NCBI GenBank assembly: GCA_030066975.1
Contig: JASJAO010000007.1
Span: 62,001 to 126,000, forward strand
Reading direction: 5' to 3'
Source: Henriciella sp.
GTDB taxonomy: Bacteria; Pseudomonadota; Alphaproteobacteria; Caulobacterales; Hyphomonadaceae
DNA length: 64,000 nt
Below the pieces are notes generated by a model. That model saw only the letters and a program-made list of their open reading frames with translations. It had not been told where the DNA came from and did no database searches. Of this stretch, positions 1 to 64,000 are shown piece after piece. Within the stretch, counting starts at the first letter, position 1. Each line of letters opens with the position of its first letter. The position numbers were made by a program, and so were the translations under genes.

Positions 1-84
1 CAAAGCGTACAAACGGTGAGCGCACTTGTACTGGGCACAATCGCAGCTGGTGCCGGTGTTCTGGTGCTTGGCTTACAGACCTGA
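1..84 (+). CDS. C-terminal end of an unidentified membrane protein (partial)
   Basis: Frame 1 is open from the first base and stops with TGA at 82-84, giving 27 residues that are almost all hydrophobic or small (Ala, Gly, Val, Leu) and end in LGLQT. This reads as the last transmembrane helix of an inner-membrane protein whose body lies upstream of the window. The family cannot be named from so little sequence. It converges on the minus-strand gene that ends at 145. Confidence 0.5.
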   Translation, partial: QSVQTVSALVLGTIAAGAGVLVLGLQT

Positions 85-144
85 GATTGACCGCGACGAA
101 ACTCCTTGGTCAAGCTGATCGAACGCGATGGAGCTCCACCGCGG

Positions 145-588
145 TCAGCGAAGATGTGTGAGCAGGTTCTCGACTTGCGCCACCGTCTGGTGAGCATGAT
201 CGCCCGCAATCTCCTTCCGGATCGCAGCGTGGGCGACTTCAGGAAGCTGGCTTCGCAACAGACCAAGTGTCTTGGGATCAGCGATCAGAACCAGGCTCGC
301 CATGCTGCCATCGACAATTCTTTCCGTGAGTTCAGATGCAATTGATTGAACAAACCTGTGTTCAGCCAGATCCTCGACGGAAGTGGAGTCAGCACGACCG
401 ACAAGGGCCGCGTGACCATCCGGCGATGGACCGCGGTCGCGAAGCTGCGCCAACGTTTCCAGAGAACGCTCTTCATGCGCAATGACGCGCAGATCGATGA
501 GATCCGCATCTCCCTTATTTTGGAGCAACAAGAACTTGCCTCCATCACAGACAGCTACCCAAGTTCCGTTTTCGAGTTTCATCACCAT
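145..588 (-). CDS. Host-attachment-protein family (baeRF-like) protein
   Basis: This 147-residue protein matches the small bacterial family called 'protein required for attachment to host cells' (Host_attach / baeRF family 12, related in fold to eukaryotic release factor eRF1). Family marks are the opening TWVAVCDGGKFLLLQNKG strand pair, a central low-complexity region, the FVQSIASELTERI helix and the C-terminal LVLIADPKTLGLLR strand-helix followed by an IRKEIAGD segment. The family length is about 140-150 residues, so the gene is complete. Either ATG at 588 or 582 could be the start; GAGG precedes both. A near-match FixK box at 636-649 lies about 50 bases upstream and is shared with divergent gldA. 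The biochemical function of the family is not known. Confidence 0.8.
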   Translation of the reverse strand: MVMKLENGTWVAVCDGGKFLLLQNKGDADLIDLRVIAHEERSLETLAQLRDRGPSPDGHAALVGRADSTSVEDLAEHRFVQSIASELTERIVDGSMASLVLIADPKTLGLLRSQLPEVAHAAIRKEIAGDHAHQTVAQVENLLTHLR

Positions 589-635
589 GTCCTCTTGTAT
601 TTGGCTCGAACGTAGAGCCGTTTTGCGGTGATGGT

Positions 636-649
636 TTGATCCTGCTCAA
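636..649. promoter_or_regulatory. Near-match FixK/FNR box between host-attachment gene and gldA
   Basis: The sequence TTGATCCTGCTCAA matches the FNR/FixK consensus TTGAT-N4-ATCAA at nine of ten fixed bases. It sits between two divergent genes. A TAATGT hexamer at 672-677 lies where a -10 element of a class II activated promoter for gldA would fall, with the box centred near -41. One mismatch makes this weaker than the three perfect boxes nearby, and a similar near match also occurs inside fixL. Confidence 0.5.
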
Positions 650-701
650 GCGGGTTCGCCGGATTGGATTCTAATGTACGGCTTCAAAACTGGAGCCTGC
701 T

Positions 702-1832
702 ATGATCACCACATCGATATTTCCCGGTCGCTATGTTCAAGGGGCGCACGCGCTCCAGAAGCTTGGCGAGGAAGTCGGAAGATTGGGTCGCACCCCTCTG
801 GTTCTGGCCGATCCGTTCGTTCTTTCGAACCTCAAGGATCAGGTCGTTGAGCCGATTGCCGATATGGTTCCAATTCTGGAAAAATTCGAAGGCGAATGCT
901 CTCAGGTTGAGATTGATCGCCTTCTGAAAGTGGCAACTGAAGACAATGTGGATGTGATTGTCGGTGTGGGTGGCGGCAAAACGATGGACACTGCGAAAGC
1001 CGTCGCCCATGCACTCGCACGATCGGTTATTATTGTTCCAACCATAGCCTCAACAGACGCACCCTGTTCGGCGCTCTCAGTGATCTATTCCCCGGAAGGC
1101 GAGTTTGAACGATACGAGATCCTACCCAACAATCCCGATACGGTTCTGGTCGATACAGAGCTGGTCGCCAAAGCGCCGGTTCGGTTTCTTTCAGCTGGCA
1201 TGGGAGACGCGCTGGCGACATGGTTTGAGGCTGAGAGCTGTCGGATCAGCCGCTCGGCCAATATGACCGGCCGGGTCGGATCGATGACCGCCTACGCGCT
1301 CGCCAAACTCTGCTATGACACCCTGATGCAGTATGGTCGTATCGCCTACACAGCCTGCGAAGAGAACGTCACCACACCAGCGCTTGAGCATGTGGTTGAG
1401 GCAAACACCCTGCTCTCTGGATTAGGCTTTGAATCGGGTGGTCTCGCCGCCTGTCACGCAATCCACAATGGCCTCACCAAGCTCGAAGAAACGCACAAGT
1501 ACTGGCACGGCGAAAAAGTCGCGATTGGCGTTCTTGCAGGATTGTTCCTCACCGACCAGCCAAGCACTCGCATAGATGAAGTCTATGATTTCTGTCTCGA
1601 TGTCGGCCTACCAGTCACCTTGACGGATGTGGGCCTGAAGCCTGTCACAGACACAAAACTCATGACGATTGCCGAGGCGGCGTGTGCGCCGGGTGAAACC
1701 ATACACAACGAGCCGCATGACATTTCTCCTGAACGCGTGGCCTGGGCTTTGAAAGTCGCAGATGCGGAAGGACACCGGCGCAAGAGCAGACGCTTCAGTT
1801 CTGAGCCGGCTAGACTGCGCGCGACAGGATAG
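702..1832 (+). CDS. gldA: Glycerol dehydrogenase (iron-type alcohol dehydrogenase family)
   Basis: The 376-residue product is a GldA-type member of the metal-dependent alcohol dehydrogenase family, oxidising glycerol to dihydroxyacetone with NAD+. The glycine-rich dinucleotide motif GVGGGKTMDTAK is at residues 88-99. The three expected metal ligands are visible: Asp169 in SAGMGDALATWFEA, His252 in AACHAIHNGL and His269 in YWHGEKVAIG. Length fits the family (about 365-380). The last ~15 residues are Arg/Ser rich and look like a lineage-specific tail. It is divergent from the host-attachment gene, with a near-match FixK box about 52 bases upstream of the ATG, so induction at low oxygen is plausible as part of reductant balancing. 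A related polyol dehydrogenase activity is possible. Confidence 0.88.
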   Translation: MITTSIFPGRYVQGAHALQKLGEEVGRLGRTPLVLADPFVLSNLKDQVVEPIADMVPILEKFEGECSQVEIDRLLKVATEDNVDVIVGVGGGKTMDTAKAVAHALARSVIIVPTIASTDAPCSALSVIYSPEGEFERYEILPNNPDTVLVDTELVAKAPVRFLSAGMGDALATWFEAESCRISRSANMTGRVGSMTAYALAKLCYDTLMQYGRIAYTACEENVTTPALEHVVEANTLLSGLGFESGGLAACHAIHNGLTKLEETHKYWHGEKVAIGVLAGLFLTDQPSTRIDEVYDFCLDVGLPVTLTDVGLKPVTDTKLMTIAEAACAPGETIHNEPHDISPERVAWALKVADAEGHRRKSRRFSSEPARLRATG

Positions 1833-1895
1833 TCACTCAGATAACAAATTTTTAACCCTATAAACGACTGGTTTCTAGGCGCTGTATCGTCTGAG

Positions 1896-1913
1896 CTACG
1901 TACATGTACGAAG
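1896..1913. promoter_or_regulatory. FixJ-like inverted repeat upstream of fixK
   Basis: CTACGTACATGTACGAAG is an 18-base inverted repeat with one mismatched pair, and it contains the perfect 12-base palindrome CGTACATGTACG at 1899-1910. The left arm CTACGTAC is the exact reverse complement of GTACGTAG, which fits the GTAMGTAG consensus I recall for Sinorhizobium FixJ sites. The right arm GTACGAAG differs by one base. It lies about 80 bases before the fixK start codon, a suitable distance for an activator site. A FixJ homologue is encoded at 57126-57758. Confidence 0.6.
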
Positions 1914-1992
1914 TTAAAAAACGGGTCGGTGTTCTTAACTTCTTCTCACACCAATAACAATAATCAAACCCGTGGGGATGGAGGACCAAAAG

Positions 1993-2703
1993 ATGAATAC
2001 GCAGTCCATGAATTCAGTCGAACCAGCAGTCAACATGCCCCGCGGACCGCAAACAGCGCCGCAGACAATTGCAACACGATCGAGGCAGAATATTCTCAGA
2101 TTTGCGCCTCATGAGCACATCTTTATGGAGGGCGATCTGCCCAAAGGGATCTACCAGATTGTCGCCGGAACTGTGACGCTCTATCGGGTTATGGCAGATG
2201 GTCGTCGGCAGATTCAGGCCTTTGTGTCTGAAGGCGAATACCTGACGATCACGTTTGGCCGCAACCACGATATCAGCGCGGAGGCGCTTACGGATGTGGT
2301 CGTAACCTGCGAACCTCGCGCGGTGTTTGATCGGCGTTTGCAGGACGACGCGGATTTTCGTCGGAGTGTGTTTACGCTAATTGCGGATAAGCTTCAGGAT
2401 GCGCGTGAGCAGGCGCTGTTGCTAGGGCGCAAAAATGCCATGGAACGCACGGCGAGCTTCCTGTTGTTTCTTGATGAACGGTTTAGTGATCCGCAAACAG
2501 GATATGCAAATATTAGAATGAGCCGCTGTGACATCGCTGATTATCTCGGACTGACGCTCGAAACCGTCAGCCGGATGCTAAACAAGCTGAAACAGATGGG
2601 CGTGATTGATCTGCCGCATGCAACACGGTTTGCAGTACGCCAGAGACAGCGCCTGATCGCCCTAGCCGGTGAACTGCAAAATCAGGACTATATCGCGGCC
2701 TGA
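1993..2703 (+). CDS. fixK: CRP/FNR-family transcription regulator, FixK-like
   Basis: The 236-residue protein has an N-terminal cyclic-nucleotide-type beta roll, a dimerisation helix and a C-terminal winged helix-turn-helix. The recognition helix carries E190-T-V-S193-R194, the FNR/FixK signature that reads TTGAT-N4-ATCAA. The four-cysteine cluster of true FNR is missing (only two scattered Cys), so this is FixK-like and should not sense oxygen through a [4Fe-4S] cluster. The ATG at 1993 is chosen because GGAGG stands eight bases before it; an upstream in-frame GTG at 1972 has no comparable site. A FixJ-like repeat upstream suggests control by FixL/FixJ. Perfect TTGAT-N4-ATCAA boxes at 8870, 12741 and 16610 are probable targets. 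The gene converges on the DUF6629 gene. Confidence 0.88.
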   Translation: MNTQSMNSVEPAVNMPRGPQTAPQTIATRSRQNILRFAPHEHIFMEGDLPKGIYQIVAGTVTLYRVMADGRRQIQAFVSEGEYLTITFGRNHDISAEALTDVVVTCEPRAVFDRRLQDDADFRRSVFTLIADKLQDAREQALLLGRKNAMERTASFLLFLDERFSDPQTGYANIRMSRCDIADYLGLTLETVSRMLNKLKQMGVIDLPHATRFAVRQRQRLIALAGELQNQDYIAA

Positions 2704-2718
2704 GATCAAGGCCGGTTA

Positions 2719-3414
2719 TCAGAGCTTCGCCAAACGCCGCCGTTCGCCTTCAATCGCAACCAGAATGAGAATGGCGGATAGCGCGGCGAAGAAACACCAA
2801 ACCGACACCAGAGCCGCGCGCTCAATGAGAGATGCTGTAAGCAGGCCAACCCCAGTGGCGTAGCCGAACCATCGCACGTGGCGGAAGGATGACAGAAGCA
2901 CCGCCCCAATCGTCGTCATGGCATAGGGAATGATCAACCAGGACAAGCCGCTCAAGCGAAATTCGTACGAGGACGAGAACGGATACACGCTGTAACTTGG
3001 CGACCACTGGACACAGACTGAATACTGGATGCAATCACCCTCGATTTCGGCGACGTAAAGCCCATTCAGAGCAAAGACGGAGAACCCCAGAAAGAACAGC
3101 GCGCCGAGTGCAATCAGCCCGCCCAAAATGTAACGCCGATATCGCTCCGGTTCGATCAGCAGAATGGTAATCGGAATCAATAAGGGCCAAAGCGCCTCAG
3201 CGATGAACGCGAACACCGATGGAAGACTCTCCAGAGGCGTTCCGGACTCCAGGCGTAGCCAAACGAGACCTTCGATCGCCTGTTGGATGGCAAAGACAAT
3301 CGGAATGGCAGCAAAGGGCAGGTGTCTATTGCTGGGCGCGCGCACAATCGCTGCAACACCGACTGCGCCTGTCAGACCGGCGGCCGCAAAGCTGGCTGTG
3401 GCTGAAAAACACAT
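2719..3414 (-). CDS. DUF6629-type seven-helix membrane protein
   Basis: The 231-residue protein begins MCFSATASFAAAGLTG, the typical opening of the DUF6629 membrane family, and contains about seven hydrophobic segments separated by short loops. A Tyr/Ser-rich loop with a Cys pair (CIQYSVC) lies near residues 130-140. The gene is last in a tight minus-strand operon (universal stress protein, ABC ATPase, FtsX permease, HlyD adaptor, this gene) with three bases between it and the preceding stop. No function is established for the family; co-expression with the exporter is inferred from spacing. Confidence 0.75.
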   Translation of the reverse strand: MCFSATASFAAAGLTGAVGVAAIVRAPSNRHLPFAAIPIVFAIQQAIEGLVWLRLESGTPLESLPSVFAFIAEALWPLLIPITILLIEPERYRRYILGGLIALGALFFLGFSVFALNGLYVAEIEGDCIQYSVCVQWSPSYSVYPFSSSYEFRLSGLSWLIIPYAMTTIGAVLLSSFRHVRWFGYATGVGLLTASLIERAALVSVWCFFAALSAILILVAIEGERRRLAKL

Positions 3415-3417
3415 AAC

Positions 3418-4773
3418 TCATGGCCTCCCTTCATCTGTCTCGGTCTGGTCGGTGGTCATCTGCGCCAGTCTCGAAGGATCGAGGGTTTGACGCCGCTCCA
3501 CCATGGGCAGATCTTCTCCACAAGGATCGCGAAAAGAGACGGCATCGTCGATGGTGCCCAGATCTATGATCTGGGTATCTGAGCTGTCGGCCTCACGTGG
3601 CCGAGCTTTCACTTTCGAACCGTCTTTCAGCTGAGAGGAAGGGTATTCAATGATCACGTCTCCATTGGACAAGCCCGACAGAACCTCGGCCATCCGTCCA
3701 TTCATGTGACCAAGTTCGACGCTCTGCTCTCTTGCCCGCCCGCGTCGAACAACAAACACTGACCACCCCCCCGATGTCTTAAACAAGGCCGACATCGGGA
3801 TCCGCAGCACATTGTCAGCCTGCCAGACGATGATATCGGCACGCACGCGGTAGCCGTGGCCTAGGCCAGACGCCGGATGTTCTAACTGCGCCACCACATT
3901 TGTCCGTTGCTCCTCGATACCCAGGGCAGATATTTTGGTGAAGGCATAAGGGTCAATGCGGTCCACAAATGCCCAGCGGTCTGGCCCGCCCCATCCCCGC
4001 ACCCGCACGCGATCTTGTCGAGAGATGGTCACTGCGTCTTCGGACAAAACATCAATCACGATCTCGATGTCCGATGACTGCCCGATTTCCAGAAGAGGTT
4101 CGCCCGCAGCGATGGGGCCCTCGCTATCTCTCAGGACTCTTAAGACTTGCCCGCTAACGGGGGCTGTGACGCCAAGTGCGTCATCCGTCGATGGTGCGCT
4201 TGAGGGAATCAAGGTGGCTTCGGCTCTGGTGACATCAAATCGCGCTGCGTCTCGCGCGGAGCGCGCTGCTGAGACGGCCGTCAAATGGGTTTCGCTGTTT
4301 AACTCGGCGCGCTCCAGCGCCTGTTCCGAGATTGTCCCCGAACTGGCGAGGCGGCGCATTCGATCGAGATCGGCCATAACGTGTTCGAGTTCGGCTTCCT
4401 GCCGGTGAACTTCCGCATCGGCGGCGCGGAGGCTGGAGCGGGCTGCTTGGGCGGCTGCTCGGAGCTGTAAAAGTGTCCGTTGGTCAAACGAGCCAGCCGC
4501 CGGCGAGTATATGTCCGCGAGCCGCGTTTCACCGGCGGCCACACAATCACCCGGGTCGATCTCAATGCGGTTGAGATACCCGCTTGCAGGCGCAGAGACC
4601 ACGAAAAGATCATGAACCCTGGCTTCGCCTTCTTCCGTGATCGCGACTTCCATTTCGCCTATGCTCGCCTGCGCGACATCTACAAAGATCGCGCGCGGCC
4701 AAAACGCCCAAACAGCCCCAAGAAAAACCAGGGCAGCAATAACGGACCAAATCAGGAGACGAGGACGTGACAT
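3418..4773 (-). CDS. HlyD/MacA-type membrane fusion protein of an ABC exporter
   Basis: The 451-residue protein has one N-terminal transmembrane helix (residues about 8-25), a beta-barrel/lipoyl start, a long alpha-helical hairpin rich in Ala/Glu/Arg (about 115-195), the returning lipoyl half and C-terminal beta domains. This is the periplasmic adaptor (membrane fusion) architecture. It starts two bases after the FtsX permease stop and so belongs to the same exporter with the ATPase at 7145-7888. The C-terminal ~60 residues, with a DPCGEDLPMVERR stretch, look lineage specific. The substrate is unknown, and no outer-membrane factor gene is adjacent. Confidence 0.85.
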   Translation of the reverse strand: MSRPRLLIWSVIAALVFLGAVWAFWPRAIFVDVAQASIGEMEVAITEEGEARVHDLFVVSAPASGYLNRIEIDPGDCVAAGETRLADIYSPAAGSFDQRTLLQLRAAAQAARSSLRAADAEVHRQEAELEHVMADLDRMRRLASSGTISEQALERAELNSETHLTAVSAARSARDAARFDVTRAEATLIPSSAPSTDDALGVTAPVSGQVLRVLRDSEGPIAAGEPLLEIGQSSDIEIVIDVLSEDAVTISRQDRVRVRGWGGPDRWAFVDRIDPYAFTKISALGIEEQRTNVVAQLEHPASGLGHGYRVRADIIVWQADNVLRIPMSALFKTSGGWSVFVVRRGRAREQSVELGHMNGRMAEVLSGLSNGDVIIEYPSSQLKDGSKVKARPREADSSDTQIIDLGTIDDAVSFRDPCGEDLPMVERRQTLDPSRLAQMTTDQTETDEGRP

Positions 4774-4775
4774 GA

Positions 4776-7151
4776 TTACTCTCGCGTTTTCAACACCTCG
4801 ATCAAGTCGAGATTACGGATTCGATTGGCGACAAGTACCGCTGCAAGGAAGACTGCAACAAGTACGACGGCTGCTGCGAAACCACGCGTGGATGGCTCGA
4901 GCACATAAGGAACACGATACAAATCCGTCGACATGCCGAGGACAATCAGATGCGCAAAGGCAGTCCCTAGTAGGGACCCGATCGGAATAGCAATGATGGC
5001 CAGCATGGCCTGCTCACCAAGCAGGACATAGGACACCTCGCCATGCGTGAAGCCAAGCACACGCAAGCTCGCCAGTTCACGACCCCGCTCAGTCAACGAT
5101 ATTCGCGCAGCATTGTACACGACCCCAGCAGCGATGGCGCCGCCAATCACGGCATAAATCATCATCATGATCGTGATGGTCTCCTCCAGAGTCTCATTAA
5201 ACGTCTCAATCACCGCCGAACGCAGGGCAACGCTTGCGACTTGCGGGCGATCCAGGATCGCGTCGTTGAATTCGATCGACAAATCGGGATCAAGAGCGAG
5301 GAAAGCGCCGGTTATGGTCCGGCTCTCGCCCATGACGCGGCCAAGCTCTTCGATGTTCATATAAGCGGCATGTCCGATATATTCTTCGACCACCGCGGTG
5401 ATTGGAATATCAAGCACCGGGCGTTTGCCCTCCAGAAACTCTACCGTAAGACGCTCCCCAAGACCGATATTCAGCAAGGATGCCAGGTGTGACGTCATGG
5501 TTAAGCCGGACTCTGCGACGCTTACCGGGGTCTCTTTTCGGTCCAGAAGGCGTTTATACTTGGCATCTGACCTTATGCCGGTGATCGACCCTCGTTCGGA
5601 ATGGACCCCATTTCGAAATCGCACATAAACGTCTCTCGTAGGCTCTACTTCCAGGACGCCTGGCACACGGTCGAGTTCGGACAGTGCGGTCTCGTCCTCA
5701 ATCTCTGCGAATGTCACCGCGGCGTCGTAGACGTCTGTTCGATAGTAAATCGTATCAATCATTTCATCGGTCGAATCGAAAGCGAACAAGGTGCCGACCA
5801 GCAGGGCCATTGACGCTGCAATCCCAAACGTCGTCATCGCCGCACGTATCGGCCACCTTGTGATATGGCGCACGATCATACGGGTCGGCTCATCAAGCTT
5901 ATTGGTGAGCCAAAGCGGTAAGATACCGCCGCGTCGATACACGGTTGGTGGCGCGGGATTCATCGCTTCGGCAGGTTGCAGTGCGGCGGCTTTCAAGGCT
6001 GCGTTCAAGGCGCCGATCACCGCAGCCACGATCGCCGCCCCGGCACCAATAACAAACGCAGATGGCTCAAATACATGCACGATTTCAGGAAACCGCATCG
6101 TGTTGGAGTAGAGATGTGTCAGCAGTCTGGCGAGCGTGCGTCCCAAGACAAAGCCGGCGAGCACACCGCCCAGACTGAGAACCACAGCCAGTTTCACATA
6201 GTGCGCAGCGACTTCAAGATTGCTGAAGCCAAAGGCTTTCAACAGGCCGATCTGTTGGCGTTCAACCGCAATCAAACGCGACAGGATTGCGTGGATCAGC
6301 AAAGCTGAAACCACAAGGAAGACAGGTGGAATGATCGCCGCCATCGCCACCAGCTGGCCCATTTCGGACTCGACGAAGGCATTTGAGAACTGGTCCTCCC
6401 GATTATAGGCGCCAACGGCACCGTAAGGCGCAAGCATATTATCGAGGCGGGAGATGACATCGGCCTCTACCGCATTTGGCAACAGCGAGACTGTCACGTT
6501 GTTGAAAGCGCCCTCGAGATCGAACGCCCGTTCCAGGGCCTGTCGTCGCATCCAGAACACGCCGAAACGCTTGTCGTCGGGAAGCAGTCCCCCAATACCC
6601 AAAGTCCAGACATATTCCGGGCTGTCGCCGATGCCGACAATCTCGATATCTCGTGTGCGCCCATTAAAGATTGCACGGATGCGATCGCCTGAGTGATAAT
6701 CATGCTCCTGAGCAAATGCGCGACTGACAATCGCTTCCTCAGGTCTGGCCAAATCGGGCCAGCGCCCCTCATGCAGCATGACATTATTGAGCGTGGGCTG
6801 CCCCTCGTCGGGTAGCGACACCAATTGGGCGTTTGCAGGCTCGTTAAAGTCAGCGAGATCAAGCGTGACGATGCGCGTAATGCGCGTCTCTGCACTTTTG
6901 ACCCCATCGATTTCGCGGATCTCGCCAACGATCTGGTTTGGCGCGCGCTTTACATCGGCAAACACATCCGCGAACCGATAGCGCTCATAGTAAGTGCTTC
7001 GGCTTTCCTCCAGTGAGGCCAGTGACCCGAGCGCCATGATCATGATCCCGACGCCGCAGGCGATTATGATACCAACCGCAATCCCCTGCCCTTTCAGTCG
7101 CCAGAGATCCCTGAGCAGTTTGCGATCGAGAGCACGTAAGAAGCCTACCAT
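4776..7151 (-). CDS. FtsX-like ABC transporter permease (large, two FtsX domains)
   Basis: This 791-residue inner-membrane protein contains two copies of the MacB-type periplasmic domain plus FtsX transmembrane block. It has an N-terminal helix near residues 22-45, a three-helix group around 265-400 and a second three-helix group near 655-780, ending with the usual LIEVLKTRE tail. This duplicated form is usual for large FtsX permeases that pair with a LolD/MacB-like ATPase. It overlaps the ATPase gene by seven bases and is followed after two bases by the HlyD adaptor. Such machines often extrude substrates from the periplasm or membrane; the substrate here cannot be read from sequence. Confidence 0.88.
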
Positions 7152-7888
7152 GACAACTCCGATGGCTGACGCCGTCGACCCATTTGCTTCTCTTCAATAA
7201 TCATCCCGTCCGACAGCCGGATTACCCGGTCTGACATGTCCGCAATTCCGACATTGTGCGTGATGATCAGTGTCGTCGCGCCGAGCTCTTCATTCACTGT
7301 CTTGAGGGCTTCGAGGACCTGGACCCCGGTTTTGCTGTCTAAAGCGCCGGTCGGCTCGTCGCAGAGCAGAAGATTCGGACGCTTGGCGATGGCCCGGGCA
7401 ACAGCCACACGCTGCTGTTCGCCACCGGAAAGCTGGGCCGGAAAATGGTGCATGCGATCGGCCAACCCGACCATGCTGAGCGCGTCTTCGGGCGGAATTG
7501 GATTACTGGAGATCTCGGTGACGAGCGCCACATTCTCACGTGCCGTCAGGCTGGGTACGAGATTGTAGAACTGGAAAATGAAACCGACATGTGCTCGTCG
7601 ATACCTGGTCAATGCCGATGCAGACAGATTGGTGATATCCTCGTCCAGAAAGGTGACCTTGCCCGATGTTGGTGTATCGAGCCCGCCTATAATGTTGAGC
7701 AGAGTTGACTTGCCGCTGCCGGAAGCGCCGAGGAGTACGATCAGCTCACCAATCTGTACCGTGAGATTAATCCCGCGCAGCGCGTGCACCTCCACTTCAC
7801 CGGTCTGATAAACTTTGGTCAGATCCTGTGTGTCCAACAGGATCTCTGCTGAACTTTTCGCTTCGGCGAGGACCGATGCTTGCGACAT
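7145..7888 (-). CDS. ABC transporter ATP-binding protein (LolD/MacB type)
   Basis: The 247-residue ATPase has the Walker [13 protein letters not shown] near residue 55, the [14 protein letters not shown] signature near 147, Walker [13 protein letters not shown] with catalytic Glu, and the switch His in IITHN. It belongs to the MacB/LolD branch that pairs with FtsX-type permeases. It begins two bases after the stress-protein stop and overlaps the permease by seven bases, so translational coupling is likely. The perfect FixK box at 8870 upstream of the operon suggests low-oxygen control of the whole exporter. Confidence 0.92.
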
Positions 7889-7890
7889 GG

Positions 7891-8766
7891 TCAGTGCGCC
7901 AACAGCAAAGCGCGGTCGGCATGGTCGAGCATATGGCGGGTCGTTCCACCGAGCAGGGTTTCGAGGAACCGCGCGTGAGAATATCCGCCCATAACGACAA
8001 GATCGCTATTGGTTGCATCGGCCTGGTTCAGAATGCGCTCGGCAATCGGTTTCTTCGGCCAATCAACGGTCTTGGCCTGTACCGAAATACCATGTGCTTT
8101 GAGGAAATTCGCGGCCTGGTCAGCAGTTGGCATATTACCGTCCGCCGACCCTACTGTTGTGACCGTAACCTGTTTGGCCGCGCTCAGAAACGGCATGGCG
8201 GCATGAACTGCGCGGGTTGCGGGCAAGCTGCCATCCCATGCTACGACGACGTTCTGGGGCATCTTCTTGAGGCCACTCCGCGGCACGATCAGAACCGGGC
8301 GCCCGGATTCCATCAGGAGCGCCTCCAGCAAGGGCGTTTCGCGAGCCTTGGAACTGGCGTCCGGCATGGCGAGCACAGACACATCCGACACGCGACCAGC
8401 GCTGACCATGCCTGACAAGATCGGCCCGGTTGTGTCGCTCCAGGAGGCAGTATTGGCCGGATTGGATCCCGCTTCATCCGGTGCAACGATCGTTCTGTTT
8501 TCTGAACGGCAACAGGTATCGAAAATGGCTTTAAGCTTCTCTGCGTATTCGGTGTTCGCGGCTTCAAACTGATCCGTAATGATCGCCGGAGAGGTGGACA
8601 TGCTCATCGCGTGAAATGCGTAGGGGGCGTAATTCACCGCTTGGGTCCTGATGTGCTGGGCGCGAATATGGGACCGGAACTTGGTTGCCAGGACAATCGA
8701 GCTTTCCATCACCACTTGGGCGGTTTCGATAAACTGAAACGGTGCGAAAATTGTCTTATAGTCCAT
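7891..8766 (-). CDS. Tandem universal stress protein (UspA family)
   Basis: The 291-residue protein carries two UspA folds in tandem. The second (about 155-291) is canonical, with VVVAWDGS at its start and the nucleotide-binding loop [20 protein letters not shown], so ATP binding is likely in that half; the first half is degenerate. I chose ATG at 8766 ([10 protein letters not shown]) because AAGGAG stands just before it and family alignment begins here; the longer open frame to 8970 runs through the FixK box. It is first in the operon with the ABC/FtsX/HlyD exporter. A perfect TTGAT-N4-ATCAA box lies about 105 bases upstream. Confidence 0.88.
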
Positions 8767-8869
8767 GTGTGCGGCTCCTTGGCGTTTGCCGCAGACTGCA
8801 CGCTTTGGGACGGGCCGCATTTGATCCAGTTCAATTCGACCGGCCGAATTTGCATCACTGCGTTTGCGT

Positions 8870-8883
8870 TTGATCCCGATCAA
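8870..8883. promoter_or_regulatory. Perfect FixK/FNR box shared by usp-exporter operon and hsp20
   Basis: TTGATCCCGATCAA matches TTGAT-N4-ATCAA at all ten fixed bases. It lies between divergent genes, 77 bases before the hsp20 ATG and 103 bases before the usp ATG. On the plus strand, TAGGGT at 8905-8910 stands near the -10 position expected for a class II promoter centred at -41.5. One site may serve both directions. Confidence 0.82.
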
Positions 8884-8960
8884 ACTCTGCCCGAATGCAC
8901 CAGCTAGGGTACCGCAACCACCAATGGCTTCAAACAGCCCCAAGAGAAGGACCGATTGTG

Positions 8961-9440
8961 ATGACGACACCGCGCAAAACCGACCAACATGACAGCCGCC
9001 TCCTGGCCAATCCCTTTGCAGCGATGCGGCAAGATATTGACAGTATTTTCAACCGGTACCTGCCGAGCATGTTTCATCACAATCAGGCGCAACAGGACTG
9101 GTCGTTCATCAATGCAGACCTCGACCTCAGTGAGACCGATGACAGCCTCGAACTCGAGATTGATGCGCCTGGTATTGATAAGAAAGATATCGATATTTCA
9201 CTAAACGGTCAGACGCTCAGCGTGAGTGGGACACGCGAGGACAAGCGTGAAGAAAAGGCGAAAGATTTTCATCAGATCGAGCGGTCTTTCGGCTCTTTCC
9301 AGAGACAAATCACCCTGCCGTGCGAGGTGGATACATCGAAGATAGAGGCCTCTCTGAAAGACGGGGTTCTGAAAATCGTGATGCCAAAAACCGAAAAAGC
9401 CAAAGATTCCGCGAAGAAAATTCCAATCAAGGGACTTTGA
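8961..9440 (+). CDS. Small heat shock protein, Hsp20/alpha-crystallin family
   Basis: The 159-residue protein has a variable N-terminal arm (MRQDIDSIFNRYLPSMF) and a full alpha-crystallin domain (about 50-145) with LEIDAPGIDKKDIDISL, the GTREDKREEKAKDFHQIERSFGSF strand region and the conserved DGVLKIVMPK near the C terminus. It ends in the IPIKGL I-x-I/V type motif that docks between dimers. It acts as an ATP-independent holdase chaperone. ATG at 8961 is used because upstream in-frame codons overlap the FixK box. The Lon-like protease gene follows after 44 bases, giving a chaperone-protease pair under probable FixK control. Confidence 0.92.
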   Translation: MTTPRKTDQHDSRLLANPFAAMRQDIDSIFNRYLPSMFHHNQAQQDWSFINADLDLSETDDSLELEIDAPGIDKKDIDISLNGQTLSVSGTREDKREEKAKDFHQIERSFGSFQRQITLPCEVDTSKIEASLKDGVLKIVMPKTEKAKDSAKKIPIKGL

Positions 9441-9484
9441 TTGCATCTCTCACATCGTGATTTACAGATCGAAGGCATGCCTTG

Positions 9485-12016
9485 ATGTCTAGCCAAACGC
9501 GTTCTCAATCGCAGGATCATCACGCGGTGACACGATCCGACCGGCTCGTCGATGATCCGGAATTGTTGAGACGGCGAACTGAGATCACGGTTGAGACGCC
9601 CGCTGAGCAACCAGACCCTTTCTTTGGACAGGATCGCGCTCAATCAGCTGTCGAGCTTGCTGCCAAGATGCAAGCGCGCGGCTACAATCTGTTTGTTGCT
9701 GCGCCGAAGGATTTGCCGGTTCGGGCGCTTCTCAAGCAGCATTTGGAAACGGCCACCGCGATGAAGCGCCCCGCCGCCGATTACGCCTATGTCTACAACT
9801 TCAAATTCCCGTACGCGCCAAAACTCCTGACCCTGCCATCGGGCAAGGCACCAGCGGTTGCGGAGGCTTTTGATGAACTCATTCGGGATCTGAAGGACGC
9901 CATACCGGCCGCATTTGAGAAGCCGGAGTTTCAGTCACGTCGCAGGGCGATGGAAAACGCTTTCAAAGAGCAACAGGAAGCCGCTTTCGAAACCCTGGGT
10001 CAACAGGCCCACGATCGGGATGTCGGTATCATCCGAGGGCCTATGGGATTTTCCCTTGCCCCGATGCAAGACGATGAACTGATGAAACCCGAGGACCTGA
10101 AAGCACTTGATGAAGCCGAACAAGAGGCACGGAAAGCCGCTGTTTCAGAGATCCAGAAAAAACTGGAAGACGTTGTTCGATCAGTCCCCAAATGGGAGAG
10201 AGAACTCCGGGAGAACCTCCGAAAACTCGAGCGCGAGACGATTGAAGCCGCGATTACGCAGTCGATCGACGCCACCGAGGCGGATCTGTGTGAGATCCCG
10301 GCGGCCTGTGAGCACCTTCGCACCGTCAAGGAAGACCTGATCCAGAATGCGGATCTGTTCTCTCCCATGATGTCTTCGCAAGGCGATGGGCTGGCAGCGG
10401 CGGTGAGCGGTCTGGATCAGTCCAATCCGTTCGAACGCTATCAAATCAACGTCTTCGTCACGCGCGAGGATACAGATCAACACGTTCCAATCGTCGAAGA
10501 GGACAATCCCACACTCGGCCATCTGGTCGGCCGCGTAGAGCATCGCGCTGAAGGCGGTTATCTGACGACCAGTTTCAAGCTGATCAAACCGGGAGCGCTG
10601 CATCTGGCCGATGGTGGGTTCCTCATCCTTGACGCCAGAAGCTTGTTATCAGAGCCGATGAGTTGGCGTGCTTTGAAGCGAACACTTCAGAGCGGCGATA
10701 TCAAAATTGAAAATCTGACTGAGGCGCTCAGCCTAACCAGCACAATCACGCTTGAGCCCGAGCCCATCCCGTTGACCGCGCGGATTATTCTGATCGGGGA
10801 TGCCTGGATCTATCATATACTGTCGACCTATGATCCCGACTTCAGCCGTTACTTCAAACTGTTCGCTGATTTCGAAGAGTCGATCCCGCGCTCACAGGAC
10901 AATGAGTGTCTCCTGGCACACACCTATCAGCAGCTAGCTCAATCAAATGACCTGTCGGAGATCGACACCGACGGGCTCAATTATCTGATTGAGGAAGCCT
11001 CAAGGGAAGCTGGAGATTCGCAACGGCTTTCGGTTAAGAGCGACAAAGTGCTGGAGACGCTGATGGAGGCCCAGCAATATGCCGCCGCGGCTGAAGGTCA
11101 GGCTATCACACGCGCTGAGATCGAGCGGGCTCAAAAACAAAAAATCCATCGCGCCAGCCGCGTCCGAGATCGGATGCAAGAGCAATTGTTACGCGGGATC
11201 TCATTGGTCGAAACCACCGGCCAAGAGGTCGGACAGATTAACGGATTGAGCGTGTATCAAATTGCCGGATACGCGTTTGGAAAACCCAGCCGTATTACCG
11301 CGCGAACCCGCCCGGGCAGTGGTCAGATCGTTGATATTGAAAGAGAAGCCCGCCTTGGCGGTCCCATTCACTCCAAAGGTGTGATGGTGCTGTCGGGGTA
11401 TCTGGCAGGCCGTTATGCACTGACCACCCCGCTATCATTACATGCCTCGATTGTGCTGGAGCAGTCTTATGGCGGTGTTGAAGGAGACAGCGCTTCACTG
11501 GGCGAACTCCTGACCATCCTGTCGGCCTTGTCGGGCTGTCCTGTAAAACAGTCGCTGGCCATTACCGGTGCCGTCAACCAGCTTGGAGAGGTTCAGGCTG
11601 TCGGCGGTGTGAACGAGAAGGTTGAAGGATTCTTCGATCTTTGCTCGGAACGCGGTCTAAGCGGCGAGCAAGGCGTCATTCTGCCATCGAGTAATGTTCA
11701 GCACCTTATGTTGAGACCGGACGTGGTTTCGGCATGTCAGGCCGGGAAGTTTTCCGTTTATGCCATTTCAACCCTGGATGAGGCCATCCCGATCTTGTTC
11801 GACCTGCCTGCAGAGACTGTACATAAGCGGATCGAGGCCACACTCGAAGGTTATGCAAAAGCCATACGCGGGAGCCTACCACAGCGGCCGGACTCAAAAA
11901 TCGATCAAATCAGTGAGGCACCATTTTCGCTTCCCGATGAAGGGCCTTCCGAACCACCGCCAGATACGCCTCCAGAGCAGCCTCCCAAGTCTGATGTTGG
12001 ATCGCGGAAGCTATGA
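9485..12016 (+). CDS. Lon-like protease (AAA_32/LonB-LonC type) with degenerate Walker A
   Basis: The 843-residue protein has an N-terminal AAA-like domain with a long coiled-coil insertion (about 130-270), a LID region and a C-terminal Lon proteolytic domain. The catalytic dyad is intact: Ser669 in VEGDSAS and Lys712 in GGVNEKVEGF, 43 residues apart as in classical Lon. The place where a P-loop should be reads LFVAAPKDLPVRALLK and lacks GxxxxGK[ST], so ATP hydrolysis is doubtful, as in LonC-like or YcbZ-like homologues. The C-terminal ~40 residues are Pro/Glu rich. ATG at 9485 is preferred to the TTG one codon earlier. The gene lies between hsp20 and an overlapping gene of unknown function (ATGA). 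Confidence 0.85.
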   Translation: MSSQTRSQSQDHHAVTRSDRLVDDPELLRRRTEITVETPAEQPDPFFGQDRAQSAVELAAKMQARGYNLFVAAPKDLPVRALLKQHLETATAMKRPAADYAYVYNFKFPYAPKLLTLPSGKAPAVAEAFDELIRDLKDAIPAAFEKPEFQSRRRAMENAFKEQQEAAFETLGQQAHDRDVGIIRGPMGFSLAPMQDDELMKPEDLKALDEAEQEARKAAVSEIQKKLEDVVRSVPKWERELRENLRKLERETIEAAITQSIDATEADLCEIPAACEHLRTVKEDLIQNADLFSPMMSSQGDGLAAAVSGLDQSNPFERYQINVFVTREDTDQHVPIVEEDNPTLGHLVGRVEHRAEGGYLTTSFKLIKPGALHLADGGFLILDARSLLSEPMSWRALKRTLQSGDIKIENLTEALSLTSTITLEPEPIPLTARIILIGDAWIYHILSTYDPDFSRYFKLFADFEESIPRSQDNECLLAHTYQQLAQSNDLSEIDTDGLNYLIEEASREAGDSQRLSVKSDKVLETLMEAQQYAAAAEGQAITRAEIERAQKQKIHRASRVRDRMQEQLLRGISLVETTGQEVGQINGLSVYQIAGYAFGKPSRITARTRPGSGQIVDIEREARLGGPIHSKGVMVLSGYLAGRYALTTPLSLHASIVLEQSYGGVEGDSASLGELLTILSALSGCPVKQSLAITGAVNQLGEVQAVGGVNEKVEGFFDLCSERGLSGEQGVILPSSNVQHLMLRPDVVSACQAGKFSVYAISTLDEAIPILFDLPAETVHKRIEATLEGYAKAIRGSLPQRPDSKIDQISEAPFSLPDEGPSEPPPDTPPEQPPKSDVGSRKL

Positions 12017-12720
12017 CAGACCAGAACGATACGCCGCCGCACGCCCTCATCATGGGGCTCCTGTCCGATGAAGACGAACGATCAGATATCGCGGCGCTGA
12101 GGCTCGTGCGCCAATTTGCCAATCGGTGCACAAGTATTCTCATCAACGATCAGAACTTTTCTGCCAATGGCGGTCGGGCATTGGGTCAATTGACTCGTGC
12201 TGAAAGCCGTCGACAGCACTTGCTGAGTTTGGCCGAGAAACTGGATATGGAGTTAGACGTTATCGTTGCCGAGATGCGCGACAGTCTTGAAAAGCTACGC
12301 AGCAGTGCAAAGAATGATCTTGTTATCCTGAATCAACCTGCCCAAGCTCTGGACCGCCAGACATTCGTGTTCCGCCGGATGGAGCGCGCGCTGATCGAGC
12401 TTCCAAATCCGGTTCTGTACGCGCCTTCGGGTGCGGCATCGAAGAACAGAGAAATCATCGTGCTGAGCAGCGCGGCGGACTCGCAAGTCGTCAGTGTTAC
12501 TGATCGCCTGGCCAAAAGCGGCGGCCAGATCGTCAACTACCAGATCAGCAGTTTGAGCGACGTCAGTCACCCCGACAGCGAACTTCGCTTGAAGCTCCAG
12601 TCCGACTCTCCAGATCTGATTGTGGTTGATGCGGGAGATCTGCCACAACCCGAAAAGCCCTACTCACGTCTTGCGGCTGTATTGAATATACCTGTTCTGG
12701 TGGTCTCGGAGCGCCAGTGA
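12013..12720 (+). CDS. Unknown protein, possibly divergent universal-stress-like
   Basis: I do not recognise this 235-residue protein with certainty. It shows two alternating strand-helix halves. The second contains REIIVLSSAADSQVVSVTDRLA and later DLIVVDAGDLPQ and NIPVLVVSERQ, a pattern like the end of a UspA fold, but the glycine-rich nucleotide loop is absent. A helical region rich in charged residues (about 55-100) separates the halves. It begins inside the Lon-like stop codon (ATGA), so it is probably translated with the protease and may act with it as an adaptor or sensor; that is inference. Confidence 0.6.
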   Translation: MTDQNDTPPHALIMGLLSDEDERSDIAALRLVRQFANRCTSILINDQNFSANGGRALGQLTRAESRRQHLLSLAEKLDMELDVIVAEMRDSLEKLRSSAKNDLVILNQPAQALDRQTFVFRRMERALIELPNPVLYAPSGAASKNREIIVLSSAADSQVVSVTDRLAKSGGQIVNYQISSLSDVSHPDSELRLKLQSDSPDLIVVDAGDLPQPEKPYSRLAAVLNIPVLVVSERQ

Positions 12721-12740
12721 CAGCTTGGGCATTCCCAATA

Positions 12741-12754
12741 TTGATCCGTATCAA
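12741..12754. promoter_or_regulatory. Perfect FixK/FNR box before the RNase-phosphorylase-PRPP operon
   Basis: TTGATCCGTATCAA matches all ten fixed positions of TTGAT-N4-ATCAA. It is in the 98-base gap between the stop at 12720 and the start at 12819, centred 71 bases before the ATG. TAGGCA at 12778-12783 is a possible -10 element. The box implies that the three-gene operon has its own oxygen-controlled promoter. Confidence 0.82.
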
Positions 12755-12818
12755 ACCCTTCCGGATCGCGCATTTGCTAGGCATGGTCTGAGGGTGCAGT
12801 CGGAAGGCGGGTATCAAG

Positions 12819-14183
12819 ATGACTCTGACGCTTCAGTTCCTTGGCGGGGCCGGAACAGTGACGGGATCGAAATTCCTGCTGTCTTTCAAGGATCAACGTG
12901 TTCTCATCGATTGCGGCTTGTTTCAGGGGTACAAACAGCTGCGCCTGCGCAACTGGAAGAAACTGCCGGTTGATCCGGCGAGCATAGACGCGGTCATATT
13001 AACCCACGCCCACATCGACCATTCAGGCTATGTGCCGGCCATGGTGGCCAGTGGCTTTGACGGCGCGGTGCATTGCACAGACGGCACTAAGGCACTGTGC
13101 GAGATCCTGTGGCTGGATAGCGGTCATTTGCAGGAACGAGAAGCCAAGGCGGCCAATCGCGGTGGTTATACGCGCCACAAACCCGCCCGCCCTCTCTATG
13201 ACAAAAAACAAGCCGAAAAGGCCCTGCCCAGACTCACCCCGCACCCGTTCAACAACTGGGTCGAGATCACGCCGGATATTCGCGCCCGGTTTCACGTGGC
13301 CGGACATATTCTGGGCGCGGCCGTTGTTGAAATCGAAGCGAGCTCCAAACGCATAGTTTTTTCCGGAGATCTCGGGCGTCTCGACAATCCGATCATGCAG
13401 CCGCCCGCTGCGATTCGGCATGCAGATTATCTGCTGCTTGAATCCACCTATGGCAACCGAACCCATCCCGACACAGACCCTGAAACCGCTTTGGCAGACG
13501 TCATCAATCGAACCATAAAACGCGGTGGATCTGTGATCATTCCATCGTTTGCGGTCGGACGCGCGCAGGCTTTGCTGTTTCATCTGAACAATCTGATCAC
13601 TGACCAACGTGTTCCCGATGTGCCTGTCTATCTCGACAGTCCGATGGCGATTGATGCCAGCGACATTTTCTGTCGTTTCACAGACGGTCTGAACCTGACA
13701 CCACAACAGGCGCGCGCGGCGTGCGGCTTAGCAACGTTCACGCGCAGCACCGCGGATTCCAAAGCTCTGGACAGAGATCACGAACCGAAGATCCTGATCT
13801 CGGCAAGCGGAATGGCGACGGGCGGTCGGATCCTTTATCATATCAAGGAATACGCCCGTGATCCCAGAAACACGATCCTGTTTGCTGGTTTCCAGGCTGG
13901 CGGCACGCGCGGCGCCCATATGCTGGAGGGTGTTACCGAGATCAAAATCCACGGCAAGTATCATCCCGTGCGCGCGGAAGTGGCCAACCTTCACATGTTG
14001 TCCGCACACGCCGATGCAGATGAAATCATGGCCTGGCTGGACGGGTTCGAAACACCGCCACGCGAAACCTTCATTGTGCACGGGGAACCGGATGCTGCAG
14101 ACACGCTGCGCCACAGAATTGAGGAGGAGAAAAGCTGGAGCGTCACGGTCGCCGAGCATAATGAAGTGGTGGACCTGTCATGA
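12819..14183 (+). CDS. MBL-fold beta-CASP ribonuclease (CPSF73/Ysh1-like)
   Basis: The 454-residue enzyme has the metallo-beta-lactamase core with zinc ligands HAHIDH (63-68), the later HVAGHILGAA His and the SGDLGR Asp, followed by the beta-CASP insert. CASP motifs are visible as LLESTYGNR (acidic motif A), ISASGMATGGR and the C-terminal SAHADADE and IVHGEPDA (motifs B/C region). This family (COG1236-like) cleaves RNA as endo- and/or exonuclease. It is first in a three-gene unit: its stop overlaps the phosphorylase start by ATGA. With that context it may feed RNA-derived nucleotides to the next two enzymes. A FixK box lies upstream. Confidence 0.88.
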   Translation: MTLTLQFLGGAGTVTGSKFLLSFKDQRVLIDCGLFQGYKQLRLRNWKKLPVDPASIDAVILTHAHIDHSGYVPAMVASGFDGAVHCTDGTKALCEILWLDSGHLQEREAKAANRGGYTRHKPARPLYDKKQAEKALPRLTPHPFNNWVEITPDIRARFHVAGHILGAAVVEIEASSKRIVFSGDLGRLDNPIMQPPAAIRHADYLLLESTYGNRTHPDTDPETALADVINRTIKRGGSVIIPSFAVGRAQALLFHLNNLITDQRVPDVPVYLDSPMAIDASDIFCRFTDGLNLTPQQARAACGLATFTRSTADSKALDRDHEPKILISASGMATGGRILYHIKEYARDPRNTILFAGFQAGGTRGAHMLEGVTEIKIHGKYHPVRAEVANLHMLSAHADADEIMAWLDGFETPPRETFIVHGEPDAADTLRHRIEEEKSWSVTVAEHNEVVDLS

Positions 14184-15694
14184 AGGGTGGGGTCGAAAGT
14201 GATCTGCTGCTGGCGCGCAGACTCGGCATCGATTCACAACATGAAGCGATCGCGTTCGTTCAGCGCGATTGCCCAGCCTGCAAGTCCGAAGGCTTTTCAG
14301 CGCATTCCCGAGTTCTTCTGCAAAACGGCCAAGCCGAGATCTTTGCGACACTACACCATGTCACTGGCGACCTTATCGGTCTGAATGAGATTGGATTATC
14401 CGAAGTCGCCTGGCAGCGTCTTGGGCTGCAGGAGGCCACGCGGTTGCGCATCTCTCACCCGGCACCTTTGTCCTCGTTTGCGCTCGTGAGGGGCAAAATT
14501 CTCGGTCAACGCCTCAATGAACGGGGGTGCGACCAGATCATTTCAGATATTGTCGACGGGCGATATTCCGACATCCAGTTGACGGCTTTTGTCACCGCCT
14601 GCTCTTCCCACATCCTTGATCGCGATGAAACGACGGCTCTGACGAAGGCCATGGTCAATACAGGTAACGTGCTGAACTGGCCGGGCTCTGTGATTGCCGA
14701 CAAACACTGTGTCGGGGGTTTGCCAGGTAACCGGACAACGCCGATTGTGGTGGCAATTGCCGCCGCACATGGCCTGACGATGCCCAAGACCTCCTCAAAA
14801 GCGATAACCTCGCCGGCGGGCACGGCTGATACGATGAACACGATCACCGATGTTGAACTGTCCGTCGATCAGATGCGAAACGTTCTTGAACGGGTAAACG
14901 CCTGTTTTGTTTGGGGCGGAAGTCTGAACTTCAGCCCGGCCGATGACAAGTTGATCCGGATTCAGAAGGCGATCGATCTGGACAGCGAAGGTCCGCTGAT
15001 CGCCTCAGTCCTGTCTAAAAAAGTGGCCGCAGGGGCCACTCATCTGGTCATCGATATTCCGGTCGGACCCACAGCCAAGGTCCGTAGTGCAGAAGCCGCC
15101 GATTCCCTTCGCGCGCATTTCGAGGAAATCGCGGATCATTTCGGAATCACGCTCAGCGTTCAAATCACCGATGGAACTCAACCCGTTGGACGTGGCATCG
15201 GTCCAGCGCTGGAAGCCCGCGATGTGCTACGGGTGCTGCGCAACGAGGATCTCGCGCCCCCGGAACTGCGGGATCGATCTTGCCTGCTCGCAGGGGCTCT
15301 CTTGGAACTCACGGGCAAAGCTCAGAAGGGTCAGGGCACGCAACTGGCGAGAGACACCCTGCTCAGCGGCGAAGCGAATGCGCATTTTGAAGCCATCTGT
15401 TTGGCGCAAGGGCGATTGTCAGACCCGCCCATAGCCGAGCATCAACGCACGATCAGCGCACCACGTAATGGTCGAATTGCCAACATTGACAATCGCCGCC
15501 TGGCAAAAGCTGCCAAGCTTGCGGGTGCGCCAGAAGATCCGGCCGCAGGTATCGATCTGCACGTTTATCTGGGTGACATTGTGCGCCAGGGCGGCGGTCT
15601 TTTCACCCTGCACACGGAAAGCCCGGGGGAACTCGCCTATGCCGTTGAGTATGTCGTGGCCAATCCCGGCATCGTCGAGATTACAGCGCCATGA
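14180..15694 (+). CDS. AMP/NMP phosphorylase-like (archaeal-type thymidine phosphorylase family)
   Basis: The 504-residue protein is close in length and motifs to archaeal AMP phosphorylase (about 503 residues), not to bacterial thymidine phosphorylase (about 440). The phosphate/ribose loop reads KHCVGGLPGNRTT from Lys175, and SKAITSPAGTADTMNT follows near 207-222; GNKTT and ITSPAGTAD are marks of the archaeal group. It has an extra N-terminal domain of about 85 residues and a C-terminal domain with LHVYLGDIVRQGGGLFTLH. The archaeal enzyme converts AMP and other NMPs plus phosphate to base and ribose-1,5-bisphosphate. It overlaps genes on both sides by four bases (ATGA). The activity here is inferred; thymidine phosphorolysis is the alternative. 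Confidence 0.82.
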   Translation: MKGGVESDLLLARRLGIDSQHEAIAFVQRDCPACKSEGFSAHSRVLLQNGQAEIFATLHHVTGDLIGLNEIGLSEVAWQRLGLQEATRLRISHPAPLSSFALVRGKILGQRLNERGCDQIISDIVDGRYSDIQLTAFVTACSSHILDRDETTALTKAMVNTGNVLNWPGSVIADKHCVGGLPGNRTTPIVVAIAAAHGLTMPKTSSKAITSPAGTADTMNTITDVELSVDQMRNVLERVNACFVWGGSLNFSPADDKLIRIQKAIDLDSEGPLIASVLSKKVAAGATHLVIDIPVGPTAKVRSAEAADSLRAHFEEIADHFGITLSVQITDGTQPVGRGIGPALEARDVLRVLRNEDLAPPELRDRSCLLAGALLELTGKAQKGQGTQLARDTLLSGEANAHFEAICLAQGRLSDPPIAEHQRTISAPRNGRIANIDNRRLAKAAKLAGAPEDPAAGIDLHVYLGDIVRQGGGLFTLHTESPGELAYAVEYVVANPGIVEITAP

Positions 15695-16587
15695 GCCCGG
15701 TCGTGTTTGCACTTCCCGGTGCCGAAGCGCTTGCGACAGATATCGCCGGGCGTCTGGGCGCTATGCGCGGTGAGCTCGACACGCGCACATTCCCGGATCA
15801 AGAGCGATACTTTCGGTTGCTAAGCCCCGTGAAAGGTCGCGACATTCTATTCGTCGCCTATTTAGACGACCCCGATCCGAAAATGCTGTCGGTGCTGATG
15901 CTCGCGGAAGGATTTCGTCAACACGGGGCCCGGTCTGTCACGCTGGTGGCGCCCTACCTGCCCTACATGCGCCAGGATGCAGAGTTCAATCCCGGTGAAA
16001 TCGTAACTGCGCGTGTGTTCGCGAAACTGGTCTCCACCGCTTTCGACGGGCTGGTCACGATTGACCCACACCTTCACAGGTTCAACCACCTTGGTGAACT
16101 ATACGAGATTCCGACGCTCTGTCTGTCTTCCGCGACCGTTCTGGCCAGATGGATCGAGGACCACGCCAAAGCCCCGTTTCTGATCGGTCCAGACCAGGAA
16201 AGCGAACAATGGGTAAGCCAGATTGCCGACCTGATCCAAGCCCCCTATCAAACGCTGACCAAGACCCGACGGGGGGATCGCGATGTCGACATATCGCTGC
16301 CAGACTTGGCGGGGTTGCAAGACCATACAATTGTTCTGATCGACGACATCATTTCTTCCGGCGCAACGATAAGGAAGACGCTTTCACTGCTGACAGGTGC
16401 GCATTTGGATCTCGATATTCTATGCTGCGCGACACATGGGCTAGCTTCGGAAGATGTCATTCAAAGCCTTCGCGACCTGGGGGTTCGATCAATTGCCACC
16501 ACCTTAACGGTTCCGGGTGCTGTATCAGATATTCCAATCGGTGAGCTGATTGCCTCAGAGCTTCCGGCCTTTCTCGCGAAGACCTGA
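15691..16587 (+). CDS. Ribose-phosphate pyrophosphokinase-like protein
   Basis: The 298-residue protein has the tandem phosphoribosyltransferase fold of PRPP synthetases. Visible motifs are FPDQERYFRL near 34-43, RQDAEFNPGE from Arg94 (archaeal-style spacing), IDPHLHRF (124-131), the KTRRGD flexible loop at 191-196 and the PRPP loop VLIDDIISSGAT (215-226). It is somewhat shorter than housekeeping PrsA (about 310) and diverges from it, so it is probably a specialised paralogue. Its start overlaps the phosphorylase stop (ATGA). The family makes PRPP from ribose-5-phosphate and ATP; next to an NMP phosphorylase it may handle ribose phosphates released from nucleotides. The direction of flux is not known. 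Confidence 0.85.
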   Translation: MSPVVFALPGAEALATDIAGRLGAMRGELDTRTFPDQERYFRLLSPVKGRDILFVAYLDDPDPKMLSVLMLAEGFRQHGARSVTLVAPYLPYMRQDAEFNPGEIVTARVFAKLVSTAFDGLVTIDPHLHRFNHLGELYEIPTLCLSSATVLARWIEDHAKAPFLIGPDQESEQWVSQIADLIQAPYQTLTKTRRGDRDVDISLPDLAGLQDHTIVLIDDIISSGATIRKTLSLLTGAHLDLDILCCATHGLASEDVIQSLRDLGVRSIATTLTVPGAVSDIPIGELIASELPAFLAKT

Positions 16588-16609
16588 GCAGCTGAGCCCC
16601 CTATTTTGT

Positions 16610-16623
16610 TTGATCATGATCAA
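16610..16623. promoter_or_regulatory. Perfect FixK/FNR box before the APC permease
   Basis: TTGATCATGATCAA matches all ten fixed bases of the FNR/FixK consensus and is a complete 14-base palindrome. Its centre is about 63 bases before the ATG at 16680. If it works as a class II site, transcription would begin near 16658, which excludes the TTG at 16650 as start codon. Confidence 0.82.
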
Positions 16624-16679
16624 TACCAGATAGGACGACTTCGAACACCTTGACGCGAAGAGAGATCAGGCGCCAATCG

Positions 16680-17912
16680 ATGTCAGACATCGCTTCTACA
16701 ACAGAGGACAAACCTCACCTTCGTCGACGGCTGACGCTGCCGCTATTGATCCTGTATGGCCTGGGCGTCACGGTCGGAGCGGGAATTTACGTTTTAGTCG
16801 GCACAACGGCGGCTCATGCAGGCCTCTATGCGCCCATTGCCTTTCTAGCGGCCGCGCTCGTCGTGGCGTTTACCGGATTTTCCTATAGCGAACTCAGCAC
16901 ACGCTTCCCGGTCAGCGCTGGCGAAGCCGCGTATGTGAGAGCCGGTCTTCGCTCCAAACGCATTGCCTTTATCGTTGGCGTCATGGTGGCTGCGATTGGT
17001 GCGATATCGGCTTCGGCGATCATGGTCGGGGCGAGCGCCTATCTTGAAGACTTCCTGCTCATCGACGCCAAAATACTGACGCTTCTCATTGGCCTGATAC
17101 TGGGCCTCGTGGCGGTTTGGGGGGTGTTGGAATCAGTGGGAATGGCCGCTGTTTTCACGGTCGTCGAGATCCTCGGCCTTGTTCTGGTTCTAGGGTTTGG
17201 TTTGACCACCAACCCGGAACTCGTGACACAGCTTGACCGGCTGATCCCACCCTTGGATCCGAACATCTGGGTCGGGATCGGATCTGCGAGCTTGCTTGCG
17301 TTCTTTGCGTTTGTTGGCTTTGAGGACTTGGCCAACATTGCGGAGGAAGCGGTCAATCCCGGTCGCAACATGCCTCGCGCGATTATCTGGACGCTCGTGC
17401 TTGCCACCATTCTCTATCTGGCAGTGGTCTCAGTTGTCGTGTTGAGCGTGCCCATCGACGCGTTGGCCAGCTCCGCCGCGCCGCTCAATCTTGTCTTCGC
17501 AGACGCGCCGCCATCGGTTCGTGTTAGTTTCAATCTGATTGCAGCGGTGGCGACACTGAACGGGGTTCTCATTCAGATGATCATGTCGTCGAGGGTGCTA
17601 TACGGCCTAGCCAAGCAGGATCAATTGCCCAAACAGCTGGGCTACATTCATCCACAAACCCGGACCCCGGTTGTGGCGACGGCGTTGGTAACTTTGATTG
17701 TATTGGTCCTTAGCCTGCTTGTTCCAATCGAAAGCCTTGCCGAACTTACGTCGGAAATCGCCCTCAGCGTCTTCGCGCTTGTGAACCTTGCGCTCCTCAC
17801 ACTGAAACTGCGCCGCGACCCTGTACCAGCAGGCGTGTTTTCGGTCCCTCTTATCGTTCCAATGATCGGCTTCATCTCTTGCGCGATGCTCTTGATCTTT
17901 GGTCTGTTTTGA
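16680..17912 (+). CDS. APC-family amino acid/polyamine-type permease
   Basis: The 410-residue inner-membrane protein has about 11-12 transmembrane helices and begins, after a short hydrophilic tail, with LPLLILYGLGVTVGAGIYVLVG. That is the APC helix-1 unwound motif (G-x-G-x-GIYV) at which substrate is bound. FAFVGFEDLANIAEEAVNPGRNMPRAI is the conserved helix 6 and following loop. ATG at 16680 is used because the earlier TTG would lie upstream of the expected FixK-dependent transcription start. The specific amino acid cannot be told. A perfect FixK box stands upstream. It converges on the WD40/STAND gene with 84 bases between them. Confidence 0.88.
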   Translation: MSDIASTTEDKPHLRRRLTLPLLILYGLGVTVGAGIYVLVGTTAAHAGLYAPIAFLAAALVVAFTGFSYSELSTRFPVSAGEAAYVRAGLRSKRIAFIVGVMVAAIGAISASAIMVGASAYLEDFLLIDAKILTLLIGLILGLVAVWGVLESVGMAAVFTVVEILGLVLVLGFGLTTNPELVTQLDRLIPPLDPNIWVGIGSASLLAFFAFVGFEDLANIAEEAVNPGRNMPRAIIWTLVLATILYLAVVSVVVLSVPIDALASSAAPLNLVFADAPPSVRVSFNLIAAVATLNGVLIQMIMSSRVLYGLAKQDQLPKQLGYIHPQTRTPVVATALVTLIVLVLSLLVPIESLAELTSEIALSVFALVNLALLTLKLRRDPVPAGVFSVPLIVPMIGFISCAMLLIFGLF

Positions 17913-17996
17913 TGAGTGTTGAGGCAAATCACTTGTCAGACAGTGCGTTATCGCACGCGCTTGGTTCGCCACACAAAAGCTAAGGTTGACGCCAGC

Positions 17997-20900
17997 TCAG
18001 CCTGATGTGAAGCGATCACACCAATCTGGCGCAGTGGCTGCCAATTGTAACTGTCGGCGCTCTTCAGCGGTCAGACAGCGTGTCACCGTTTCACGCGCTG
18101 CACGCGCCAAGGCTGATCCGGTAAAGGACCACGCCATCACTTCTCCATCACGGGTACCGGTCAGAAGACTGTTACTGTCAGCGCTCCACGCAATCGCGGT
18201 AACGTCTTCTGCGTCAAGGGTAAGTTTACGCGCTCCGGTGCGGACGTCCCAGATGCTGACGCTCAGAGAGGCAATCGCGATATAACGGCTATCGGGACTG
18301 AACGCGACATCTTCAATATTCGCGGAGAAAATCCAGGATTGGGTCAGTGCGCCGGTATCGGCCGCGCGAACCTCAACCAGATTATCGGCGCCGCCCATGG
18401 CGATGAATCCGCCATTCGCCGAAAAGTCGACAGAGCCAATCGCGCCGCCGCGTGAAAAGGTCTGTCTGGTGGTCTCGCTCGCCACATCCCAGAGCCGTGC
18501 AGTCGCGTCGCTCGCACCGGTCAACACCGTGGCTCCGTCCGGGCTTAATGCGATCGCGCGAACGCCGCCAGTGTGCCCTTCAAGCGTCGCAATCGGTCGA
18601 CGGGCCGCGCCATCGCTCACGTCCCAGATCCTGGCAAGTTCGTCATCACCCCCCGTCGCGAGAATGTTGGTATCTGCGGCCCAGCTCACGCTTCTTGGAT
18701 CTTTCACGTTGCTGAGCAGCACCTCGACCGCATCGCCGTTCTGCAGATCCAGCAGCAAAAATCGCCGATCTGCCAATGCCACGGCCGCATAGGTGCCGGA
18801 AGCATTAAGAGCCACGTCATAGATGATCGCATCGGTGTCGCTCTTGAAAGAGGTTCGGCGTTCACCCGTATCGAGATTCCAAAGGATCACTTCGCCATTG
18901 TTTGAGGCCGCCGCGAGGTTGAGGTCCAGGGCATCGGTTGAAAGCGCCCGGATCTGACTGTTATCACGACGTAGAAGAAGGGGATCTTCGAACCGGGTAA
19001 ACACTGTCGCCGCGTCCGGGTCTTCAGACAGCATCTGGCCATTCGGCCATGCGGTCGTCGAAACCGTTTCCATCGCCACAAGCCTTGAGATCTCATCACT
19101 GACCGGCTCATTGTTCAACTCCAACAAGGCCAGTCGGGCGGCGTGTTGAGGAAGGGTCGCAGGGCTCAGGGACCGCGCGGCCGCGATGTAGAGTCGAGAT
19201 ACGCGATCGCGATTTGCTTCGCCGCTTGTCTCAAGGCGGCTGTCGCTCGCCGCGGTGATCAGACGTTCAAACGCGTCCTCCGCCGGAACCAGTTCGGTTA
19301 AGGCCTGCAAGGCGTCGGCAGCCGTCTCAATGTCGTCACTGGCGATCAGATCAACATATTTGTCCGCGCGGTCACTTTTGGACAGACACCAGTCCGGAAG
19401 CACACTGCTACCAACCAGATCCGTCCACATCTCTTTCGAGAGGCAGATGCTGTCTGAGCGCTCGTTCGACGATGTTGATTGTGCGGCGAGGAATCTTTGC
19501 TCTGCAGCCGCAATGACCTCAGCAATAGGTTCTGACATGTCTGCTTCGACAAACTCAAATATGCGAAGGTACCCGCTGTCGGTGCCAGTGACGATATGCG
19601 TGCCGTCAGGCGTCCAGGCAATGGAGTCGACATCATTCTTGTGTCCGCGGAGTTCTGCGACAAGGTCCCCCTGCGGAATAGACCATACGCGCGCTTCTCC
19701 CGCATCCGATCCGGTCGCGAGATAGCGGCTGTTAGGGTGAAAGGCGAGGCCGCGGGCGGCTTCCTTGTTGCTCAGTCGCGCAACTTCAGTTCCGTCTGCA
19801 CGCCACACAACCATCGTGCCGTCATCCAGACCGCTCGCGATATACTGCCCATCCGGTGACCATTCGACAGAGAAGAACTCCCCGCCGCCAATAACCCGCA
19901 TTTCACCATCGGCAATATCGTGAATCTGAATTCCTTCTTTCAAGGGTGCGATTGCGATCTGGGTTGAGTCCTGATTGAACGCGACGCCCATCGCCAGTTC
20001 GCTCTTGCTGGTGAACGCACGAAACGGCTCAGTGTCTTCCCGCCACTGCCAAAGTCGCGCCGTTCCGCGATCTGCACCTGCAGCCAGCCACTCTCCATCT
20101 GCAGACCAGGCGCCACCCCAATTTCGGCCAGGAGCGTCAAGTGAGACGATCGGCTGATCCGCATCCACACTCCACACATTTGCTTTGCCGTCATATCCGA
20201 CTGTGAGCAGTTCTCCGCTGACAGGGTTGAAACGAACCTGTCCAATCTGATCCGTGTGTGCATTGCGCACGTGGCGATGCTCCACGATCTGACCATCGCG
20301 ATAGCCGTTCCCAGCATCCCAAATCATAAAATGCCCATCATCAGAACCGGCTGCTACAAAACGCCCGTCCCGGCTGACGGCAACGCCATCAACCTCATCC
20401 GCGGAAAACTTGCTGACGAAAACTGGATCGAGAGCCTGCAAGGCTACTCTAAAGTCGCGCTGCTTCTCCTCAAAAGCGGCAGCAAGTTCTGGATCCAGTC
20501 CGTTGATATCGTCGAAATCGATCTGCTCTTTATTGAGCAGGAATAGCCCGATCTGCGCACGCAGATCTGTCGAATCGACCTCACCACCTAAGGATTCCCA
20601 TAGCGTCGGGTCGACCAAGCTGTCCCAATCTTCAACCAGGCTTGCAACGACCTCCGATTGATAGAGCGCGCGATTGGCATTGGCATTCAAAAGACCGTAG
20701 AAGCTGGTTATCGCCAGACCGATCATCACCACCAATGCGGTGAGCGCTCCAAAGAGGATTTGTCGACCGCGTTTGAGATCCTGCTCCTGTTTGCGCTGCT
20801 CTTCATCGACAGCGTCACGACTGCGTGAGATCAGATCCCGAACGATGTCCCAATCACCCCCGTAACGGTCAGCCCAGACTGGCCCCGGCAGGGAGTCCAG

Positions 20901-22229
20901 CAGCCTCTCTCGATCCTCGATCAGGCCCGCGCCAATCAGACCGTCACCTTCTTCTGCTTTAAGGTGCAGAGCCCTCCACAACCGGGCATCGTCTCTTTCA
21001 CGTTGCAGCCATCCGATTGGCCGACCGTTTTCGTCATACTGATCCAGGATACTCAACCGATCCCAGCAACGGATTAGGGACTCGTGGGTTATATCGACGA
21101 TCGGATCCTCGTCCTGGCTCAGGACAAGAAAGCCGGTTTCGGGATCGGCAAACTGTTCAACACAGGCTTCAAGCGCCGCTTTGTCGTCGGCACAAATCTC
21201 CTCGAGCACGCTCAGTCTAATCGGCCGCCGCGTCGCGCGCCCTTCGGAGTCCAACTCAACGACAGCCCGAAACAGGTGCTGCGCACACCACCGTCCCCGC
21301 GGTGACTTCTGCTCCAACTCCTCCAACACCTCGTCAGCGCGCTTTGAAAGCGTCTGCTTCAGCCCGACATAACCGTCCAGCCCGAGCTTTGTCCCGTCAC
21401 TGCCTGCCGACTTGGCTGCGTGATTCCACATATACATCAGACAGTGCTGCACCAGAGGCAGTGCGTCGACTTCATCGCGGCTTTCATCGATCATGCGCGC
21501 GGCGAGTTCAGGCTCAACCTGCCCACCGAAGACTTCCGCCGGGCGCAGGATTGACTCCATCAGTTCGCGTTCTTCAAGGCGCGGCAGAAGGTATTGTGTA
21601 TGGTTCACAACCTCGGCAAATCCTATGAATTGAGCGCAATCACCCAGAAAGTCAGAGCGCATCGTCGCGATAATATGGATGCCTTTTGAAGGCGCTTGGT
21701 CGAAGCCGCACAATATGCTGATCAGCATATTCACTTCAGACTTTTCAATCTGAGCGGCGTAGCGGAAGATCTCTTCAAACTGATCAATCAGCAGGCAGAC
21801 GCTGCCATCCAGTCCAAGCCCGAATTCCTCCTGGATCGACGCCATGGCCTTTTCGCCGCGGTTCAACCTGCGCCGCACTCGGCGGACAATACCAAGCGGC
21901 GCTTCTTCTTCATCGCCGCACCCTTCGATCAGACGAGCGATTGCCTCCGCCAGATTCCAAAGTGGCGCCCCGCCCGGTCGCATTTGCGCCGTGCGCCAGG
22001 ACTTGTCATGACCGTGATGGCTAACCTCAAGACGCGGCAACAAGCCCGCTTTGACAAGCGAAGATTTTCCGCAGCCTGATGTCCCGTGAAGCAGGACAAA
22101 TTGCGAGGTCGCGAGCTTTGCCAGTACGGCATCGACCATACGCTCACGTCCAAAAAAGATCGGCCATTCAGACGATTTGAAGGGACGTATACCGGGATAG
22201 GGCTGCGTGACTTTTGGCGGCGCGCTCAC
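17997..22229 (-). CDS. nSTAND-type NTPase with transmembrane helix and two WD40 blocks
   Basis: The 1410-residue protein opens with the YPGIRPFKSSEWPIFFGRE motif of nSTAND1 proteins. Walker A GTSGCGKSS is at 49-57, Walker B VCLLIDQFEEIF near 145-154 and the arginine motif TMRSDFLGD near 190. A winged-helix segment DITHESLIRCWDRL lies near 380-392. A single transmembrane helix spans about 490-512. Two WD40 blocks follow (about 630-910 and 1105-1390), each with repeated S.DG..(A/I)(T/A)G..D....W units, separated by a helical spacer. I chose GTG at 22229, five bases after the TIR gene stop; the longer open frame starts with TTG inside that gene and has no ribosome site. STAND proteins oligomerise on ligand sensing to switch on an effector; the neighbouring TIR and channel proteins are obvious partners. 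Last gene of the six-gene locus. Confidence 0.88.
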   Translation of the reverse strand: MSAPPKVTQPYPGIRPFKSSEWPIFFGRERMVDAVLAKLATSQFVLLHGTSGCGKSSLVKAGLLPRLEVSHHGHDKSWRTAQMRPGGAPLWNLAEAIARLIEGCGDEEEAPLGIVRRVRRRLNRGEKAMASIQEEFGLGLDGSVCLLIDQFEEIFRYAAQIEKSEVNMLISILCGFDQAPSKGIHIIATMRSDFLGDCAQFIGFAEVVNHTQYLLPRLEERELMESILRPAEVFGGQVEPELAARMIDESRDEVDALPLVQHCLMYMWNHAAKSAGSDGTKLGLDGYVGLKQTLSKRADEVLEELEQKSPRGRWCAQHLFRAVVELDSEGRATRRPIRLSVLEEICADDKAALEACVEQFADPETGFLVLSQDEDPIVDITHESLIRCWDRLSILDQYDENGRPIGWLQRERDDARLWRALHLKAEEGDGLIGAGLIEDRERLLDSLPGPVWADRYGGDWDIVRDLISRSRDAVDEEQRKQEQDLKRGRQILFGALTALVVMIGLAITSFYGLLNANANRALYQSEVVASLVEDWDSLVDPTLWESLGGEVDSTDLRAQIGLFLLNKEQIDFDDINGLDPELAAAFEEKQRDFRVALQALDPVFVSKFSADEVDGVAVSRDGRFVAAGSDDGHFMIWDAGNGYRDGQIVEHRHVRNAHTDQIGQVRFNPVSGELLTVGYDGKANVWSVDADQPIVSLDAPGRNWGGAWSADGEWLAAGADRGTARLWQWREDTEPFRAFTSKSELAMGVAFNQDSTQIAIAPLKEGIQIHDIADGEMRVIGGGEFFSVEWSPDGQYIASGLDDGTMVVWRADGTEVARLSNKEAARGLAFHPNSRYLATGSDAGEARVWSIPQGDLVAELRGHKNDVDSIAWTPDGTHIVTGTDSGYLRIFEFVEADMSEPIAEVIAAAEQRFLAAQSTSSNERSDSICLSKEMWTDLVGSSVLPDWCLSKSDRADKYVDLIASDDIETAADALQALTELVPAEDAFERLITAASDSRLETSGEANRDRVSRLYIAAARSLSPATLPQHAARLALLELNNEPVSDEISRLVAMETVSTTAWPNGQMLSEDPDAATVFTRFEDPLLLRRDNSQIRALSTDALDLNLAAASNNGEVILWNLDTGERRTSFKSDTDAIIYDVALNASGTYAAVALADRRFLLLDLQNGDAVEVLLSNVKDPRSVSWAADTNILATGGDDELARIWDVSDGAARRPIATLEGHTGGVRAIALSPDGATVLTGASDATARLWDVASETTRQTFSRGGAIGSVDFSANGGFIAMGGADNLVEVRAADTGALTQSWIFSANIEDVAFSPDSRYIAIASLSVSIWDVRTGARKLTLDAEDVTAIAWSADSNSLLTGTRDGEVMAWSFTGSALARAARETVTRCLTAEERRQLQLAATAPDWCDRFTSG

Positions 22230-22234
22230 GGCTC

Positions 22235-23266
22235 TTATCCCGCATGGATCGTTTGTTTGAGCCAATTCTGGAACGAATTCGTCCAGTTGGAATTTGCCGC
22301 GTTCAACGGCTCAATGCCGAGTTGTCTGGCAAGGGCTGCATCTCCCCCTTGTCGATCAATTAGAGCGCAGGGAATGTTTTTGCCAAAGACCCGCAAGGCC
22401 GTACGATCACTCACAAGCAGCTGAACATCATGTTCGATCGGGGAATCAACGACCAATGCACACGCCACGTTCGCTTCTTCCTTGAGGATCAAGAGGCGTT
22501 CCTCACGCGCCCGTTCCAGTTGCAGAAGGTCGTCACCAATTGGCTTGGGTGCATACGGCAACACATCACAGCCGCTATCTTCCAATTGCGACTTTGCTTC
22601 GTGCCAATGGGCCTCGTGCGCCGCTTTTGCGTGCAGGTAGATTTTTGGCCGGTCCGCCGTGGGCATGATTACCGAACTTGCCCGGCTGTGCTGCAGCAAT
22701 GCCGATTTGGCTTTGATCTTACGCAAATGATCAACAACAAAAGTCGACAGTTTACTTACGGCAGCGACATATGAACGATCATCTGGAAGGGGCAATGGGA
22801 ACCCGAACGGCTTGGGTTCTGAATGCTCAAACCGCCTGTCATCGTCCGAGTAAAACGTCATCGTGTCAGGAATTTGCTTGAGGCAACCCGGCCATTGCCC
22901 CGGGTCGGTCGGTTCACATAACAGGACGATTGATCGACCACCTTGCGCGACATTCTTCTTGAGTTCTTCTTCAAACCAGTGGGCTTCTTCCCCGCACCAG
23001 GGCGAGCTCAAAAATCGCTTTGACAAGACGACAAGGATCACACCTGAAGAACCAGGCTTATTCCCAAAGCTCACCATCAGCGGCTGGTTTTGGGACTGAT
23101 CAGCACCGAGAAGAATGCTGAAATCGTTCATATCGGACTCGAAATCGAGAATCTCGTCCTGCAATTCAGCGACAAGGTGATTGGTCCATTCGATCAATCG
23201 ATGGTCACGACCATGGTCACAGCTCACGAACAAATCGTGTTTGAAAGGCTGATCAAGAAACGCCAT
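22235..23266 (-). CDS. TIR-domain protein with a second Rossmann-like half
   Basis: The 343-residue protein starts with a TIR domain: HDLFVSCDHG (10-19) is strand A/box 1, an amphipathic helix follows, then GVILVVLSKRFLSSPWCGEEAHWF (75-98). It contains W90-C91-x-x-E94, the WCxxE signature with the catalytic glutamate of NAD+-cleaving or NAD+-transforming TIR enzymes. A second alpha/beta unit (about 213-343) begins RPKIYLHAKAAHEAHWHEAK and resembles another TIR-like or Rossmann half without an obvious catalytic Glu. ATG at 23266 has GGGAG eight bases before it. The nSTAND gene follows at once. Known TIR enzymes deplete NAD+ or make cyclic ADP-ribose signals in defence; that role here is inferred from context. 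Confidence 0.82.
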   Translation of the reverse strand: MAFLDQPFKHDLFVSCDHGRDHRLIEWTNHLVAELQDEILDFESDMNDFSILLGADQSQNQPLMVSFGNKPGSSGVILVVLSKRFLSSPWCGEEAHWFEEELKKNVAQGGRSIVLLCEPTDPGQWPGCLKQIPDTMTFYSDDDRRFEHSEPKPFGFPLPLPDDRSYVAAVSKLSTFVVDHLRKIKAKSALLQHSRASSVIMPTADRPKIYLHAKAAHEAHWHEAKSQLEDSGCDVLPYAPKPIGDDLLQLERAREERLLILKEEANVACALVVDSPIEHDVQLLVSDRTALRVFGKNIPCALIDRQGGDAALARQLGIEPLNAANSNWTNSFQNWLKQTIHAG

Positions 23267-23424
23267 CAAATCACTCCCGAGCGAAGCGCATTTTCCGCAG
23301 CAGCGATGGTCCTGATACCAGGCGCGTCCTGCCGAATCCCCCGCATTTCGCAATCACACAATTTGTTAACTAAGACATAATCCCATCGCGCCGTCCAGCC
23401 TGACCACAAAGATGTGTCCTTCAA
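23266..23424 (-). other. Possible 52-codon small ORF in the channel-TIR gap
   Basis: The 177 bases between the channel gene and the TIR gene are open in one minus frame, running to a stop at 23266-23268 that overlaps the TIR ATG (TGATG). From the TTG at 23424 it reads LKDTSLWSGWTARWDYVLVN and continues with CDCEMRGIRQDAPGIR. No ribosome site is visible before the TTG, and the open frame also runs on into the channel gene. It may be a small coupled gene, a remnant, or chance. Otherwise the gap holds no clear promoter. Confidence 0.25.
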
Positions 23425-23443
23425 GTCGGTGACATGGGTGCGA

Positions 23444-25450
23444 TCAGGACCGACGAGCAAACCGATTGCCCAATACAGCCAGCAATAGTCCGAAGATGGT
23501 GAACCCGGCGAGGACATTCGCGATCATCAAGAGTTGTCCGACCCCGGTGATGGGTTCCGCGACATCCGCAATACCGAGTGTCGCGAACCCCATGGCGGCA
23601 ACGAACCAGGGTTCAAACCAATGTGATGTGTCGGTTTCAAACGCGAACTGAACGTCGACCCCCTCGCGCCAATTATACAGCAACCCAAAAAACGTGATCA
23701 AAATCAGTGCCAACAGGGCGACTCGGTCCCAATCACGCCCATATCCCAGAACAGCCCAGAGCTTGAACACAGCCCGACGGCCATACCAACTGTTCATCAG
23801 CGCAGCGCCGATCGTTGCGATGAGGATCGCCAGGACCACTGAACCCAAAATCGACACCAGTGATCGGTCCGGAGCAGAAGAGGTCGTCTCTGTGGGTATG
23901 CCGAGCAGCGACTGCACGTATGCCGCAACCCCGGTATCCACAATGGCTGCGGTCAAGGAGCCCGCCAGAACAGCGCTGAGCAACATAATCACCCAAATTC
24001 GTCTCGGCGCATTTGGATTTAGCGCCTGAATGATGTTTTGGCTCAGTCGTTTCAGGCGGGCCGCGATCGTCTCGGGTCGCTTGGGTTTCGACACCCATTC
24101 CGGCTTCCGTGACTTCATGCGCGAATCGAGCGTGTCGATATAGTCCTGATCCTGCAGGTCTCGCCGCAGCAACGCATCGCCCCAGATCGTTCCCCCGCCT
24201 TTCAAGCCCTCACAATTACCGCGCAACCGACGCTGATCATAGGTAATCTCGGCGAACTCGGCATCATCAAGCGTCGCTCCGCTCCATTTCACTTTTGTCG
24301 AGCGAAAATCAACGTCTCTGAACCGGGCACGGCCGAGGTCAGCTGATTGAAAAACGAGTTTTCGACCAAATTTCGCTTGTTCAACTGTCGCAGCGGGCAG
24401 TTTGGCAAACGAGAAATCCGCGAGTGCACCAAACTGGGTTCGTCTGAACAGCGCCTGAGGCCCAAAATCCACGCTTACAAAACTTGCTTCCTTGCCAAAA
24501 TGGCACCCGCGAAAATCGCACGCACCGATAAAACTGGCACTGCCAAAATCAGCCAGGTCTCCAAACCGCGCATGGCGAAACGCCGCGTCGGCACCGAACC
24601 GAGCACCGCGGAAGTGAGCTTCAGTGCCGAAAACAACGCGTGTAAATGAAGCCTTGCTGCGGAAGCGCGCATTGTAAAAGTCTGTCTGATCTCCAAAAAT
24701 CGACTGATCAAACTTCACATCATTACCGAACCGCGCGGTGTTAAAATCGGACAGGCCAACAAACTTGGTCCGTTCAAACTGAGTACCAGATCCAAAGTGG
24801 ACCGACGAGGCGTTACAGTTGTTGAACTCGGCATGAGCGCAGCGGACGAATATTGGCGGTCCTTCCGAGCGCGGATTAACCGCGGCGCCGGTACGCCAGA
24901 GCAGATCAATCTTTCGAGCGCGCGTCCCAACCAGCTGAACGCGGCTATCTGCACCGCCAAAGTCCTGCTTACTCTCTCGAAACCGCCATCTGAGCTGTTC
25001 TGCAAGCAGGACCACGCCAGACCGGTCCTCACTCAAAGCCGTGGTTAAAGTGGTTTCCGGTCGATGCAGGATATGCCACAGTCGACCGTCCCATTCGACC
25101 AGAAGACCAGCTTCAATCATCTGCTCATCGGTCATCAGAATCGGCTGAGCGCTTAAGTCAGTATGATCTCCCAAACGGGTCAGACCGACAGACCATCTCC
25201 AATAATCCTGCAGACTGGCCTGAATGTAGGCCTGGTCGCCGCTGCCAACCAATTTGCCATTGCCGGGAAAGTCGAGGGGCGCACGCCAGCGTTTGAGCTC
25301 CGCGCCCGCATCCAGCCCAATCGACCATTCCGCGCGCGCAAGTCCGTCCCAGGAGAAATCGAGATCGCGCCATTGGGCAAGCCAGCGTTCAGCCGGAGAA
25401 TCGAACGATGCTGCTGCCGCGTCGCTTTTCCCATTCCCCGCGATCGACAT
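23444..25450 (-). CDS. Pentapeptide-repeat protein fused to an ion-channel-like domain
   Basis: The 668-residue protein has three parts. A unique N-terminal region (about 1-190) is rich in Trp. A right-handed pentapeptide-repeat helix (about 195-400) shows repeated A(D/S)F..(A/V)(R/K)FG units such as ADFGSASFIGACDFRGCHFG. The C-terminal membrane part has helices near 475-497, 530-553 and 575-592, a pore helix with MGFATLGIAD and a last helix LLMIANVLAGFTIFGLLLAVLG. That is the Ion_trans_2 two-helix pore layout, but the filter reads TLGIAD and not the K+ signature TVGYGD. ATG at 25450 follows AGGGGA; a GTG five codons upstream is the alternative. Membrane disruption or ion flux is a plausible effector action next to TIR and STAND genes. 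Confidence 0.82.
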   Translation of the reverse strand: MSIAGNGKSDAAAASFDSPAERWLAQWRDLDFSWDGLARAEWSIGLDAGAELKRWRAPLDFPGNGKLVGSGDQAYIQASLQDYWRWSVGLTRLGDHTDLSAQPILMTDEQMIEAGLLVEWDGRLWHILHRPETTLTTALSEDRSGVVLLAEQLRWRFRESKQDFGGADSRVQLVGTRARKIDLLWRTGAAVNPRSEGPPIFVRCAHAEFNNCNASSVHFGSGTQFERTKFVGLSDFNTARFGNDVKFDQSIFGDQTDFYNARFRSKASFTRVVFGTEAHFRGARFGADAAFRHARFGDLADFGSASFIGACDFRGCHFGKEASFVSVDFGPQALFRRTQFGALADFSFAKLPAATVEQAKFGRKLVFQSADLGRARFRDVDFRSTKVKWSGATLDDAEFAEITYDQRRLRGNCEGLKGGGTIWGDALLRRDLQDQDYIDTLDSRMKSRKPEWVSKPKRPETIAARLKRLSQNIIQALNPNAPRRIWVIMLLSAVLAGSLTAAIVDTGVAAYVQSLLGIPTETTSSAPDRSLVSILGSVVLAILIATIGAALMNSWYGRRAVFKLWAVLGYGRDWDRVALLALILITFFGLLYNWREGVDVQFAFETDTSHWFEPWFVAAMGFATLGIADVAEPITGVGQLLMIANVLAGFTIFGLLLAVLGNRFARRS

Positions 25451-25531
25451 GTCGTTCCCCCTCACTCAAAGTCGAATCGTCTCTGGGTTCATGCTGTCAG
25501 CCTGTGTCGCCCGTCCAAGGCAATCGCTCGA

Positions 25532-26026
25532 CTAGAAACGGTTCTTGTCAAAAATGACCTGCATGATGTTGCGAGCTGTTTCTGGCGAGATGTCCATGGT
25601 TTGCATAAGGTTGTCGAGGAAATCCCGTTCACGCGGATGCATTTCACCATCCGCCAGAACGATATCGATCGCGTGCGCAAAGATGGTCTTGTGCATGCCG
25701 GGGGGCAGCGCCATGCACGCCTCTTTCACGCAATCAGGGCGTTCGGTGCGCCGCTCCATCACGGTCATGTTGATGCGCGCCAACTCGTTCTCGCTCATAC
25801 CGGCGAAGGTTTTGCAGCGTTTGACCAGCGCTTTCATGTATTCCTGCTCAGCCGGGGCCACGATGTCATCGGCGAATATGGCTTCGAGCAGAAGACACAT
25901 ATAGGCTTCGGCAATGCTCCAGTCATTGGCGGACGGAACGTTGTCGAAGAAGTCGCTGACTTCCACTTCCTGTTCCGCATCAGGTTTCACTTCTTTGAAA
26001 ATGAAACCAATTGAGTTCGTATCCAT
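25532..26026 (-). CDS. TerB-like protein
   Basis: The 164-residue all-helical protein has the two TerB half-motifs: AYMCLLLEAIFADDIVAPAE (about 40-60) and a later IDIVLADGEMHPRERDFLD (about 118-138). Acidic clusters at both places are the metal-binding type sites of the TerB/TerB-like fold (tellurite resistance family). The protein is a little longer than stand-alone TerB (about 150) because of an N-terminal acidic tail. It lies third in the six-gene locus. TerB-like domains are frequent in predicted membrane-associated stress and phage-response systems; a direct tellurite role is not suggested by the neighbours. Confidence 0.75.
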   Translation of the reverse strand: MDTNSIGFIFKEVKPDAEQEVEVSDFFDNVPSANDWSIAEAYMCLLLEAIFADDIVAPAEQEYMKALVKRCKTFAGMSENELARINMTVMERRTERPDCVKEACMALPPGMHKTIFAHAIDIVLADGEMHPRERDFLDNLMQTMDISPETARNIMQVIFDKNRF

Positions 26027-26080
26027 GCGTTCAATCCTACAAATTCTGTTGTTGGGTCATTGAGCCAGCAAATCCTGAAA

Positions 26081-26758
26081 CTAGCAACCTTCTGGCACCG
26101 GTCTCGGACGAAGCGGGTTTTGCGGCAAACATGTGACCGGACGAACCGGTTCGTCGCGCACCAAGGTCCAATTTTCGAGCTCCGTTAACGCGTCTTCCAG
26201 TCGCGTCTTATCGGCGTTCAACTCCTCCTGAGCTGCGACCAGCCAGTTGCGCGCTGTGGTTTCCACATTCAGGGTCGCATCGCGATCCAGACCCGGCGTC
26301 GGCTTGTTCTCCAGCTGTGTTCGGTAATTGTCGAGCTCAACCTCCATACGGCGAATCTCATAGGTGAGGTCCGCGACGTTCCGATATTCGTCAAAGGCTT
26401 GAATCTCAGCCAGCTGTCGGGCCGAACGATCTTGCTCAGACTGAAGGGTCTGTCTGGCCAGGTCACGCTCTTCGAACGCGGCGTCGCGTTCCATATCTGC
26501 TTTCGCAACCTGACCTTGCGTCCCGCTCCACAAAAAGAAGGCGGCTGCGCAGGCGGCCAGCGCCATTCCGAACAGCAACATACTTAGCAGATTGGCCCCG
26601 ACCCGTTTGCGCTTCTCTCTGTCAATCGCGGCATGGGCCGCGTCCAGTTTCTTATGGGCTTCATCCCGCTCGTCTTCGGCGGAAATCACCCGCGCGCTCA
26701 ACGCCTCCGTAGGTTGAAAGATCAGGCCATGCCCACTTGCTGGTACGATACTACTCAT
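26081..26758 (-). CDS. Coiled-coil protein with one transmembrane helix
   Basis: The 225-residue protein is not in a family I can name. Residues 1-55 are cytoplasmic by the positive-inside rule (REKRKR before the helix). A transmembrane helix covers about 57-76 (LLSMLLFGMALAACAAAFFLW). From 85 to 200 there is a long heptad-rich coiled coil with many Glu/Arg, and the tail ends PRPVPEGC with two Cys. AAAGGG stands before the ATG. It follows the lipoprotein gene after 30 bases and precedes the TerB-like gene, so it may be the envelope-spanning link between the lipoprotein and the cytoplasmic parts; this is inference. Confidence 0.65.
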   Translation of the reverse strand: MSSIVPASGHGLIFQPTEALSARVISAEDERDEAHKKLDAAHAAIDREKRKRVGANLLSMLLFGMALAACAAAFFLWSGTQGQVAKADMERDAAFEERDLARQTLQSEQDRSARQLAEIQAFDEYRNVADLTYEIRRMEVELDNYRTQLENKPTPGLDRDATLNVETTARNWLVAAQEELNADKTRLEDALTELENWTLVRDEPVRPVTCLPQNPLRPRPVPEGC

Positions 26759-26788
26759 ATCGGTTGTCCCTTTCGCTCCGGTCCCTGT

Positions 26789-28927
26789 TTACCGGCCGTC
26801 GCATGACGCGAGGCCGTAGATTGTAAAGAGTGCTTCAAGATCCTGTCCGGCTGGTGCGGCAGGTCGTGGTGGCTGTTCGCCCGCGGGCGAGCCGCAAGCC
26901 TCAGACAACCACGACCCAAATTGGGCCACAGCGTCCGGCGTATAATCTCCCGTCGGAATTGGCCAAGCGAACGGGGTCAGGCGGTCCGCCCGCGCCTCGA
27001 TCGAGTCGAACTTTGCTTTAGCGTCTCGGAACGCGGTGACTGAATTATTTGGCGACAGGCGCCGCTTGATCTGCGCTTCGCGATAATTCAGCAGTCCGTT
27101 CAGCACGACATCCTCCGCCGTTTGCGCACCGACACCGCAGTGCAAGGTTGCGTTTCCGACATCGGTTTTGCCTTTGTTGGCCAACAGTGTTGACAGACAG
27201 GCCTGCCGACGATGGCCGGGCGCTGACGAGTTTGTAACCACGGCAAGCTCAGCAAACTCCACCGCAGTCTGCGCAGCACCGGCACCCAAAGCGGTACGAC
27301 TGCGCTCATAATAAGCCTCAGCCAGCGATACCGTGTATCTTGGGTCAAGCTTCGCTGCATTTATCGCCTGATCCAGCTTGGAATTGGCGAGAGACGTTTC
27401 GCTGAGGCTGGCCAAGTATTTGGCGTGCTCAAGGAATGAAACCGGCCAGGATGGATCGGCAAGCTCCGCACTGGCAAAATGGCGCTTTGCTTCGACAGGA
27501 TCACCGCGCAGAACCGCTTCGCGAGCGAGTTGCAGATAGGCAGAGGCTTGCAGGTTCCCGGTGGACGGCTCAGGCTGCGAGGGCGCCGTACCCGTCCCGG
27601 GAGTGGGGTTATCGGGCGTCGTTGTCGTTAGCCCCCGATCCGCGAATTCCTCGAAAACGGCAACAGCCTCGGCGGCCAGACCTACGCGAGACAGCAGGTT
27701 TCCGTATGCCGCCTTATGCTTCACATGCGCTGCAAAACCATTGTTTCGGCGGAACGTTCCTGCCTGCTCATATGCAGCGATGGCACCATCCGTGGTCGCA
27801 CCACACTGGCCGGCTGAGGTTTCAGCGATCTTAGCCAGCGCGTAGGCGTATCCCTCACGCGCATCAAGGCCCACTTCTGGATCAGACGCGCTAAAGGCGG
27901 CCAGATAACTCTCGCTGGCATTGCAGTACATTGGTATATTTTCGGGCGATGCTGTCAGGCCCGCCTGCCCCTCATACGCCGTTCCGAGCTTGAGGTTGAG
28001 AACAGCTGCTCGTTGCGGATCCGTCGTACCAGCCACCTGAACGGCATCCGTCAGATACGTGATAACAAGGTTATAGCCTTCTTTCCTCGCAAGCAGAGCG
28101 TCAGATTGCTCTTCAGCGATATCGAGGAGCGCTTCACGCGCATTAGCTTCGAGCGCAGCATCGCCGTTGCCATTTGACTGACTGACAATCGACTTCAACA
28201 ATTGAAGTCCACGATTGACGTTGCCTTCCGGGCTGGTCTTTGCCAGTGCCGCATCGGCCTTCGCATGGAGAATTTGAAGATCTCCAGCCGCCCGGCGATA
28301 GTTGGCATCGGTATCACTCATTGCAGGGCGCAGCAGACCGACGTCTTGTGCCCGCAACTGGGTGAGGCCCTGAGATAAACAGGCCTCGACCGTTCCGCAA
28401 TTCCGGCTCACAGGATCGCTCAGTAAGCCAAGTTGTAGCTTCGGAGCAATCCCTGCGAACTGACGGTCAAATTGATACCGGCGACCGAACTCAACATCGA
28501 GTTCAGACTGGATTTGCGGTGTGAGTGCCGCGCTGGCTTCGGTCATTCTTTGCGCGGCAGAATTGAAATACGAGGCGCTGTTTGCGGGATCAGATGTCCC
28601 GGCATGATAGAACAGTCGTGACGCATTCTGGAGGGCAAGAGCCGACTCTTCCCTCGACAAATCGCGCTGCTGGCTCACCGCTACACAGCCATTGGCCCAG
28701 GCAGCAAATTGGCCTGCCGTATTCGGCGCAATCGCAACGACGGGTGAGGTGCATTGCGATGTGGATGCGAAGACATCCGGCTGGCCTGGAGTTGCCGATG
28801 TCGGAGGCGGCGCAGCGCAAGATGCAAGCGCAACCCCGGCGAGTCCGGCAAAGGGTACTTTCACAAACCTCGTGCAGATATCATGGCTGGAAGGCATGAT
28901 TCTCTTCAATCTGATTGTTGGCTGCAT
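26789..28927 (-). CDS. Large TPR-like lipoprotein
   Basis: The 712-residue protein has an N-terminal signal with a lipobox ending LAS-Cys37 (GVALASCAAPPP), so it should be lipid-anchored in the envelope. The rest is alpha-helical, Ala rich, with TPR-like pairs (for example AAVLNLKLGTAYEGQAGL and AYGNLLSRVGLAAEAVAVFE) and a Pro/Thr-rich linker near 455-470 (TTTPDNPTPGTGTAPSQPEP). The start at 28927 has AGGAGAGAGGAC just upstream; an ATG at 28897 is a second option. It is the first gene of the six-gene locus, directly behind the promoter/operator region. No enzymatic motif is visible; ligand or peptidoglycan sensing is a guess. Confidence 0.7.
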   Translation of the reverse strand: MQPTIRLKRIMPSSHDICTRFVKVPFAGLAGVALASCAAPPPTSATPGQPDVFASTSQCTSPVVAIAPNTAGQFAAWANGCVAVSQQRDLSREESALALQNASRLFYHAGTSDPANSASYFNSAAQRMTEASAALTPQIQSELDVEFGRRYQFDRQFAGIAPKLQLGLLSDPVSRNCGTVEACLSQGLTQLRAQDVGLLRPAMSDTDANYRRAAGDLQILHAKADAALAKTSPEGNVNRGLQLLKSIVSQSNGNGDAALEANAREALLDIAEEQSDALLARKEGYNLVITYLTDAVQVAGTTDPQRAAVLNLKLGTAYEGQAGLTASPENIPMYCNASESYLAAFSASDPEVGLDAREGYAYALAKIAETSAGQCGATTDGAIAAYEQAGTFRRNNGFAAHVKHKAAYGNLLSRVGLAAEAVAVFEEFADRGLTTTTPDNPTPGTGTAPSQPEPSTGNLQASAYLQLAREAVLRGDPVEAKRHFASAELADPSWPVSFLEHAKYLASLSETSLANSKLDQAINAAKLDPRYTVSLAEAYYERSRTALGAGAAQTAVEFAELAVVTNSSAPGHRRQACLSTLLANKGKTDVGNATLHCGVGAQTAEDVVLNGLLNYREAQIKRRLSPNNSVTAFRDAKAKFDSIEARADRLTPFAWPIPTGDYTPDAVAQFGSWLSEACGSPAGEQPPRPAAPAGQDLEALFTIYGLASCDGR

Positions 28928-29228
28928 ATTGTCCTCTCTCCTGATCCCCCAGAATACTTAACGTTAATTCATTGTTAACGGAAGCCGTAATTGGTTCACG
29001 TGACACGACGCGTTACAAATTTGTGACACAGCCACGGATCGCCCCGCCGCACGGCAGGCTGTCCTACCGTAGGGACATGGTTGATCTTTGGGCTGTGTTT
29101 TGATGAAGAATCGTCCAGACGCTGAGTTTGTTACAGGCGCGAGCATTTCTGGGTTTGAGAAAGACCCGAACGCGGTTGGAAGATAAGCAAAACTCAACCG
29201 TGGCTGAGGACGTTCAAATAGCGGGACT
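28928..29228. other. Divergent intergenic region with operator-like palindromes
   Basis: This 301-base gap separates the divergent lipoprotein locus and glycosyltransferase genes. It contains TTAACGTTAA (28958-28967), the inverted repeat CGTTAA-N7-TTAACG (28962-28980), the palindrome TCACGTGA (28996-29003) and the near-palindrome GTTACAAATTTGTGAC (29012-29027). I found no convincing gene in it; a 27-codon frame from 29103 is too short to support. Confidence 0.5.
28951..28980 (-). promoter_or_regulatory. Candidate promoter/operator of the STAND-TIR-channel locus
   Basis: On the minus strand TTAACA (28973-28978) and TATTCT (28951-28956) are 16 bases apart and resemble sigma-70 -35 and -10 elements, the -10 lying about 24 bases before the lipoprotein ATG. 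The inverted repeat CGTTAA-N7-TTAACG overlaps the -35 and spacer, the position of a repressor operator. No adjacent regulator gene is present. Confidence 0.4.
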
Positions 29229-30524
29229 ATGGATCGAACAACCGAAACCCGTCCCGGCGCGTGGGAAACGAAAAGCGAAACAGGAAGTCGACTTCGCGTC
29301 GCGATCCTGTCCTATCGGTCTGACCCACGCGTTGGCGGGCAAGGCGTCTATGTCGATTATCTCAGCCGAGCGCTGACAGATACGGGCGCACAGATCGATG
29401 TCATCTCGGGTCCGCCCTATCCAGAGCTCGACCCACGGGTCAAACTGGTCAAACTGCCTTCTCTTGATCTTTATGCCCAACCTCACAATGGTCATTACAC
29501 CCTCCGTCCAAGGCACTTATTGAGCCCTGTCGACACTTATGAGTATTTTGGCCACCTATCGGGCAAATTCGTGGAGCCGTACACGTTCGGCCAACGGGCC
29601 TATGCTTATCTGAAGCAGCACCCTTCAGATTACGATGTGGTTCTCGACAACCAGACACTCGCAAAAGGCACCCTGGCCTTGCAAGACAAGCTTGAGCTGC
29701 CGCTTGTCACTACAATTCACCATCCGATCACGCAAGACAGAAGGCTGGCGCTGGAAAGTGCACCCGATTGGAAACATCGTTTATTGGTCCGGCGGTGGTA
29801 CGGCTTTCATCGCATGCAGATGCGCGTCGCCAGACGCTTGCGTCTTGTGACCTGTCCTTCGGAACATGCCAAACAGGATATCTGCACCGAATTCGGTGTT
29901 CCCGAGGAGGTTATCCAACCAATCTCGCTTGGAGTCGATCAGGATGCCTTCTTTCCCGACCAACGCGTTCATAAACGCCCAGGCCGGCTGATTTCAACCG
30001 CTAGCGCAGACACGCCGCTCAAGGGTCTTCCGATCCTTTTGCAGGCCTACCACCAACTGCTCCAGCAAGGTCAAAAAGTCGAACTGATCATCATCGGCAA
30101 GCTTAGGAACGGTCCGACGCGAGAACTTATTCAAGATCTAGGGCTGATGGATCGAGTTCAGTTCAAAAGCGGTTTGACACGCGCTGAACTGGCCGAAGAG
30201 TTCAACCGCGCCCAGATCGCCGTAACGCCGTCACTCTACGAAGGATTTGGCTTGCCCGCCGCCGAAGCGATGAGTTGCGGCACCCCAGTCGTGGTCACCG
30301 ATGGCGGTGCGCTGCCAGAAGTTGCTGGCGACGCCGGTCTGGTCGTTCCGAAGGGTGATGCATCCGCATTGGCAGGTGCAATCAAGTCTCTGCTCGAAGA
30401 TTCAGTGGAATATGAGCGTGTTTCTGCGGCATGCCTGCAACGTGCTCAGGAGACGTTCAACTGGAAAGCGATTGCGCCCAAATATATCAGCCTGTTTAGG
30501 CGGGCGATTGAGGCCAAATGCTGA
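29229..30524 (+). CDS. GT4-family glycosyltransferase
   Basis: The 431-residue enzyme has the GT-B two-domain fold. The N-terminal acceptor domain starts RVAILSYRSDPRVGGQGVYV, with the GGQGVYV loop of family GT4. The C-terminal donor domain contains PLKGLPILLQAY, the E-x7-E type segment PSLYEGFGLPAAEAMSCGTPVV and GDAGLVV, which bind a nucleotide-sugar. The ribosome site before 29229 is weak (GCGGGA). It is first in a plus-strand unit with a methyltransferase (seven-base overlap) and a toroid protein, pointing to synthesis of a methylated glycoconjugate or glycolipid. Donor and acceptor are unknown. Confidence 0.9.
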   Translation: MDRTTETRPGAWETKSETGSRLRVAILSYRSDPRVGGQGVYVDYLSRALTDTGAQIDVISGPPYPELDPRVKLVKLPSLDLYAQPHNGHYTLRPRHLLSPVDTYEYFGHLSGKFVEPYTFGQRAYAYLKQHPSDYDVVLDNQTLAKGTLALQDKLELPLVTTIHHPITQDRRLALESAPDWKHRLLVRRWYGFHRMQMRVARRLRLVTCPSEHAKQDICTEFGVPEEVIQPISLGVDQDAFFPDQRVHKRPGRLISTASADTPLKGLPILLQAYHQLLQQGQKVELIIIGKLRNGPTRELIQDLGLMDRVQFKSGLTRAELAEEFNRAQIAVTPSLYEGFGLPAAEAMSCGTPVVVTDGGALPEVAGDAGLVVPKGDASALAGAIKSLLEDSVEYERVSAACLQRAQETFNWKAIAPKYISLFRRAIEAKC

Positions 30525-31237
30525 CCGCCAGATTCAAGCTTCTCGATCTCAAGGCAGGCGACCGGGTTCTGGACCTTGGTTGCGGAGAAGGTCGACATGT
30601 CCATGGCCTCCACATGATAGGAGGGCTCGACGTGGTCGGCGTAGATCTGGACGAACCGTCGCTCGAAAAGGCGCAGGTAGGCCTCGACACTTTACCCGAT
30701 TCAACAGGCGGATCGACGCGATTCCAGAAAGCAGACGCGACCGCGCTAGACTTTGAAGACAATTCTTTTGACGCCGTGATTTGCTCTGAGGTTCTGGAAC
30801 ATCTTCCGGACTATGATGCCGCCCTTCAGGAAATCCGCCGGGTCCTGAAACCAGGCGGGAAACTCTGCATTTCTGTGCCGCATGCGTGGCCGGAGCGCAT
30901 TTGCTGGAATCTCGCGCCGCCACCCGATGGCTATCCATATCAACCGGGTGGTCACATCAGGATCTTTGACGAGGTGGATCTCAAGCACTCCGTTGTGCGG
31001 CGTGGCTTCAAGCTGTTTCGCAGACACCACGCCCATGGATTACACGCCCCCTATTGGTGGTTGAAATGCCTATTCTGGTCGCGCCAGGATGATCACCCGC
31101 TTATCAAAACCTATCATAACTTTCTGGTTTGGGACTTGATGAAGAAACCGCTCCTCACGCGGGCACTTGATGCCATTTTGTCCCCCATCATGGGCAAGAG
31201 CCTGGTCCTGTACTTCACTGCAGGAGACAAGACCTAG
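30518..31237 (+). CDS. Class I SAM-dependent methyltransferase
   Basis: The 239-residue protein shows the Methyltransf_11 layout: motif I VLDLGCGEGRHVHGL (about 18-32), acidic residue after strand 2 (VVGVDLDE), motif II-like FQKADATALDFEDNSFDAVICSEVLEHL, and LKPGGKLCISVP. Residues after 150 are aromatic rich (HHAHGLHAPYWWLKCLFW) and may shape a lipid or sugar pocket. It overlaps the GT4 gene by seven bases and the next gene by one base (TAGTG), so the three are translated together. Confidence 0.88.
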   Translation: MLTARFKLLDLKAGDRVLDLGCGEGRHVHGLHMIGGLDVVGVDLDEPSLEKAQVGLDTLPDSTGGSTRFQKADATALDFEDNSFDAVICSEVLEHLPDYDAALQEIRRVLKPGGKLCISVPHAWPERICWNLAPPPDGYPYQPGGHIRIFDEVDLKHSVVRRGFKLFRRHHAHGLHAPYWWLKCLFWSRQDDHPLIKTYHNFLVWDLMKKPLLTRALDAILSPIMGKSLVLYFTAGDKT

Positions 31238-32295
31238 TGGACGACTTTCGGTCCTCGTGCGTCATGCCACATTTGTTGGCGTACAGCGCCGCGGCGCGAC
31301 GGATACTGGACATTCAAGGCGTTTCTGGCGCTATACCCTGGTTCGAAGACGGACCGTGGGACTCCTGGAACCATGTCGAATCCGCGATGGCACTGACCAC
31401 GATGGGCGAACGGGACGCGGCAGAAGCTGCGTATCGCTACTTGCGGCGCTTGCAACGACCAGACGGTGCCTGGTTCGGCGACTACGGGAATGCGCTGCCC
31501 ATGGTGGACCGAGACTATATCAGTCGAACCCCTGCCCCGCAGATGCTGGACACGAACTTTTGCGCCTATCCGGCCGTCGGGATTGCACATCACTATCTCC
31601 ACACTGATGATAGGGATTGGCTCCGTCAGCATTGGTCAATGATCAAATCCGCGATTGATTTTGTGCTGAGCCTGCAGCGCAGCGATGGCACGGTGAGTTG
31701 GGCTTATGAAGCGCTCGGCACAGATGAGGACGATGCCCTTCTCGCCGGCAACGCCTCCATCGCCAAAAGCCTCGAATGCGCCATGTTTATTGCTCGCGAA
31801 CTCGAAGAAAAGCACGAGCCTTGGTGCATCGCGCATCGCGCGCTCACGAACGCCCTGATGAGCAAACCAGATGCCTTTGACCGAAGGAAAACCGGCGCGC
31901 GCTTTGCGATGGATTGGTACTATCCCGTCTTGTCGGCGGCTTTAACCCAATCTGCAATCTCGGATCAGTTACAGGCGGGATGGTCGAAGTTTGTCATCCC
32001 GGATCAAGGATGTCGTTGCGTCGCGGATGAGCCTTGGGTCACAGTTGCCGAAACGTGCGAGCTTGCCATCGCTCTGGTCGCAGCAGGACAACGAGACAAT
32101 GCCATAGAGTTACTGGACCGTATTTTGGACATCAGAGACGATGATGGCGTGTTCTGGATGGGATGGCAGTACGAAGAGCGGTTGTATTGGCCAAAGGAGA
32201 AACCGAGCTGGACGCAAGCTGCTGTTATCCTCGCCGCCGACGCAATCTATGGAACCTCCAGATCAAGTCAGCTTCTGACCCGTTCCCTGCTATAG
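31237..32295 (+). CDS. Prenyltransferase-like alpha/alpha-toroid protein
   Basis: The 352-residue protein consists of repeated helix pairs with QxxDGxW-like turns, for example LQRPDGAWFGDYGNALPMVD and LQRSDGTVSWAYEALG, the pattern of squalene-cyclase/prenyltransferase or six-hairpin glycosidase toroids. The GTG start at 31237 overlaps the methyltransferase stop and has AGGAG ten bases upstream. In other bacteria proteins of this kind are found with GT4 and methyltransferase genes; activity is unproven. It may be a glycan-active or isoprenoid-binding enzyme. Its last six bases overlap the convergent gene. Confidence 0.7.
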   Translation: MDDFRSSCVMPHLLAYSAAARRILDIQGVSGAIPWFEDGPWDSWNHVESAMALTTMGERDAAEAAYRYLRRLQRPDGAWFGDYGNALPMVDRDYISRTPAPQMLDTNFCAYPAVGIAHHYLHTDDRDWLRQHWSMIKSAIDFVLSLQRSDGTVSWAYEALGTDEDDALLAGNASIAKSLECAMFIARELEEKHEPWCIAHRALTNALMSKPDAFDRRKTGARFAMDWYYPVLSAALTQSAISDQLQAGWSKFVIPDQGCRCVADEPWVTVAETCELAIALVAAGQRDNAIELLDRILDIRDDDGVFWMGWQYEERLYWPKEKPSWTQAAVILAADAIYGTSRSSQLLTRSLL

Positions 32296-32901
32296 GCGGC
32301 GCAATAGCCGGAGACTTTTTACGCTGCCCGCTTCCTCAAACAGGTCGGATGAGAGCGCTCTTTGATAGATCTCAAATGGAGGCCGCCCACCATCGACGGG
32401 ATCGGGGAAAACATCATGGATGGCCAGGAGGCCACCCGGCATCAGATGCGGCGTCCAGCCGCGATAGTCATTCAGGGCGTGCTCCATTGTATGACCGCCA
32501 TCAATGAAAAGAAGGCTCAGCGGCGTTCGCCAGCGCACCGCAATGTCAATGGATCGTCCAACAATCGGGACAACGGTGTTTTCAAGTCCCGCCAGTCGTA
32601 TGGTTCGGCGAAAGAAGGGCAAAGTATCGATGGCTCCGGCCGCTTCATCCCAGACCTCACTGTCGAAATACTCCCATCCGGGCTGATTTTCCTCAGAGCC
32701 GCGATGGTGATCGACAGAAAACAGGAGTTCATTGGCAGCGGCACAAGCAGTGCCGAGATAGACAGCCGACTTACCGCAATAACCGCCAATCTCCAGACAA
32801 GGCCCTAACGGAGCCTGTCGCAACGCCGCGCGGTAGAGCGCTTCGCCCTCTTCTGGGTCGAGAAAGCCTTTGACGCGTGACAAATCGATCGTGAGTTCCA
32901 T
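32290..32901 (-). CDS. Class I SAM-dependent methyltransferase (Methyltransf_24 type)
   Basis: The product of about 203 residues contains PCLEIGGYCGKSAVYLG (motif I), FSVDHHRGSE, LLFIDGGHTMEHALNDYRGW and LMPGGLLAIHDVF, the pattern of the Methyltransf_24 / cephalosporin-hydroxylase-like group. I use ATG at 32901 (MELTIDLSRVKGFL) where conserved sequence begins; a GTG at 32958 extends the frame by 19 residues and neither has a good ribosome site. It is convergent with, and overlaps by six bases, the toroid gene, so it probably serves the same pathway from its own promoter. Confidence 0.78.
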   Translation of the reverse strand: MELTIDLSRVKGFLDPEEGEALYRAALRQAPLGPCLEIGGYCGKSAVYLGTACAAANELLFSVDHHRGSEENQPGWEYFDSEVWDEAAGAIDTLPFFRRTIRLAGLENTVVPIVGRSIDIAVRWRTPLSLLFIDGGHTMEHALNDYRGWTPHLMPGGLLAIHDVFPDPVDGGRPPFEIYQRALSSDLFEEAGSVKSLRLLRRL

Positions 32902-32989
32902 GCGCGAACAGTGAAAAGCAAGTGTAAGCTTGTCCAGTACCAGTCTGGCCGAACTCACAGATATTCAATTTCGCCATACCCAATCGCGA

Positions 32990-35900
32990 CTATTCAGCCG
33001 CAGGGCGGACGCTTGCTCCATCGGCTTCGGTTGCGGGATAACTGGGGTAGGTTTCCACTTGCCCGTTCATCCGCGTCTCGCTCCGTCCAAGCATGCTGTC
33101 ACGCCAACGACCGAGTTTCTCAGGGGCTGCAAGCCAGACCGGAGTTACGATCAGGGTGAGCATGGTTGAGAAACCCAGACCGAAGACCACGGCCGTTGCC
33201 AGAGGCACCCACCATTCTGCGGTGACACCCCCGAAACTGATCGAGCCATCAAGGAAACTGACATTCATCATGAAAACCATGGGCAGCAAGCCGCAAATGG
33301 TCGTGAGCGTGGTCAACAGAATGGGACGTATGCGCTGCGCGGCTGCGGCAATTGCGGCCTGCTCGGCGTTCCGACCATCGCGCTGCAGGCGCTGGAACGT
33401 GTCGATGAGAACAATATTGTTGTTCACCACGATCCCCGCGAGCGCGACAACACCGGTTCCAATCATCAAAACGGAAATGTACGGCAGAACCAGTTGAATG
33501 CCGATGAGCACACCGGCGGTCGATAGAATGACCGCTGAAAGCGTAAGGACGACGTGATAGAAATTGTTGAACTCCCAGAGCAAGATAATGCCCATCAGGA
33601 ACAGCGACGCGAGTGCAGCCATCTGGAAGAAAGCGTTGGCTTCTGCGGCATCTTCATCTGCGCCTTCAAACTGCATGTCGACGGCAGGGTTCAGGTTCGC
33701 TGTTTCCATCCATTCCCTGATTTCGGTTACTTTGGCAGCACCCTCCCCCTGCTCGATCGCATTCGCGCGAATGGTGATCACACGCTTGCCGTCACGCCGA
33801 TCGATCTTGGTGATTTTCTGAGCTGGTTGCCTTGTGACGAATTGAGATAGCGGTACTTGCCCACCTGGGGTCGCAATCCTAAGCCGATCAAGCGCCTCAA
33901 CACTGCGCTCGCTCTCTGGGAGGCGGACCCGAATGTCGACCTCATCAAGGGCGTCATCGGGACGGTACCGACCGACCAGAATACCATTGGTGATCAGCTG
34001 TACAGCAGCCCCAACCTGGCTGACATCGACACCAAACTTAGCCGCTTGAGCACGATCGACGTTCAACTGGTATTCGATCCCCGGCAGCGGCCGGGTATCT
34101 TCAACCTCGCGAAGGCCGTCCATTGTGTCGACAAAGGCGCGGATCTCGCCCGCGACTTGATAAAGCGCCACATTGTCATTGGAGCGAACTGCAATTTGTA
34201 CGTCCTTGCCGACCGGTGGGCCTTGTTCGAGCTTGCGCACTTCAGTCCGCAGTCCCGGCACGCCGACCAAGGCGTCGCGAATTTCCTGCTCAGTGATCCG
34301 GCCATCATAGCCGTCATCGCGGTCCTTGAGATTGATCAGGACCCGTCCGATCGTATCAAGTGGTGGTGAGCTGGTTCCGTCAAAGTTAAAAGAGCCAGAG
34401 CCCTCGCTGCCAGAGGTGGACGCGATGGACTCAATCCCGTCAATCGGCAGCAGACGCTCGATGGCTCGGTCGACGATTTCATATTCCTCATCGGCGGAAA
34501 GATTGCCCTGCGCTTGAACAAAGACATAGAGCTGCTCCGGCTCGACATCGAGGAAAAGCTCTGACTTGTGCGGCGTCGAGGCGAACCAGACGAAAATGGA
34601 GATCAAAATAGCGACAGCGCCAAGCGTCACCAGGATGGGTCGAGCAATAAGAGCCGAGGTCGCGCGCGCGTAGCGGCCAAACCATCCGGAGGCTTCAAGC
34701 GGGTCACCGTCAACCCCGGACACTTCGACCAGTCCATTATTGGTCTCGCTGGCACCGCGACCACCCATGACCGAGCCGAGCACAGGTAGAAAGATCAGCG
34801 CCATGACCAAGGATGCGACCAGAACGAAGATCAATGTAATCGGCAGGTAAGACATGAACTTGCCAACCAAGCTGTCCCAGAACAGGAATGGGAAGAAGGC
34901 CGCGAGCGTCGTCGCAGACGAGGCTACAATCGGCCAGAACATGCGCTTGGCCGCCATGGCGTAAGCTTGTTTGCGATGCAGCCCCTCTGCCATTTTGCGA
35001 TCGGCATATTCAACGACAACGATCGCACCGTCGACGAGGATCCCGACCGCGATGACCATGCCGAACATCACCATCATATTGATCGTGTAACCGAACAGGC
35101 CGAGCATCAGGAATGCCATGACAAACGAGCCCGGGATGGCGAGACCGACCATACCGGCTGAGCGCAAACCAAGCGCAGCCACGACAATGATCATGACCAG
35201 AACGACGGCAACCGCAATCGAGGCTTGAAGCTGGCCAAGCTGCTCGTCAATCATCTCAGACATGTCAGAAGTCAGCGTGACATTGATCGTGTCCGGCCAA
35301 GTCGGCTGGGTACGTTCGATGACGGCCTCAACTTCAGCGACTGTGTCGAGAATGTTGGCCCCGGTACGCTTGATGACCTGTATGGTCACCGCGGGCTGTC
35401 CGTTAAATTTTGCGTATTGCTCGCGATCCTTGAACGTGCGGCGAACCGTTGAGACATCAGCAAGCGTGATTGAGGAGTCGCCAGCTGATTTGACCGGCAG
35501 GTCGAAAGCATCTTGAGCGGTCTTTATCAAGCCGGGAACTTTGACCGGAAACCGGCCTTCACCCATATCGATCCGTCCGGCAGGTACAAGCCGGTTATTA
35601 TTCGACACAACCGCTAAGATCTCCTGGTAGGAGATGTTGTAGGCTTCCAGTTTTGCCGGATCGACCGTGATCTCCATCACCTCTTCGCGATCACCCTGCA
35701 GGCGCGCTTCAAGTACACCGTCAAGGCCTTTAAGCTCGTCCTTGAGCGCCTGGCCGATACGATAGAGGCCACGCTCTGGCGCATCGCCGTAGAGATTGAT
35801 CGCCAGGATCGGGAAGAGCGAGGCATTCATCTCCTCGACGATCGGCTCGCGTGCTTCTTCCGGGAATTCGCGCTGTGCAAGGTCGACTTTCTCCTGAACG

Positions 35901-36223
35901 TCGAGCACGGCTTGATCCTGATCGAACGAAACTTCGAACTCTATGACGATCTGACCAGCGCCTTCCAGACCAAAGGAATCGATCTGTTTGACACCTTCAA
36001 TTGCTTGCAGCTCAGTTTCGACCGGACGGACCAGAAGCCGCTCTGCATCTTCAGGTGAGACGCCTTCCAGAGGAATGGTCACCCCAACAAAGGGGATCGG
36101 CACATCGGGATCGGCTTCCTTGGGCAGGTTTATATAGGTCATCGATCCGGCGATCAGAGCGACGACCAGAATGGCGAGCACCATTCTCGCTCGTCCGATT
36201 GCACCATCAATGAGACTGTTCAT
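32990..36223 (-). CDS. RND efflux pump permease (AcrB/MexF-like)
   Basis: This 1077-residue inner-membrane transporter has the RND layout: one helix, a large periplasmic loop, six helices, a second loop and five more helices. The helix-4 proton-relay motif reads GILVDGAIVVVEYADRK: the first Asp of the usual VDD pair is present but the second is Gly. Helix 10 reads GIVVNNNIVLID, where AcrB has its key Lys. This VDG/VNNN combination is seen in a branch of alphaproteobacterial pumps and suggests a changed proton path. The adaptor gene lies three bases upstream. No outer-membrane channel gene is next to it. Confidence 0.92.
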   Translation of the reverse strand: MNSLIDGAIGRARMVLAILVVALIAGSMTYINLPKEADPDVPIPFVGVTIPLEGVSPEDAERLLVRPVETELQAIEGVKQIDSFGLEGAGQIVIEFEVSFDQDQAVLDVQEKVDLAQREFPEEAREPIVEEMNASLFPILAINLYGDAPERGLYRIGQALKDELKGLDGVLEARLQGDREEVMEITVDPAKLEAYNISYQEILAVVSNNNRLVPAGRIDMGEGRFPVKVPGLIKTAQDAFDLPVKSAGDSSITLADVSTVRRTFKDREQYAKFNGQPAVTIQVIKRTGANILDTVAEVEAVIERTQPTWPDTINVTLTSDMSEMIDEQLGQLQASIAVAVVLVMIIVVAALGLRSAGMVGLAIPGSFVMAFLMLGLFGYTINMMVMFGMVIAVGILVDGAIVVVEYADRKMAEGLHRKQAYAMAAKRMFWPIVASSATTLAAFFPFLFWDSLVGKFMSYLPITLIFVLVASLVMALIFLPVLGSVMGGRGASETNNGLVEVSGVDGDPLEASGWFGRYARATSALIARPILVTLGAVAILISIFVWFASTPHKSELFLDVEPEQLYVFVQAQGNLSADEEYEIVDRAIERLLPIDGIESIASTSGSEGSGSFNFDGTSSPPLDTIGRVLINLKDRDDGYDGRITEQEIRDALVGVPGLRTEVRKLEQGPPVGKDVQIAVRSNDNVALYQVAGEIRAFVDTMDGLREVEDTRPLPGIEYQLNVDRAQAAKFGVDVSQVGAAVQLITNGILVGRYRPDDALDEVDIRVRLPESERSVEALDRLRIATPGGQVPLSQFVTRQPAQKITKIDRRDGKRVITIRANAIEQGEGAAKVTEIREWMETANLNPAVDMQFEGADEDAAEANAFFQMAALASLFLMGIILLWEFNNFYHVVLTLSAVILSTAGVLIGIQLVLPYISVLMIGTGVVALAGIVVNNNIVLIDTFQRLQRDGRNAEQAAIAAAAQRIRPILLTTLTTICGLLPMVFMMNVSFLDGSISFGGVTAEWWVPLATAVVFGLGFSTMLTLIVTPVWLAAPEKLGRWRDSMLGRSETRMNGQVETYPSYPATEADGASVRPAAE

Positions 36224-36226
36224 CTG

Positions 36227-37315
36227 CTACAATTCCTGCGACGGTTTGATCGCGACTTTTACGCCTTCACGTAGATAGTCCTGTCCCGCCGCCAAAAGGT
36301 TCACGCCATCTGGAATACCGGTGACCCATACACCTTCCGCAGCATCATCGGCAATCACGACTTCGGTGAATTGAATGACGTCATCACCATCAACATAGCG
36401 CACGCCAACCCGTCCATCATCGTGCAACACCAAAGCCGCAGGTGTCAGCAGTACAGCGGAGGTCTCACCCATGTTCAGATCGACGGAGGCTGTCAGTCCA
36501 GCTGCAATCCTCGCGCCCGGATTATCAATCTCGACCTCCACACGAAAAGTGCGGGTTTGTTCATTCGCTGTTTTGGCAACATACCGAATGGTTCCTTCTG
36601 TGGTTTCACCGGTCGCCAGTTGAACCTTCACTGGCATATCCGGATCAATCGCACCCAGTTGGCTTTCTGTTGCCTCAACCACCGCCACAATCGGGTCGAG
36701 ATCGACCAGTCGCCCGCAGGGGTCGCCAATCGCAAGGAAGTCACCTCGCTCAGCCATTCGCAGCTCAAACACACCCGCAAACGGCGCGACAATGCGGGTC
36801 TTGCGAAGCTCAATATTGGCGGCCTCAAGTGCAGCTTCCGCGCGATCCAGGGTGGCCTTGTTCGCCGCGGCGCGATTTGATGTGGTCCAACCCTTTTGCT
36901 CCAGTTCACTGGATGCGTCATACTCAAGTCGAGCGGAGCGAACACTTGCCTCGGCCTCTGCGATCCGTGCAGCGCGGCTTTCGATATCGAGGCCGCAAAG
37001 CTTGGTACCGCGCGATACAAACTGTCCTTCTTTCACGCTGGCGTCGACAACCGTCCCTATTGTCTCGGACCTGACGGTCACCTCACGGTCGGGCTCGGTC
37101 CGACCCTTCAACGATACGGATATTTGACGTGGGCTGGAAATCGCAGGCTGAACGATGACTTCCGGCAGCACGTCATCCGCGTCATTCGCATTTACTATTT
37201 CTGCCGTATCGGTCGTCGCAGACGTGCTTCGCAAGACACTGCGCGCGGTGAAATAGACAACCAATGCGATCAGGATAAGACCAGCAACCCGAACAGAATT
37301 AGGAATGGATGACAT
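36227..37315 (-). CDS. RND periplasmic adaptor (membrane fusion protein)
   Basis: The 362-residue protein has an N-terminal signal/anchor helix (about 9-26), a lipoyl half with SLKGRTEPDREVTVRSETIG, an alpha-hairpin (about 110-170, Ala/Glu rich), the second lipoyl half IVAPFAGVFELRMAERGDFL and beta-barrel and membrane-proximal domains, ending near KVAIKPSQEL. It joins the RND permease to an outer-membrane channel. It is the first gene of a two-gene operon; the 232-base upstream gap holds an 18-base palindrome at 37459-37476 that may be an operator. Confidence 0.9.
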   Translation of the reverse strand: MSSIPNSVRVAGLILIALVVYFTARSVLRSTSATTDTAEIVNANDADDVLPEVIVQPAISSPRQISVSLKGRTEPDREVTVRSETIGTVVDASVKEGQFVSRGTKLCGLDIESRAARIAEAEASVRSARLEYDASSELEQKGWTTSNRAAANKATLDRAEAALEAANIELRKTRIVAPFAGVFELRMAERGDFLAIGDPCGRLVDLDPIVAVVEATESQLGAIDPDMPVKVQLATGETTEGTIRYVAKTANEQTRTFRVEVEIDNPGARIAAGLTASVDLNMGETSAVLLTPAALVLHDDGRVGVRYVDGDDVIQFTEVVIADDAAEGVWVTGIPDGVNLLAAGQDYLREGVKVAIKPSQEL

Positions 37316-37458
37316 ACTTTGGGTGTCTTTCCGATGAGATCGATAGAACGAGACGAAGGCCTTTAGCCGCTATTAACCCAAATAACGATGAGACATTTCG
37401 ATCTCGCCAAACCGTTGTGTCGTTTTCAACACTGTTCGTAAGATATAGTTTATTTGTG

Positions 37459-37476
37459 GCGGATTTTGAAATCCGC
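37459..37476. promoter_or_regulatory. 18-base palindrome upstream of the RND operon
   Basis: GCGGATTTTGAAATCCGC is two perfect 8-base arms around TG. It lies 144 bases before the adaptor ATG and 72 bases beyond the end of the S9 peptidase gene, in a gap without genes. No U-tract follows on either strand, so an operator for a dimeric repressor is more likely than a terminator, though a weak terminator for the peptidase transcript cannot be excluded. Confidence 0.4.
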
Positions 37477-37547
37477 AATGTTCTTCGCGCGCCAGCCAGT
37501 CTCTGACGGCAGCGCAAACTATCTTCAAATCCTGACTTTACGCAGGC

Positions 37548-39557
37548 TTACTCGGTCGCAAACTGCGCTTCAAGGAAGTCAGCCTCGGCGCGATAATAGA
37601 ACAGGCGATTGGAGAGCTTGCGCCACCCATGCCCTTCATCCGGGATACGAATGTAGGGCGCTTCGATGCCATTTTCGCGTAGCGTACGAACCATCACTTC
37701 TGTTTCGTAGATGTCTATTCGAGGGTCCATAACGCCGTGCGAGTACAGCACTGGAACCCTGATTTGGTCTGCCATTCGAATGGGGGAGTTCTCGGTATAG
37801 TAATCCAACCATTTCTGTTCTGTGATATCGCCGTACTCAATGCGATCAGATGCCTTCAATCCGGGCGAGGCGATCTGCAGTGCGGTGACCCAGTCAGCAA
37901 CACCATAGCGGCTGACACCGGCTTTGAACGCGTCAGGATAGAGCGCCAGCACGGCATTGACCATATACCCACCATAGGACCCGCCTGAGACAGCTGCCCG
38001 GTCGACATCCACGCGGCCATCCTCCTGCAAGCCGTTCAGCATATCGATCAAATCAGCGACGCTTTCGCGGCGCAGCTCCTTATCGTCCAAAGTAACATAG
38101 GTCCGTCCAAATCCGGTTGACCCCCGCACATTCGGCTCAAACACCGCGACGCCGCGATTAACGTGGTACTGCACAATCGGATCAAATGACGGTCGGGACT
38201 GAGCGGTTGGGCCGCCATGCACTTCGAACAGAACCGGCGGCAGTCCGTCATCGACCAATGACTCCTCGCGAGGGAGGTAGAGCAGGCCCTGGATCTCGAC
38301 GCCGTCACGCGCGGTTATCCGTACGCTTTCAGGCCGCACGAGGCTGTCTGGGTCAAGCCCCGCATAATTGCTCTTGTATGTCCGATAGATCTTGTCTTCA
38401 CCAATATCCCAAACGACAACGTCCCCCGGCGTCCGCCAGCCATTGATGCCGATCGCCATACGCGTGGTCTCCAGGCCGCAGCTGATTGAATATGTGCCTT
38501 CTGGCAGGCTTGGCGTCTCCAGCGCCTCTCCGTTGACAAGGTCCTGGACGCGGAGGGTCTCAAAGCCATCCACGTTTTCCGTAAACACAAGATATGGTGC
38601 GCCGGGACCGCACAAGCGGATGTCAGCCGCGTCGTACTCAGTATCAACCACTGTCTGAAGCTCGCCGCTCGCGATATCATAAAACATGACGGCCGCCATT
38701 TCCCGATCAAGATTGCTGGCGTGATAGAAGCCTGATCCATCCGGCATCCAGGCAACCCCGCCATCGGTATGATTGGCCCGCGGAGACGGCTTCGAAATCT
38801 CTGTCATTTCTGCTGTTTCAACATCCAGCAGGTAGAGATTGTCAGAGTCTTCGCCGACGGTTTCGGCAACAACGATCTGGCTGGCATCCGGGGAGAAGGA
38901 CTGGGCGAAGAATCCAAACGTCCCCTCGAAAATAAGCTCCGACGCTCCAGTCTCCAGATCAGAGATATAAATGTCAAAGTCCTGGCCGTTTCGCTCCGTC
39001 GACGAGAACGTGATCTTCGATCCATCAGATGAGAAATCCCCGAACGACCGGAAGCCACCCTCGACAGCTGATAAGATGAGGGATTCCGTACTCCCGTCAG
39101 CATTGATCTGGTAATAGCTTTCCTGCTCATCGCCATTATTGTCAGCGCCATAGATCAAGGACTCGCTGTCTGGCGACCAGCGGAAAAACGTAATGCCATT
39201 GCCAAATGTCAGTTGTTTCGGCGCACCTCCAGTGGCGGGCATGATCCACAATTGCGGTACACCAGTGACCGTGGATCGATAGGCCAGTTTTGATCCATCT
39301 GGCGAAAGGCTCGGCGCGGATGCTCCGCTCGCGAGCAGATACCGGGCAATGTCGGCAGGTGTATCGCCTGCCAGACCCACTTTTACGGGACCGGCTTCAG
39401 GGGCGATCGACTCAAGTTCTGCTTCCGCTTCTGGTTCAACCATCGCTGCAGCCGCGGCGACGATGTCTTCAGACGCCTCTTCAACGGTGGAAACATCTGC
39501 GGTTTGGCACGCCGCGATCAAAGTCAGTGTTGAAATCGAAGTGATGAAACGTAGCAC
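37548..39557 (-). CDS. Lipoprotein prolyl-oligopeptidase-family (S9) peptidase
   Basis: The 669-residue protein has a short signal with lipobox LIAA-Cys17, then an N-terminal TolB/PD40-like beta propeller (about 60-400) with repeated SPD(G/A) units, then an alpha/beta hydrolase domain. The catalytic triad is visible: Ser in SGGSYGGYM, Asp in HGVMDPRID and His in IPDEGHGW. The start is GTG at 39557 with GGGAGA before it; an ATG two bases upstream is out of frame. It is probably envelope-anchored and cleaves oligopeptides in the periplasm. The M14-like peptidase gene lies immediately upstream in the same direction, suggesting joint peptide scavenging. Confidence 0.88.
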   Translation of the reverse strand: MLRFITSISTLTLIAACQTADVSTVEEASEDIVAAAAAMVEPEAEAELESIAPEAGPVKVGLAGDTPADIARYLLASGASAPSLSPDGSKLAYRSTVTGVPQLWIMPATGGAPKQLTFGNGITFFRWSPDSESLIYGADNNGDEQESYYQINADGSTESLILSAVEGGFRSFGDFSSDGSKITFSSTERNGQDFDIYISDLETGASELIFEGTFGFFAQSFSPDASQIVVAETVGEDSDNLYLLDVETAEMTEISKPSPRANHTDGGVAWMPDGSGFYHASNLDREMAAVMFYDIASGELQTVVDTEYDAADIRLCGPGAPYLVFTENVDGFETLRVQDLVNGEALETPSLPEGTYSISCGLETTRMAIGINGWRTPGDVVVWDIGEDKIYRTYKSNYAGLDPDSLVRPESVRITARDGVEIQGLLYLPREESLVDDGLPPVLFEVHGGPTAQSRPSFDPIVQYHVNRGVAVFEPNVRGSTGFGRTYVTLDDKELRRESVADLIDMLNGLQEDGRVDVDRAAVSGGSYGGYMVNAVLALYPDAFKAGVSRYGVADWVTALQIASPGLKASDRIEYGDITEQKWLDYYTENSPIRMADQIRVPVLYSHGVMDPRIDIYETEVMVRTLRENGIEAPYIRIPDEGHGWRKLSNRLFYYRAEADFLEAQFATE

Positions 39558-39577
39558 ATGAAGTCTCCCGTTCTGGA

Positions 39578-42250
39578 CTACTGGATTTGAGCCGGGCCAA
39601 GCAGAACTGCATTGGCGAGCAGCAGGTTCAATCCATTCAAATAGGCTCTGGTTGTCGGGTTCTGCGTAAATCCGATCACCAGCCCGTCGCCGCTCGATTG
39701 CGCCATCACGAAGGGCTTGTACGCCAGCTGCAATCGATTTTCTTCCCAGACATATCCGCTCTCGACCAGGGTTTCAGGGCCCGAGAAGTAAAACACATTC
39801 TTGCCGTCACCTTCATTCAAGGGTCGGTAGATCGCGTCACCGGTGACCAAGGCCGTCGCTGAAACGTATCCGGAGGCCAGCCAATGATCACCATCAGCTT
39901 CGACCCGCATCAGCGCCCCTGGGAGACCTTCGGGCCGAGCATCCGGATCTTCTATCAGCGCCTCATAAGACGCCTGATCCGTGATACGCAATCCGGTATC
40001 ATCTTCAGGTAGGTCTTCCTGCGCATCTTCAGAAATGAACGCCTTCTCCCTTTGGGTCGAAAGCAATCCGATCTCTTCGTCGGCCAGCGTGTCGATTGCA
40101 GAACCAAATCCGATCAATACGCCGCCTTCATTGGCAAACTTCTTCAATGCGGCCTGACCCGAGGCGCCTAGACGTGACTGAAATCCCCACCCGGTCGGTG
40201 GAAGGATGAGCACATCATATCGGGAAAGATCAGCAAAGCCGAGCGTACTGACGCGGATGGGCGACACCGGCAGACCGAGTTGCCGCTCGAACACAAAACG
40301 CGTGTTCCCCGCGGTAGAGGCACCAGTCCCTTCCCCCCAGGCCATTGCCACTTTCGGCATGTGCAACCGGTTGAAGGAAGAGCTCCCGAAATTCGGGCCG
40401 TCTTCAACCCAGCTCGTCTGCAAGGCGACCAGTTCGGCGCCGACATCGCGCGCCAGGCGGGTCAGCTGGCCCTGCAAATCGTCCTCATTGTCGCTGACCG
40501 AAAAAATGACGGTACCGCGCGGAAAAACCCGGCCGGACTGGGTAAAAGGCTGGTCCGTCGCTCTGCCGTCAAGGCCCGCCTTAAGCGCGGCCACGACAAG
40601 CTGGGCCTGTCCGGCATCCGTCCAGGGGACCGCGTAGCCAAACGCGGCGGGCTGCCCAGGTAGAATGGAGGCGGTTGGATCGTCTGCGCTCACAGGGGTC
40701 GCATCGCCTAGATCAACTCGCCGGCAAGTTGTCGCCGACAACCCGTCCATCAGCGGCATAGACCAAGCTGTGACATCATAAAGTTCGTGCTCCAGCCCGC
40801 GATCACGCCGACTTTCCTGTTCAGCCACAAAATCTGGCGGCAACGCTGTGTCCCGGTTGAGCAACGTATTGATTAGGCGCCCATTTGGCTGCGCTGTGTC
40901 CACAATGAGGGCCCCATTGGGGTAGTCTTCGCCGCATAGGCTCAGAGACCCTGACAGCCGCTCGACTTCGATCCCTTGACGTTCCAGTCGGCGCGCAAGG
41001 TCCTCTGCTTGCCACCGGCGCACACTCAGATCGAGCAGGATATAGCGTTCATCAGAGCGTTGGCCCAGTTCCACGGCTGAGCGGCGATACTGCGCGTAAG
41101 CCAGTTGGAAGCCCGCACTGTCATTGGCAACAGTCTCAGCTGTTGCGAGTGAGGCAATGAAGTTGTTCCGAACCGTTTCGCGATAGGTCAGCATCTCGCC
41201 ATTGCGGCGCTCAAACAGCAAACCGCGCGCGGATCCTTGCTCAAAGGTCTGCGCAATCGAGCCGTTCAGCGTCGGCCACATATCGCCATAGCCTGGATAG
41301 AAAGCGTCAAAGATCTCGCGTGTGAAATAGCTGATCCCAAAGCGATCAAACCAACTCGCCCGGTTCAGTCCGAATAGGGTCTGCTTCTCGCGCTGATCCC
41401 CGGTAATGTTCGGGTTCAGCGGGTCGGCTGGCGGCGGGAAGTAATACGTCTCGTCGCCGCCCATTTCGTGGGAGTCTACGAAGACAATGGGATGCCATTC
41501 GAGATAGGCTTCCACTTTTCCAATTGTCTCCGGCTGCGTCATCGCGAACCAGTCACGGTTGAGATCGAAAATGTAGTGGTTGAAGCGCCCGCGCGGCCAG
41601 GGCCGGTCATGCTCCACGGTGTACCGATCTGATTGTGGCTCAAGCCCAAGGGAGGACTCGAAGAAATGGACAAATCGTGCCCGACCGTCCGGGTTCTGGT
41701 TTGGATCAATGATCACAATTGTGTTCTCAAGAATGCGATCCACCAAAGCATCGTTCTGAGCTGCCAGCAGGTGGTAAGCGAGGGCGATGGCACTGTCGGA
41801 GGGCGAAATCTCGTCGCCATGCACACCATAGGACAGCCAGACCACTGCGGGGGTTCGCTGAGCCAGCGCCTGTAACTCACTCTCAGACAAGTTCTCACCA
41901 GCGCCCAGCTGTGCGAGATCGGATTTCACCTCATCCAGACGGGCCATGGTTTCAGGACTGGAGATGACACCGTATACCAATGATCGTCCTTGCCACGAGG
42001 TCGCGTAAGGCACGATTTTCATCCGGTCCGGGGCTGCGGCTTCCAACGCCTCCATGTAGAGAAGGATCTCTTCGGAGGTCGTAATCTGTTCTCCAGATGC
42101 GAAGCCGACAATCTGCTCTTGCGTTGGTATGTCGGGGTCATAATCAGCCTGCACATAGGGCTGTGCAAGGGCGAGGATTGGCGCCAATCCCCAAACAAGG
42201 ACCGATGCGACCAGGCCTCTCCATACCGAATTCAATTGTGCAAAAACCAT
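39578..42250 (-). CDS. Exported M14-family zinc carboxypeptidase-like protein
   Basis: The 890-residue protein has a classical signal peptide cut near LALAQP. The M14 domain covers about 45-380: the zinc motif H-x-x-E is in YGVHGDEISPSDS, and the third ligand His is probably in VDSHEMGGDETYYFPPP. The remaining ~500 residues form a long C-terminal region with a glutamine-amidotransferase-like fold suggested by DVLILPPTGWGFQ and EGGVLIGFGSAIDTL. This layout is common in Hyphomonadaceae/Caulobacterales and Bacteroidetes M14 proteins. GGAG precedes the ATG. It is co-oriented with the S9 gene, 20 bases apart. Confidence 0.85.
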   Translation of the reverse strand: MVFAQLNSVWRGLVASVLVWGLAPILALAQPYVQADYDPDIPTQEQIVGFASGEQITTSEEILLYMEALEAAAPDRMKIVPYATSWQGRSLVYGVISSPETMARLDEVKSDLAQLGAGENLSESELQALAQRTPAVVWLSYGVHGDEISPSDSAIALAYHLLAAQNDALVDRILENTIVIIDPNQNPDGRARFVHFFESSLGLEPQSDRYTVEHDRPWPRGRFNHYIFDLNRDWFAMTQPETIGKVEAYLEWHPIVFVDSHEMGGDETYYFPPPADPLNPNITGDQREKQTLFGLNRASWFDRFGISYFTREIFDAFYPGYGDMWPTLNGSIAQTFEQGSARGLLFERRNGEMLTYRETVRNNFIASLATAETVANDSAGFQLAYAQYRRSAVELGQRSDERYILLDLSVRRWQAEDLARRLERQGIEVERLSGSLSLCGEDYPNGALIVDTAQPNGRLINTLLNRDTALPPDFVAEQESRRDRGLEHELYDVTAWSMPLMDGLSATTCRRVDLGDATPVSADDPTASILPGQPAAFGYAVPWTDAGQAQLVVAALKAGLDGRATDQPFTQSGRVFPRGTVIFSVSDNEDDLQGQLTRLARDVGAELVALQTSWVEDGPNFGSSSFNRLHMPKVAMAWGEGTGASTAGNTRFVFERQLGLPVSPIRVSTLGFADLSRYDVLILPPTGWGFQSRLGASGQAALKKFANEGGVLIGFGSAIDTLADEEIGLLSTQREKAFISEDAQEDLPEDDTGLRITDQASYEALIEDPDARPEGLPGALMRVEADGDHWLASGYVSATALVTGDAIYRPLNEGDGKNVFYFSGPETLVESGYVWEENRLQLAYKPFVMAQSSGDGLVIGFTQNPTTRAYLNGLNLLLANAVLLGPAQIQ

Positions 42251-42499
42251 CAGTTTCCTCTCCTATCCCGCACCGGACGGTAGATTTATCGAGCGAGAGG
42301 TAAAGGGGCCCGGCAAGATTTATTGTCGCAACGAGGTTTAGCGGCATCGAATTGCGTAAAACCGCCACTTCGGGCATTTTCCGATACGGGTCACTCGACG
42401 GTAGCGTTTCACTCGCCGACGAGCAAATGGCCGACCAAAGTCGATCTTTCACAATGGCGCGCGCCCACCCAGTTTTAACTTCATCAGAAGAGGACCATA

Positions 42500-42703
42500 A
42501 TGAAACATCACATCCTGATTGCTCTGGGGCTGTTGATGGGCGTCATGTTCAGCTACCGGCTGGCAGGCGCGCTCACAGGTTCCGGATTTGGTTTCTGGCA
42601 GCTCTATTTGTTGGGCGGATTGGCTCTGTCTGCAGCGCTTATCTATGCTGGATTGAAAGAGCGTCAGCGCCTGCGCGAAGCGTCAGAAGATAAAGAGCCT
42701 TAG
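42500..42703 (+). CDS. Small two-helix membrane protein
   Basis: This 67-residue protein has two hydrophobic stretches (about 4-22 and 34-52) and a charged C-terminal tail (KERQRLREASEDKEP). AGAGGAC is placed well before the ATG. I do not recognise a family. It stands 93 bases before the DUF4212 gene and may be transcribed with the acetate symporter genes. Confidence 0.55.
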   Translation: MKHHILIALGLLMGVMFSYRLAGALTGSGFGFWQLYLLGGLALSAALIYAGLKERQRLREASEDKEP

Positions 42704-42796
42704 ACCAAAGTCCCCCTCTACAATGTGATCGACCTGAGTCACCCTGCAATTGCGGTAAACCACCGTCGAAGACCATAAACAGGGAGGACTCAAAAT

Positions 42797-43060
42797 ATGT
42801 CCGAAAAAGAGCATATCGATGCGAAAGGCTATTGGGCGGCGACAGTCCGCTTGACCCTGAGCCTCCTCGCCATCTGGTTTGCCGTCTCGTATGCAGCCGG
42901 CATTCTGTTCCGGGATTTCCTGGACCAATTCGCTATAGGCGGCGCGCCGCTTGGCTTCTGGTTCGCACAGCAGGGATCAATCTACGTCTTCGTGGCGCTG
43001 ATCTTCTACTATTGCTGGGCCATGGCCAGACTGGAACGCAAATTCGGCGTGGAGGGTTAA
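42797..43060 (+). CDS. DUF4212 sodium:solute symporter small subunit
   Basis: The 87-residue protein has two transmembrane helices (about 16-40 and 53-73) and the DUF4212 marks YWAATVRLTLSLLAIWF and PLGFWFAQQGSIYVFV. DUF4212 proteins are always found just before VC_2705-type symporters and are regarded as their small subunit. The symporter gene follows after three bases. GGAGG precedes the ATG. It should sit in the inner membrane with the ActP-like permease. Confidence 0.92.
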   Translation: MSEKEHIDAKGYWAATVRLTLSLLAIWFAVSYAAGILFRDFLDQFAIGGAPLGFWFAQQGSIYVFVALIFYYCWAMARLERKFGVEG

Positions 43061-43063
43061 GTC

Positions 43064-44842
43064 ATGGATTGGACCCTCTTCTTCGTTGCAACAACGTTTG
43101 CACTCTATATCGGGATCGCGATCTGGGCGCGCGCCGGATCGACCGATGACTTTTACGTCGCCGGGCATGATGTCCACCCAACCGTCAACGGCATGGCGAC
43201 GGCGGCGGACTGGATGTCAGCGGCTTCATTCCTTTCGATGGCCGGATTGATTGCCTTCCTTGGGTATGGCGGCTCTGTCTACCTCATGGGCTGGACGGGC
43301 GGCTATGTCCTTCTTGCCGTACTGCTCGCGCCCTTCTTGCGGGAGTTTGGCAAGTTCACGGTGCCCGACTTTGTCGGCGACCGCTATTACTCGACTTTCG
43401 CCCGCGTCATCGCGGTGGTCTGCGCCTTGTTCGTGTCGTTCACCTACATTGCCGGTCAAATGAAAGGCGTAGGGGTCGCGTTCTCTGGCTTCCTTGGTGT
43501 CCCGTTTGAGTTGGGCATTATTATTGGCATGGTCATCGTGTTCTTCTACGCCGTTCTCGGCGGTATGAAGGGCGTGACCTACACTCAGGTCGCGCAGTAC
43601 TGCGTGTTGATTTTCGCCTACACGGTTCCAGCGATCTTCATGTCGATGATCATCACCGGGAACCCCATCCCGCAGCTTGGCTTTATCGGAAATGCGGCAG
43701 GTGAAGACATATCCATGTTGCAGAAACTGAACACCGTCGTGACGGATCTTGGTTTCCAGGAATACACCCAAACCAACAAATCCATGTTTGACGTGTTTGC
43801 GATCACCGGCGCTCTGATGTTCGGTACGGCTGGACTGCCACACGTGATCATTCGCTTCTTCACCGTGCCAAGTGCAAAGGCTGCTCGTTTCTCAGCAGGC
43901 TGGGCTCTGGTCTTCATCGCCATCCTGTACACGACGGCTCCTGCTGTCGGTGCGTTCGCTCGCATGAACTTCATCGATACGGTCAACGATGCGACCTACA
44001 TCACCGATGAGCAGAATTATGAGCAAACCGCAGCTGCGATTGAAGCCGACGGCGGCAAGCCGGTCCCGACCTGGTACAAAACCTGGGAAAGAACCGGTCT
44101 GCTTGAATTCGAAGACAAGAATGGTGACGGCATCATGCAGTATCGTGGGCCAAACAGCCCCGATGGCATCGAAAACGAGGTGAATCCGAACCGGGACATC
44201 TTCGTGCTCGCCAACCCACAGATCGCGCAGCTGCCGGCCTGGGTCATCGGATTGGTCGTCGCAGGTGGTCTCGCGGCCGCACTGTCAACGGCTGCCGGGC
44301 TTCTGATGGTTATTTCGTCAGCGGTCAGCCACGATCTGTGTCGCCGAACGCTGTTCAAGGATATGGATGACAAAACTGAGCTGCGGGTCGCCCGAGGGGC
44401 CGCGGCAGGTGCCGTCGTCGCCGCCGGACTGCTGGGGATTTACTCCTCGCAGCTGGGCTTTGTGGCTCAGGTGGTCGCCTTTGCCTTCGGATTGGCCGCC
44501 GCGTCCTTGTTCCCGATTATCTTCCTGGGAATCTTCTGGAAGCGGATGAACAAGGAAGGCGCGATTGTCGCCATGCTGTTCGGACTGGTCTCTACATTCG
44601 CCTACATCGTCTACTTCAAGTTCGGTGGCGGCACACCTGATCAGTATCTGTTCGGGGTTTCACCCGAAGGAATTGGTTTTGTCTTCATGTGGGTCTCGGG
44701 CGCTCTGGGGATCGTGACAGCACTTGTCACAGATGCACCACCGCAAGATGTCCAGGATCTTGTCGAAGACATCCGGGTCCCAGGTACACGGCAACCTCAC
44801 GGCATGGCAGATGCCGGGATGGCGCCAGCACCTGCGGAATAG
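43064..44842 (+). CDS. Sodium:solute symporter, acetate (ActP-like, VC_2705 subfamily)
   Basis: The 592-residue protein of the SSS (SLC5) family has about 13 helices. TAADWMSAASFLSMAGLI is the conserved helix-1/2 motif for sodium and substrate, and GLAAALSTAAGLLMVISSAVSHDL is the helix-8 signature. An insertion of about 60 residues (ETAAAIEADGGKPVPTWYKT to VNPNRDI) in a loop is typical of the VC_2705 subfamily. Context (DUF4212 before; CrbS-like kinase, regulator, porin and acetyl-CoA synthetase after) supports short-chain carboxylate uptake. A strong terminator follows at 44867. The substrate could also be another small carboxylate. Confidence 0.9.
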   Translation: MDWTLFFVATTFALYIGIAIWARAGSTDDFYVAGHDVHPTVNGMATAADWMSAASFLSMAGLIAFLGYGGSVYLMGWTGGYVLLAVLLAPFLREFGKFTVPDFVGDRYYSTFARVIAVVCALFVSFTYIAGQMKGVGVAFSGFLGVPFELGIIIGMVIVFFYAVLGGMKGVTYTQVAQYCVLIFAYTVPAIFMSMIITGNPIPQLGFIGNAAGEDISMLQKLNTVVTDLGFQEYTQTNKSMFDVFAITGALMFGTAGLPHVIIRFFTVPSAKAARFSAGWALVFIAILYTTAPAVGAFARMNFIDTVNDATYITDEQNYEQTAAAIEADGGKPVPTWYKTWERTGLLEFEDKNGDGIMQYRGPNSPDGIENEVNPNRDIFVLANPQIAQLPAWVIGLVVAGGLAAALSTAAGLLMVISSAVSHDLCRRTLFKDMDDKTELRVARGAAAGAVVAAGLLGIYSSQLGFVAQVVAFAFGLAAASLFPIIFLGIFWKRMNKEGAIVAMLFGLVSTFAYIVYFKFGGGTPDQYLFGVSPEGIGFVFMWVSGALGIVTALVTDAPPQDVQDLVEDIRVPGTRQPHGMADAGMAPAPAE

Positions 44843-44866
44843 CCTCCTCCCAAGGGCGAACTTGCT

Positions 44867-44899
44867 GGGGCGGTAGAGATACCGCCCCTGTTTTTTTTT
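44867..44899 (+). terminator. Rho-independent terminator after the symporter gene
   Basis: GGGGCGGTA and TACCGCCCC form a perfect nine-base-pair stem around a GAGA loop (44867-44888) and nine T residues follow at 44891-44899. It lies 24 bases after the symporter stop and separates it from the kinase gene. Confidence 0.95.
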
Positions 44900-44983
44900 A
44901 TACTACCCGGAGCGCTCCTATTCGACTTAAGGCGTGATTGGATTCGACACTGCCGAAGGGCATGCTAGCGTCAGGAGATGTCT

Positions 44984-47900
44984 ATGCCGATTTGGCTCGT
45001 ACTTCTGAGCGTCATTGCATATATGGCCGTCCTGTTCGCCATCGCCTGGCAACGAGACCAACAGGCCACCAAGCCCGGTTTTACGCAAAGCCCGATTATC
45101 TACGCCCTGGCGATTGCGGTCTACTGTACGTCCTGGACATTCTTTGGCGCAGTCGGTACCGCGGCCTCCAGCGGTTGGGACTATTTACCCATCTATCTCG
45201 GTCCGGCGCTCGTTTTTTTGTTCTTGCCGGGGCTCCTCCGGCGTATTGGCAATGTCGCCGAACGCGAGAGCGTGACGAGCCTGTCCGATTTTCTTGCCTC
45301 CCGTTATGGAAAGAGTCGCGCGCTTGGAGCGTTGGTCGCCGTCGCCGCGGTCATGGGCAGCCTGCCCTATATCGCGCTCCAGCTTAAATCTGTCGGCATG
45401 AGCGTGCAGGCTTTGCTCAACCGGCCAGGAGACATTCCAGACCAACCAGGTGCGGAACCGGTCCTGGTGACCGCAATCGGACTTGCCGTTTTCGCGATCC
45501 TGTTTGGCGCTCGGCACGCGGACCTGACCAAGCACAATGCTGGCCTGATGCGGGTTCTGGCCTTTGAAGCGATCGTCAAAATCGCAGCCTTAATTGCCGT
45601 ATGCTTCTTGTCGATCAGCCTGCTTCAGGACGTTGAACCAGAGAAAATCGCTTCATTTGCAGACGCGTTCGCTCCGTCCGACGTCTCAACGCGCTTTATC
45701 ACCATCACACTCCTTTCGATGGCTGCAATTCTCTGCCTGCCGCGCCAGTTTCATGTCGCCATTATTGAACGCCGAAACCAGTCCGAGCAGAATGTTGCGC
45801 GGTGGTTATTCCCGAGCTACCTGCTGGTCACCAGTCTCGTAGTCCTGCCAATCACGCTTGCCGGGTCGGCAACACTGCCAGATTTCGTGCCAGCAGACCT
45901 CTACGTGCTTGAACTGCCGCTGATGAATGGTGACGGACTGCTTGCCATGTTTGTTTTCCTGGGTGGTTTTTCTGCTGCGACCGGAATGGTGATTGTCGCC
46001 ACGATCGCCTTGTCGAACATGGTCACGAACGAGTTGATCGTACCCGCTTTTATGCGCTCGGGGTATTTGCCCAACATCAGCGGAGATGCGGGCGAACGGC
46101 TGCTCACCATTCGCCGGATCGTCATCGTCGCCATCATCCTGCTCGCCTATGGCTATTTCCGCATTGGCGGCAGCAGTGAAGCCCTGGCCCAAATCGGACT
46201 TCTGTCATTTGCAGCCGCCGCACAATTCGCACCCGCACTTCTCGGCGCGGTCTACTGGCGCGGTGCACGTCAGCCAGGTGCATTTGCAGGACTGTCAATC
46301 GGTATGGTGATCTGGACATTCACGCTGTTCTTGCCCGCCTTGATTGGGGTGGAAGCGATGACCAGTGTTCTGCCGGGCTGGCTAAGCCCGCACGCGCTGT
46401 TCGGCGTGGGCTTTGGCGACAGCCTTGTGCATGGCGTGATCTGGAGCCTCGGGCTGAACACGCTCCTTTTTATCGCGTTTTCACTGCGCGCGCCGGAGCG
46501 ACTTCGAGACCGTATTCAATCTGCCGCTTTCGTTGGAGACATCACCGGCATTAGCGACCTGAACGCCCCATCAACCGCTATGGCTGACACAGTGACGCCA
46601 GATGGTCTGAAAGCACTCGCCTCGCGCTTTTTGAGCGCGGAAGCGGTTGGACACGCGTTTGATCAATTCGCGTCCGAAACTGGCATTGCCACAAGTGGTC
46701 GAGGCCCTGCAGACTGGCGCATCGTTCAGCGTACAGAGCGACTGCTCGCCAGCGCACTTGGTGCCTCGTCAGCCCGTGTTGTGATGTCATCTGCGGTTGG
46801 CGGTGCAGATGTCGCACTCGGCGATGTACTTTCAATCCTGGATCAACGTACCCAAGCTGAACGTTTTGACCGCCACATGCTGCAATCCATGCTCGAGAAT
46901 ATCGAACACGGCATTAGCGTGGTGGACCATGAACAACGCCTGGTGGCCTGGAACAGTGGCTATGTCGATATGTTCGCCTACCCTGCTGAGATCGTGAAAG
47001 TCGGCGCGCCGATATCCAGTTTGATCGAGCACAATATCGCAACCGGCTGGATCGACGGAGATCCCGCCCATGAGGCCAATAGACGGATTGCGCACATCAA
47101 AGCCGGACGACCTCATATGTATGAGCGACAGAATCCCGATGGGCGTCATCTTCGCATTGTCGGCAGCCCGATGCCCGGCGGCGGTTATGTGACGACGTTC
47201 ATGGACATTACAGAAGACAAGAAACGCGAGCAGGCTCTGATTGTCGCCAACGAAACGCTGGAGCAACGCGTTCAGGATCGCACGCAGGATCTGCAGATCA
47301 TGGCGGAGGACCTCGAAGCGGCCCGGGCCGAAGCCGAAGGGGCCAATGCCTCAAAGACGCGGTTTCTCGCCGCGGCCAGTCACGACCTGCTGCAACCTTT
47401 GAACGCGGCGCGTCTGTTTCTTGGGGCGGTCGATACAGCAGGTGGCACCAAGAGTGAAGAATTGCTTGAGAAAGCAGATCGCGCCGTGCGGTCGGCAGAT
47501 GAGCTCTTAAAGGGCCTTCTCGATATTTCGCGACTGGATCACTCCAGTGTTGAACCGGTCCCTCAAACGCTACCGCTTGGACCACTTTTGGAAGACCTAG
47601 CGGATGAAGCGCGACCTATGGCAACCGCAGCCGGACTGCACATCGCTTTGGCGCCGACCAGTTTGAAAGTGTCAGCTGACCCGGACTTTCTGCAAAGTAT
47701 TCTGCGCAATTTTATCTCGAATGCGCGGCGTTACACGCAGGAAGGTGGGATACTGATCGGTGCCCGGCGTGTGGGTGACAACCAAGTTCGCATTGAGGTC
47801 TGGGATACCGGCCCGGGTATTCCCGATGACAAGAGAGAGCAACTGTTCGGAGAGTTCGAACGATTGGCCGAACAGGACAATATGGGCATTCGTGGAGCGG

Positions 47901-48457
47901 GGCTTGGCCTCGCCGTCGCCACGCGTATGGCCACGCTGATGGGTACACGGCTTGAGCTTAGGTCCGTTGTTGGGAAAGGCAGCGTTTTTTCGGTGACGGT
48001 GCCGCGGGTTGCCGCAAAAGCCGTGTCACATCGAACTGCAATTTCCAAAAAAGCCAATCCGTCCGGTTCGCTCTCAGGCCTCACAGTACTTTGCGTCGAT
48101 GACGAGCCTATCATTCTGGAAGGCATGGAGGCGCTGCTACAACGCTGGAATTGCACCGTCTATACGGCCCAGGACATCGTCTCCGCTCAGGCCGTGTTAC
48201 GCACGCACACTATCGACTGTGTGATCGCTGACTTCCAGTTGAAACTTGATCAAAACGGGCTGGATTTCCTGATTGAAACACAAGAACGTGCGCCATCGCT
48301 TCACGTGGCTCTGTTGACTGCCGAAGCAACACAAAACGTTCTGAATCGCGCTGCGGCCGCAAATATTTCAGTGCTTCATAAACCGGCGGATCCGGAAGAC
48401 ATTCGCAGCTTCCTTCTCAACACGAGGTCTGCCGATCGAACTCAAGCAGCGGAGTGA
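44984..48457 (+). CDS. crbS: SSS-domain hybrid sensor histidine kinase, CrbS-like
   Basis: The 1157-residue protein joins an N-terminal sodium:solute-symporter-like membrane domain of 12-13 helices (1-500), a linker, a PAS domain (about 625-740, GISVVDHEQRLVAWNSGY), a coiled coil, a HisKA domain with phospho-acceptor in AASHDLLQPLNAAR, a HATPase domain (DTGPGIPDD, GAGLGLAVA) and a C-terminal receiver (VLCVDDEP, phospho-Asp in VIADFQL). This is the CbrA/CrbS architecture; the LuxR-type partner, acs and ActP-like neighbours match CrbS. I prefer ATG at 44984 over 44978 because AGGAG then has six bases of spacing. The last 16 bases overlap the convergent crbR gene. Confidence 0.88.
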   Translation: MPIWLVLLSVIAYMAVLFAIAWQRDQQATKPGFTQSPIIYALAIAVYCTSWTFFGAVGTAASSGWDYLPIYLGPALVFLFLPGLLRRIGNVAERESVTSLSDFLASRYGKSRALGALVAVAAVMGSLPYIALQLKSVGMSVQALLNRPGDIPDQPGAEPVLVTAIGLAVFAILFGARHADLTKHNAGLMRVLAFEAIVKIAALIAVCFLSISLLQDVEPEKIASFADAFAPSDVSTRFITITLLSMAAILCLPRQFHVAIIERRNQSEQNVARWLFPSYLLVTSLVVLPITLAGSATLPDFVPADLYVLELPLMNGDGLLAMFVFLGGFSAATGMVIVATIALSNMVTNELIVPAFMRSGYLPNISGDAGERLLTIRRIVIVAIILLAYGYFRIGGSSEALAQIGLLSFAAAAQFAPALLGAVYWRGARQPGAFAGLSIGMVIWTFTLFLPALIGVEAMTSVLPGWLSPHALFGVGFGDSLVHGVIWSLGLNTLLFIAFSLRAPERLRDRIQSAAFVGDITGISDLNAPSTAMADTVTPDGLKALASRFLSAEAVGHAFDQFASETGIATSGRGPADWRIVQRTERLLASALGASSARVVMSSAVGGADVALGDVLSILDQRTQAERFDRHMLQSMLENIEHGISVVDHEQRLVAWNSGYVDMFAYPAEIVKVGAPISSLIEHNIATGWIDGDPAHEANRRIAHIKAGRPHMYERQNPDGRHLRIVGSPMPGGGYVTTFMDITEDKKREQALIVANETLEQRVQDRTQDLQIMAEDLEAARAEAEGANASKTRFLAAASHDLLQPLNAARLFLGAVDTAGGTKSEELLEKADRAVRSADELLKGLLDISRLDHSSVEPVPQTLPLGPLLEDLADEARPMATAAGLHIALAPTSLKVSADPDFLQSILRNFISNARRYTQEGGILIGARRVGDNQVRIEVWDTGPGIPDDKREQLFGEFERLAEQDNMGIRGAGLGLAVATRMATLMGTRLELRSVVGKGSVFSVTVPRVAAKAVSHRTAISKKANPSGSLSGLTVLCVDDEPIILEGMEALLQRWNCTVYTAQDIVSAQAVLRTHTIDCVIADFQLKLDQNGLDFLIETQERAPSLHVALLTAEATQNVLNRAAAANISVLHKPADPEDIRSFLLNTRSADRTQAAE

Positions 48458-49086
48458 TCGCCGACGCCCAGTGCCGACTTATAGATCAGCAAAGCCTGTG
48501 TTCGATTGTTGGCGCCCAGCTTTCTAAAGATCGCGGTCATATGGGCTTTCACGGTAGCTTCTGATATCCCCATATCATAAGCGATTTGCTTGTTCAGCAG
48601 ACCATCTGACAGTCCGTTGATCACGCGGCGTTGGGCCGGGGTAAGACTGGCCACTCGCGCGGCGCTGTCATCGCCATCTTCTGCGTCTGTTACTTCCGGA
48701 AACCAAGTGCCGCCATCAAGCACGGTCGCCAACGCGGCCGAGAGGTCATCAAGACTTAAACTCTTCGGAAGGTATCCCGCTGCGCCAAGCGTCTGGGCTT
48801 GCTGAAAGACGCTATCGGACTCGGTCGCCGAAACCACAACAATCGGGCACGCCACGCCAGCGCCCTGCAGCCGCGCCATACCGTCAAATCCGGATGCGTC
48901 GGCGAGATTGAGGTCCAGAAGGACAAGACTAGGTTCCCCCTCCGCCAGCGCATCTAATGCACCGGCAATCGAGGACGCATGCGTTGCCATACCGGTAGAC
49001 CCACTTGCCTGCGCCAGTGCAGTTTCCAACGCATCTCTAAACAGTGGATGATCGTCCACAATCAGGGCTTTAGGTGCCTCTGCCAT
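48442..49086 (-). CDS. crbR: NarL/LuxR-family response regulator, CrbR-like
   Basis: The 214-residue protein has a receiver domain with D11-D12, phospho-acceptor Asp58 in LVLLDLNLAD and a late Lys in GYLPKSLSLDD, then a LuxR helix-turn-helix (LTPAQRRVINGLSDGLLNKQ and GISEATVKAHMTAIFRKLGANNR). ATG at 49086 is preceded by GGGAGG; the open frame upstream of it is not conserved-looking. It is convergent with the hybrid kinase and divergent from the porin gene. In Vibrio and Pseudomonas, CrbR/ErdR activates acs and actP on acetate, which matches the genes on both sides here. Confidence 0.88.
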   Translation of the reverse strand: MAEAPKALIVDDHPLFRDALETALAQASGSTGMATHASSIAGALDALAEGEPSLVLLDLNLADASGFDGMARLQGAGVACPIVVVSATESDSVFQQAQTLGAAGYLPKSLSLDDLSAALATVLDGGTWFPEVTDAEDGDDSAARVASLTPAQRRVINGLSDGLLNKQIAYDMGISEATVKAHMTAIFRKLGANNRTQALLIYKSALGVGDHSAA

Positions 49087-49269
49087 ACTCCCTCCCGTGT
49101 CGTGCGTTCGCCGATTCTCGGTCTCACACGTCTCTAACTGACACCAGCATGGCCGAAGCTGAACCTGTTGTCGAGACTGCTTAGACAAAGGTCGTAGCAC
49201 CAATGGCTAATGGCGATGGTCAGCGCTTCTGGAGATACTCCGACGATAAAATACGAGCGGAGGAAAAAC

Positions 49270-50565
49270 ATGTTCAAAGGACTGAAAGCGAGCTTGCTCA
49301 TCGGATCGGCTCTGACGATGAGCGGGGCGGCATACGCTGACATCTCCGACATTGAAGAGCGAATCGCGGCTCTCGAAGCCATGGTCGAAGACCTGAAAGC
49401 TGAACTGGCCGAGGAACGCGCGGACGTGGAGGAAGCCATCGTTCGCCTTGATAAAGTCGAGCAAGCCACACCAACAGACCGCGTGTTCGCGACGAATACC
49501 GGCTTCATGGTTGGCGATACGACCTTTAAACTGGCAGGGTTCATCGATGTTGATGCCCACGCCACAACTCTTAGCGACGGCCAGATCGGATCGAACTCGA
49601 TCGCACGTGATTTTTACATCCCAGGCGCGACACCGATTGGCGGCGATGATACCACCTTTACAGACATCACCGCGCAGGCGTCGCGGTTTGCAGTCACCGC
49701 TCAAAAGCCAGTCGGTGAGAATACAGTGACCGGATATCTTGAGCTGGATTTCCTTGGGTCCGCGCAAGGTAACGAACTGGTCTCCAGTTCCTTCAGTCCG
49801 CGCCTGAGACGCGCCTATATTGACTATAAAGGCTGGCGTGTCGGTCAGGAATGGTCAACCTTTCAGAACACGTCGGCCATTCCGGAAAGTGCGAGCTTCC
49901 TTGTTTTGTCTGACGGAATGGTCTTCGTACGGCAGGCCCAGATCCGTTACACGAGAGGCAACTGGCAGTTTGCTGTTGAGAACCCGAATACGACAAGCTT
50001 GAACATCGGGTCTCGTGATGAAAACCTGCTGCCTGACGTGGTTGCCCGCTACAACCTGAAAGGCGATTTCGGAAACGTCTCCTTTGCCGCCATTGGTCGA
50101 CAGTTGCGCGCCGATCTTGGCACGACTGAAGAAGAAACATTCGGATACGGCTTGAGCGTCGCTGGCCGGGTCAATGTTGGAGAGAAAGACGATATACGCT
50201 TCAACCTGACCGCTGGAGAGGGGCTTGGTCGCTATATCGGTCTGGCCGCAAGCCGTGCCACAGCGCTTGACCCAAGCGGTGACCTTGAGGCGATCCCAAG
50301 CTATGGCGGACTGATCGCCTGGCGCCACCCGTTCGGAGAAACCGCCCGGTTCAATCTTGGCTATTCCGGCCTGTTCATCGACAATCCTGACTATCTTGGC
50401 GGCGGTGCAACTTCGTCAGTTCAGTCCGCCTATGGCGCTGTACTTTGGGATATTGCCCCGAAAGTCACGCTCGGAACCGAACTCCTGTTCGGTCAGCGCG
50501 AACTCGAAAGCGGCGCCGATGGATCAATTACCCGCTTCACCTTCTCTACAAAATACGCATTCTAG
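49270..50565 (+). CDS. DcaP-type trimeric porin
   Basis: The 431-residue precursor has a signal peptide cleaved after AAYA, a short coiled coil (about 24-70, DIEERIAALEAMVEDLKAEL) and a beta-barrel ending FTFSTKYAF, with the terminal Phe required for outer-membrane insertion. The coiled-coil-plus-barrel layout is that of DcaP-like porins, which pass small dicarboxylates and other anions. GGAGG before ATG 49270 sets the start. It sits between crbR and acs, 15 bases from acs, so it probably provides outer-membrane entry for acetate or related carboxylates. Confidence 0.85.
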   Translation: MFKGLKASLLIGSALTMSGAAYADISDIEERIAALEAMVEDLKAELAEERADVEEAIVRLDKVEQATPTDRVFATNTGFMVGDTTFKLAGFIDVDAHATTLSDGQIGSNSIARDFYIPGATPIGGDDTTFTDITAQASRFAVTAQKPVGENTVTGYLELDFLGSAQGNELVSSSFSPRLRRAYIDYKGWRVGQEWSTFQNTSAIPESASFLVLSDGMVFVRQAQIRYTRGNWQFAVENPNTTSLNIGSRDENLLPDVVARYNLKGDFGNVSFAAIGRQLRADLGTTEEETFGYGLSVAGRVNVGEKDDIRFNLTAGEGLGRYIGLAASRATALDPSGDLEAIPSYGGLIAWRHPFGETARFNLGYSGLFIDNPDYLGGGATSSVQSAYGAVLWDIAPKVTLGTELLFGQRELESGADGSITRFTFSTKYAF

Positions 50566-50580
50566 ACAAAGGATACAGTT

Positions 50581-52545
50581 ATGGCCGACGGAGCATTCAA
50601 CATGAGCGACACCCCCATTTATCCAGTTCCCGAGGCCTTTGCCGCCCAGGCCAACCTGTCTCCGGAAAAGTACAGAGAGATGTATGCTGCCTCAATAGCG
50701 GACCCAGAGGCATTCTGGGGAGAGCATGGCAAGCGGCTCGACTGGTCTAAGCCCTACACGATTGTCAAAGACGTCAGCTGGGACAAGTCTGACCTGCATG
50801 TGCGCTGGTTCAGCGATGGCGAACTGAATGTCAGCTACAACTGCATTGATCGCCATCTTGCTAATCGCGGTGACAAAGTTGCGCTGATCTGGGAAGGCGA
50901 CGAGCCGTCCGACGACGCAAAAGTCACCTATAAAGAGCTCCACGCTGCGGTATGCCGCTTCGCTAATGTACTGAAGGATATGGGCGTCAGAAAGGGTGAC
51001 CGGGTCACCATCTATATGCCGATGATCCTGGAAGCCGCCTATGCGATGCTGGCCTGTGCTAGGATTGGCGCGGTTCACTCCATTGTCTTTGGCGGCTTCA
51101 GCCCAGAAGCTCTGGCCGGCCGGATCACCGATTGCGACAGTAAATTCATGATCACAGCAGACGAAGGCGTGCGCGGCGGACGTATTGTGCCGCTGAAAGT
51201 CAATGCCGACAAAGCCTGCGACCTGGCCGAGGGCATGGTCGAGAAAGTGCTGGTCGTTCAGCGCACCGGGAATTCGGTCAACATGCAGGATGGGCGGGAT
51301 ATCTGGCTGCATGAGGCAGCAACATCGGTGAGCGATGATTGCCCGCCAGAGCCCATGAATGCTGAGGATCCGCTCTTCATCCTCTACACCTCTGGGTCAA
51401 CCGGGAAACCAAAAGGCGTGCTGCACACAACGGGGGGATATCTCGTCTGGGCCTCGATGACCCATGAATATGTCTTCGATTTGAAAGAGGACGACGTTTA
51501 CTGGTGCACCGCGGATGTCGGCTGGGTCACTGGACACTCCTACATCGTTTATGGCCCCCTCGCAAACGGCGCGACCAGCATGATGTTTGAGGGGGTCCCG
51601 ACCTATCCGGACGCCAGCCGCTTCTGGCAGGCCTGTGATAAGCACGGGGTGACGATCTTCTACACCGCGCCAACCGCCATTCGGGCATTGATGCGGGAGG
51701 GCGAAGGCCCGGTCAACGCGACCAGCCGCAAATCGATCCGCTTGCTCGGCTCTGTCGGTGAGCCGATCAATCCAGAGGCCTGGGAATGGTACTATCACGT
51801 GGTTGGTGAGGCCCGCTGCCCGATTGTTGACACTTATTGGCAGACAGAAACGGGCGCCTGTATGATGGTCCCGCTGCCTGGGGCAACTGATCAAAAACCG
51901 GGGGCTGCCAGCCATCCCTTCTTTGGCATCGAACCGAAACTGGTGGATGCGGAAGGCGGCGAGCTCACCGGCGCCATCGAAGGCAACCTGATCATCACCA
52001 ATAGCTGGCCCGGACAGATGCGCACCGTTTATGGAGACCATCAGCGCTTCATCGATACCTATTTCTCAACCTATCCCGGAACCTATTTTACCGGCGATGG
52101 CTGTCGGCGCGACGAAGACGGGTTTTACTGGATCACCGGACGCGTCGATGATGTGATCAATGTGTCAGGCCACCGTATGGGTACAGCTGAAGTCGAAAGC
52201 TCTCTGGTGGCCCATGATGCCGTCGCTGAGGCTGCGGTTGTTGGCTACCCCCACGACATCAAAGGTCAGGGCATCTATGCCTATGTCACACCGCGCGCTG
52301 GCGTGGTTGCCGACGATGATCTCAAGAAAGATCTCGTGCGCCACGTACGGGCGGAGATCGGACCGATCGCAAGTCCGGATCTGATCCAGTTCGCCGCAGG
52401 CCTCCCCAAGACACGATCCGGGAAGATTATGCGCCGGATCCTTCGCAAGATTGCAGAAGACAGCTTCGATAATCTCGGCGACACCAGCACGCTCGCTGAA
52501 CCGGAAGTCGTCAATGATCTGATCGAAAACCGCCAAAACCGGTAG
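50581..52545 (+). CDS. acs: Acetyl-CoA synthetase
   Basis: The 654-residue enzyme makes acetyl-CoA from acetate, CoA and ATP by way of acetyl-AMP. Motifs: the P-loop [11 protein letters not shown] near 270, YWQTETGA, the hinge [21 protein letters not shown], and the C-terminal [13 protein letters not shown] with the Lys usually regulated by acetylation. Length matches Acs (about 650). AAAGGA precedes the ATG. It follows the porin by 15 bases and completes the set symporter, sensor kinase, regulator, porin and activation enzyme. A hairpin at 52565-52595 follows. Confidence 0.96.
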
Positions 52546-52564
52546 CTCCAATTCTCACCTTAGT

Positions 52565-52595
52565 TCCCCAGCGTTACGCCCTGCTCCGCTGGGGA
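52565..52595 (+). terminator. Hairpin after acs, possible terminator
   Basis: TCCCCAGCG (52565-52573) and CGCTGGGGA (52587-52595) pair perfectly over nine bases around a 13-base loop, 19 bases after the acs stop. No clear T-tract follows, so this is either a weak terminator or a stabilising 3' hairpin. Confidence 0.5.
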
Positions 52596-52698
52596 TCACA
52601 TTTCGCTTCGATTGGCATCCGCTGCCAAAAAATGCTCTATAGACAAGGCGTTCGAAAGATCGCAACACTGAACGAAGGCGTTTAGAGGGCTGTATTGA

Positions 52699-53985
52699 GT
52701 GGACGAAACCAGCGAATTTGAAGCGGTTGCGATTACCGAAGATCAGTTCGTGCCCTGGCCCCGTATTGCTGCGGTTGCAGCTATGGTCGCTTTTTCACTG
52801 CCAACCTTCATCACCGGACTGGAAGTCTATGAGGCGCTGTCGCCAGTCTCAGCCGCGCTGGCACTTCTGGTTGGTTCAATCATTATCTTCGTGATTGGCG
52901 CGCTGATGGGAGCGATAGGTGCCAGGACGCATATGAGCTCCTATTTATTGGTCAGAGTCGCGTTTGGGGATACCGGCGCAGGCCTTGTGAACATTGCTTT
53001 CGCGATCTCGCTCCTGGGTTGGTTCGGGATCAATATCAATCTTTTCGCCGACGCGTCCGGTCAGCTGTCGAAAGACGTTTTCGGCCTGGACCTGCCGTCC
53101 TTATTCTGGATCGTCATCGCCAGTTTTTGCATGACCTTCACCACACTTGTCGGGTTCAAGGCCATCAATCTGCTCGCAACTGCAATGGTTCCCGTCCTCG
53201 CCATCGTTACAGGACTTCTGATCTACACTGCGTTGGATACGCAAAGCCTTGCAGAATTCTTTACCTCGGATCACACAGGCGAACTCAGCTTTGGATACGG
53301 TGTCTCAGCCGTCGTAGGCGCCATCATCATCGGTGCGATTATTCTGCCAGACATCACACGATTTGCCCGCCACTGGTCTGGCGCCGTCTATACCGCTTTG
53401 ATCGCCTATGTCGTCGTGCAATTGATCGTCATGGGCGCAGCAGCTCTCGCGGGTGGCGCTACAGGAATGACGGATATTCTGGAGATCATGCTGAACATGG
53501 GACTCGGATTAGGTGCTTTCCTGATCGTCATTGCCGGTAGCTGGGTGCTCAATTCGCTCAATCTCTACAGCGCTGTTCTCAGCATGAAGGCGACGTTCCC
53601 GAAGCTGCCCACCGTCATGCTCACTATTGGAATGGGGCTGATTGGCATTCTGGCAGGCGTCCTGAACCTGCTCGACCACTTTGTCACTTTCCTGTTTTAT
53701 CTCTCGATCATTTTTGTGCCGGTCGCCGGTGTAATCCTGATCGATGCCCTGTTTGTACGCCCCAAGGCCTATGTCATCGAAACGCTCTCCAACAATGCCA
53801 ATTTCAATCCAGCTGGCTTTGTAAGCTGGTTGGTCGGTGCCACTGCGGCGATCCTAATGTCTGAGGGTCTGATCCCGTCGCCGACCAGCATGGCGGCGAT
53901 GGATGCGGCGATCCTGACCGGATTGCTATACGCGCTTCTTATCTTGCTTCGCAGATTCCGACCCGAAGCCGAGGCGCTTGAATGA
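52699..53985 (+). CDS. NCS1/CodB-type nucleobase permease
   Basis: The 428-residue protein has about 12 transmembrane helices and matches the cytosine permease/NCS1 group (MGAIGARTHMSSYLLVRVAFGDTGAGLVN near helix 3; GAIILPDITRFARH near helix 6). The start is GTG at 52699 with GAGGG before it. It overlaps the next gene by four bases (ATGA). With HyuA-like and DUF917 genes behind it, it likely imports a hydantoin, oxo-proline-like or pyrimidine-derived cyclic compound rather than cytosine itself; that is inference. Confidence 0.88.
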   Translation: MDETSEFEAVAITEDQFVPWPRIAAVAAMVAFSLPTFITGLEVYEALSPVSAALALLVGSIIIFVIGALMGAIGARTHMSSYLLVRVAFGDTGAGLVNIAFAISLLGWFGININLFADASGQLSKDVFGLDLPSLFWIVIASFCMTFTTLVGFKAINLLATAMVPVLAIVTGLLIYTALDTQSLAEFFTSDHTGELSFGYGVSAVVGAIIIGAIILPDITRFARHWSGAVYTALIAYVVVQLIVMGAAALAGGATGMTDILEIMLNMGLGLGAFLIVIAGSWVLNSLNLYSAVLSMKATFPKLPTVMLTIGMGLIGILAGVLNLLDHFVTFLFYLSIIFVPVAGVILIDALFVRPKAYVIETLSNNANFNPAGFVSWLVGATAAILMSEGLIPSPTSMAAMDAAILTGLLYALLILLRRFRPEAEALE

Positions 53986-55541
53986 GGATCGGAATTGATG
54001 TCGGCGGAACCCATACCGACGCTGTCGTGCTGGACGGTGATCAGGTTGTGGTGGCACACAAGGCACTCACAACGGCTGACGTTGCGACCGGGATTAGAAA
54101 CGCGCTCGCGTTTTTGAGTGACAATGGCGCCGATATGGCAGCAATCGATGCCGTCATGATCGGGACAACTCAGTTTACCAATGCCGTGATTGAGCGCCGC
54201 GAACTGTCACCGGTTGCAGCGATACGTCTTGGCTTGCCCTCGGGGCGTGGAATGGTACCCAAACTCGGTTGGCCGGACGACATTTCAACCGCGCTTGGCG
54301 ACCGCGACTACATGATCCATGGCGGGTACCTCTATGATGGACAGAAGCTCTCCGACGTGGACGATGAAGAGATCGATCGTGTTATCAGCGATCTGAAATC
54401 CCGGAGCGTGAGAACAGCCGCCATCACATCGGCTTTTTCGCCGCTTAACGCCGAGCCGGAAAAATATGTCGCCCAACGCCTTCGCGCCGCCATCCCGGAC
54501 ATGGTTGTCACTTTATCGCACCGGATCGGCCGGGTCGGACTGCTGGAACGTGAGAACGCAGCTCTACTCAATACCGCGCTTCTGGCCTTTGCTGACCGGG
54601 TTGTCAGAGCCTTTGAGGACGCGCTTCTCGACTTTGGCATTCGTTGCCCGGTCTTTATCAGTCAAAATGACGGGACCTTGATGGCGGCGGATTTCGTTCG
54701 GGAGTTTCCAGCACTAACCTTTTCATCAGGCCCGACCAATTCTCTGCGGGGCGCGGCAAGACTCACCGGTCTGGAAGAGGCGATCGTGGTCGATATTGGT
54801 GGCACGACATCCGATATAGGCGTTCTAAAAGGCGGGTTCCCGCGAGAGTCGAATATGGTGGTCGAGGTCGGCGGCGTGCGCACCAATTTCCGCATGCCAG
54901 ATATCCAGGCCATTGGTCTGGGTGGCGGCAGCCTGGTATCCGACAACGGCAAGATGATCGGTCCGCAATCGGTGGGACACAGATTGGTGACCGAGGCGCT
55001 GATCTTCGGCGGCGAAACCCTCACAGCAACCGACATTGTCGTGGCAGCGGGTCTGGCCGATGTCGGCGATGCATCAGCCGTTTCCGATCTCCCAGACGAC
55101 CTCATAGCGAATGGACTGGCAACAATTCGCCAAATTCTTGAAGATGGCATTCGAAGCATGAAACCGAACAGCGACCCGCTGCCCGTCATCCTCGTCGGCG
55201 GCGGCGCCATCCTGGCGCCTCAAGAACTGTCCCACGCCTCACAAATCCATACACCCGAGCATAGTGGCGTCGCCAACGCTATCGGAGCTGCGATTGCGAT
55301 GATTGGCGGTGAGGCCGAACGGTTTGTAAACTACACAGACACACCGCGTGACGCTGCGCTTGCGAACGTCACCAAGGCCGCCGAATCGCTCGCTGTCGCC
55401 GCTGGCGCAGATCATACCTCCATTCGAACGACGGAGATTGAGGAAACGCCGATCCCCTACATGGATAAGGGCGCGACCCGGCTTCGTGTTAAAGTTGTGG
55501 GTGAAGTGGCGCAGTTGAAAGGCAACGGGCCCGAGACATGA
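53982..55541 (+). CDS. HyuA-like hydantoinase/oxoprolinase family protein
   Basis: The 519-residue protein starts MRIGIDVGGTHTDAVVLDG, the ASKHA phosphate-1 motif of the hydantoinase/5-oxoprolinase A subunit. It shows SSGPTNSLRGAA and VVDIGGTTSDIGVLKGGFP (phosphate-2) and the AIGLGGGS segment. It is shorter than HyuA/OplA (about 680) and lacks the C-terminal third, as do other members found next to DUF917 genes. It is coupled by four-base overlaps to the permease and the DUF917 gene. No HyuB subunit is present, so ATP-dependent ring opening may need the DUF917 partner or a separate protein. Confidence 0.85.
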   Translation: MRIGIDVGGTHTDAVVLDGDQVVVAHKALTTADVATGIRNALAFLSDNGADMAAIDAVMIGTTQFTNAVIERRELSPVAAIRLGLPSGRGMVPKLGWPDDISTALGDRDYMIHGGYLYDGQKLSDVDDEEIDRVISDLKSRSVRTAAITSAFSPLNAEPEKYVAQRLRAAIPDMVVTLSHRIGRVGLLERENAALLNTALLAFADRVVRAFEDALLDFGIRCPVFISQNDGTLMAADFVREFPALTFSSGPTNSLRGAARLTGLEEAIVVDIGGTTSDIGVLKGGFPRESNMVVEVGGVRTNFRMPDIQAIGLGGGSLVSDNGKMIGPQSVGHRLVTEALIFGGETLTATDIVVAAGLADVGDASAVSDLPDDLIANGLATIRQILEDGIRSMKPNSDPLPVILVGGGAILAPQELSHASQIHTPEHSGVANAIGAAIAMIGGEAERFVNYTDTPRDAALANVTKAAESLAVAAGADHTSIRTTEIEETPIPYMDKGATRLRVKVVGEVAQLKGNGPET

Positions 55542-56635
55542 CCACGACGTTCATCACCCCCGAGATGCTCGCTGACTTGTCCGCCGGAGCGGCCTTTCTC
55601 GCAACAGGAGGAGGCGGAGACCCCCACCTGACCTACCTCAGTGCGTGCGAAGGCCTGAAACAGTTTGGACCCGCGAAGATGATCGGGCCGCAAGATCTGT
55701 CCGATGACGCGCTCGTGGTCGCCATTGGCGCTGTCGGCGCACCCACCACCAGTCTTGAGCTTCTGCCATCGGTCGATGAGAGCATTACCGCGCTGCAGGC
55801 CTACAAGGATCTCACCGGGCGGACGGTTGACGCGGTCGTTTCCTTCGAGATTGGAGGCGGAAATTCCCTCATTCCAATCGTTGCCGCAGCGGCCAACGAT
55901 ATTCCGGTGATCGATGGCGACGGCATGGGACGGGCGCTGCCGGAAGCGACTATGATGACCTACGCGATCGCGGGGATCCACCCGACCCCCGCAGTGGCAC
56001 TCGACTATGCCGGCAATACCGAACTGGTCGAAGCGGACACCGCCGAAGCGTACGAGCGACTGGTGCGTGAGTTCTCGATGAAGCGCGGCGGCATGGCGCT
56101 GACAGCAGAGTTTCAGATGACCGGGGCCGAAATGAAGGCCTGTATCGTTCCTGAAACAGTCTCGCTTTCCATACAGCTTGGAAAAATTCTGCGCAGCCGC
56201 GAGGGCAGCGCAGAACAACTGGCTGCCCGCATCGCCCAGGTGTTTGACGCATCAATCTATGGCGAGTTCAAAAAACTCTACTCGGGGATCGTTGCGGACA
56301 TGTCGACCACCGTCATTGGCGGATATGATGTTGGGCGCGCCGTGATTTCACCATTGCAGGCCGACGGCCCCTCCCTCGCAATCGACATCAAGAATGAGTA
56401 CCTAACGGCGCATCTGGGGGAGCAATTGCTGGCCTCGGTCCCGGATTTGATCTGCATACTGGACTACGAGACGGCTCAGCCCATCAATGCCGAACGTCTG
56501 CGCTATGGGCAGAGGGTCAGCGTGTTCGCCATCGGTTGTCCGGATCACTACAGAACCCCGGAGGCGCTGAAAGTGGTCGCGCCACGATGTTTCGGGTTTG
56601 ACTTCGACTACACGCCGCTCGAACACCTGCCCTAG
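55538..56635 (+). CDS. DUF917 family protein
   Basis: The 365-residue protein carries the DUF917 marks LATGGGGDPHLTYLSA near 20-35, SFEIGGGNSLIPI near 105-117 and DGDGMGRALPEA near 127-138. DUF917 proteins occur with HyuA-like ATPase-fold proteins and NCS1 permeases and are thought to act as partner subunits in cyclic amide metabolism. It overlaps the HyuA-like stop (ATGA) and ends the operon. The minus-strand FixT-like gene ends 51 bases downstream. Confidence 0.85.
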   Translation: MTTTFITPEMLADLSAGAAFLATGGGGDPHLTYLSACEGLKQFGPAKMIGPQDLSDDALVVAIGAVGAPTTSLELLPSVDESITALQAYKDLTGRTVDAVVSFEIGGGNSLIPIVAAAANDIPVIDGDGMGRALPEATMMTYAIAGIHPTPAVALDYAGNTELVEADTAEAYERLVREFSMKRGGMALTAEFQMTGAEMKACIVPETVSLSIQLGKILRSREGSAEQLAARIAQVFDASIYGEFKKLYSGIVADMSTTVIGGYDVGRAVISPLQADGPSLAIDIKNEYLTAHLGEQLLASVPDLICILDYETAQPINAERLRYGQRVSVFAIGCPDHYRTPEALKVVAPRCFGFDFDYTPLEHLP

Positions 56636-56686
56636 ACAAGAGCCGCGAGCTTCAAACCCTGGCTGATCCACCGGCTGTGCAACCGA

Positions 56687-57115
56687 TCAGGTAATCGACA
56701 CGATCCGGTCGATTAATATCTCTGCCGGAGTGGGCTTCTCCAATACGTCAGAATAGCCCGCATCCAAGGCCCGTTGCCTTAGCGTGTTTGAATAGAACCC
56801 CGTCATCATAATCGCCGGGGTCATATCACCAAGGGCGCGCAAGCGGCGAATAAGTTCCAGCCCGTCAAGCCTCGGCATCTTATAATCGGCAAGAATGCAA
56901 TGTCCGGAATGCGCCATGTGATTGAACAGGAACTTCCGACCATCAGGATAGACTTGCACTGTTGACCCTCGCGATCGCAGCAACATTGCGAGCGAACGAC
57001 TAACCTCAACATCATCCTCAATCAGAACGATGCTGGGCAGTGTATATGGAGCCTCTGTAGGCGCCCGTTTTTGTGCAGTCTCTGCCATCATCGCGGCACA
57101 ATAACACTCGTTCAA
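56687..57115 (-). CDS. Stand-alone receiver protein, FixT-like
   Basis: The protein of up to 142 residues is a single receiver domain: acidic pair E33-D34-D35, phospho-acceptor Asp77 in CILADYKMPRLDG, the Thr in IMMTGF and Lys in VLEKPTPAE. No output domain follows. It begins ten bases after the FixJ stop. The TTG at 57115 has AGGGT eight bases upstream and gives an N-terminal Cys-x-Cys (C4, C6); ATG at 57091 or 57088 has no ribosome site. In Caulobacter FixT, a lone receiver under the FixLJ/FixK system, inhibits FixL; position and form suggest the same role. A generic receiver is the alternative. Confidence 0.75.
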   Translation of the reverse strand: MNECYCAAMMAETAQKRAPTEAPYTLPSIVLIEDDVEVSRSLAMLLRSRGSTVQVYPDGRKFLFNHMAHSGHCILADYKMPRLDGLELIRRLRALGDMTPAIMMTGFYSNTLRQRALDAGYSDVLEKPTPAEILIDRIVSIT

Positions 57116-57125
57116 GTTGATGACC

Positions 57126-57758
57126 CTACGTAGAGTCCCGAGGTCGCTCAGCGCTCATCCCTGACAGGAAGGCCAGGCGAAGAGCCGTCGACAGGCTGTC
57201 GGCCTCTAACTTCTCCATCATGTGAGCTCGATGGATTTCAACCGTTCGCGGCGAAATTGAGAGCGTGTCAGCGATGGCTTTATTGGTCTGCCCATCGACC
57301 AGACACTCCAGGACTTCCAATTCGCGAGGCGTCAGCGTGTTCAGTCGCGCACGCGCTTCAGTTGCGCGACGTTCATCGCTGGACTGGTTATCGAGCTGCT
57401 CAAACCCGTTTTCAATCGCGCCGATCAGGGCGCGCTTCTCATAGGGTTTCTCCAGAAACTCAATTGCGCCGCCTTTCATGGCCTCGACCGCGACCGGAAC
57501 GTCTCCATGCCCGGTCAGGATCACGACCGGCATGTTCACGCCGCGCTCTTTCAAGACACGTTGAACGGCCAATCCATCCATTTCAGGCATGCGCACATCC
57601 AACAGGATGCAACCCGATTGCTCGGGCACCAATTCATCGAGAAAAGTGACCCCGTCCGGGAATGTTTTCACAGTGTATCCGGCATGCCGCAGCATGAAAC
57701 TCGCCGAGTGGCGGATCGCCTCATCATCATCCACGAGAAAAACTGTCCGTCCGTTCAT
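57126..57758 (-). CDS. fixJ: Response regulator FixJ
   Basis: The 210-residue protein has a receiver with D10-D11, phospho-acceptor Asp54 in CILLDVRMPEMDG and Lys in EFLEKPYEKRAL, then a LuxR-type DNA-binding domain (LTPRELEVLECLVDGQTNKA and SISPRTVEIHRAHMMEKL). This is FixJ of the FixL/FixJ oxygen system. The ATG at 57758 overlaps the end of fixL (stop and start share TGA/ATG bases), giving tight coupling. The sequence CTACGTAG at its stop codon (57126-57133) is one base from the FixJ consensus and stands before the FixT-like gene. The likely target is fixK at 1993, behind a FixJ-like repeat. Confidence 0.93.
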   Translation of the reverse strand: MNGRTVFLVDDDEAIRHSASFMLRHAGYTVKTFPDGVTFLDELVPEQSGCILLDVRMPEMDGLAVQRVLKERGVNMPVVILTGHGDVPVAVEAMKGGAIEFLEKPYEKRALIGAIENGFEQLDNQSSDERRATEARARLNTLTPRELEVLECLVDGQTNKAIADTLSISPRTVEIHRAHMMEKLEADSLSTALRLAFLSGMSAERPRDST

Positions 57759-58915
57759 TGTATGACATCCTCTGCGACACGGAGTGAGAACTTGAAACAC
57801 GCACCACCCGCAGGTGAGGCGCCATGTGATATCTCTGTCCCATGCGCCTCCATAATCGTTTGGCATATCGACAGACCCAATCCCATACCACTGGGCTTGG
57901 AACTGTAGAAGGCATCGAAAGGCGATTGATCTGCCTCAAATCCGGGGCCGTTGTCAGAAATCTCGATCTCGACCTCGCCCATTTCTGTGACGACGGCGCG
58001 TACCCAGATCTGCGGATTTTCTGTTTCCGAGAGTGCCTCAATCGCGTTTCGGATAATGTTTACAAACACCTGACGCAGCTGCAGCCGGTCTGCCAAAACG
58101 AGTGGCAGATCCTCAGGTAAACGTACAATCACACGCGCCAGCGGTCCGTCGACGCCGACTTTGGCGAGAGAGACGGCATCTTCAACAATCGCGCGCAGGT
58201 TCACAGACCGAAGGTCGAGTTCCCCACGAGACACGTAATCGCGCAAACGTCGAACAATTTGTCCGGCTCGAATCGATTGGGTCGCTGCCGCATCCAGAGC
58301 CTCCTGAACCATCGCGACAGTTTCAGGATCGGGATCGCTCAACATGTCGCGCGCAGCTTCCAGATAATTCGCCACCGCCGTCAGGGGCTGATTAAGTTCG
58401 TGCGCCATGGCAGACGCCATCGTTCCAACGGCACTCAATCTGGAGAAATTCGCCAGTTCGATCTGCATCTGCCCCAGACGTAAAGAATTCGCCTGCTGCT
58501 CAGACACATCGCGGATATAGCCCGTAAACAGCCTGCGTCCTCCAACATCCGCTTCACCAATTTTCAGCTCGACAGGAATAACCTCACCATTGGAGAGGCG
58601 CGCCTGCACGATCCGTCCGATACCGATAATCTGACGCTCGCCGGTCGATAGATAGTTCTTGATATATTGGTCGTGGTGTTTTTCGTCAGCGCCCGTCATC
58701 AAAATCGAGACGTTCTTCCCCGCCATATCTGCGGCTTTGTATCCGAACAGCGATTCTGCCGCAGCACTGAACGCGAGGATTTCTCCTTTTTCATCTATCA
58801 CAATCATGGCGTCCGGTACCGAAGCGAGCACCGTCCGCATAAGCGTTTTCAACGACTCCAGGTCGCCATATGTACCGGATGTGTCCGTTAGAATGGGGTG
58901 CCGGGCCTCTGCCAT
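57755..58915 (-). CDS. fixL: Oxygen sensor histidine kinase FixL (heme PAS)
   Basis: The 386-residue kinase has a PAS domain (about 20-140) and HisKA/HATPase domains. The PAS keeps the FixL heme features: KHHDQY, whose second His (His81) aligns with the proximal heme ligand His200 of Bradyrhizobium FixL, and IIGIGR, whose Arg (Arg101) aligns with the oxygen-sensing Arg220. Phospho-acceptor His172 lies in MAHELNQPLTAV. N, G1 and G2 boxes (IIRNAIEAL, ISDNGPGF, GMGLGLSI) are intact. There is one PAS and no membrane helix, so it is a soluble form. ATG at 58915 has AAAGGG before it; the frame extends ten codons further without one. It is probably active at low oxygen and passes phosphate to FixJ. 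Confidence 0.93.
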   Translation of the reverse strand: MAEARHPILTDTSGTYGDLESLKTLMRTVLASVPDAMIVIDEKGEILAFSAAAESLFGYKAADMAGKNVSILMTGADEKHHDQYIKNYLSTGERQIIGIGRIVQARLSNGEVIPVELKIGEADVGGRRLFTGYIRDVSEQQANSLRLGQMQIELANFSRLSAVGTMASAMAHELNQPLTAVANYLEAARDMLSDPDPETVAMVQEALDAAATQSIRAGQIVRRLRDYVSRGELDLRSVNLRAIVEDAVSLAKVGVDGPLARVIVRLPEDLPLVLADRLQLRQVFVNIIRNAIEALSETENPQIWVRAVVTEMGEVEIEISDNGPGFEADQSPFDAFYSSKPSGMGLGLSICQTIMEAHGTEISHGASPAGGACFKFSLRVAEDVIQ

Positions 58916-58948
58916 GAGCCACCCTTTGTAGTGGACGTCCGGCATCGA

Positions 58949-59215
58949 TCAATCCGCTTTGTGGACGAAAAGGCGCTTCGCACGGGCATGCTGAACGAAA
59001 GCGATCACAAACCAAATCAAGCCCGCCAGAGCGACGTAGCAGCCCCAGCAGTGCATCTGAGTAAACAGGCTGCCATCACTGACATTTACGAGAACGTTGC
59101 GACCGGTACAGGTTGGGAAAACCAGAACCGAATCAGTGGAAGCATGCAAGTAAGTTTTGATCGAGCCGATCAAGAAAAGAACTGTTCCGACCACCGCGTG
59201 CACGATCGTATTCAT
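58949..59215 (-). CDS. Small membrane protein upstream of fixL
   Basis: The 88-residue protein has two transmembrane helices (about 5-23 and 55-76), a loop with FPTCTGRNVLVNV and a membrane-edge MHCWGCYVAL. Its C-terminal tail is basic (HARAKRLFVHK). AAGGA is well placed before the ATG. It is 33 bases before fixL in the same direction and divergent from ccoN. I recognise no family. The Cys/His cluster (HCWGC) could bind metal or heme, but this is a guess. Confidence 0.6.
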   Translation of the reverse strand: MNTIVHAVVGTVLFLIGSIKTYLHASTDSVLVFPTCTGRNVLVNVSDGSLFTQMHCWGCYVALAGLIWFVIAFVQHARAKRLFVHKAD

Positions 59216-59369
59216 GTCGAGATTTCCTTCTTCGAGCGTGGTGTGGTTCTAAAAATTGCGACCACAAAGCACATAGGTATTTCCCCTTATTCTGCCCCAG
59301 CAGTGGCAAAGCTAATCATCGCGACAGGCTGAACCCCCCAATTTCGGGGCTGTGCGGAGGTAGCCCGCG

Positions 59370-61055
59370 ATGACGACAAATCAATTGAGCGTGCGAACAG
59401 GAAACAATAGCAGCATCATCGGCGTCAGCGCCGTGCTCGGCATATTCCTGCTGTTCGCATTGTTGATGATGGCTTTTGCCAAAGACGCAGGCATGGGTAC
59501 GCAAGCGCTCACCTTCCTGGTGCTTGGTGGGGGGTTGTTTATCGGTATTGGCATGTGGGCAGGAAGCCTCATCGATCGGGATCCTTTTGACGAGAGCCGC
59601 TATGAAGACACGCTGGTCAAGTTCGGTGTCGCAGCCTCCATGTTTTGGGGCCTCGCTGGCCTGCTCGTCGGCGTCATCATTGCGCTACAGCTGACCTGGC
59701 CGAGCGTGTTCTATTTCCCGGAATTTGGCTGGACGAATTTTGGGCGGCTTAGACCTCTTCACACAAGCGCTGTGATTTTCGCCTTCGGTGGAAACGTCCT
59801 GTTGGCAACCAGCTTCTACGTTGTTCAGCGCACCTGTCGGACACGTCTCGCCGGCGGCATGTGGCCCTGGTTTGTCTTCTGGGGCTATCAGATCTTTATC
59901 TTTCTGGCCGCAACGGGTTACCTTCTGGGCATCACGCAGTCGAAGGAATATGCAGAGCCTGAATGGTATGTTGACCTCTGGCTGACGCTGGTATGGGTTG
60001 TTTATTTGCTGGTCTTCCTTGGCACGCTCTGGAAGCGCAAAGAACCGCACATCTACGTTGCGAACTGGTTCTATCTCTCCTTCATTGTGACGATCGCGAT
60101 GCTGCACATCGTCAACAATCTTTCCATTCCGGTCAGCCTGACCGGCTCGAAGTCCGTCCAGGTATTTGCAGGCGTACAAGATGCGATGACGCAGTGGTGG
60201 TATGGTCACAATGCAGTCGGATTCTTTCTGACCACCGGTTTCCTAGCGATCATGTATTATTTCATTCCGAAGCGGGTGAACCGGCCGGTCTATTCCTACC
60301 GCCTGTCCATTGTGCACTTCTGGTCGCTGATTTTCATCTATATCTGGGCCGGGCCACACCACTTGCATTACACAGCCCTGCCACAGTGGGCGCAGACGCT
60401 GGGCATGACCTTCTCGATTATGCTGTGGATGCCGAGTTGGGGCGGTATGATCAACGGCGTCATGACACTCTCAGGCGCATGGGACAAGCTGCGCACCGAC
60501 CCGGTCGTGCGGATGATGGTGGTCAGCCTCGCTTTCTACGGCATGTCGACCTTCGAAGGCCCGCTCATGTCTGTACGCGCTGTAAACTCACTAAGCCACT
60601 ATACCGAATGGGGCATCGGGCATGTGCACTCCGGCGCGCTCGGTTGGGTCGGTTATATCAGCTTTGGGGCCCTCTATTGTCTCGTACCGTGGCTCTACAA
60701 GCGCAAAGGCTTGTTTTCCAAGTCCCTTGTCGAGTGGCACTTCTGGATCTCCACGATCGGTATCATTTTCTACATGGTGTCCATGTGGTTCGCCGGGATC
60801 ATGGAAGGCCTGATGTGGCGCGCCTATAATGAGTATGGTTTCCTGGAGTATAGCTTCGTTGAAACCGTCGAGGCCAAGCATATCAGCTACATCATCCGGA
60901 TGCTGGGCGGTCTGCTCTACTTCTCTGGCGCCGCAATCATGGCCTACAACCTGATCCGCACAGCGCTCGGCCATGGCGAAGCGACCGAGCTCGAGACCGC
61001 GACTGATCCATACGCAAAACCTGAGCCGCGCGCTGCGCTGGCACCAGCCGAATAG
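59370..61055 (+). CDS. ccoN: Cytochrome c oxidase, cbb3-type, subunit I
   Basis: The 561-residue catalytic subunit has about 14 helices, with heme-copper ligands including His in [18 protein letters not shown] and the Cu/heme b3 region AGPHHLHYT and the [18 protein letters not shown] helix. It reduces oxygen to water with high affinity and pumps protons. The N-terminal ~65 residues form two extra helices. GGAGG is nine bases before the ATG. It starts the operon ccoNOQPG, divergent from the small-protein/fixL operon. The 154-base promoter gap lacks a recognisable TTGAT-N4-ATCAA box. Confidence 0.97.
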
Positions 61056-61067
61056 GAGGTCCGGACG

Positions 61068-61838
61068 ATGGGACTGATGAACAATCACGGCATCCTGGAA
61101 CGCCATTCGATACTCCTGACCATCGGTATTCTGGTCGTTGTCTCGATCGGCGGGATCATCCAGATGGCCCCTCTGATGTATATGGATAATACGATCGAGA
61201 AAGTGGACGGCATGCGGCCCTATACGCCGCTGGAACTGGCCGGACGTGACATCTATATCCGCGAGGGTTGCTATGTCTGCCACTCCCAGATGGTTCGCCC
61301 ATTGCGCGATGAAGTGGAGCGCTATGGTCACTATTCTCTGGCGGCGGAGAGCATGTATGACCATCCGTTCCAGTGGGGCTCGAAACGTACGGGACCAGAC
61401 CTGGCCCGGGTGGGTGGCAAATACTCCGCCGAGTGGCAAGTCGATCACCTGATTGATCCGCGCGCCCTGGTGCCCGAAAGCGTCATGCCACCCTACGCTT
61501 TCCTGATGGACAAGAAGCTCAAATATGACGGTATCGAAGACCGTTTGAGAACAGAGCGCCTGGTCGGCGTGCCCTACACCGATGAGATGATCGCCAATGC
61601 CAAAGGTCACATCCTGGCTCAGGCTGATCCGGACAATCGCGGCTTTGATTACTATGACAGCCTGGTTGCTGAATATGAAGCCGCCGCGGGGCGTGAAGGC
61701 ACAGTCGAGCTTCGCGACTGGGATGGAAATCCGAACGAAATCACTGAGATGGATGCGCTTGTCGCTTACCTTCAGATGACCGGCACCCTGGTCGACTTTA
61801 CCACCTACGAAGCTGATGATCTCAGCAACCGTCGATAG
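61068..61838 (+). CDS. ccoO: Cytochrome c oxidase, cbb3-type, subunit II
   Basis: The 256-residue membrane-anchored monoheme cytochrome c has one N-terminal helix (about 15-36) and the heme motif CYVCH in [17 protein letters not shown]. The distal Met ligand is probably in [11 protein letters not shown]. It passes electrons from CcoP to CcoN. Its ATG has AGGAGG about nine bases upstream and the gene is 12 bases after ccoN. Confidence 0.96.
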
Positions 61839-61849
61839 GAGAACCGAAC

Positions 61850-62011
61850 ATGTATGAGTTTCTCTCCAGTTTCGCGCAAACAGGCGGCCTGATCTATTTC
61901 GTGGTGATGTTCGCTTGTGCCCTCGCTTACGCGCTCTGGCCACGTAACCAGGAAAAATTTGATGCGGCGGCGCGCCTGCCCCTTAGCGATGGAGGACCAT
62001 CCGATGACTGA
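61850..62011 (+). CDS. ccoQ: Cytochrome c oxidase, cbb3-type, subunit CcoQ
   Basis: This 53-residue frame begins at ATG 61850 with AGGAG upstream and has one transmembrane helix (GGLIYFVVMFACALAYALWP) followed by a charged tail with KFDAAARLPLSDGG, which is the CcoQ/FixQ pattern. It lies between ccoO (11-base gap) and ccoP (eight-base overlap), the standard place for ccoQ. CcoQ helps stabilise the assembled oxidase. Confidence 0.92.
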   Translation: MYEFLSSFAQTGGLIYFVVMFACALAYALWPRNQEKFDAAARLPLSDGGPSDD

Positions 62012-62888
62012 TGAGCGCCGAGATATTGATGACCATAGCGGTATCGAAACCACCGGACACAGTTGGGATGGCATCAAGGAGTTGAACAACCCACTGCCGC
62101 GCTGGTGGCTATACATCTGGTACGCGACAATCGCCTGGGCGATTGTCTATATGATCTTCATGCCAGCGCTTCCAGCCTTGCCGGGTTTGGGGACGAACAC
62201 GACGGGGCTTCGCAATCATTCTGACCGGGATCTGGTCGCGGTTGCCGTTGCCGATCTGAAAGCGGCGCGGGTCGACCAATCTGCAACACTGCTTGAAGCC
62301 TCACTCGAAGAAATCGAAACAGACCGCAATCTGCAACAGTTTGCACTGGCCATGGGTGAAAGCCTGTTTGGTGATAATTGCGCCACGTGTCATGGCGCGG
62401 GGGGACGCGGCGCGGTGGGCTACCCATCGCTTGCAGATGATGTCTGGCTTTGGGACGGGACACTTGATGGTATCGAGTTCACGCTTCGCCACGGTATTCG
62501 CCATGACGGCGACGATGAGACACGTTTCTCGATCATGCCAGCGTTTGGCCGCGACGGTCTGCTGAACGCGGCCGAAGTCGGCGCACTTAGCCAGCATGTC
62601 TTGATGCTTGCTGGCAGGGAAGCCGATGTCGAAGAGGCTAAAATCGGCGCGGGTCTGTTCTCGATACATTGTGCCACCTGCCACGGCGATATGGGCCAGG
62701 GTGACCGTACCCAGGGCGCCCCGAACCTGACCGATACTGAATGGCTGTATGGTGATTCAGAAGGCGAGATCTACGCGACGATCTACAACGCACGAAACTC
62801 CCACATGCCAGCCTGGCAGGATCGCCTCGACGATGCTTCTATCAAAGCTCTGGCCGTCTACGTCCACACATTGGGCGGGGGTGAGTAA
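62004..62888 (+). CDS. ccoP: Cytochrome c oxidase, cbb3-type, subunit III (diheme)
   Basis: The 294-residue protein has an N-terminal helix with WDGIKELNNPLPRWW just before it, a typical CcoP signature, then two cytochrome c domains with CATCH motifs (GDNCATCHGAGGRG and IHCATCHGDMGQG). It accepts electrons from soluble or membrane cytochrome c and passes them to CcoO. ATG at 62004 with GGAGG is used; the open frame to 61917 overlaps ccoQ and has no support. Confidence 0.96.
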   Translation: MTDERRDIDDHSGIETTGHSWDGIKELNNPLPRWWLYIWYATIAWAIVYMIFMPALPALPGLGTNTTGLRNHSDRDLVAVAVADLKAARVDQSATLLEASLEEIETDRNLQQFALAMGESLFGDNCATCHGAGGRGAVGYPSLADDVWLWDGTLDGIEFTLRHGIRHDGDDETRFSIMPAFGRDGLLNAAEVGALSQHVLMLAGREADVEEAKIGAGLFSIHCATCHGDMGQGDRTQGAPNLTDTEWLYGDSEGEIYATIYNARNSHMPAWQDRLDDASIKALAVYVHTLGGGE

Positions 62889-62899
62889 GGCAGAACGCC

Positions 62900-64000
62900 A
62901 TGGGCCAAACAACGCTCAATATTCATCCTTCCGCCGGAAGTGGTGGGCCCAAGCCTCCCAATGGGCCGCCACCGGAGAAAGATCTGTATGCCAAGCGTAC
63001 GCAGATCTATCCAAAGCTCGCTCACGGCAAGTTTCGAATGGTCAAATGGGTCGTTATGGCCGCCACGCTGGGTGTCTACTACCTCCTGCCCTGGCTGCGT
63101 TGGGAACGCGGTGAAGGCATCCCGGACCAGGCCGTGCTTGCCGATTTCGAGAGTGAGAAATTCTATTTCTTCTTCATCGAGATCTGGCCGCAGGACATTC
63201 ACTTTCTGGCGGGTCTGCTGATCCTGGCCGCGCTCGGACTGTTTCTGGTCACCGCGTTGCTCGGACGAGTCTGGTGCGGCTATACCTGCCCACAAACAGT
63301 CTGGACGGATCTCTATATCTGGGTCGAACGCGCCTTTGAAGGTGACCGTGCCGCCCGGATGCGGCTTGAGAAAGCGCCCTGGTCTTTCAACAAAGTCTGG
63401 CGCAAGCTTGGCAAGCATACCGTCTGGCTGGTGATCGCCTTCTGGACCGGCGGAGCTTTCATTCTCTACTGGCACGACGCGCCGACAGTCGCTCAAGGCT
63501 GGTTTACTGGCGAAGCTCCTCTGTCGGCCTATTGGTTCGCTGGCATTCTTACGATGACCACGTACTTTCTCGCCGGTTGGATGCGTGAGCAAGTCTGCAC
63601 CTATATGTGTCCATGGCCCCGCATACAGGCGGCTTTAACCGACGAACACGCCCTCAACGTCACCTATCGCTATGATCGCGGTGAACCGCGTGGACCAAAA
63701 CGCAAGAGCCAGAGCTGGGATGAACGCGGCGACTGCATCGATTGCGATCAATGTGTTCAGGTCTGCCCGGTCGGCATTGATATTCGCGACGGGTCACAGC
63801 TGGAGTGCATTCACTGCGCGCTTTGCATCGATGCCTGTGATCAGATGATGACCAAGATTGGTCGCCCCACCGGATTAATCGCTTACGACACCGATATTGC
63901 GGTCATGGCACGCGCGGCAAAACAAGTTCCACCAAAGTACAGAATTATCCGGAGCCGGACCGCATTGTACGCGTTCCTGATCGCCGCCATTTCCGGGCTT
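62900..64000 (+). CDS. ccoG: Cytochrome c oxidase accessory protein CcoG (partial)
   Basis: The frame is open from ATG 62900 to the window end (367 codons, C terminus missing). It shows membrane helices, a CGYTCPQTVW motif and EQVCTYMCPWPRIQ (both CcoG/RdxA marks), then two ferredoxin-type clusters CIDCDQCVQVCP and CIHCALCIDAC with two further hydrophobic segments starting at the edge. CcoG/FixG is a membrane iron-sulfur protein that helps load copper (by reducing Cu(II)) into the cbb3 oxidase. It follows ccoP after 11 bases, the usual order. Confidence 0.95.
   Translation, partial: MGQTTLNIHPSAGSGGPKPPNGPPPEKDLYAKRTQIYPKLAHGKFRMVKWVVMAATLGVYYLLPWLRWERGEGIPDQAVLADFESEKFYFFFIEIWPQDIHFLAGLLILAALGLFLVTALLGRVWCGYTCPQTVWTDLYIWVERAFEGDRAARMRLEKAPWSFNKVWRKLGKHTVWLVIAFWTGGAFILYWHDAPTVAQGWFTGEAPLSAYWFAGILTMTTYFLAGWMREQVCTYMCPWPRIQAALTDEHALNVTYRYDRGEPRGPKRKSQSWDERGDCIDCDQCVQVCPVGIDIRDGSQLECIHCALCIDACDQMMTKIGRPTGLIAYDTDIAVMARAAKQVPPKYRIIRSRTALYAFLIAAISGL

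Follow-up and report, generated by a model that had tools for sequence, protein, structure and literature searches.

A phosphorylase and PRPP-synthetase-like gene pair proposed to recycle RNA-derived nucleotides through ribose-1,5-bisphosphate in bacteria

The archaeal AMP phosphorylase of Thermococcus kodakarensis is described, in the available part of the source, as splitting all natural nucleoside monophosphates (NMPs) into the free base and ribose-1,5-bisphosphate (R15P) (PMC8376864). In the archaeal pentose bisphosphate pathway, R15P isomerase and RuBisCO occupy the place held at the locus described here by a PRPP-synthetase-like partner. The bacterial PhnN (ribose 1,5-bisphosphokinase), which is expected to use the same intermediate as the phosphorylase family, is guanylate-kinase-like (with a weaker match to TIGR03263) and makes PRPP, whereas the partner has a PRPP-synthetase fold. 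The operon bll3117-bll3116-bll3115 of Bradyrhizobium diazoefficiens, whose genes are annotated with the same products, is induced under microoxia (PMC6515984), and bll3117 and bll3115 are lowered in delta-fixK2 (PMC9104804); in the available parts of these sources, none of the three genes is marked as a FixK2 target (PMC6515984) and no function is given for the operon (PMC6515984; PMC9104804). We take the genes to be orthologous on their product names and the matching gene order of B. septentrionale, rather than on sequence comparison; the Bradyrhizobium order is phosphorylase-synthetase-RNase, unlike the RNase-first order found here, and its box is diverged (ATGATCTGGGTCAA). The preliminary description held the route to be new. 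That holds for its function, on which the portions consulted of the Bradyrhizobium reports are silent, but not for the set of genes, already in print as a microoxic/FixK2 response. What is new here is the fusion of PhnN to a phosphorylase of the family in 12 loci beside nadC and a Glu-for-Gly exchange in the pyrophosphate loop of the partner.

The operon lies in a 64-kb window, the whole stretch of DNA analysed, from a genome that is 99.98% complete. Three overlapping ORFs on the + strand encode a beta-CASP RNase (12819-14183, 454 aa; PF00753 Lactamase_B, PF10996 Beta-Casp, and PF07521 RMMBL), a type-2 phosphorylase (14180-15694, 504 aa), and a PRPP-synthetase-like protein (15691-16587, 298 aa). 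The RNase/phosphorylase and phosphorylase/synthetase-like junctions are ATGA overlaps (14180-14183 and 15691-15694), and ORF coordinates and domain matches bear out the three-gene set as first described. The reported absence of both R15P isomerase and RuBisCO likewise holds genome-wide, as the R15P isomerase model and the RuBisCO large chain each give 0 matches in this genome.

The phosphorylase comprises Glycos_trans_3N, Glycos_transf_3, and PYNP_C domains. It passes the cut-offs of PRK04350/NF003338 (642.4 vs. 434 bits) and TIGR02645 (569.2 vs. 434.6 bits) but fails that of the AMP-phosphorylase equivalog TIGR03327 (462.3 vs. 535 bits), the match spanning residues 15-492 and model positions 7-484 of 500. 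The label of archaeal-type AMP phosphorylase, proposed on the motifs GNRTT and ITSPAGTAD, both of which are found, thus needs tempering. Of the family only the name "thymidine phosphorylase family" is on record, and no assay was found in the literature for any member of the operon families. The window enzyme shares its domain make-up with archaeal AMP phosphorylase, including an additional N-terminal domain that precedes the helical bundle, a region covered in 44/44 family members (counts here omit the broken phosphorylase of L067). Its PGNRT motif (residues 182-186; 14723-14737, + strand) recurs in 42 of the 44, with PANRT in the other 2; the counterpart is PGNKT in archaeal AMP phosphorylase and GDTT preceded by a gap in pyrimidine nucleoside phosphorylases. 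Gln262 (14963-14965, + strand) stands at the position of an Arg that we take to bind the pyrimidine in nucleoside phosphorylases. Of the 44 members, 42 have E and 2 have Q at this position, which is E in archaeal AMP phosphorylase (4ga5) and R in 3/3 nucleoside phosphorylases. SS[RK]AITS is present in 44/44, as SSKAITS in the window. The window enzyme therefore combines PGN[KR]T, an SSRAITS-type motif, and loss of the Arg, the archaeal features as represented by one sequence, 4ga5, which it also matches more closely (327 bits) than any nucleoside phosphorylase in the PDB (best, 136.5 bits). The window enzyme has, in addition, the DKH and SKK motifs found in nucleoside phosphorylases, and it keeps the Lys of DKH, which archaeal AMP phosphorylase lacks. 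We propose that the enzyme is an NMP phosphorylase yielding R15P.

The synthetase-like protein consists of Pribosyltran_N and Pribosyltran domains, passes the cut-offs of TIGR01251 (168.6 vs. 113 bits) and NF005537 (PRK07199; 325.7 vs. 322 bits), and keeps the PRPP-synthetase catalytic residues FPDxE, RQD, KxR, and DD...T. For comparison, 42 operon-type synthetases (window, L002, L032-L065, L136, and plasmid loci L099-L102 and L126; partner matches below 90 bits and plasmid-total records left out) were set against 32 enzymes, namely 30 canonical synthetases drawn from 35 high-scoring ones, one L037 paralogue, and the archaeal 1u9y. RQD is kept in 42/42 operon-type proteins and KxR in each of the 41 that can be read at that site; one odd FPDxE and one gapped KxR likely stem from two G259 copies (L035 and L036), whose reads are truncated or frame-shifted. 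The operon-type proteins cluster with 1u9y, the sole archaeal sequence used (support 0.986), and have RQD, KxR, and the R5P loop (compared over the ten commonest strings per group) in common with class III (archaeal) PRPP synthetases. They differ from class III in two features present in all 42. An H-[LM]-H-R motif (residues 127-130; 16069-16080, + strand) occurs in none of the 32 others. The segment GPDQES (residues 166-171; 16186-16203, + strand), which we take to be the pyrophosphate loop, has Glu170 in place of Gly. It reads GPDxE[SA] throughout the operon type and D-x-G-[GA] in 32/32 other PRPP synthetases, so that Glu at this position separates 42/42 from 0/32, and the window protein, with D-Q-E-S, departs from the PRPP-synthetase pattern. 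This alteration suggests that the enzyme may well not make PRPP. A canonical PRPP synthetase is also encoded in 35 of the 36 phosphorylase genomes (358-412 bits; the exception, G236, is 70% complete), so the operon type is not the housekeeping enzyme, and bulk PRPP supply was rejected as its obvious role. We propose that it is an R15P/R5P phosphotransferase of an archaeal-type branch.

Linkage of the two enzymes was assessed in 299 Pseudomonadota genomes, 36 with the type-2 phosphorylase and 263 without. With a threshold of at least 124 bits (next match, 89.7), an operon-type synthetase occurs in 34/36 and 0/263, respectively (Fisher p 9e-43), placing the pair in 34/299 genomes; it is also found on plasmids of Chlamydiota and Bacteroidota. 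At 38 genome loci, the pair is contiguous on one strand in 33, in the same cluster in 2 more, and split by a contig end in 1. The two genomes lacking the partner are G255, whose phosphorylase loses homology part-way, and G249, whose phosphorylase is fused to PhnN. A plasmid record of Azospirillum ramasamyi (other replicons lie outside the record) has phosphorylase and RNase and lacks the partner. The RNase belongs to the contiguous cluster at 17/38 loci, either first or last. A scan of genome contigs yielded a single relative. What is conserved is the pair of phosphorylase and synthetase-like protein, with the RNase as an optional accessory. Conservation of the trio elsewhere, which the preliminary description made its test, gave no refutation of its proposal; the notion of a unique trio was rejected.

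R15P isomerase exceeds its 314-bit cut-off in 0/36 phosphorylase genomes (3/14 control genomes do), and distant matches of 139-187 bits occur in 18/36; it was rejected. Dependence on RuBisCO was also rejected, since RuBisCO is present in 18 of the 36 genomes and absent from 18. PhnN, considered as the usual R15P sink from elsewhere in the genome, is over cut-off in just 8/36 and not in the window genome. PhnN::phosphorylase fusions occur in 9/150 genomes of one family and on 3 plasmids (L068 is counted among them); at 12/12 loci, nadC either adjoins the fusion or lies about 1 kb away. The fused phosphorylases make up a single clade (support 1.0) that falls within the bacterial phosphorylase family (0.994), and the joining of an R15P kinase to the enzyme beside nadC points to R15P as the phosphorylase product. 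Carry-over to the window enzyme is weaker because at the base position the fused clade has T/V/N in place of E/Q, and its counterpart of PGNRT reads PGSRI (11) or PGNRI (1), so that its substrate may differ. In the 150-genome family, 21 further genomes have unfused phosphorylase matches, the partner being looked at in G433 and with the broken copy of G255. Fusion and pair are not simply interchangeable, as G433 has one of each (L134 and L136, respectively). The fusion beside nadC suggests that quinolinate could be decarboxylated to nicotinate by cycling PRPP; literature searches returned neither such a process nor a phosphorylase joined with PhnN.

The reading we favour, tentatively and at a little below an even chance, is a nucleotide-recycling core of an NMP phosphorylase and a partner that transfers a single phosphate, with the RNase attached and, in the window lineage, under a FixK-type box. 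Together the two enzymes probably make usable ribose phosphate from the products of RNA breakdown. The phosphorylase would convert NMP + Pi to base + R15P, and the partner would handle R15P in place of the archaeal isomerase or PhnN. We hypothesize that it most likely shuttles one phosphate from C1 of R15P to an adenine nucleotide and back (R15P + AMP <-> R5P + ADP), because the Glu would close off the loop for the second PRPP phosphate. In the breakdown direction, NMPs released from RNA, by the beta-CASP nuclease where present, would end as R5P, feeding either the pentose phosphate route or that of phosphoketolase and acetate kinase and saving one phosphoanhydride; in reverse, bases could be salvaged without PRPP. 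Under standard conditions, R15P + AMP -> R5P + ADP is energetically unfavourable, so product removal would be needed. The broader proposal, that a re-tooled PRPP-synthetase fold and an NMP phosphorylase form a bacterial pentose-bisphosphate shunt fermenting RNA ribose under oxygen or energy limitation, in some species into phosphoketolase and acetate kinase, is more doubtful. A phosphoketolase gene is present at 5/38 genome loci and 2/9 viewed non-fusion plasmid loci (neighbour census without L066, L067, and L068), 4 of these 7 stretches also carrying acetate kinase, and phosphoketolase is weakly enriched (10/34 vs. 37/265 genomes, p 0.04); it is absent from the window's genome. Searches found no literature linking the phosphorylase with phosphoketolase, nor any on an anaerobic PRPP synthetase/AMP phosphorylase gene cluster.

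Against single-phosphate transfer, the loop Glu might bind Mg2+ and still permit PRPP. The partner could also be an ordinary PRPP synthetase, with the phosphorylase freeing bases that phosphoribosyltransferases recapture using PRPP from R5P + ATP, and with the loop change harmless or merely regulatory. This is unlikely in our judgment, though it accords with the TIGR01251 and NF005537 matches and the retained catalytic residues. Many divergent bacterial PRPS classes keep these residues, and eukaryotic members of two non-class-I classes are active, according to the available part of a 2026 preprint (PMC13252144). An ordinary synthetase leaves unexplained the near-absolute pairing, the invariant Glu, and the PhnN fusion in the same family, and 35 of the 36 genomes have a canonical enzyme already. 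The fusions argue instead for R15P -> PRPP over R15P -> R5P, and a PhnN-like partner would give NMP + Pi + ATP -> base + PRPP + ADP overall, as suggested by the fusion of PhnN to a same-family phosphorylase in G249, where the partner is missing. We regard this as improbable, as PRPP would need to sit in the altered loop, phosphate would presumably go to another oxygen than in known PRPP synthetases, and G433 keeps both systems. Of the earlier proposal, a path from RNA through NMP and R15P toward PRPP or ribose phosphate, the NMP/R15P part is supported by the PhnN fusions and the lost Arg, while PRPP as the partner's product is in doubt.

Least probable is a true (deoxy)nucleoside phosphorylase giving ribose-1-phosphate, as the NCBIfam name of PRK04350, "thymidine phosphorylase," implies and as the DKH and SKK motifs would allow, since the Arg is lost in 44/44, the N-terminal domain is extra, 4ga5 far outscores any nucleoside phosphorylase, and family members are fused to an R15P kinase. 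Should the single-phosphate reading be correct, "thymidine phosphorylase + PRPP synthetase" may be wrong for both parts, an R15P route would be added to bacteria without RuBisCO, part of the rhizobial microoxic response would be explained, and a PRPP-synthetase-fold enzyme would have a new reaction.

The perfect FixK/FNR-type box reported ahead of the trio is confirmed at 12741-12754 (+ strand; TTGATCCGTATCAA), centred 71 bp upstream of the RNase start codon. The window has 3 perfect TTGAT-N4-ATCAA sites, where 100 shuffles average 0.05; the others, both on the + strand, precede an hsp20 - LonB-like - 235-aa gene set (8870-8883; genes at 8895-12720) and lie between the operon and an amino-acid-permease gene (16610-16623; gene at 16650-17912). 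The window contains, with the box at -71, a Crp/Fnr-family regulator gene (1972-2703, + strand; cNMP domain and Crp HTH), whose ETVSR recognition helix, read by a helix rule that we assume to apply, makes it a candidate regulator of the three boxes. The box suggests that the operon is probably induced at low oxygen in this lineage. Oxygen control as a general rule was not upheld, as most of the 45 loci have no convincing box and a perfect one precedes the operon in 2, the window and its relative L002 (at -69). Boxes with up to one mismatch occur at 5/45 loci (11%, background 2.1%) and with up to two at 16/45 (36%, background 15.5%), an excess by which looser Fnr-type control may outnumber perfect boxes.

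The operon comprises three open reading frames on the + strand, assigned by domain search to an MBL-fold beta-CASP nuclease (12819-14183), a phosphorylase of the Glycos_transf_3 type (14180-15694), and a PRPP-synthetase-like protein (15691-16587). Both gene joints are ATGA overlaps, and a perfect TTGAT-N4-ATCAA box (12741-12754) is centred 71 bp upstream of the first ATG, which bears out the trio behind a FixK box reported in the preliminary description. Among the NCBIfam models, the phosphorylase exceeds the cut-offs of PRK04350/NF003338 (642 bits against 434) and TIGR02645 (569 against 434.6) and falls under that of the archaeal AMP-phosphorylase equivalog TIGR03327 (462 against 535). The PRPP-synthetase-like protein barely passes NF005537/PRK07199 (325.7 bits against 322). 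The hypoxic trio is already in print by name; what is new is the nearly inseparable pair of phosphorylase and synthetase-like partner, the altered pyrophosphate loop of the latter, and the association with ribose 1,5-bisphosphokinase (PhnN) and nadC through fusions, none of which was found stated in the openly licensed literature.

Each of the three window proteins was searched against 299 Pseudomonadota genomes. The type-2 phosphorylase occurs in 36 of them, at 38 loci. The operon-type synthetase, defined as a match of at least 124 bits (the next match down is 89.7), is found in 34 genomes, all within these 36, and in 0 of the 263 others (Fisher p 9e-43). The two genes are contiguous and on the same strand in 33/38 loci; at L039 and L040 they share one cluster with a phosphoketolase gene lying between them, and in genome G236 the phosphorylase, broken by a contig end, sits beside the synthetase. 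The two partner-less genomes are G249, described below, and G255, in which homology is lost part-way through the phosphorylase frame, probably reflecting a decayed copy. The G255 gene (L067) adjoins a divergent beta-CASP gene, and the operon-type synthetase is absent. The beta-CASP gene lies within the contiguous cluster in 17/38 loci, 5′ of the phosphorylase in 11 and 3′ of the pair in 6. Genome G259 holds two operon copies, one whose RNase gene matches in several frames (L035, contig C7) and one in which it is a single open frame (L036). A plasmid search gives 116 records for the phosphorylase at E ≤1e-40 (108 covering at least 80% of it) and 104 for an operon-type synthetase at ≤1e-25 (103 covering at least 80%), the latter counted by match and not by loop signature. 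The order RNase-phosphorylase-synthetase of the window recurs on plasmids of Criblamydia (Chlamydiota) and Pontibacter (Bacteroidota), loci L099 and L100, where an ATP-cone domain protein, a possible nucleotide sensor, is encoded directly 5′ of the RNase. One counter-example is an Azospirillum ramasamyi plasmid, a record with phosphorylase and RNase from which the partner is absent.

When 44 family phosphorylases are aligned to the archaeal AMP phosphorylase and to three pyrimidine nucleoside phosphorylases, Glu (42 members) or Gln (2 members) stands at the position of the Arg that binds the pyrimidine in the nucleoside enzymes; the archaeal AMP phosphorylase also has Glu. The motif PGNRT is present in 42 members and PANRT in 2. 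SSRAITS is likewise found in 42; the remaining 2, the window and its relative L002, carry the Lys form SSKAITS.

The G249 phosphorylase forms a fusion protein with PhnN (TIGR02322, 168.8 bits against a cut-off of 156, residues 4-177; phosphorylase part NF003338, 543.5 bits, residues 170-586). In all, the fusion occurs in 9/150 genomes of this family, G249 included, and on three plasmids, from Variovorax, Paraburkholderia, and Pacificitalea. The fusions form a single clade (support 1.0) nested in the bacterial family (0.994), and nadC adjoins the fusion or lies about 1 kb away in 12/12 loci (L068 in G249, L123, L124, L125, and L128-L135), the G249 copy exceeding the nadC equivalog cut-off (324.5 against 198.4). 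PhnN, as its model title also states, converts ribose-1,5-bisphosphate (R15P) to PRPP, and NadC uses PRPP to make NaMN. On the simplest reading, the fused phosphorylase would free R15P from NaMN, and PhnN would then regenerate PRPP. Quinolinate might in this way be turned into nicotinate while PRPP is recycled, a route not found in print in literature searches. The arrangement supports R15P, rather than ribose-1-phosphate, as the predicted product of the phosphorylase family, with the caution that some motifs are different in the fused clade and that neighbours were viewed for few of the 21 further genomes of this family with unfused phosphorylase matches. The 12 fused phosphorylases keep SSRAITS, carry Thr, Val, or Asn at the base position, and have PGSRI (11) or PGNRI (1), differences that would fit a change of base or substrate. 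For the phosphorylase, judged from sequence, the route through NMP and R15P put forward in the preliminary description is the better interpretation. A transporter gene is adjacent in three loci, encoding a TRAP transporter (L125), a tripartite tricarboxylate binding protein (L123), and, by eye, an MFS-like protein (L068). Genome G433 carries both a PhnN fusion (L134) and a phosphorylase/synthetase-like pair (L136).

The partner is set apart by the loop following a conserved Asp, which reads GPDxE[SA] in 42 operon-type proteins and [SA]PDxG[GA] in the 32 sequences compared with them (31 bacterial PRPP synthetases plus the archaeal enzyme 1u9y). A [DEQ][PA]H[LM]HR motif is likewise present in 42/42 operon-type proteins and 0/32 others. 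RQD is present in 42/42, KxR in all 41 with sequence at that point, and FPDxE in 41/42, and the alignment retains the DD...T of the ribose-5-phosphate (R5P) loop. In the tree, a single group (0.934) holds the operon-type proteins; it adjoins the one archaeal sequence used (0.986) and lies away from bacterial class I. The second phosphate of PRPP is bound by the residues that follow the loop Asp. The loop Glu should exclude this phosphate, and the partner would therefore suit a donor one phosphate shorter, with ADP replacing ATP and R15P replacing PRPP. The predicted reaction is R5P + ADP <-> R15P + AMP, with chemistry otherwise as in the parent enzyme. In E. coli PRPP synthetase, relevant passages of one report describe the loop Asp D170 as holding R5P via Mg2+, and H131 and R99 as contacting the nucleotide phosphates (PMC9232217). 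Many new bacterial PRPS classes were defined in a 2026 preprint, in the main text of which a term search finds no mention of thymidine phosphorylase (PMC13252144).

A canonical PRPP synthetase is additionally present in 35/36 phosphorylase genomes (358-412 bits), the exception being G236, which is 70% complete. R15P isomerase is found above cut-off in 0/36, RuBisCO in 18/36, and PhnN above cut-off in 8/36; the window's genome has none of the three above cut-off. Phosphoketolase genes lie in the stretch at 5/38 genome loci (L039, L040, L043, L044, and L052) and 2/9 non-fusion plasmid loci viewed (L099 and L101), with an acetate-kinase-family gene in 4/7 of these stretches. For Bradyrhizobium diazoefficiens, one table lists both bll2518-bll2517 (phosphoketolase-acetate kinase) and the phosphorylase operon among the genes whose levels fall in delta-fixK2 (PMC9104804 Table 2). 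Genome-wide enrichment of phosphoketolase is weak (10/34 vs 37/265, p 0.04). Because a genome search finds no phosphoketolase in the window's genome, R5P would there enter the pentose phosphate pathway.

Perfect TTGAT-N4-ATCAA sites number three in the window against 0.05 expected, and precede hsp20/lon-like genes, the trio, and a permease, respectively. A Crp/Fnr-family regulator (1972-2703) has an ETVSR recognition helix and, by eye, lacks the Fe-S cysteine cluster. Across 45 loci, the perfect box is found in 2 (the window and L002), a box with at most one mismatch in 5 (11%, background 2.1%), and one with at most two in 16 (36%, background 15.5%). Therefore, the module as a whole extends beyond clear FixK control, which is a local use of it; other loci are perhaps under a looser control of the Fnr type. 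In the Bradyrhizobium operon bll3117-bll3116-bll3115, which has the same three annotated products, all three genes are up in microoxia by log2 2.1-4.4 in one tabulated column and 5.1-15.4 fold in the next, read as protein and then transcript, and carry no FixK2-target mark in that table (PMC6515984). Tabulated delta-fixK2 data show bll3117 lowered 6.6-fold and bll3115 30.6-fold, with a box at -74 (PMC9104804).

The second FixK-boxed set of the window (8870-12720) comprises hsp20, the gene of a LonB-like protease, and a gene (12013-12720) whose 235-aa product matches nothing in Pfam or NCBIfam. Recurrent neighbours of the phosphorylase loci encode universal stress proteins and P-type ATPases, and F1F0 ATPase genes occur in three loci: on a Legionella anisa plasmid (L102) the pair is followed by alternate F1F0 ATPase genes, and related genes are clustered with it in L034 and L052. 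Beyond the trio, the window encodes a 1422-aa protein (17997-22265) that by eye has a P-loop near its start and WD40-like repeats, and further large genes adjoin it on the same strand.
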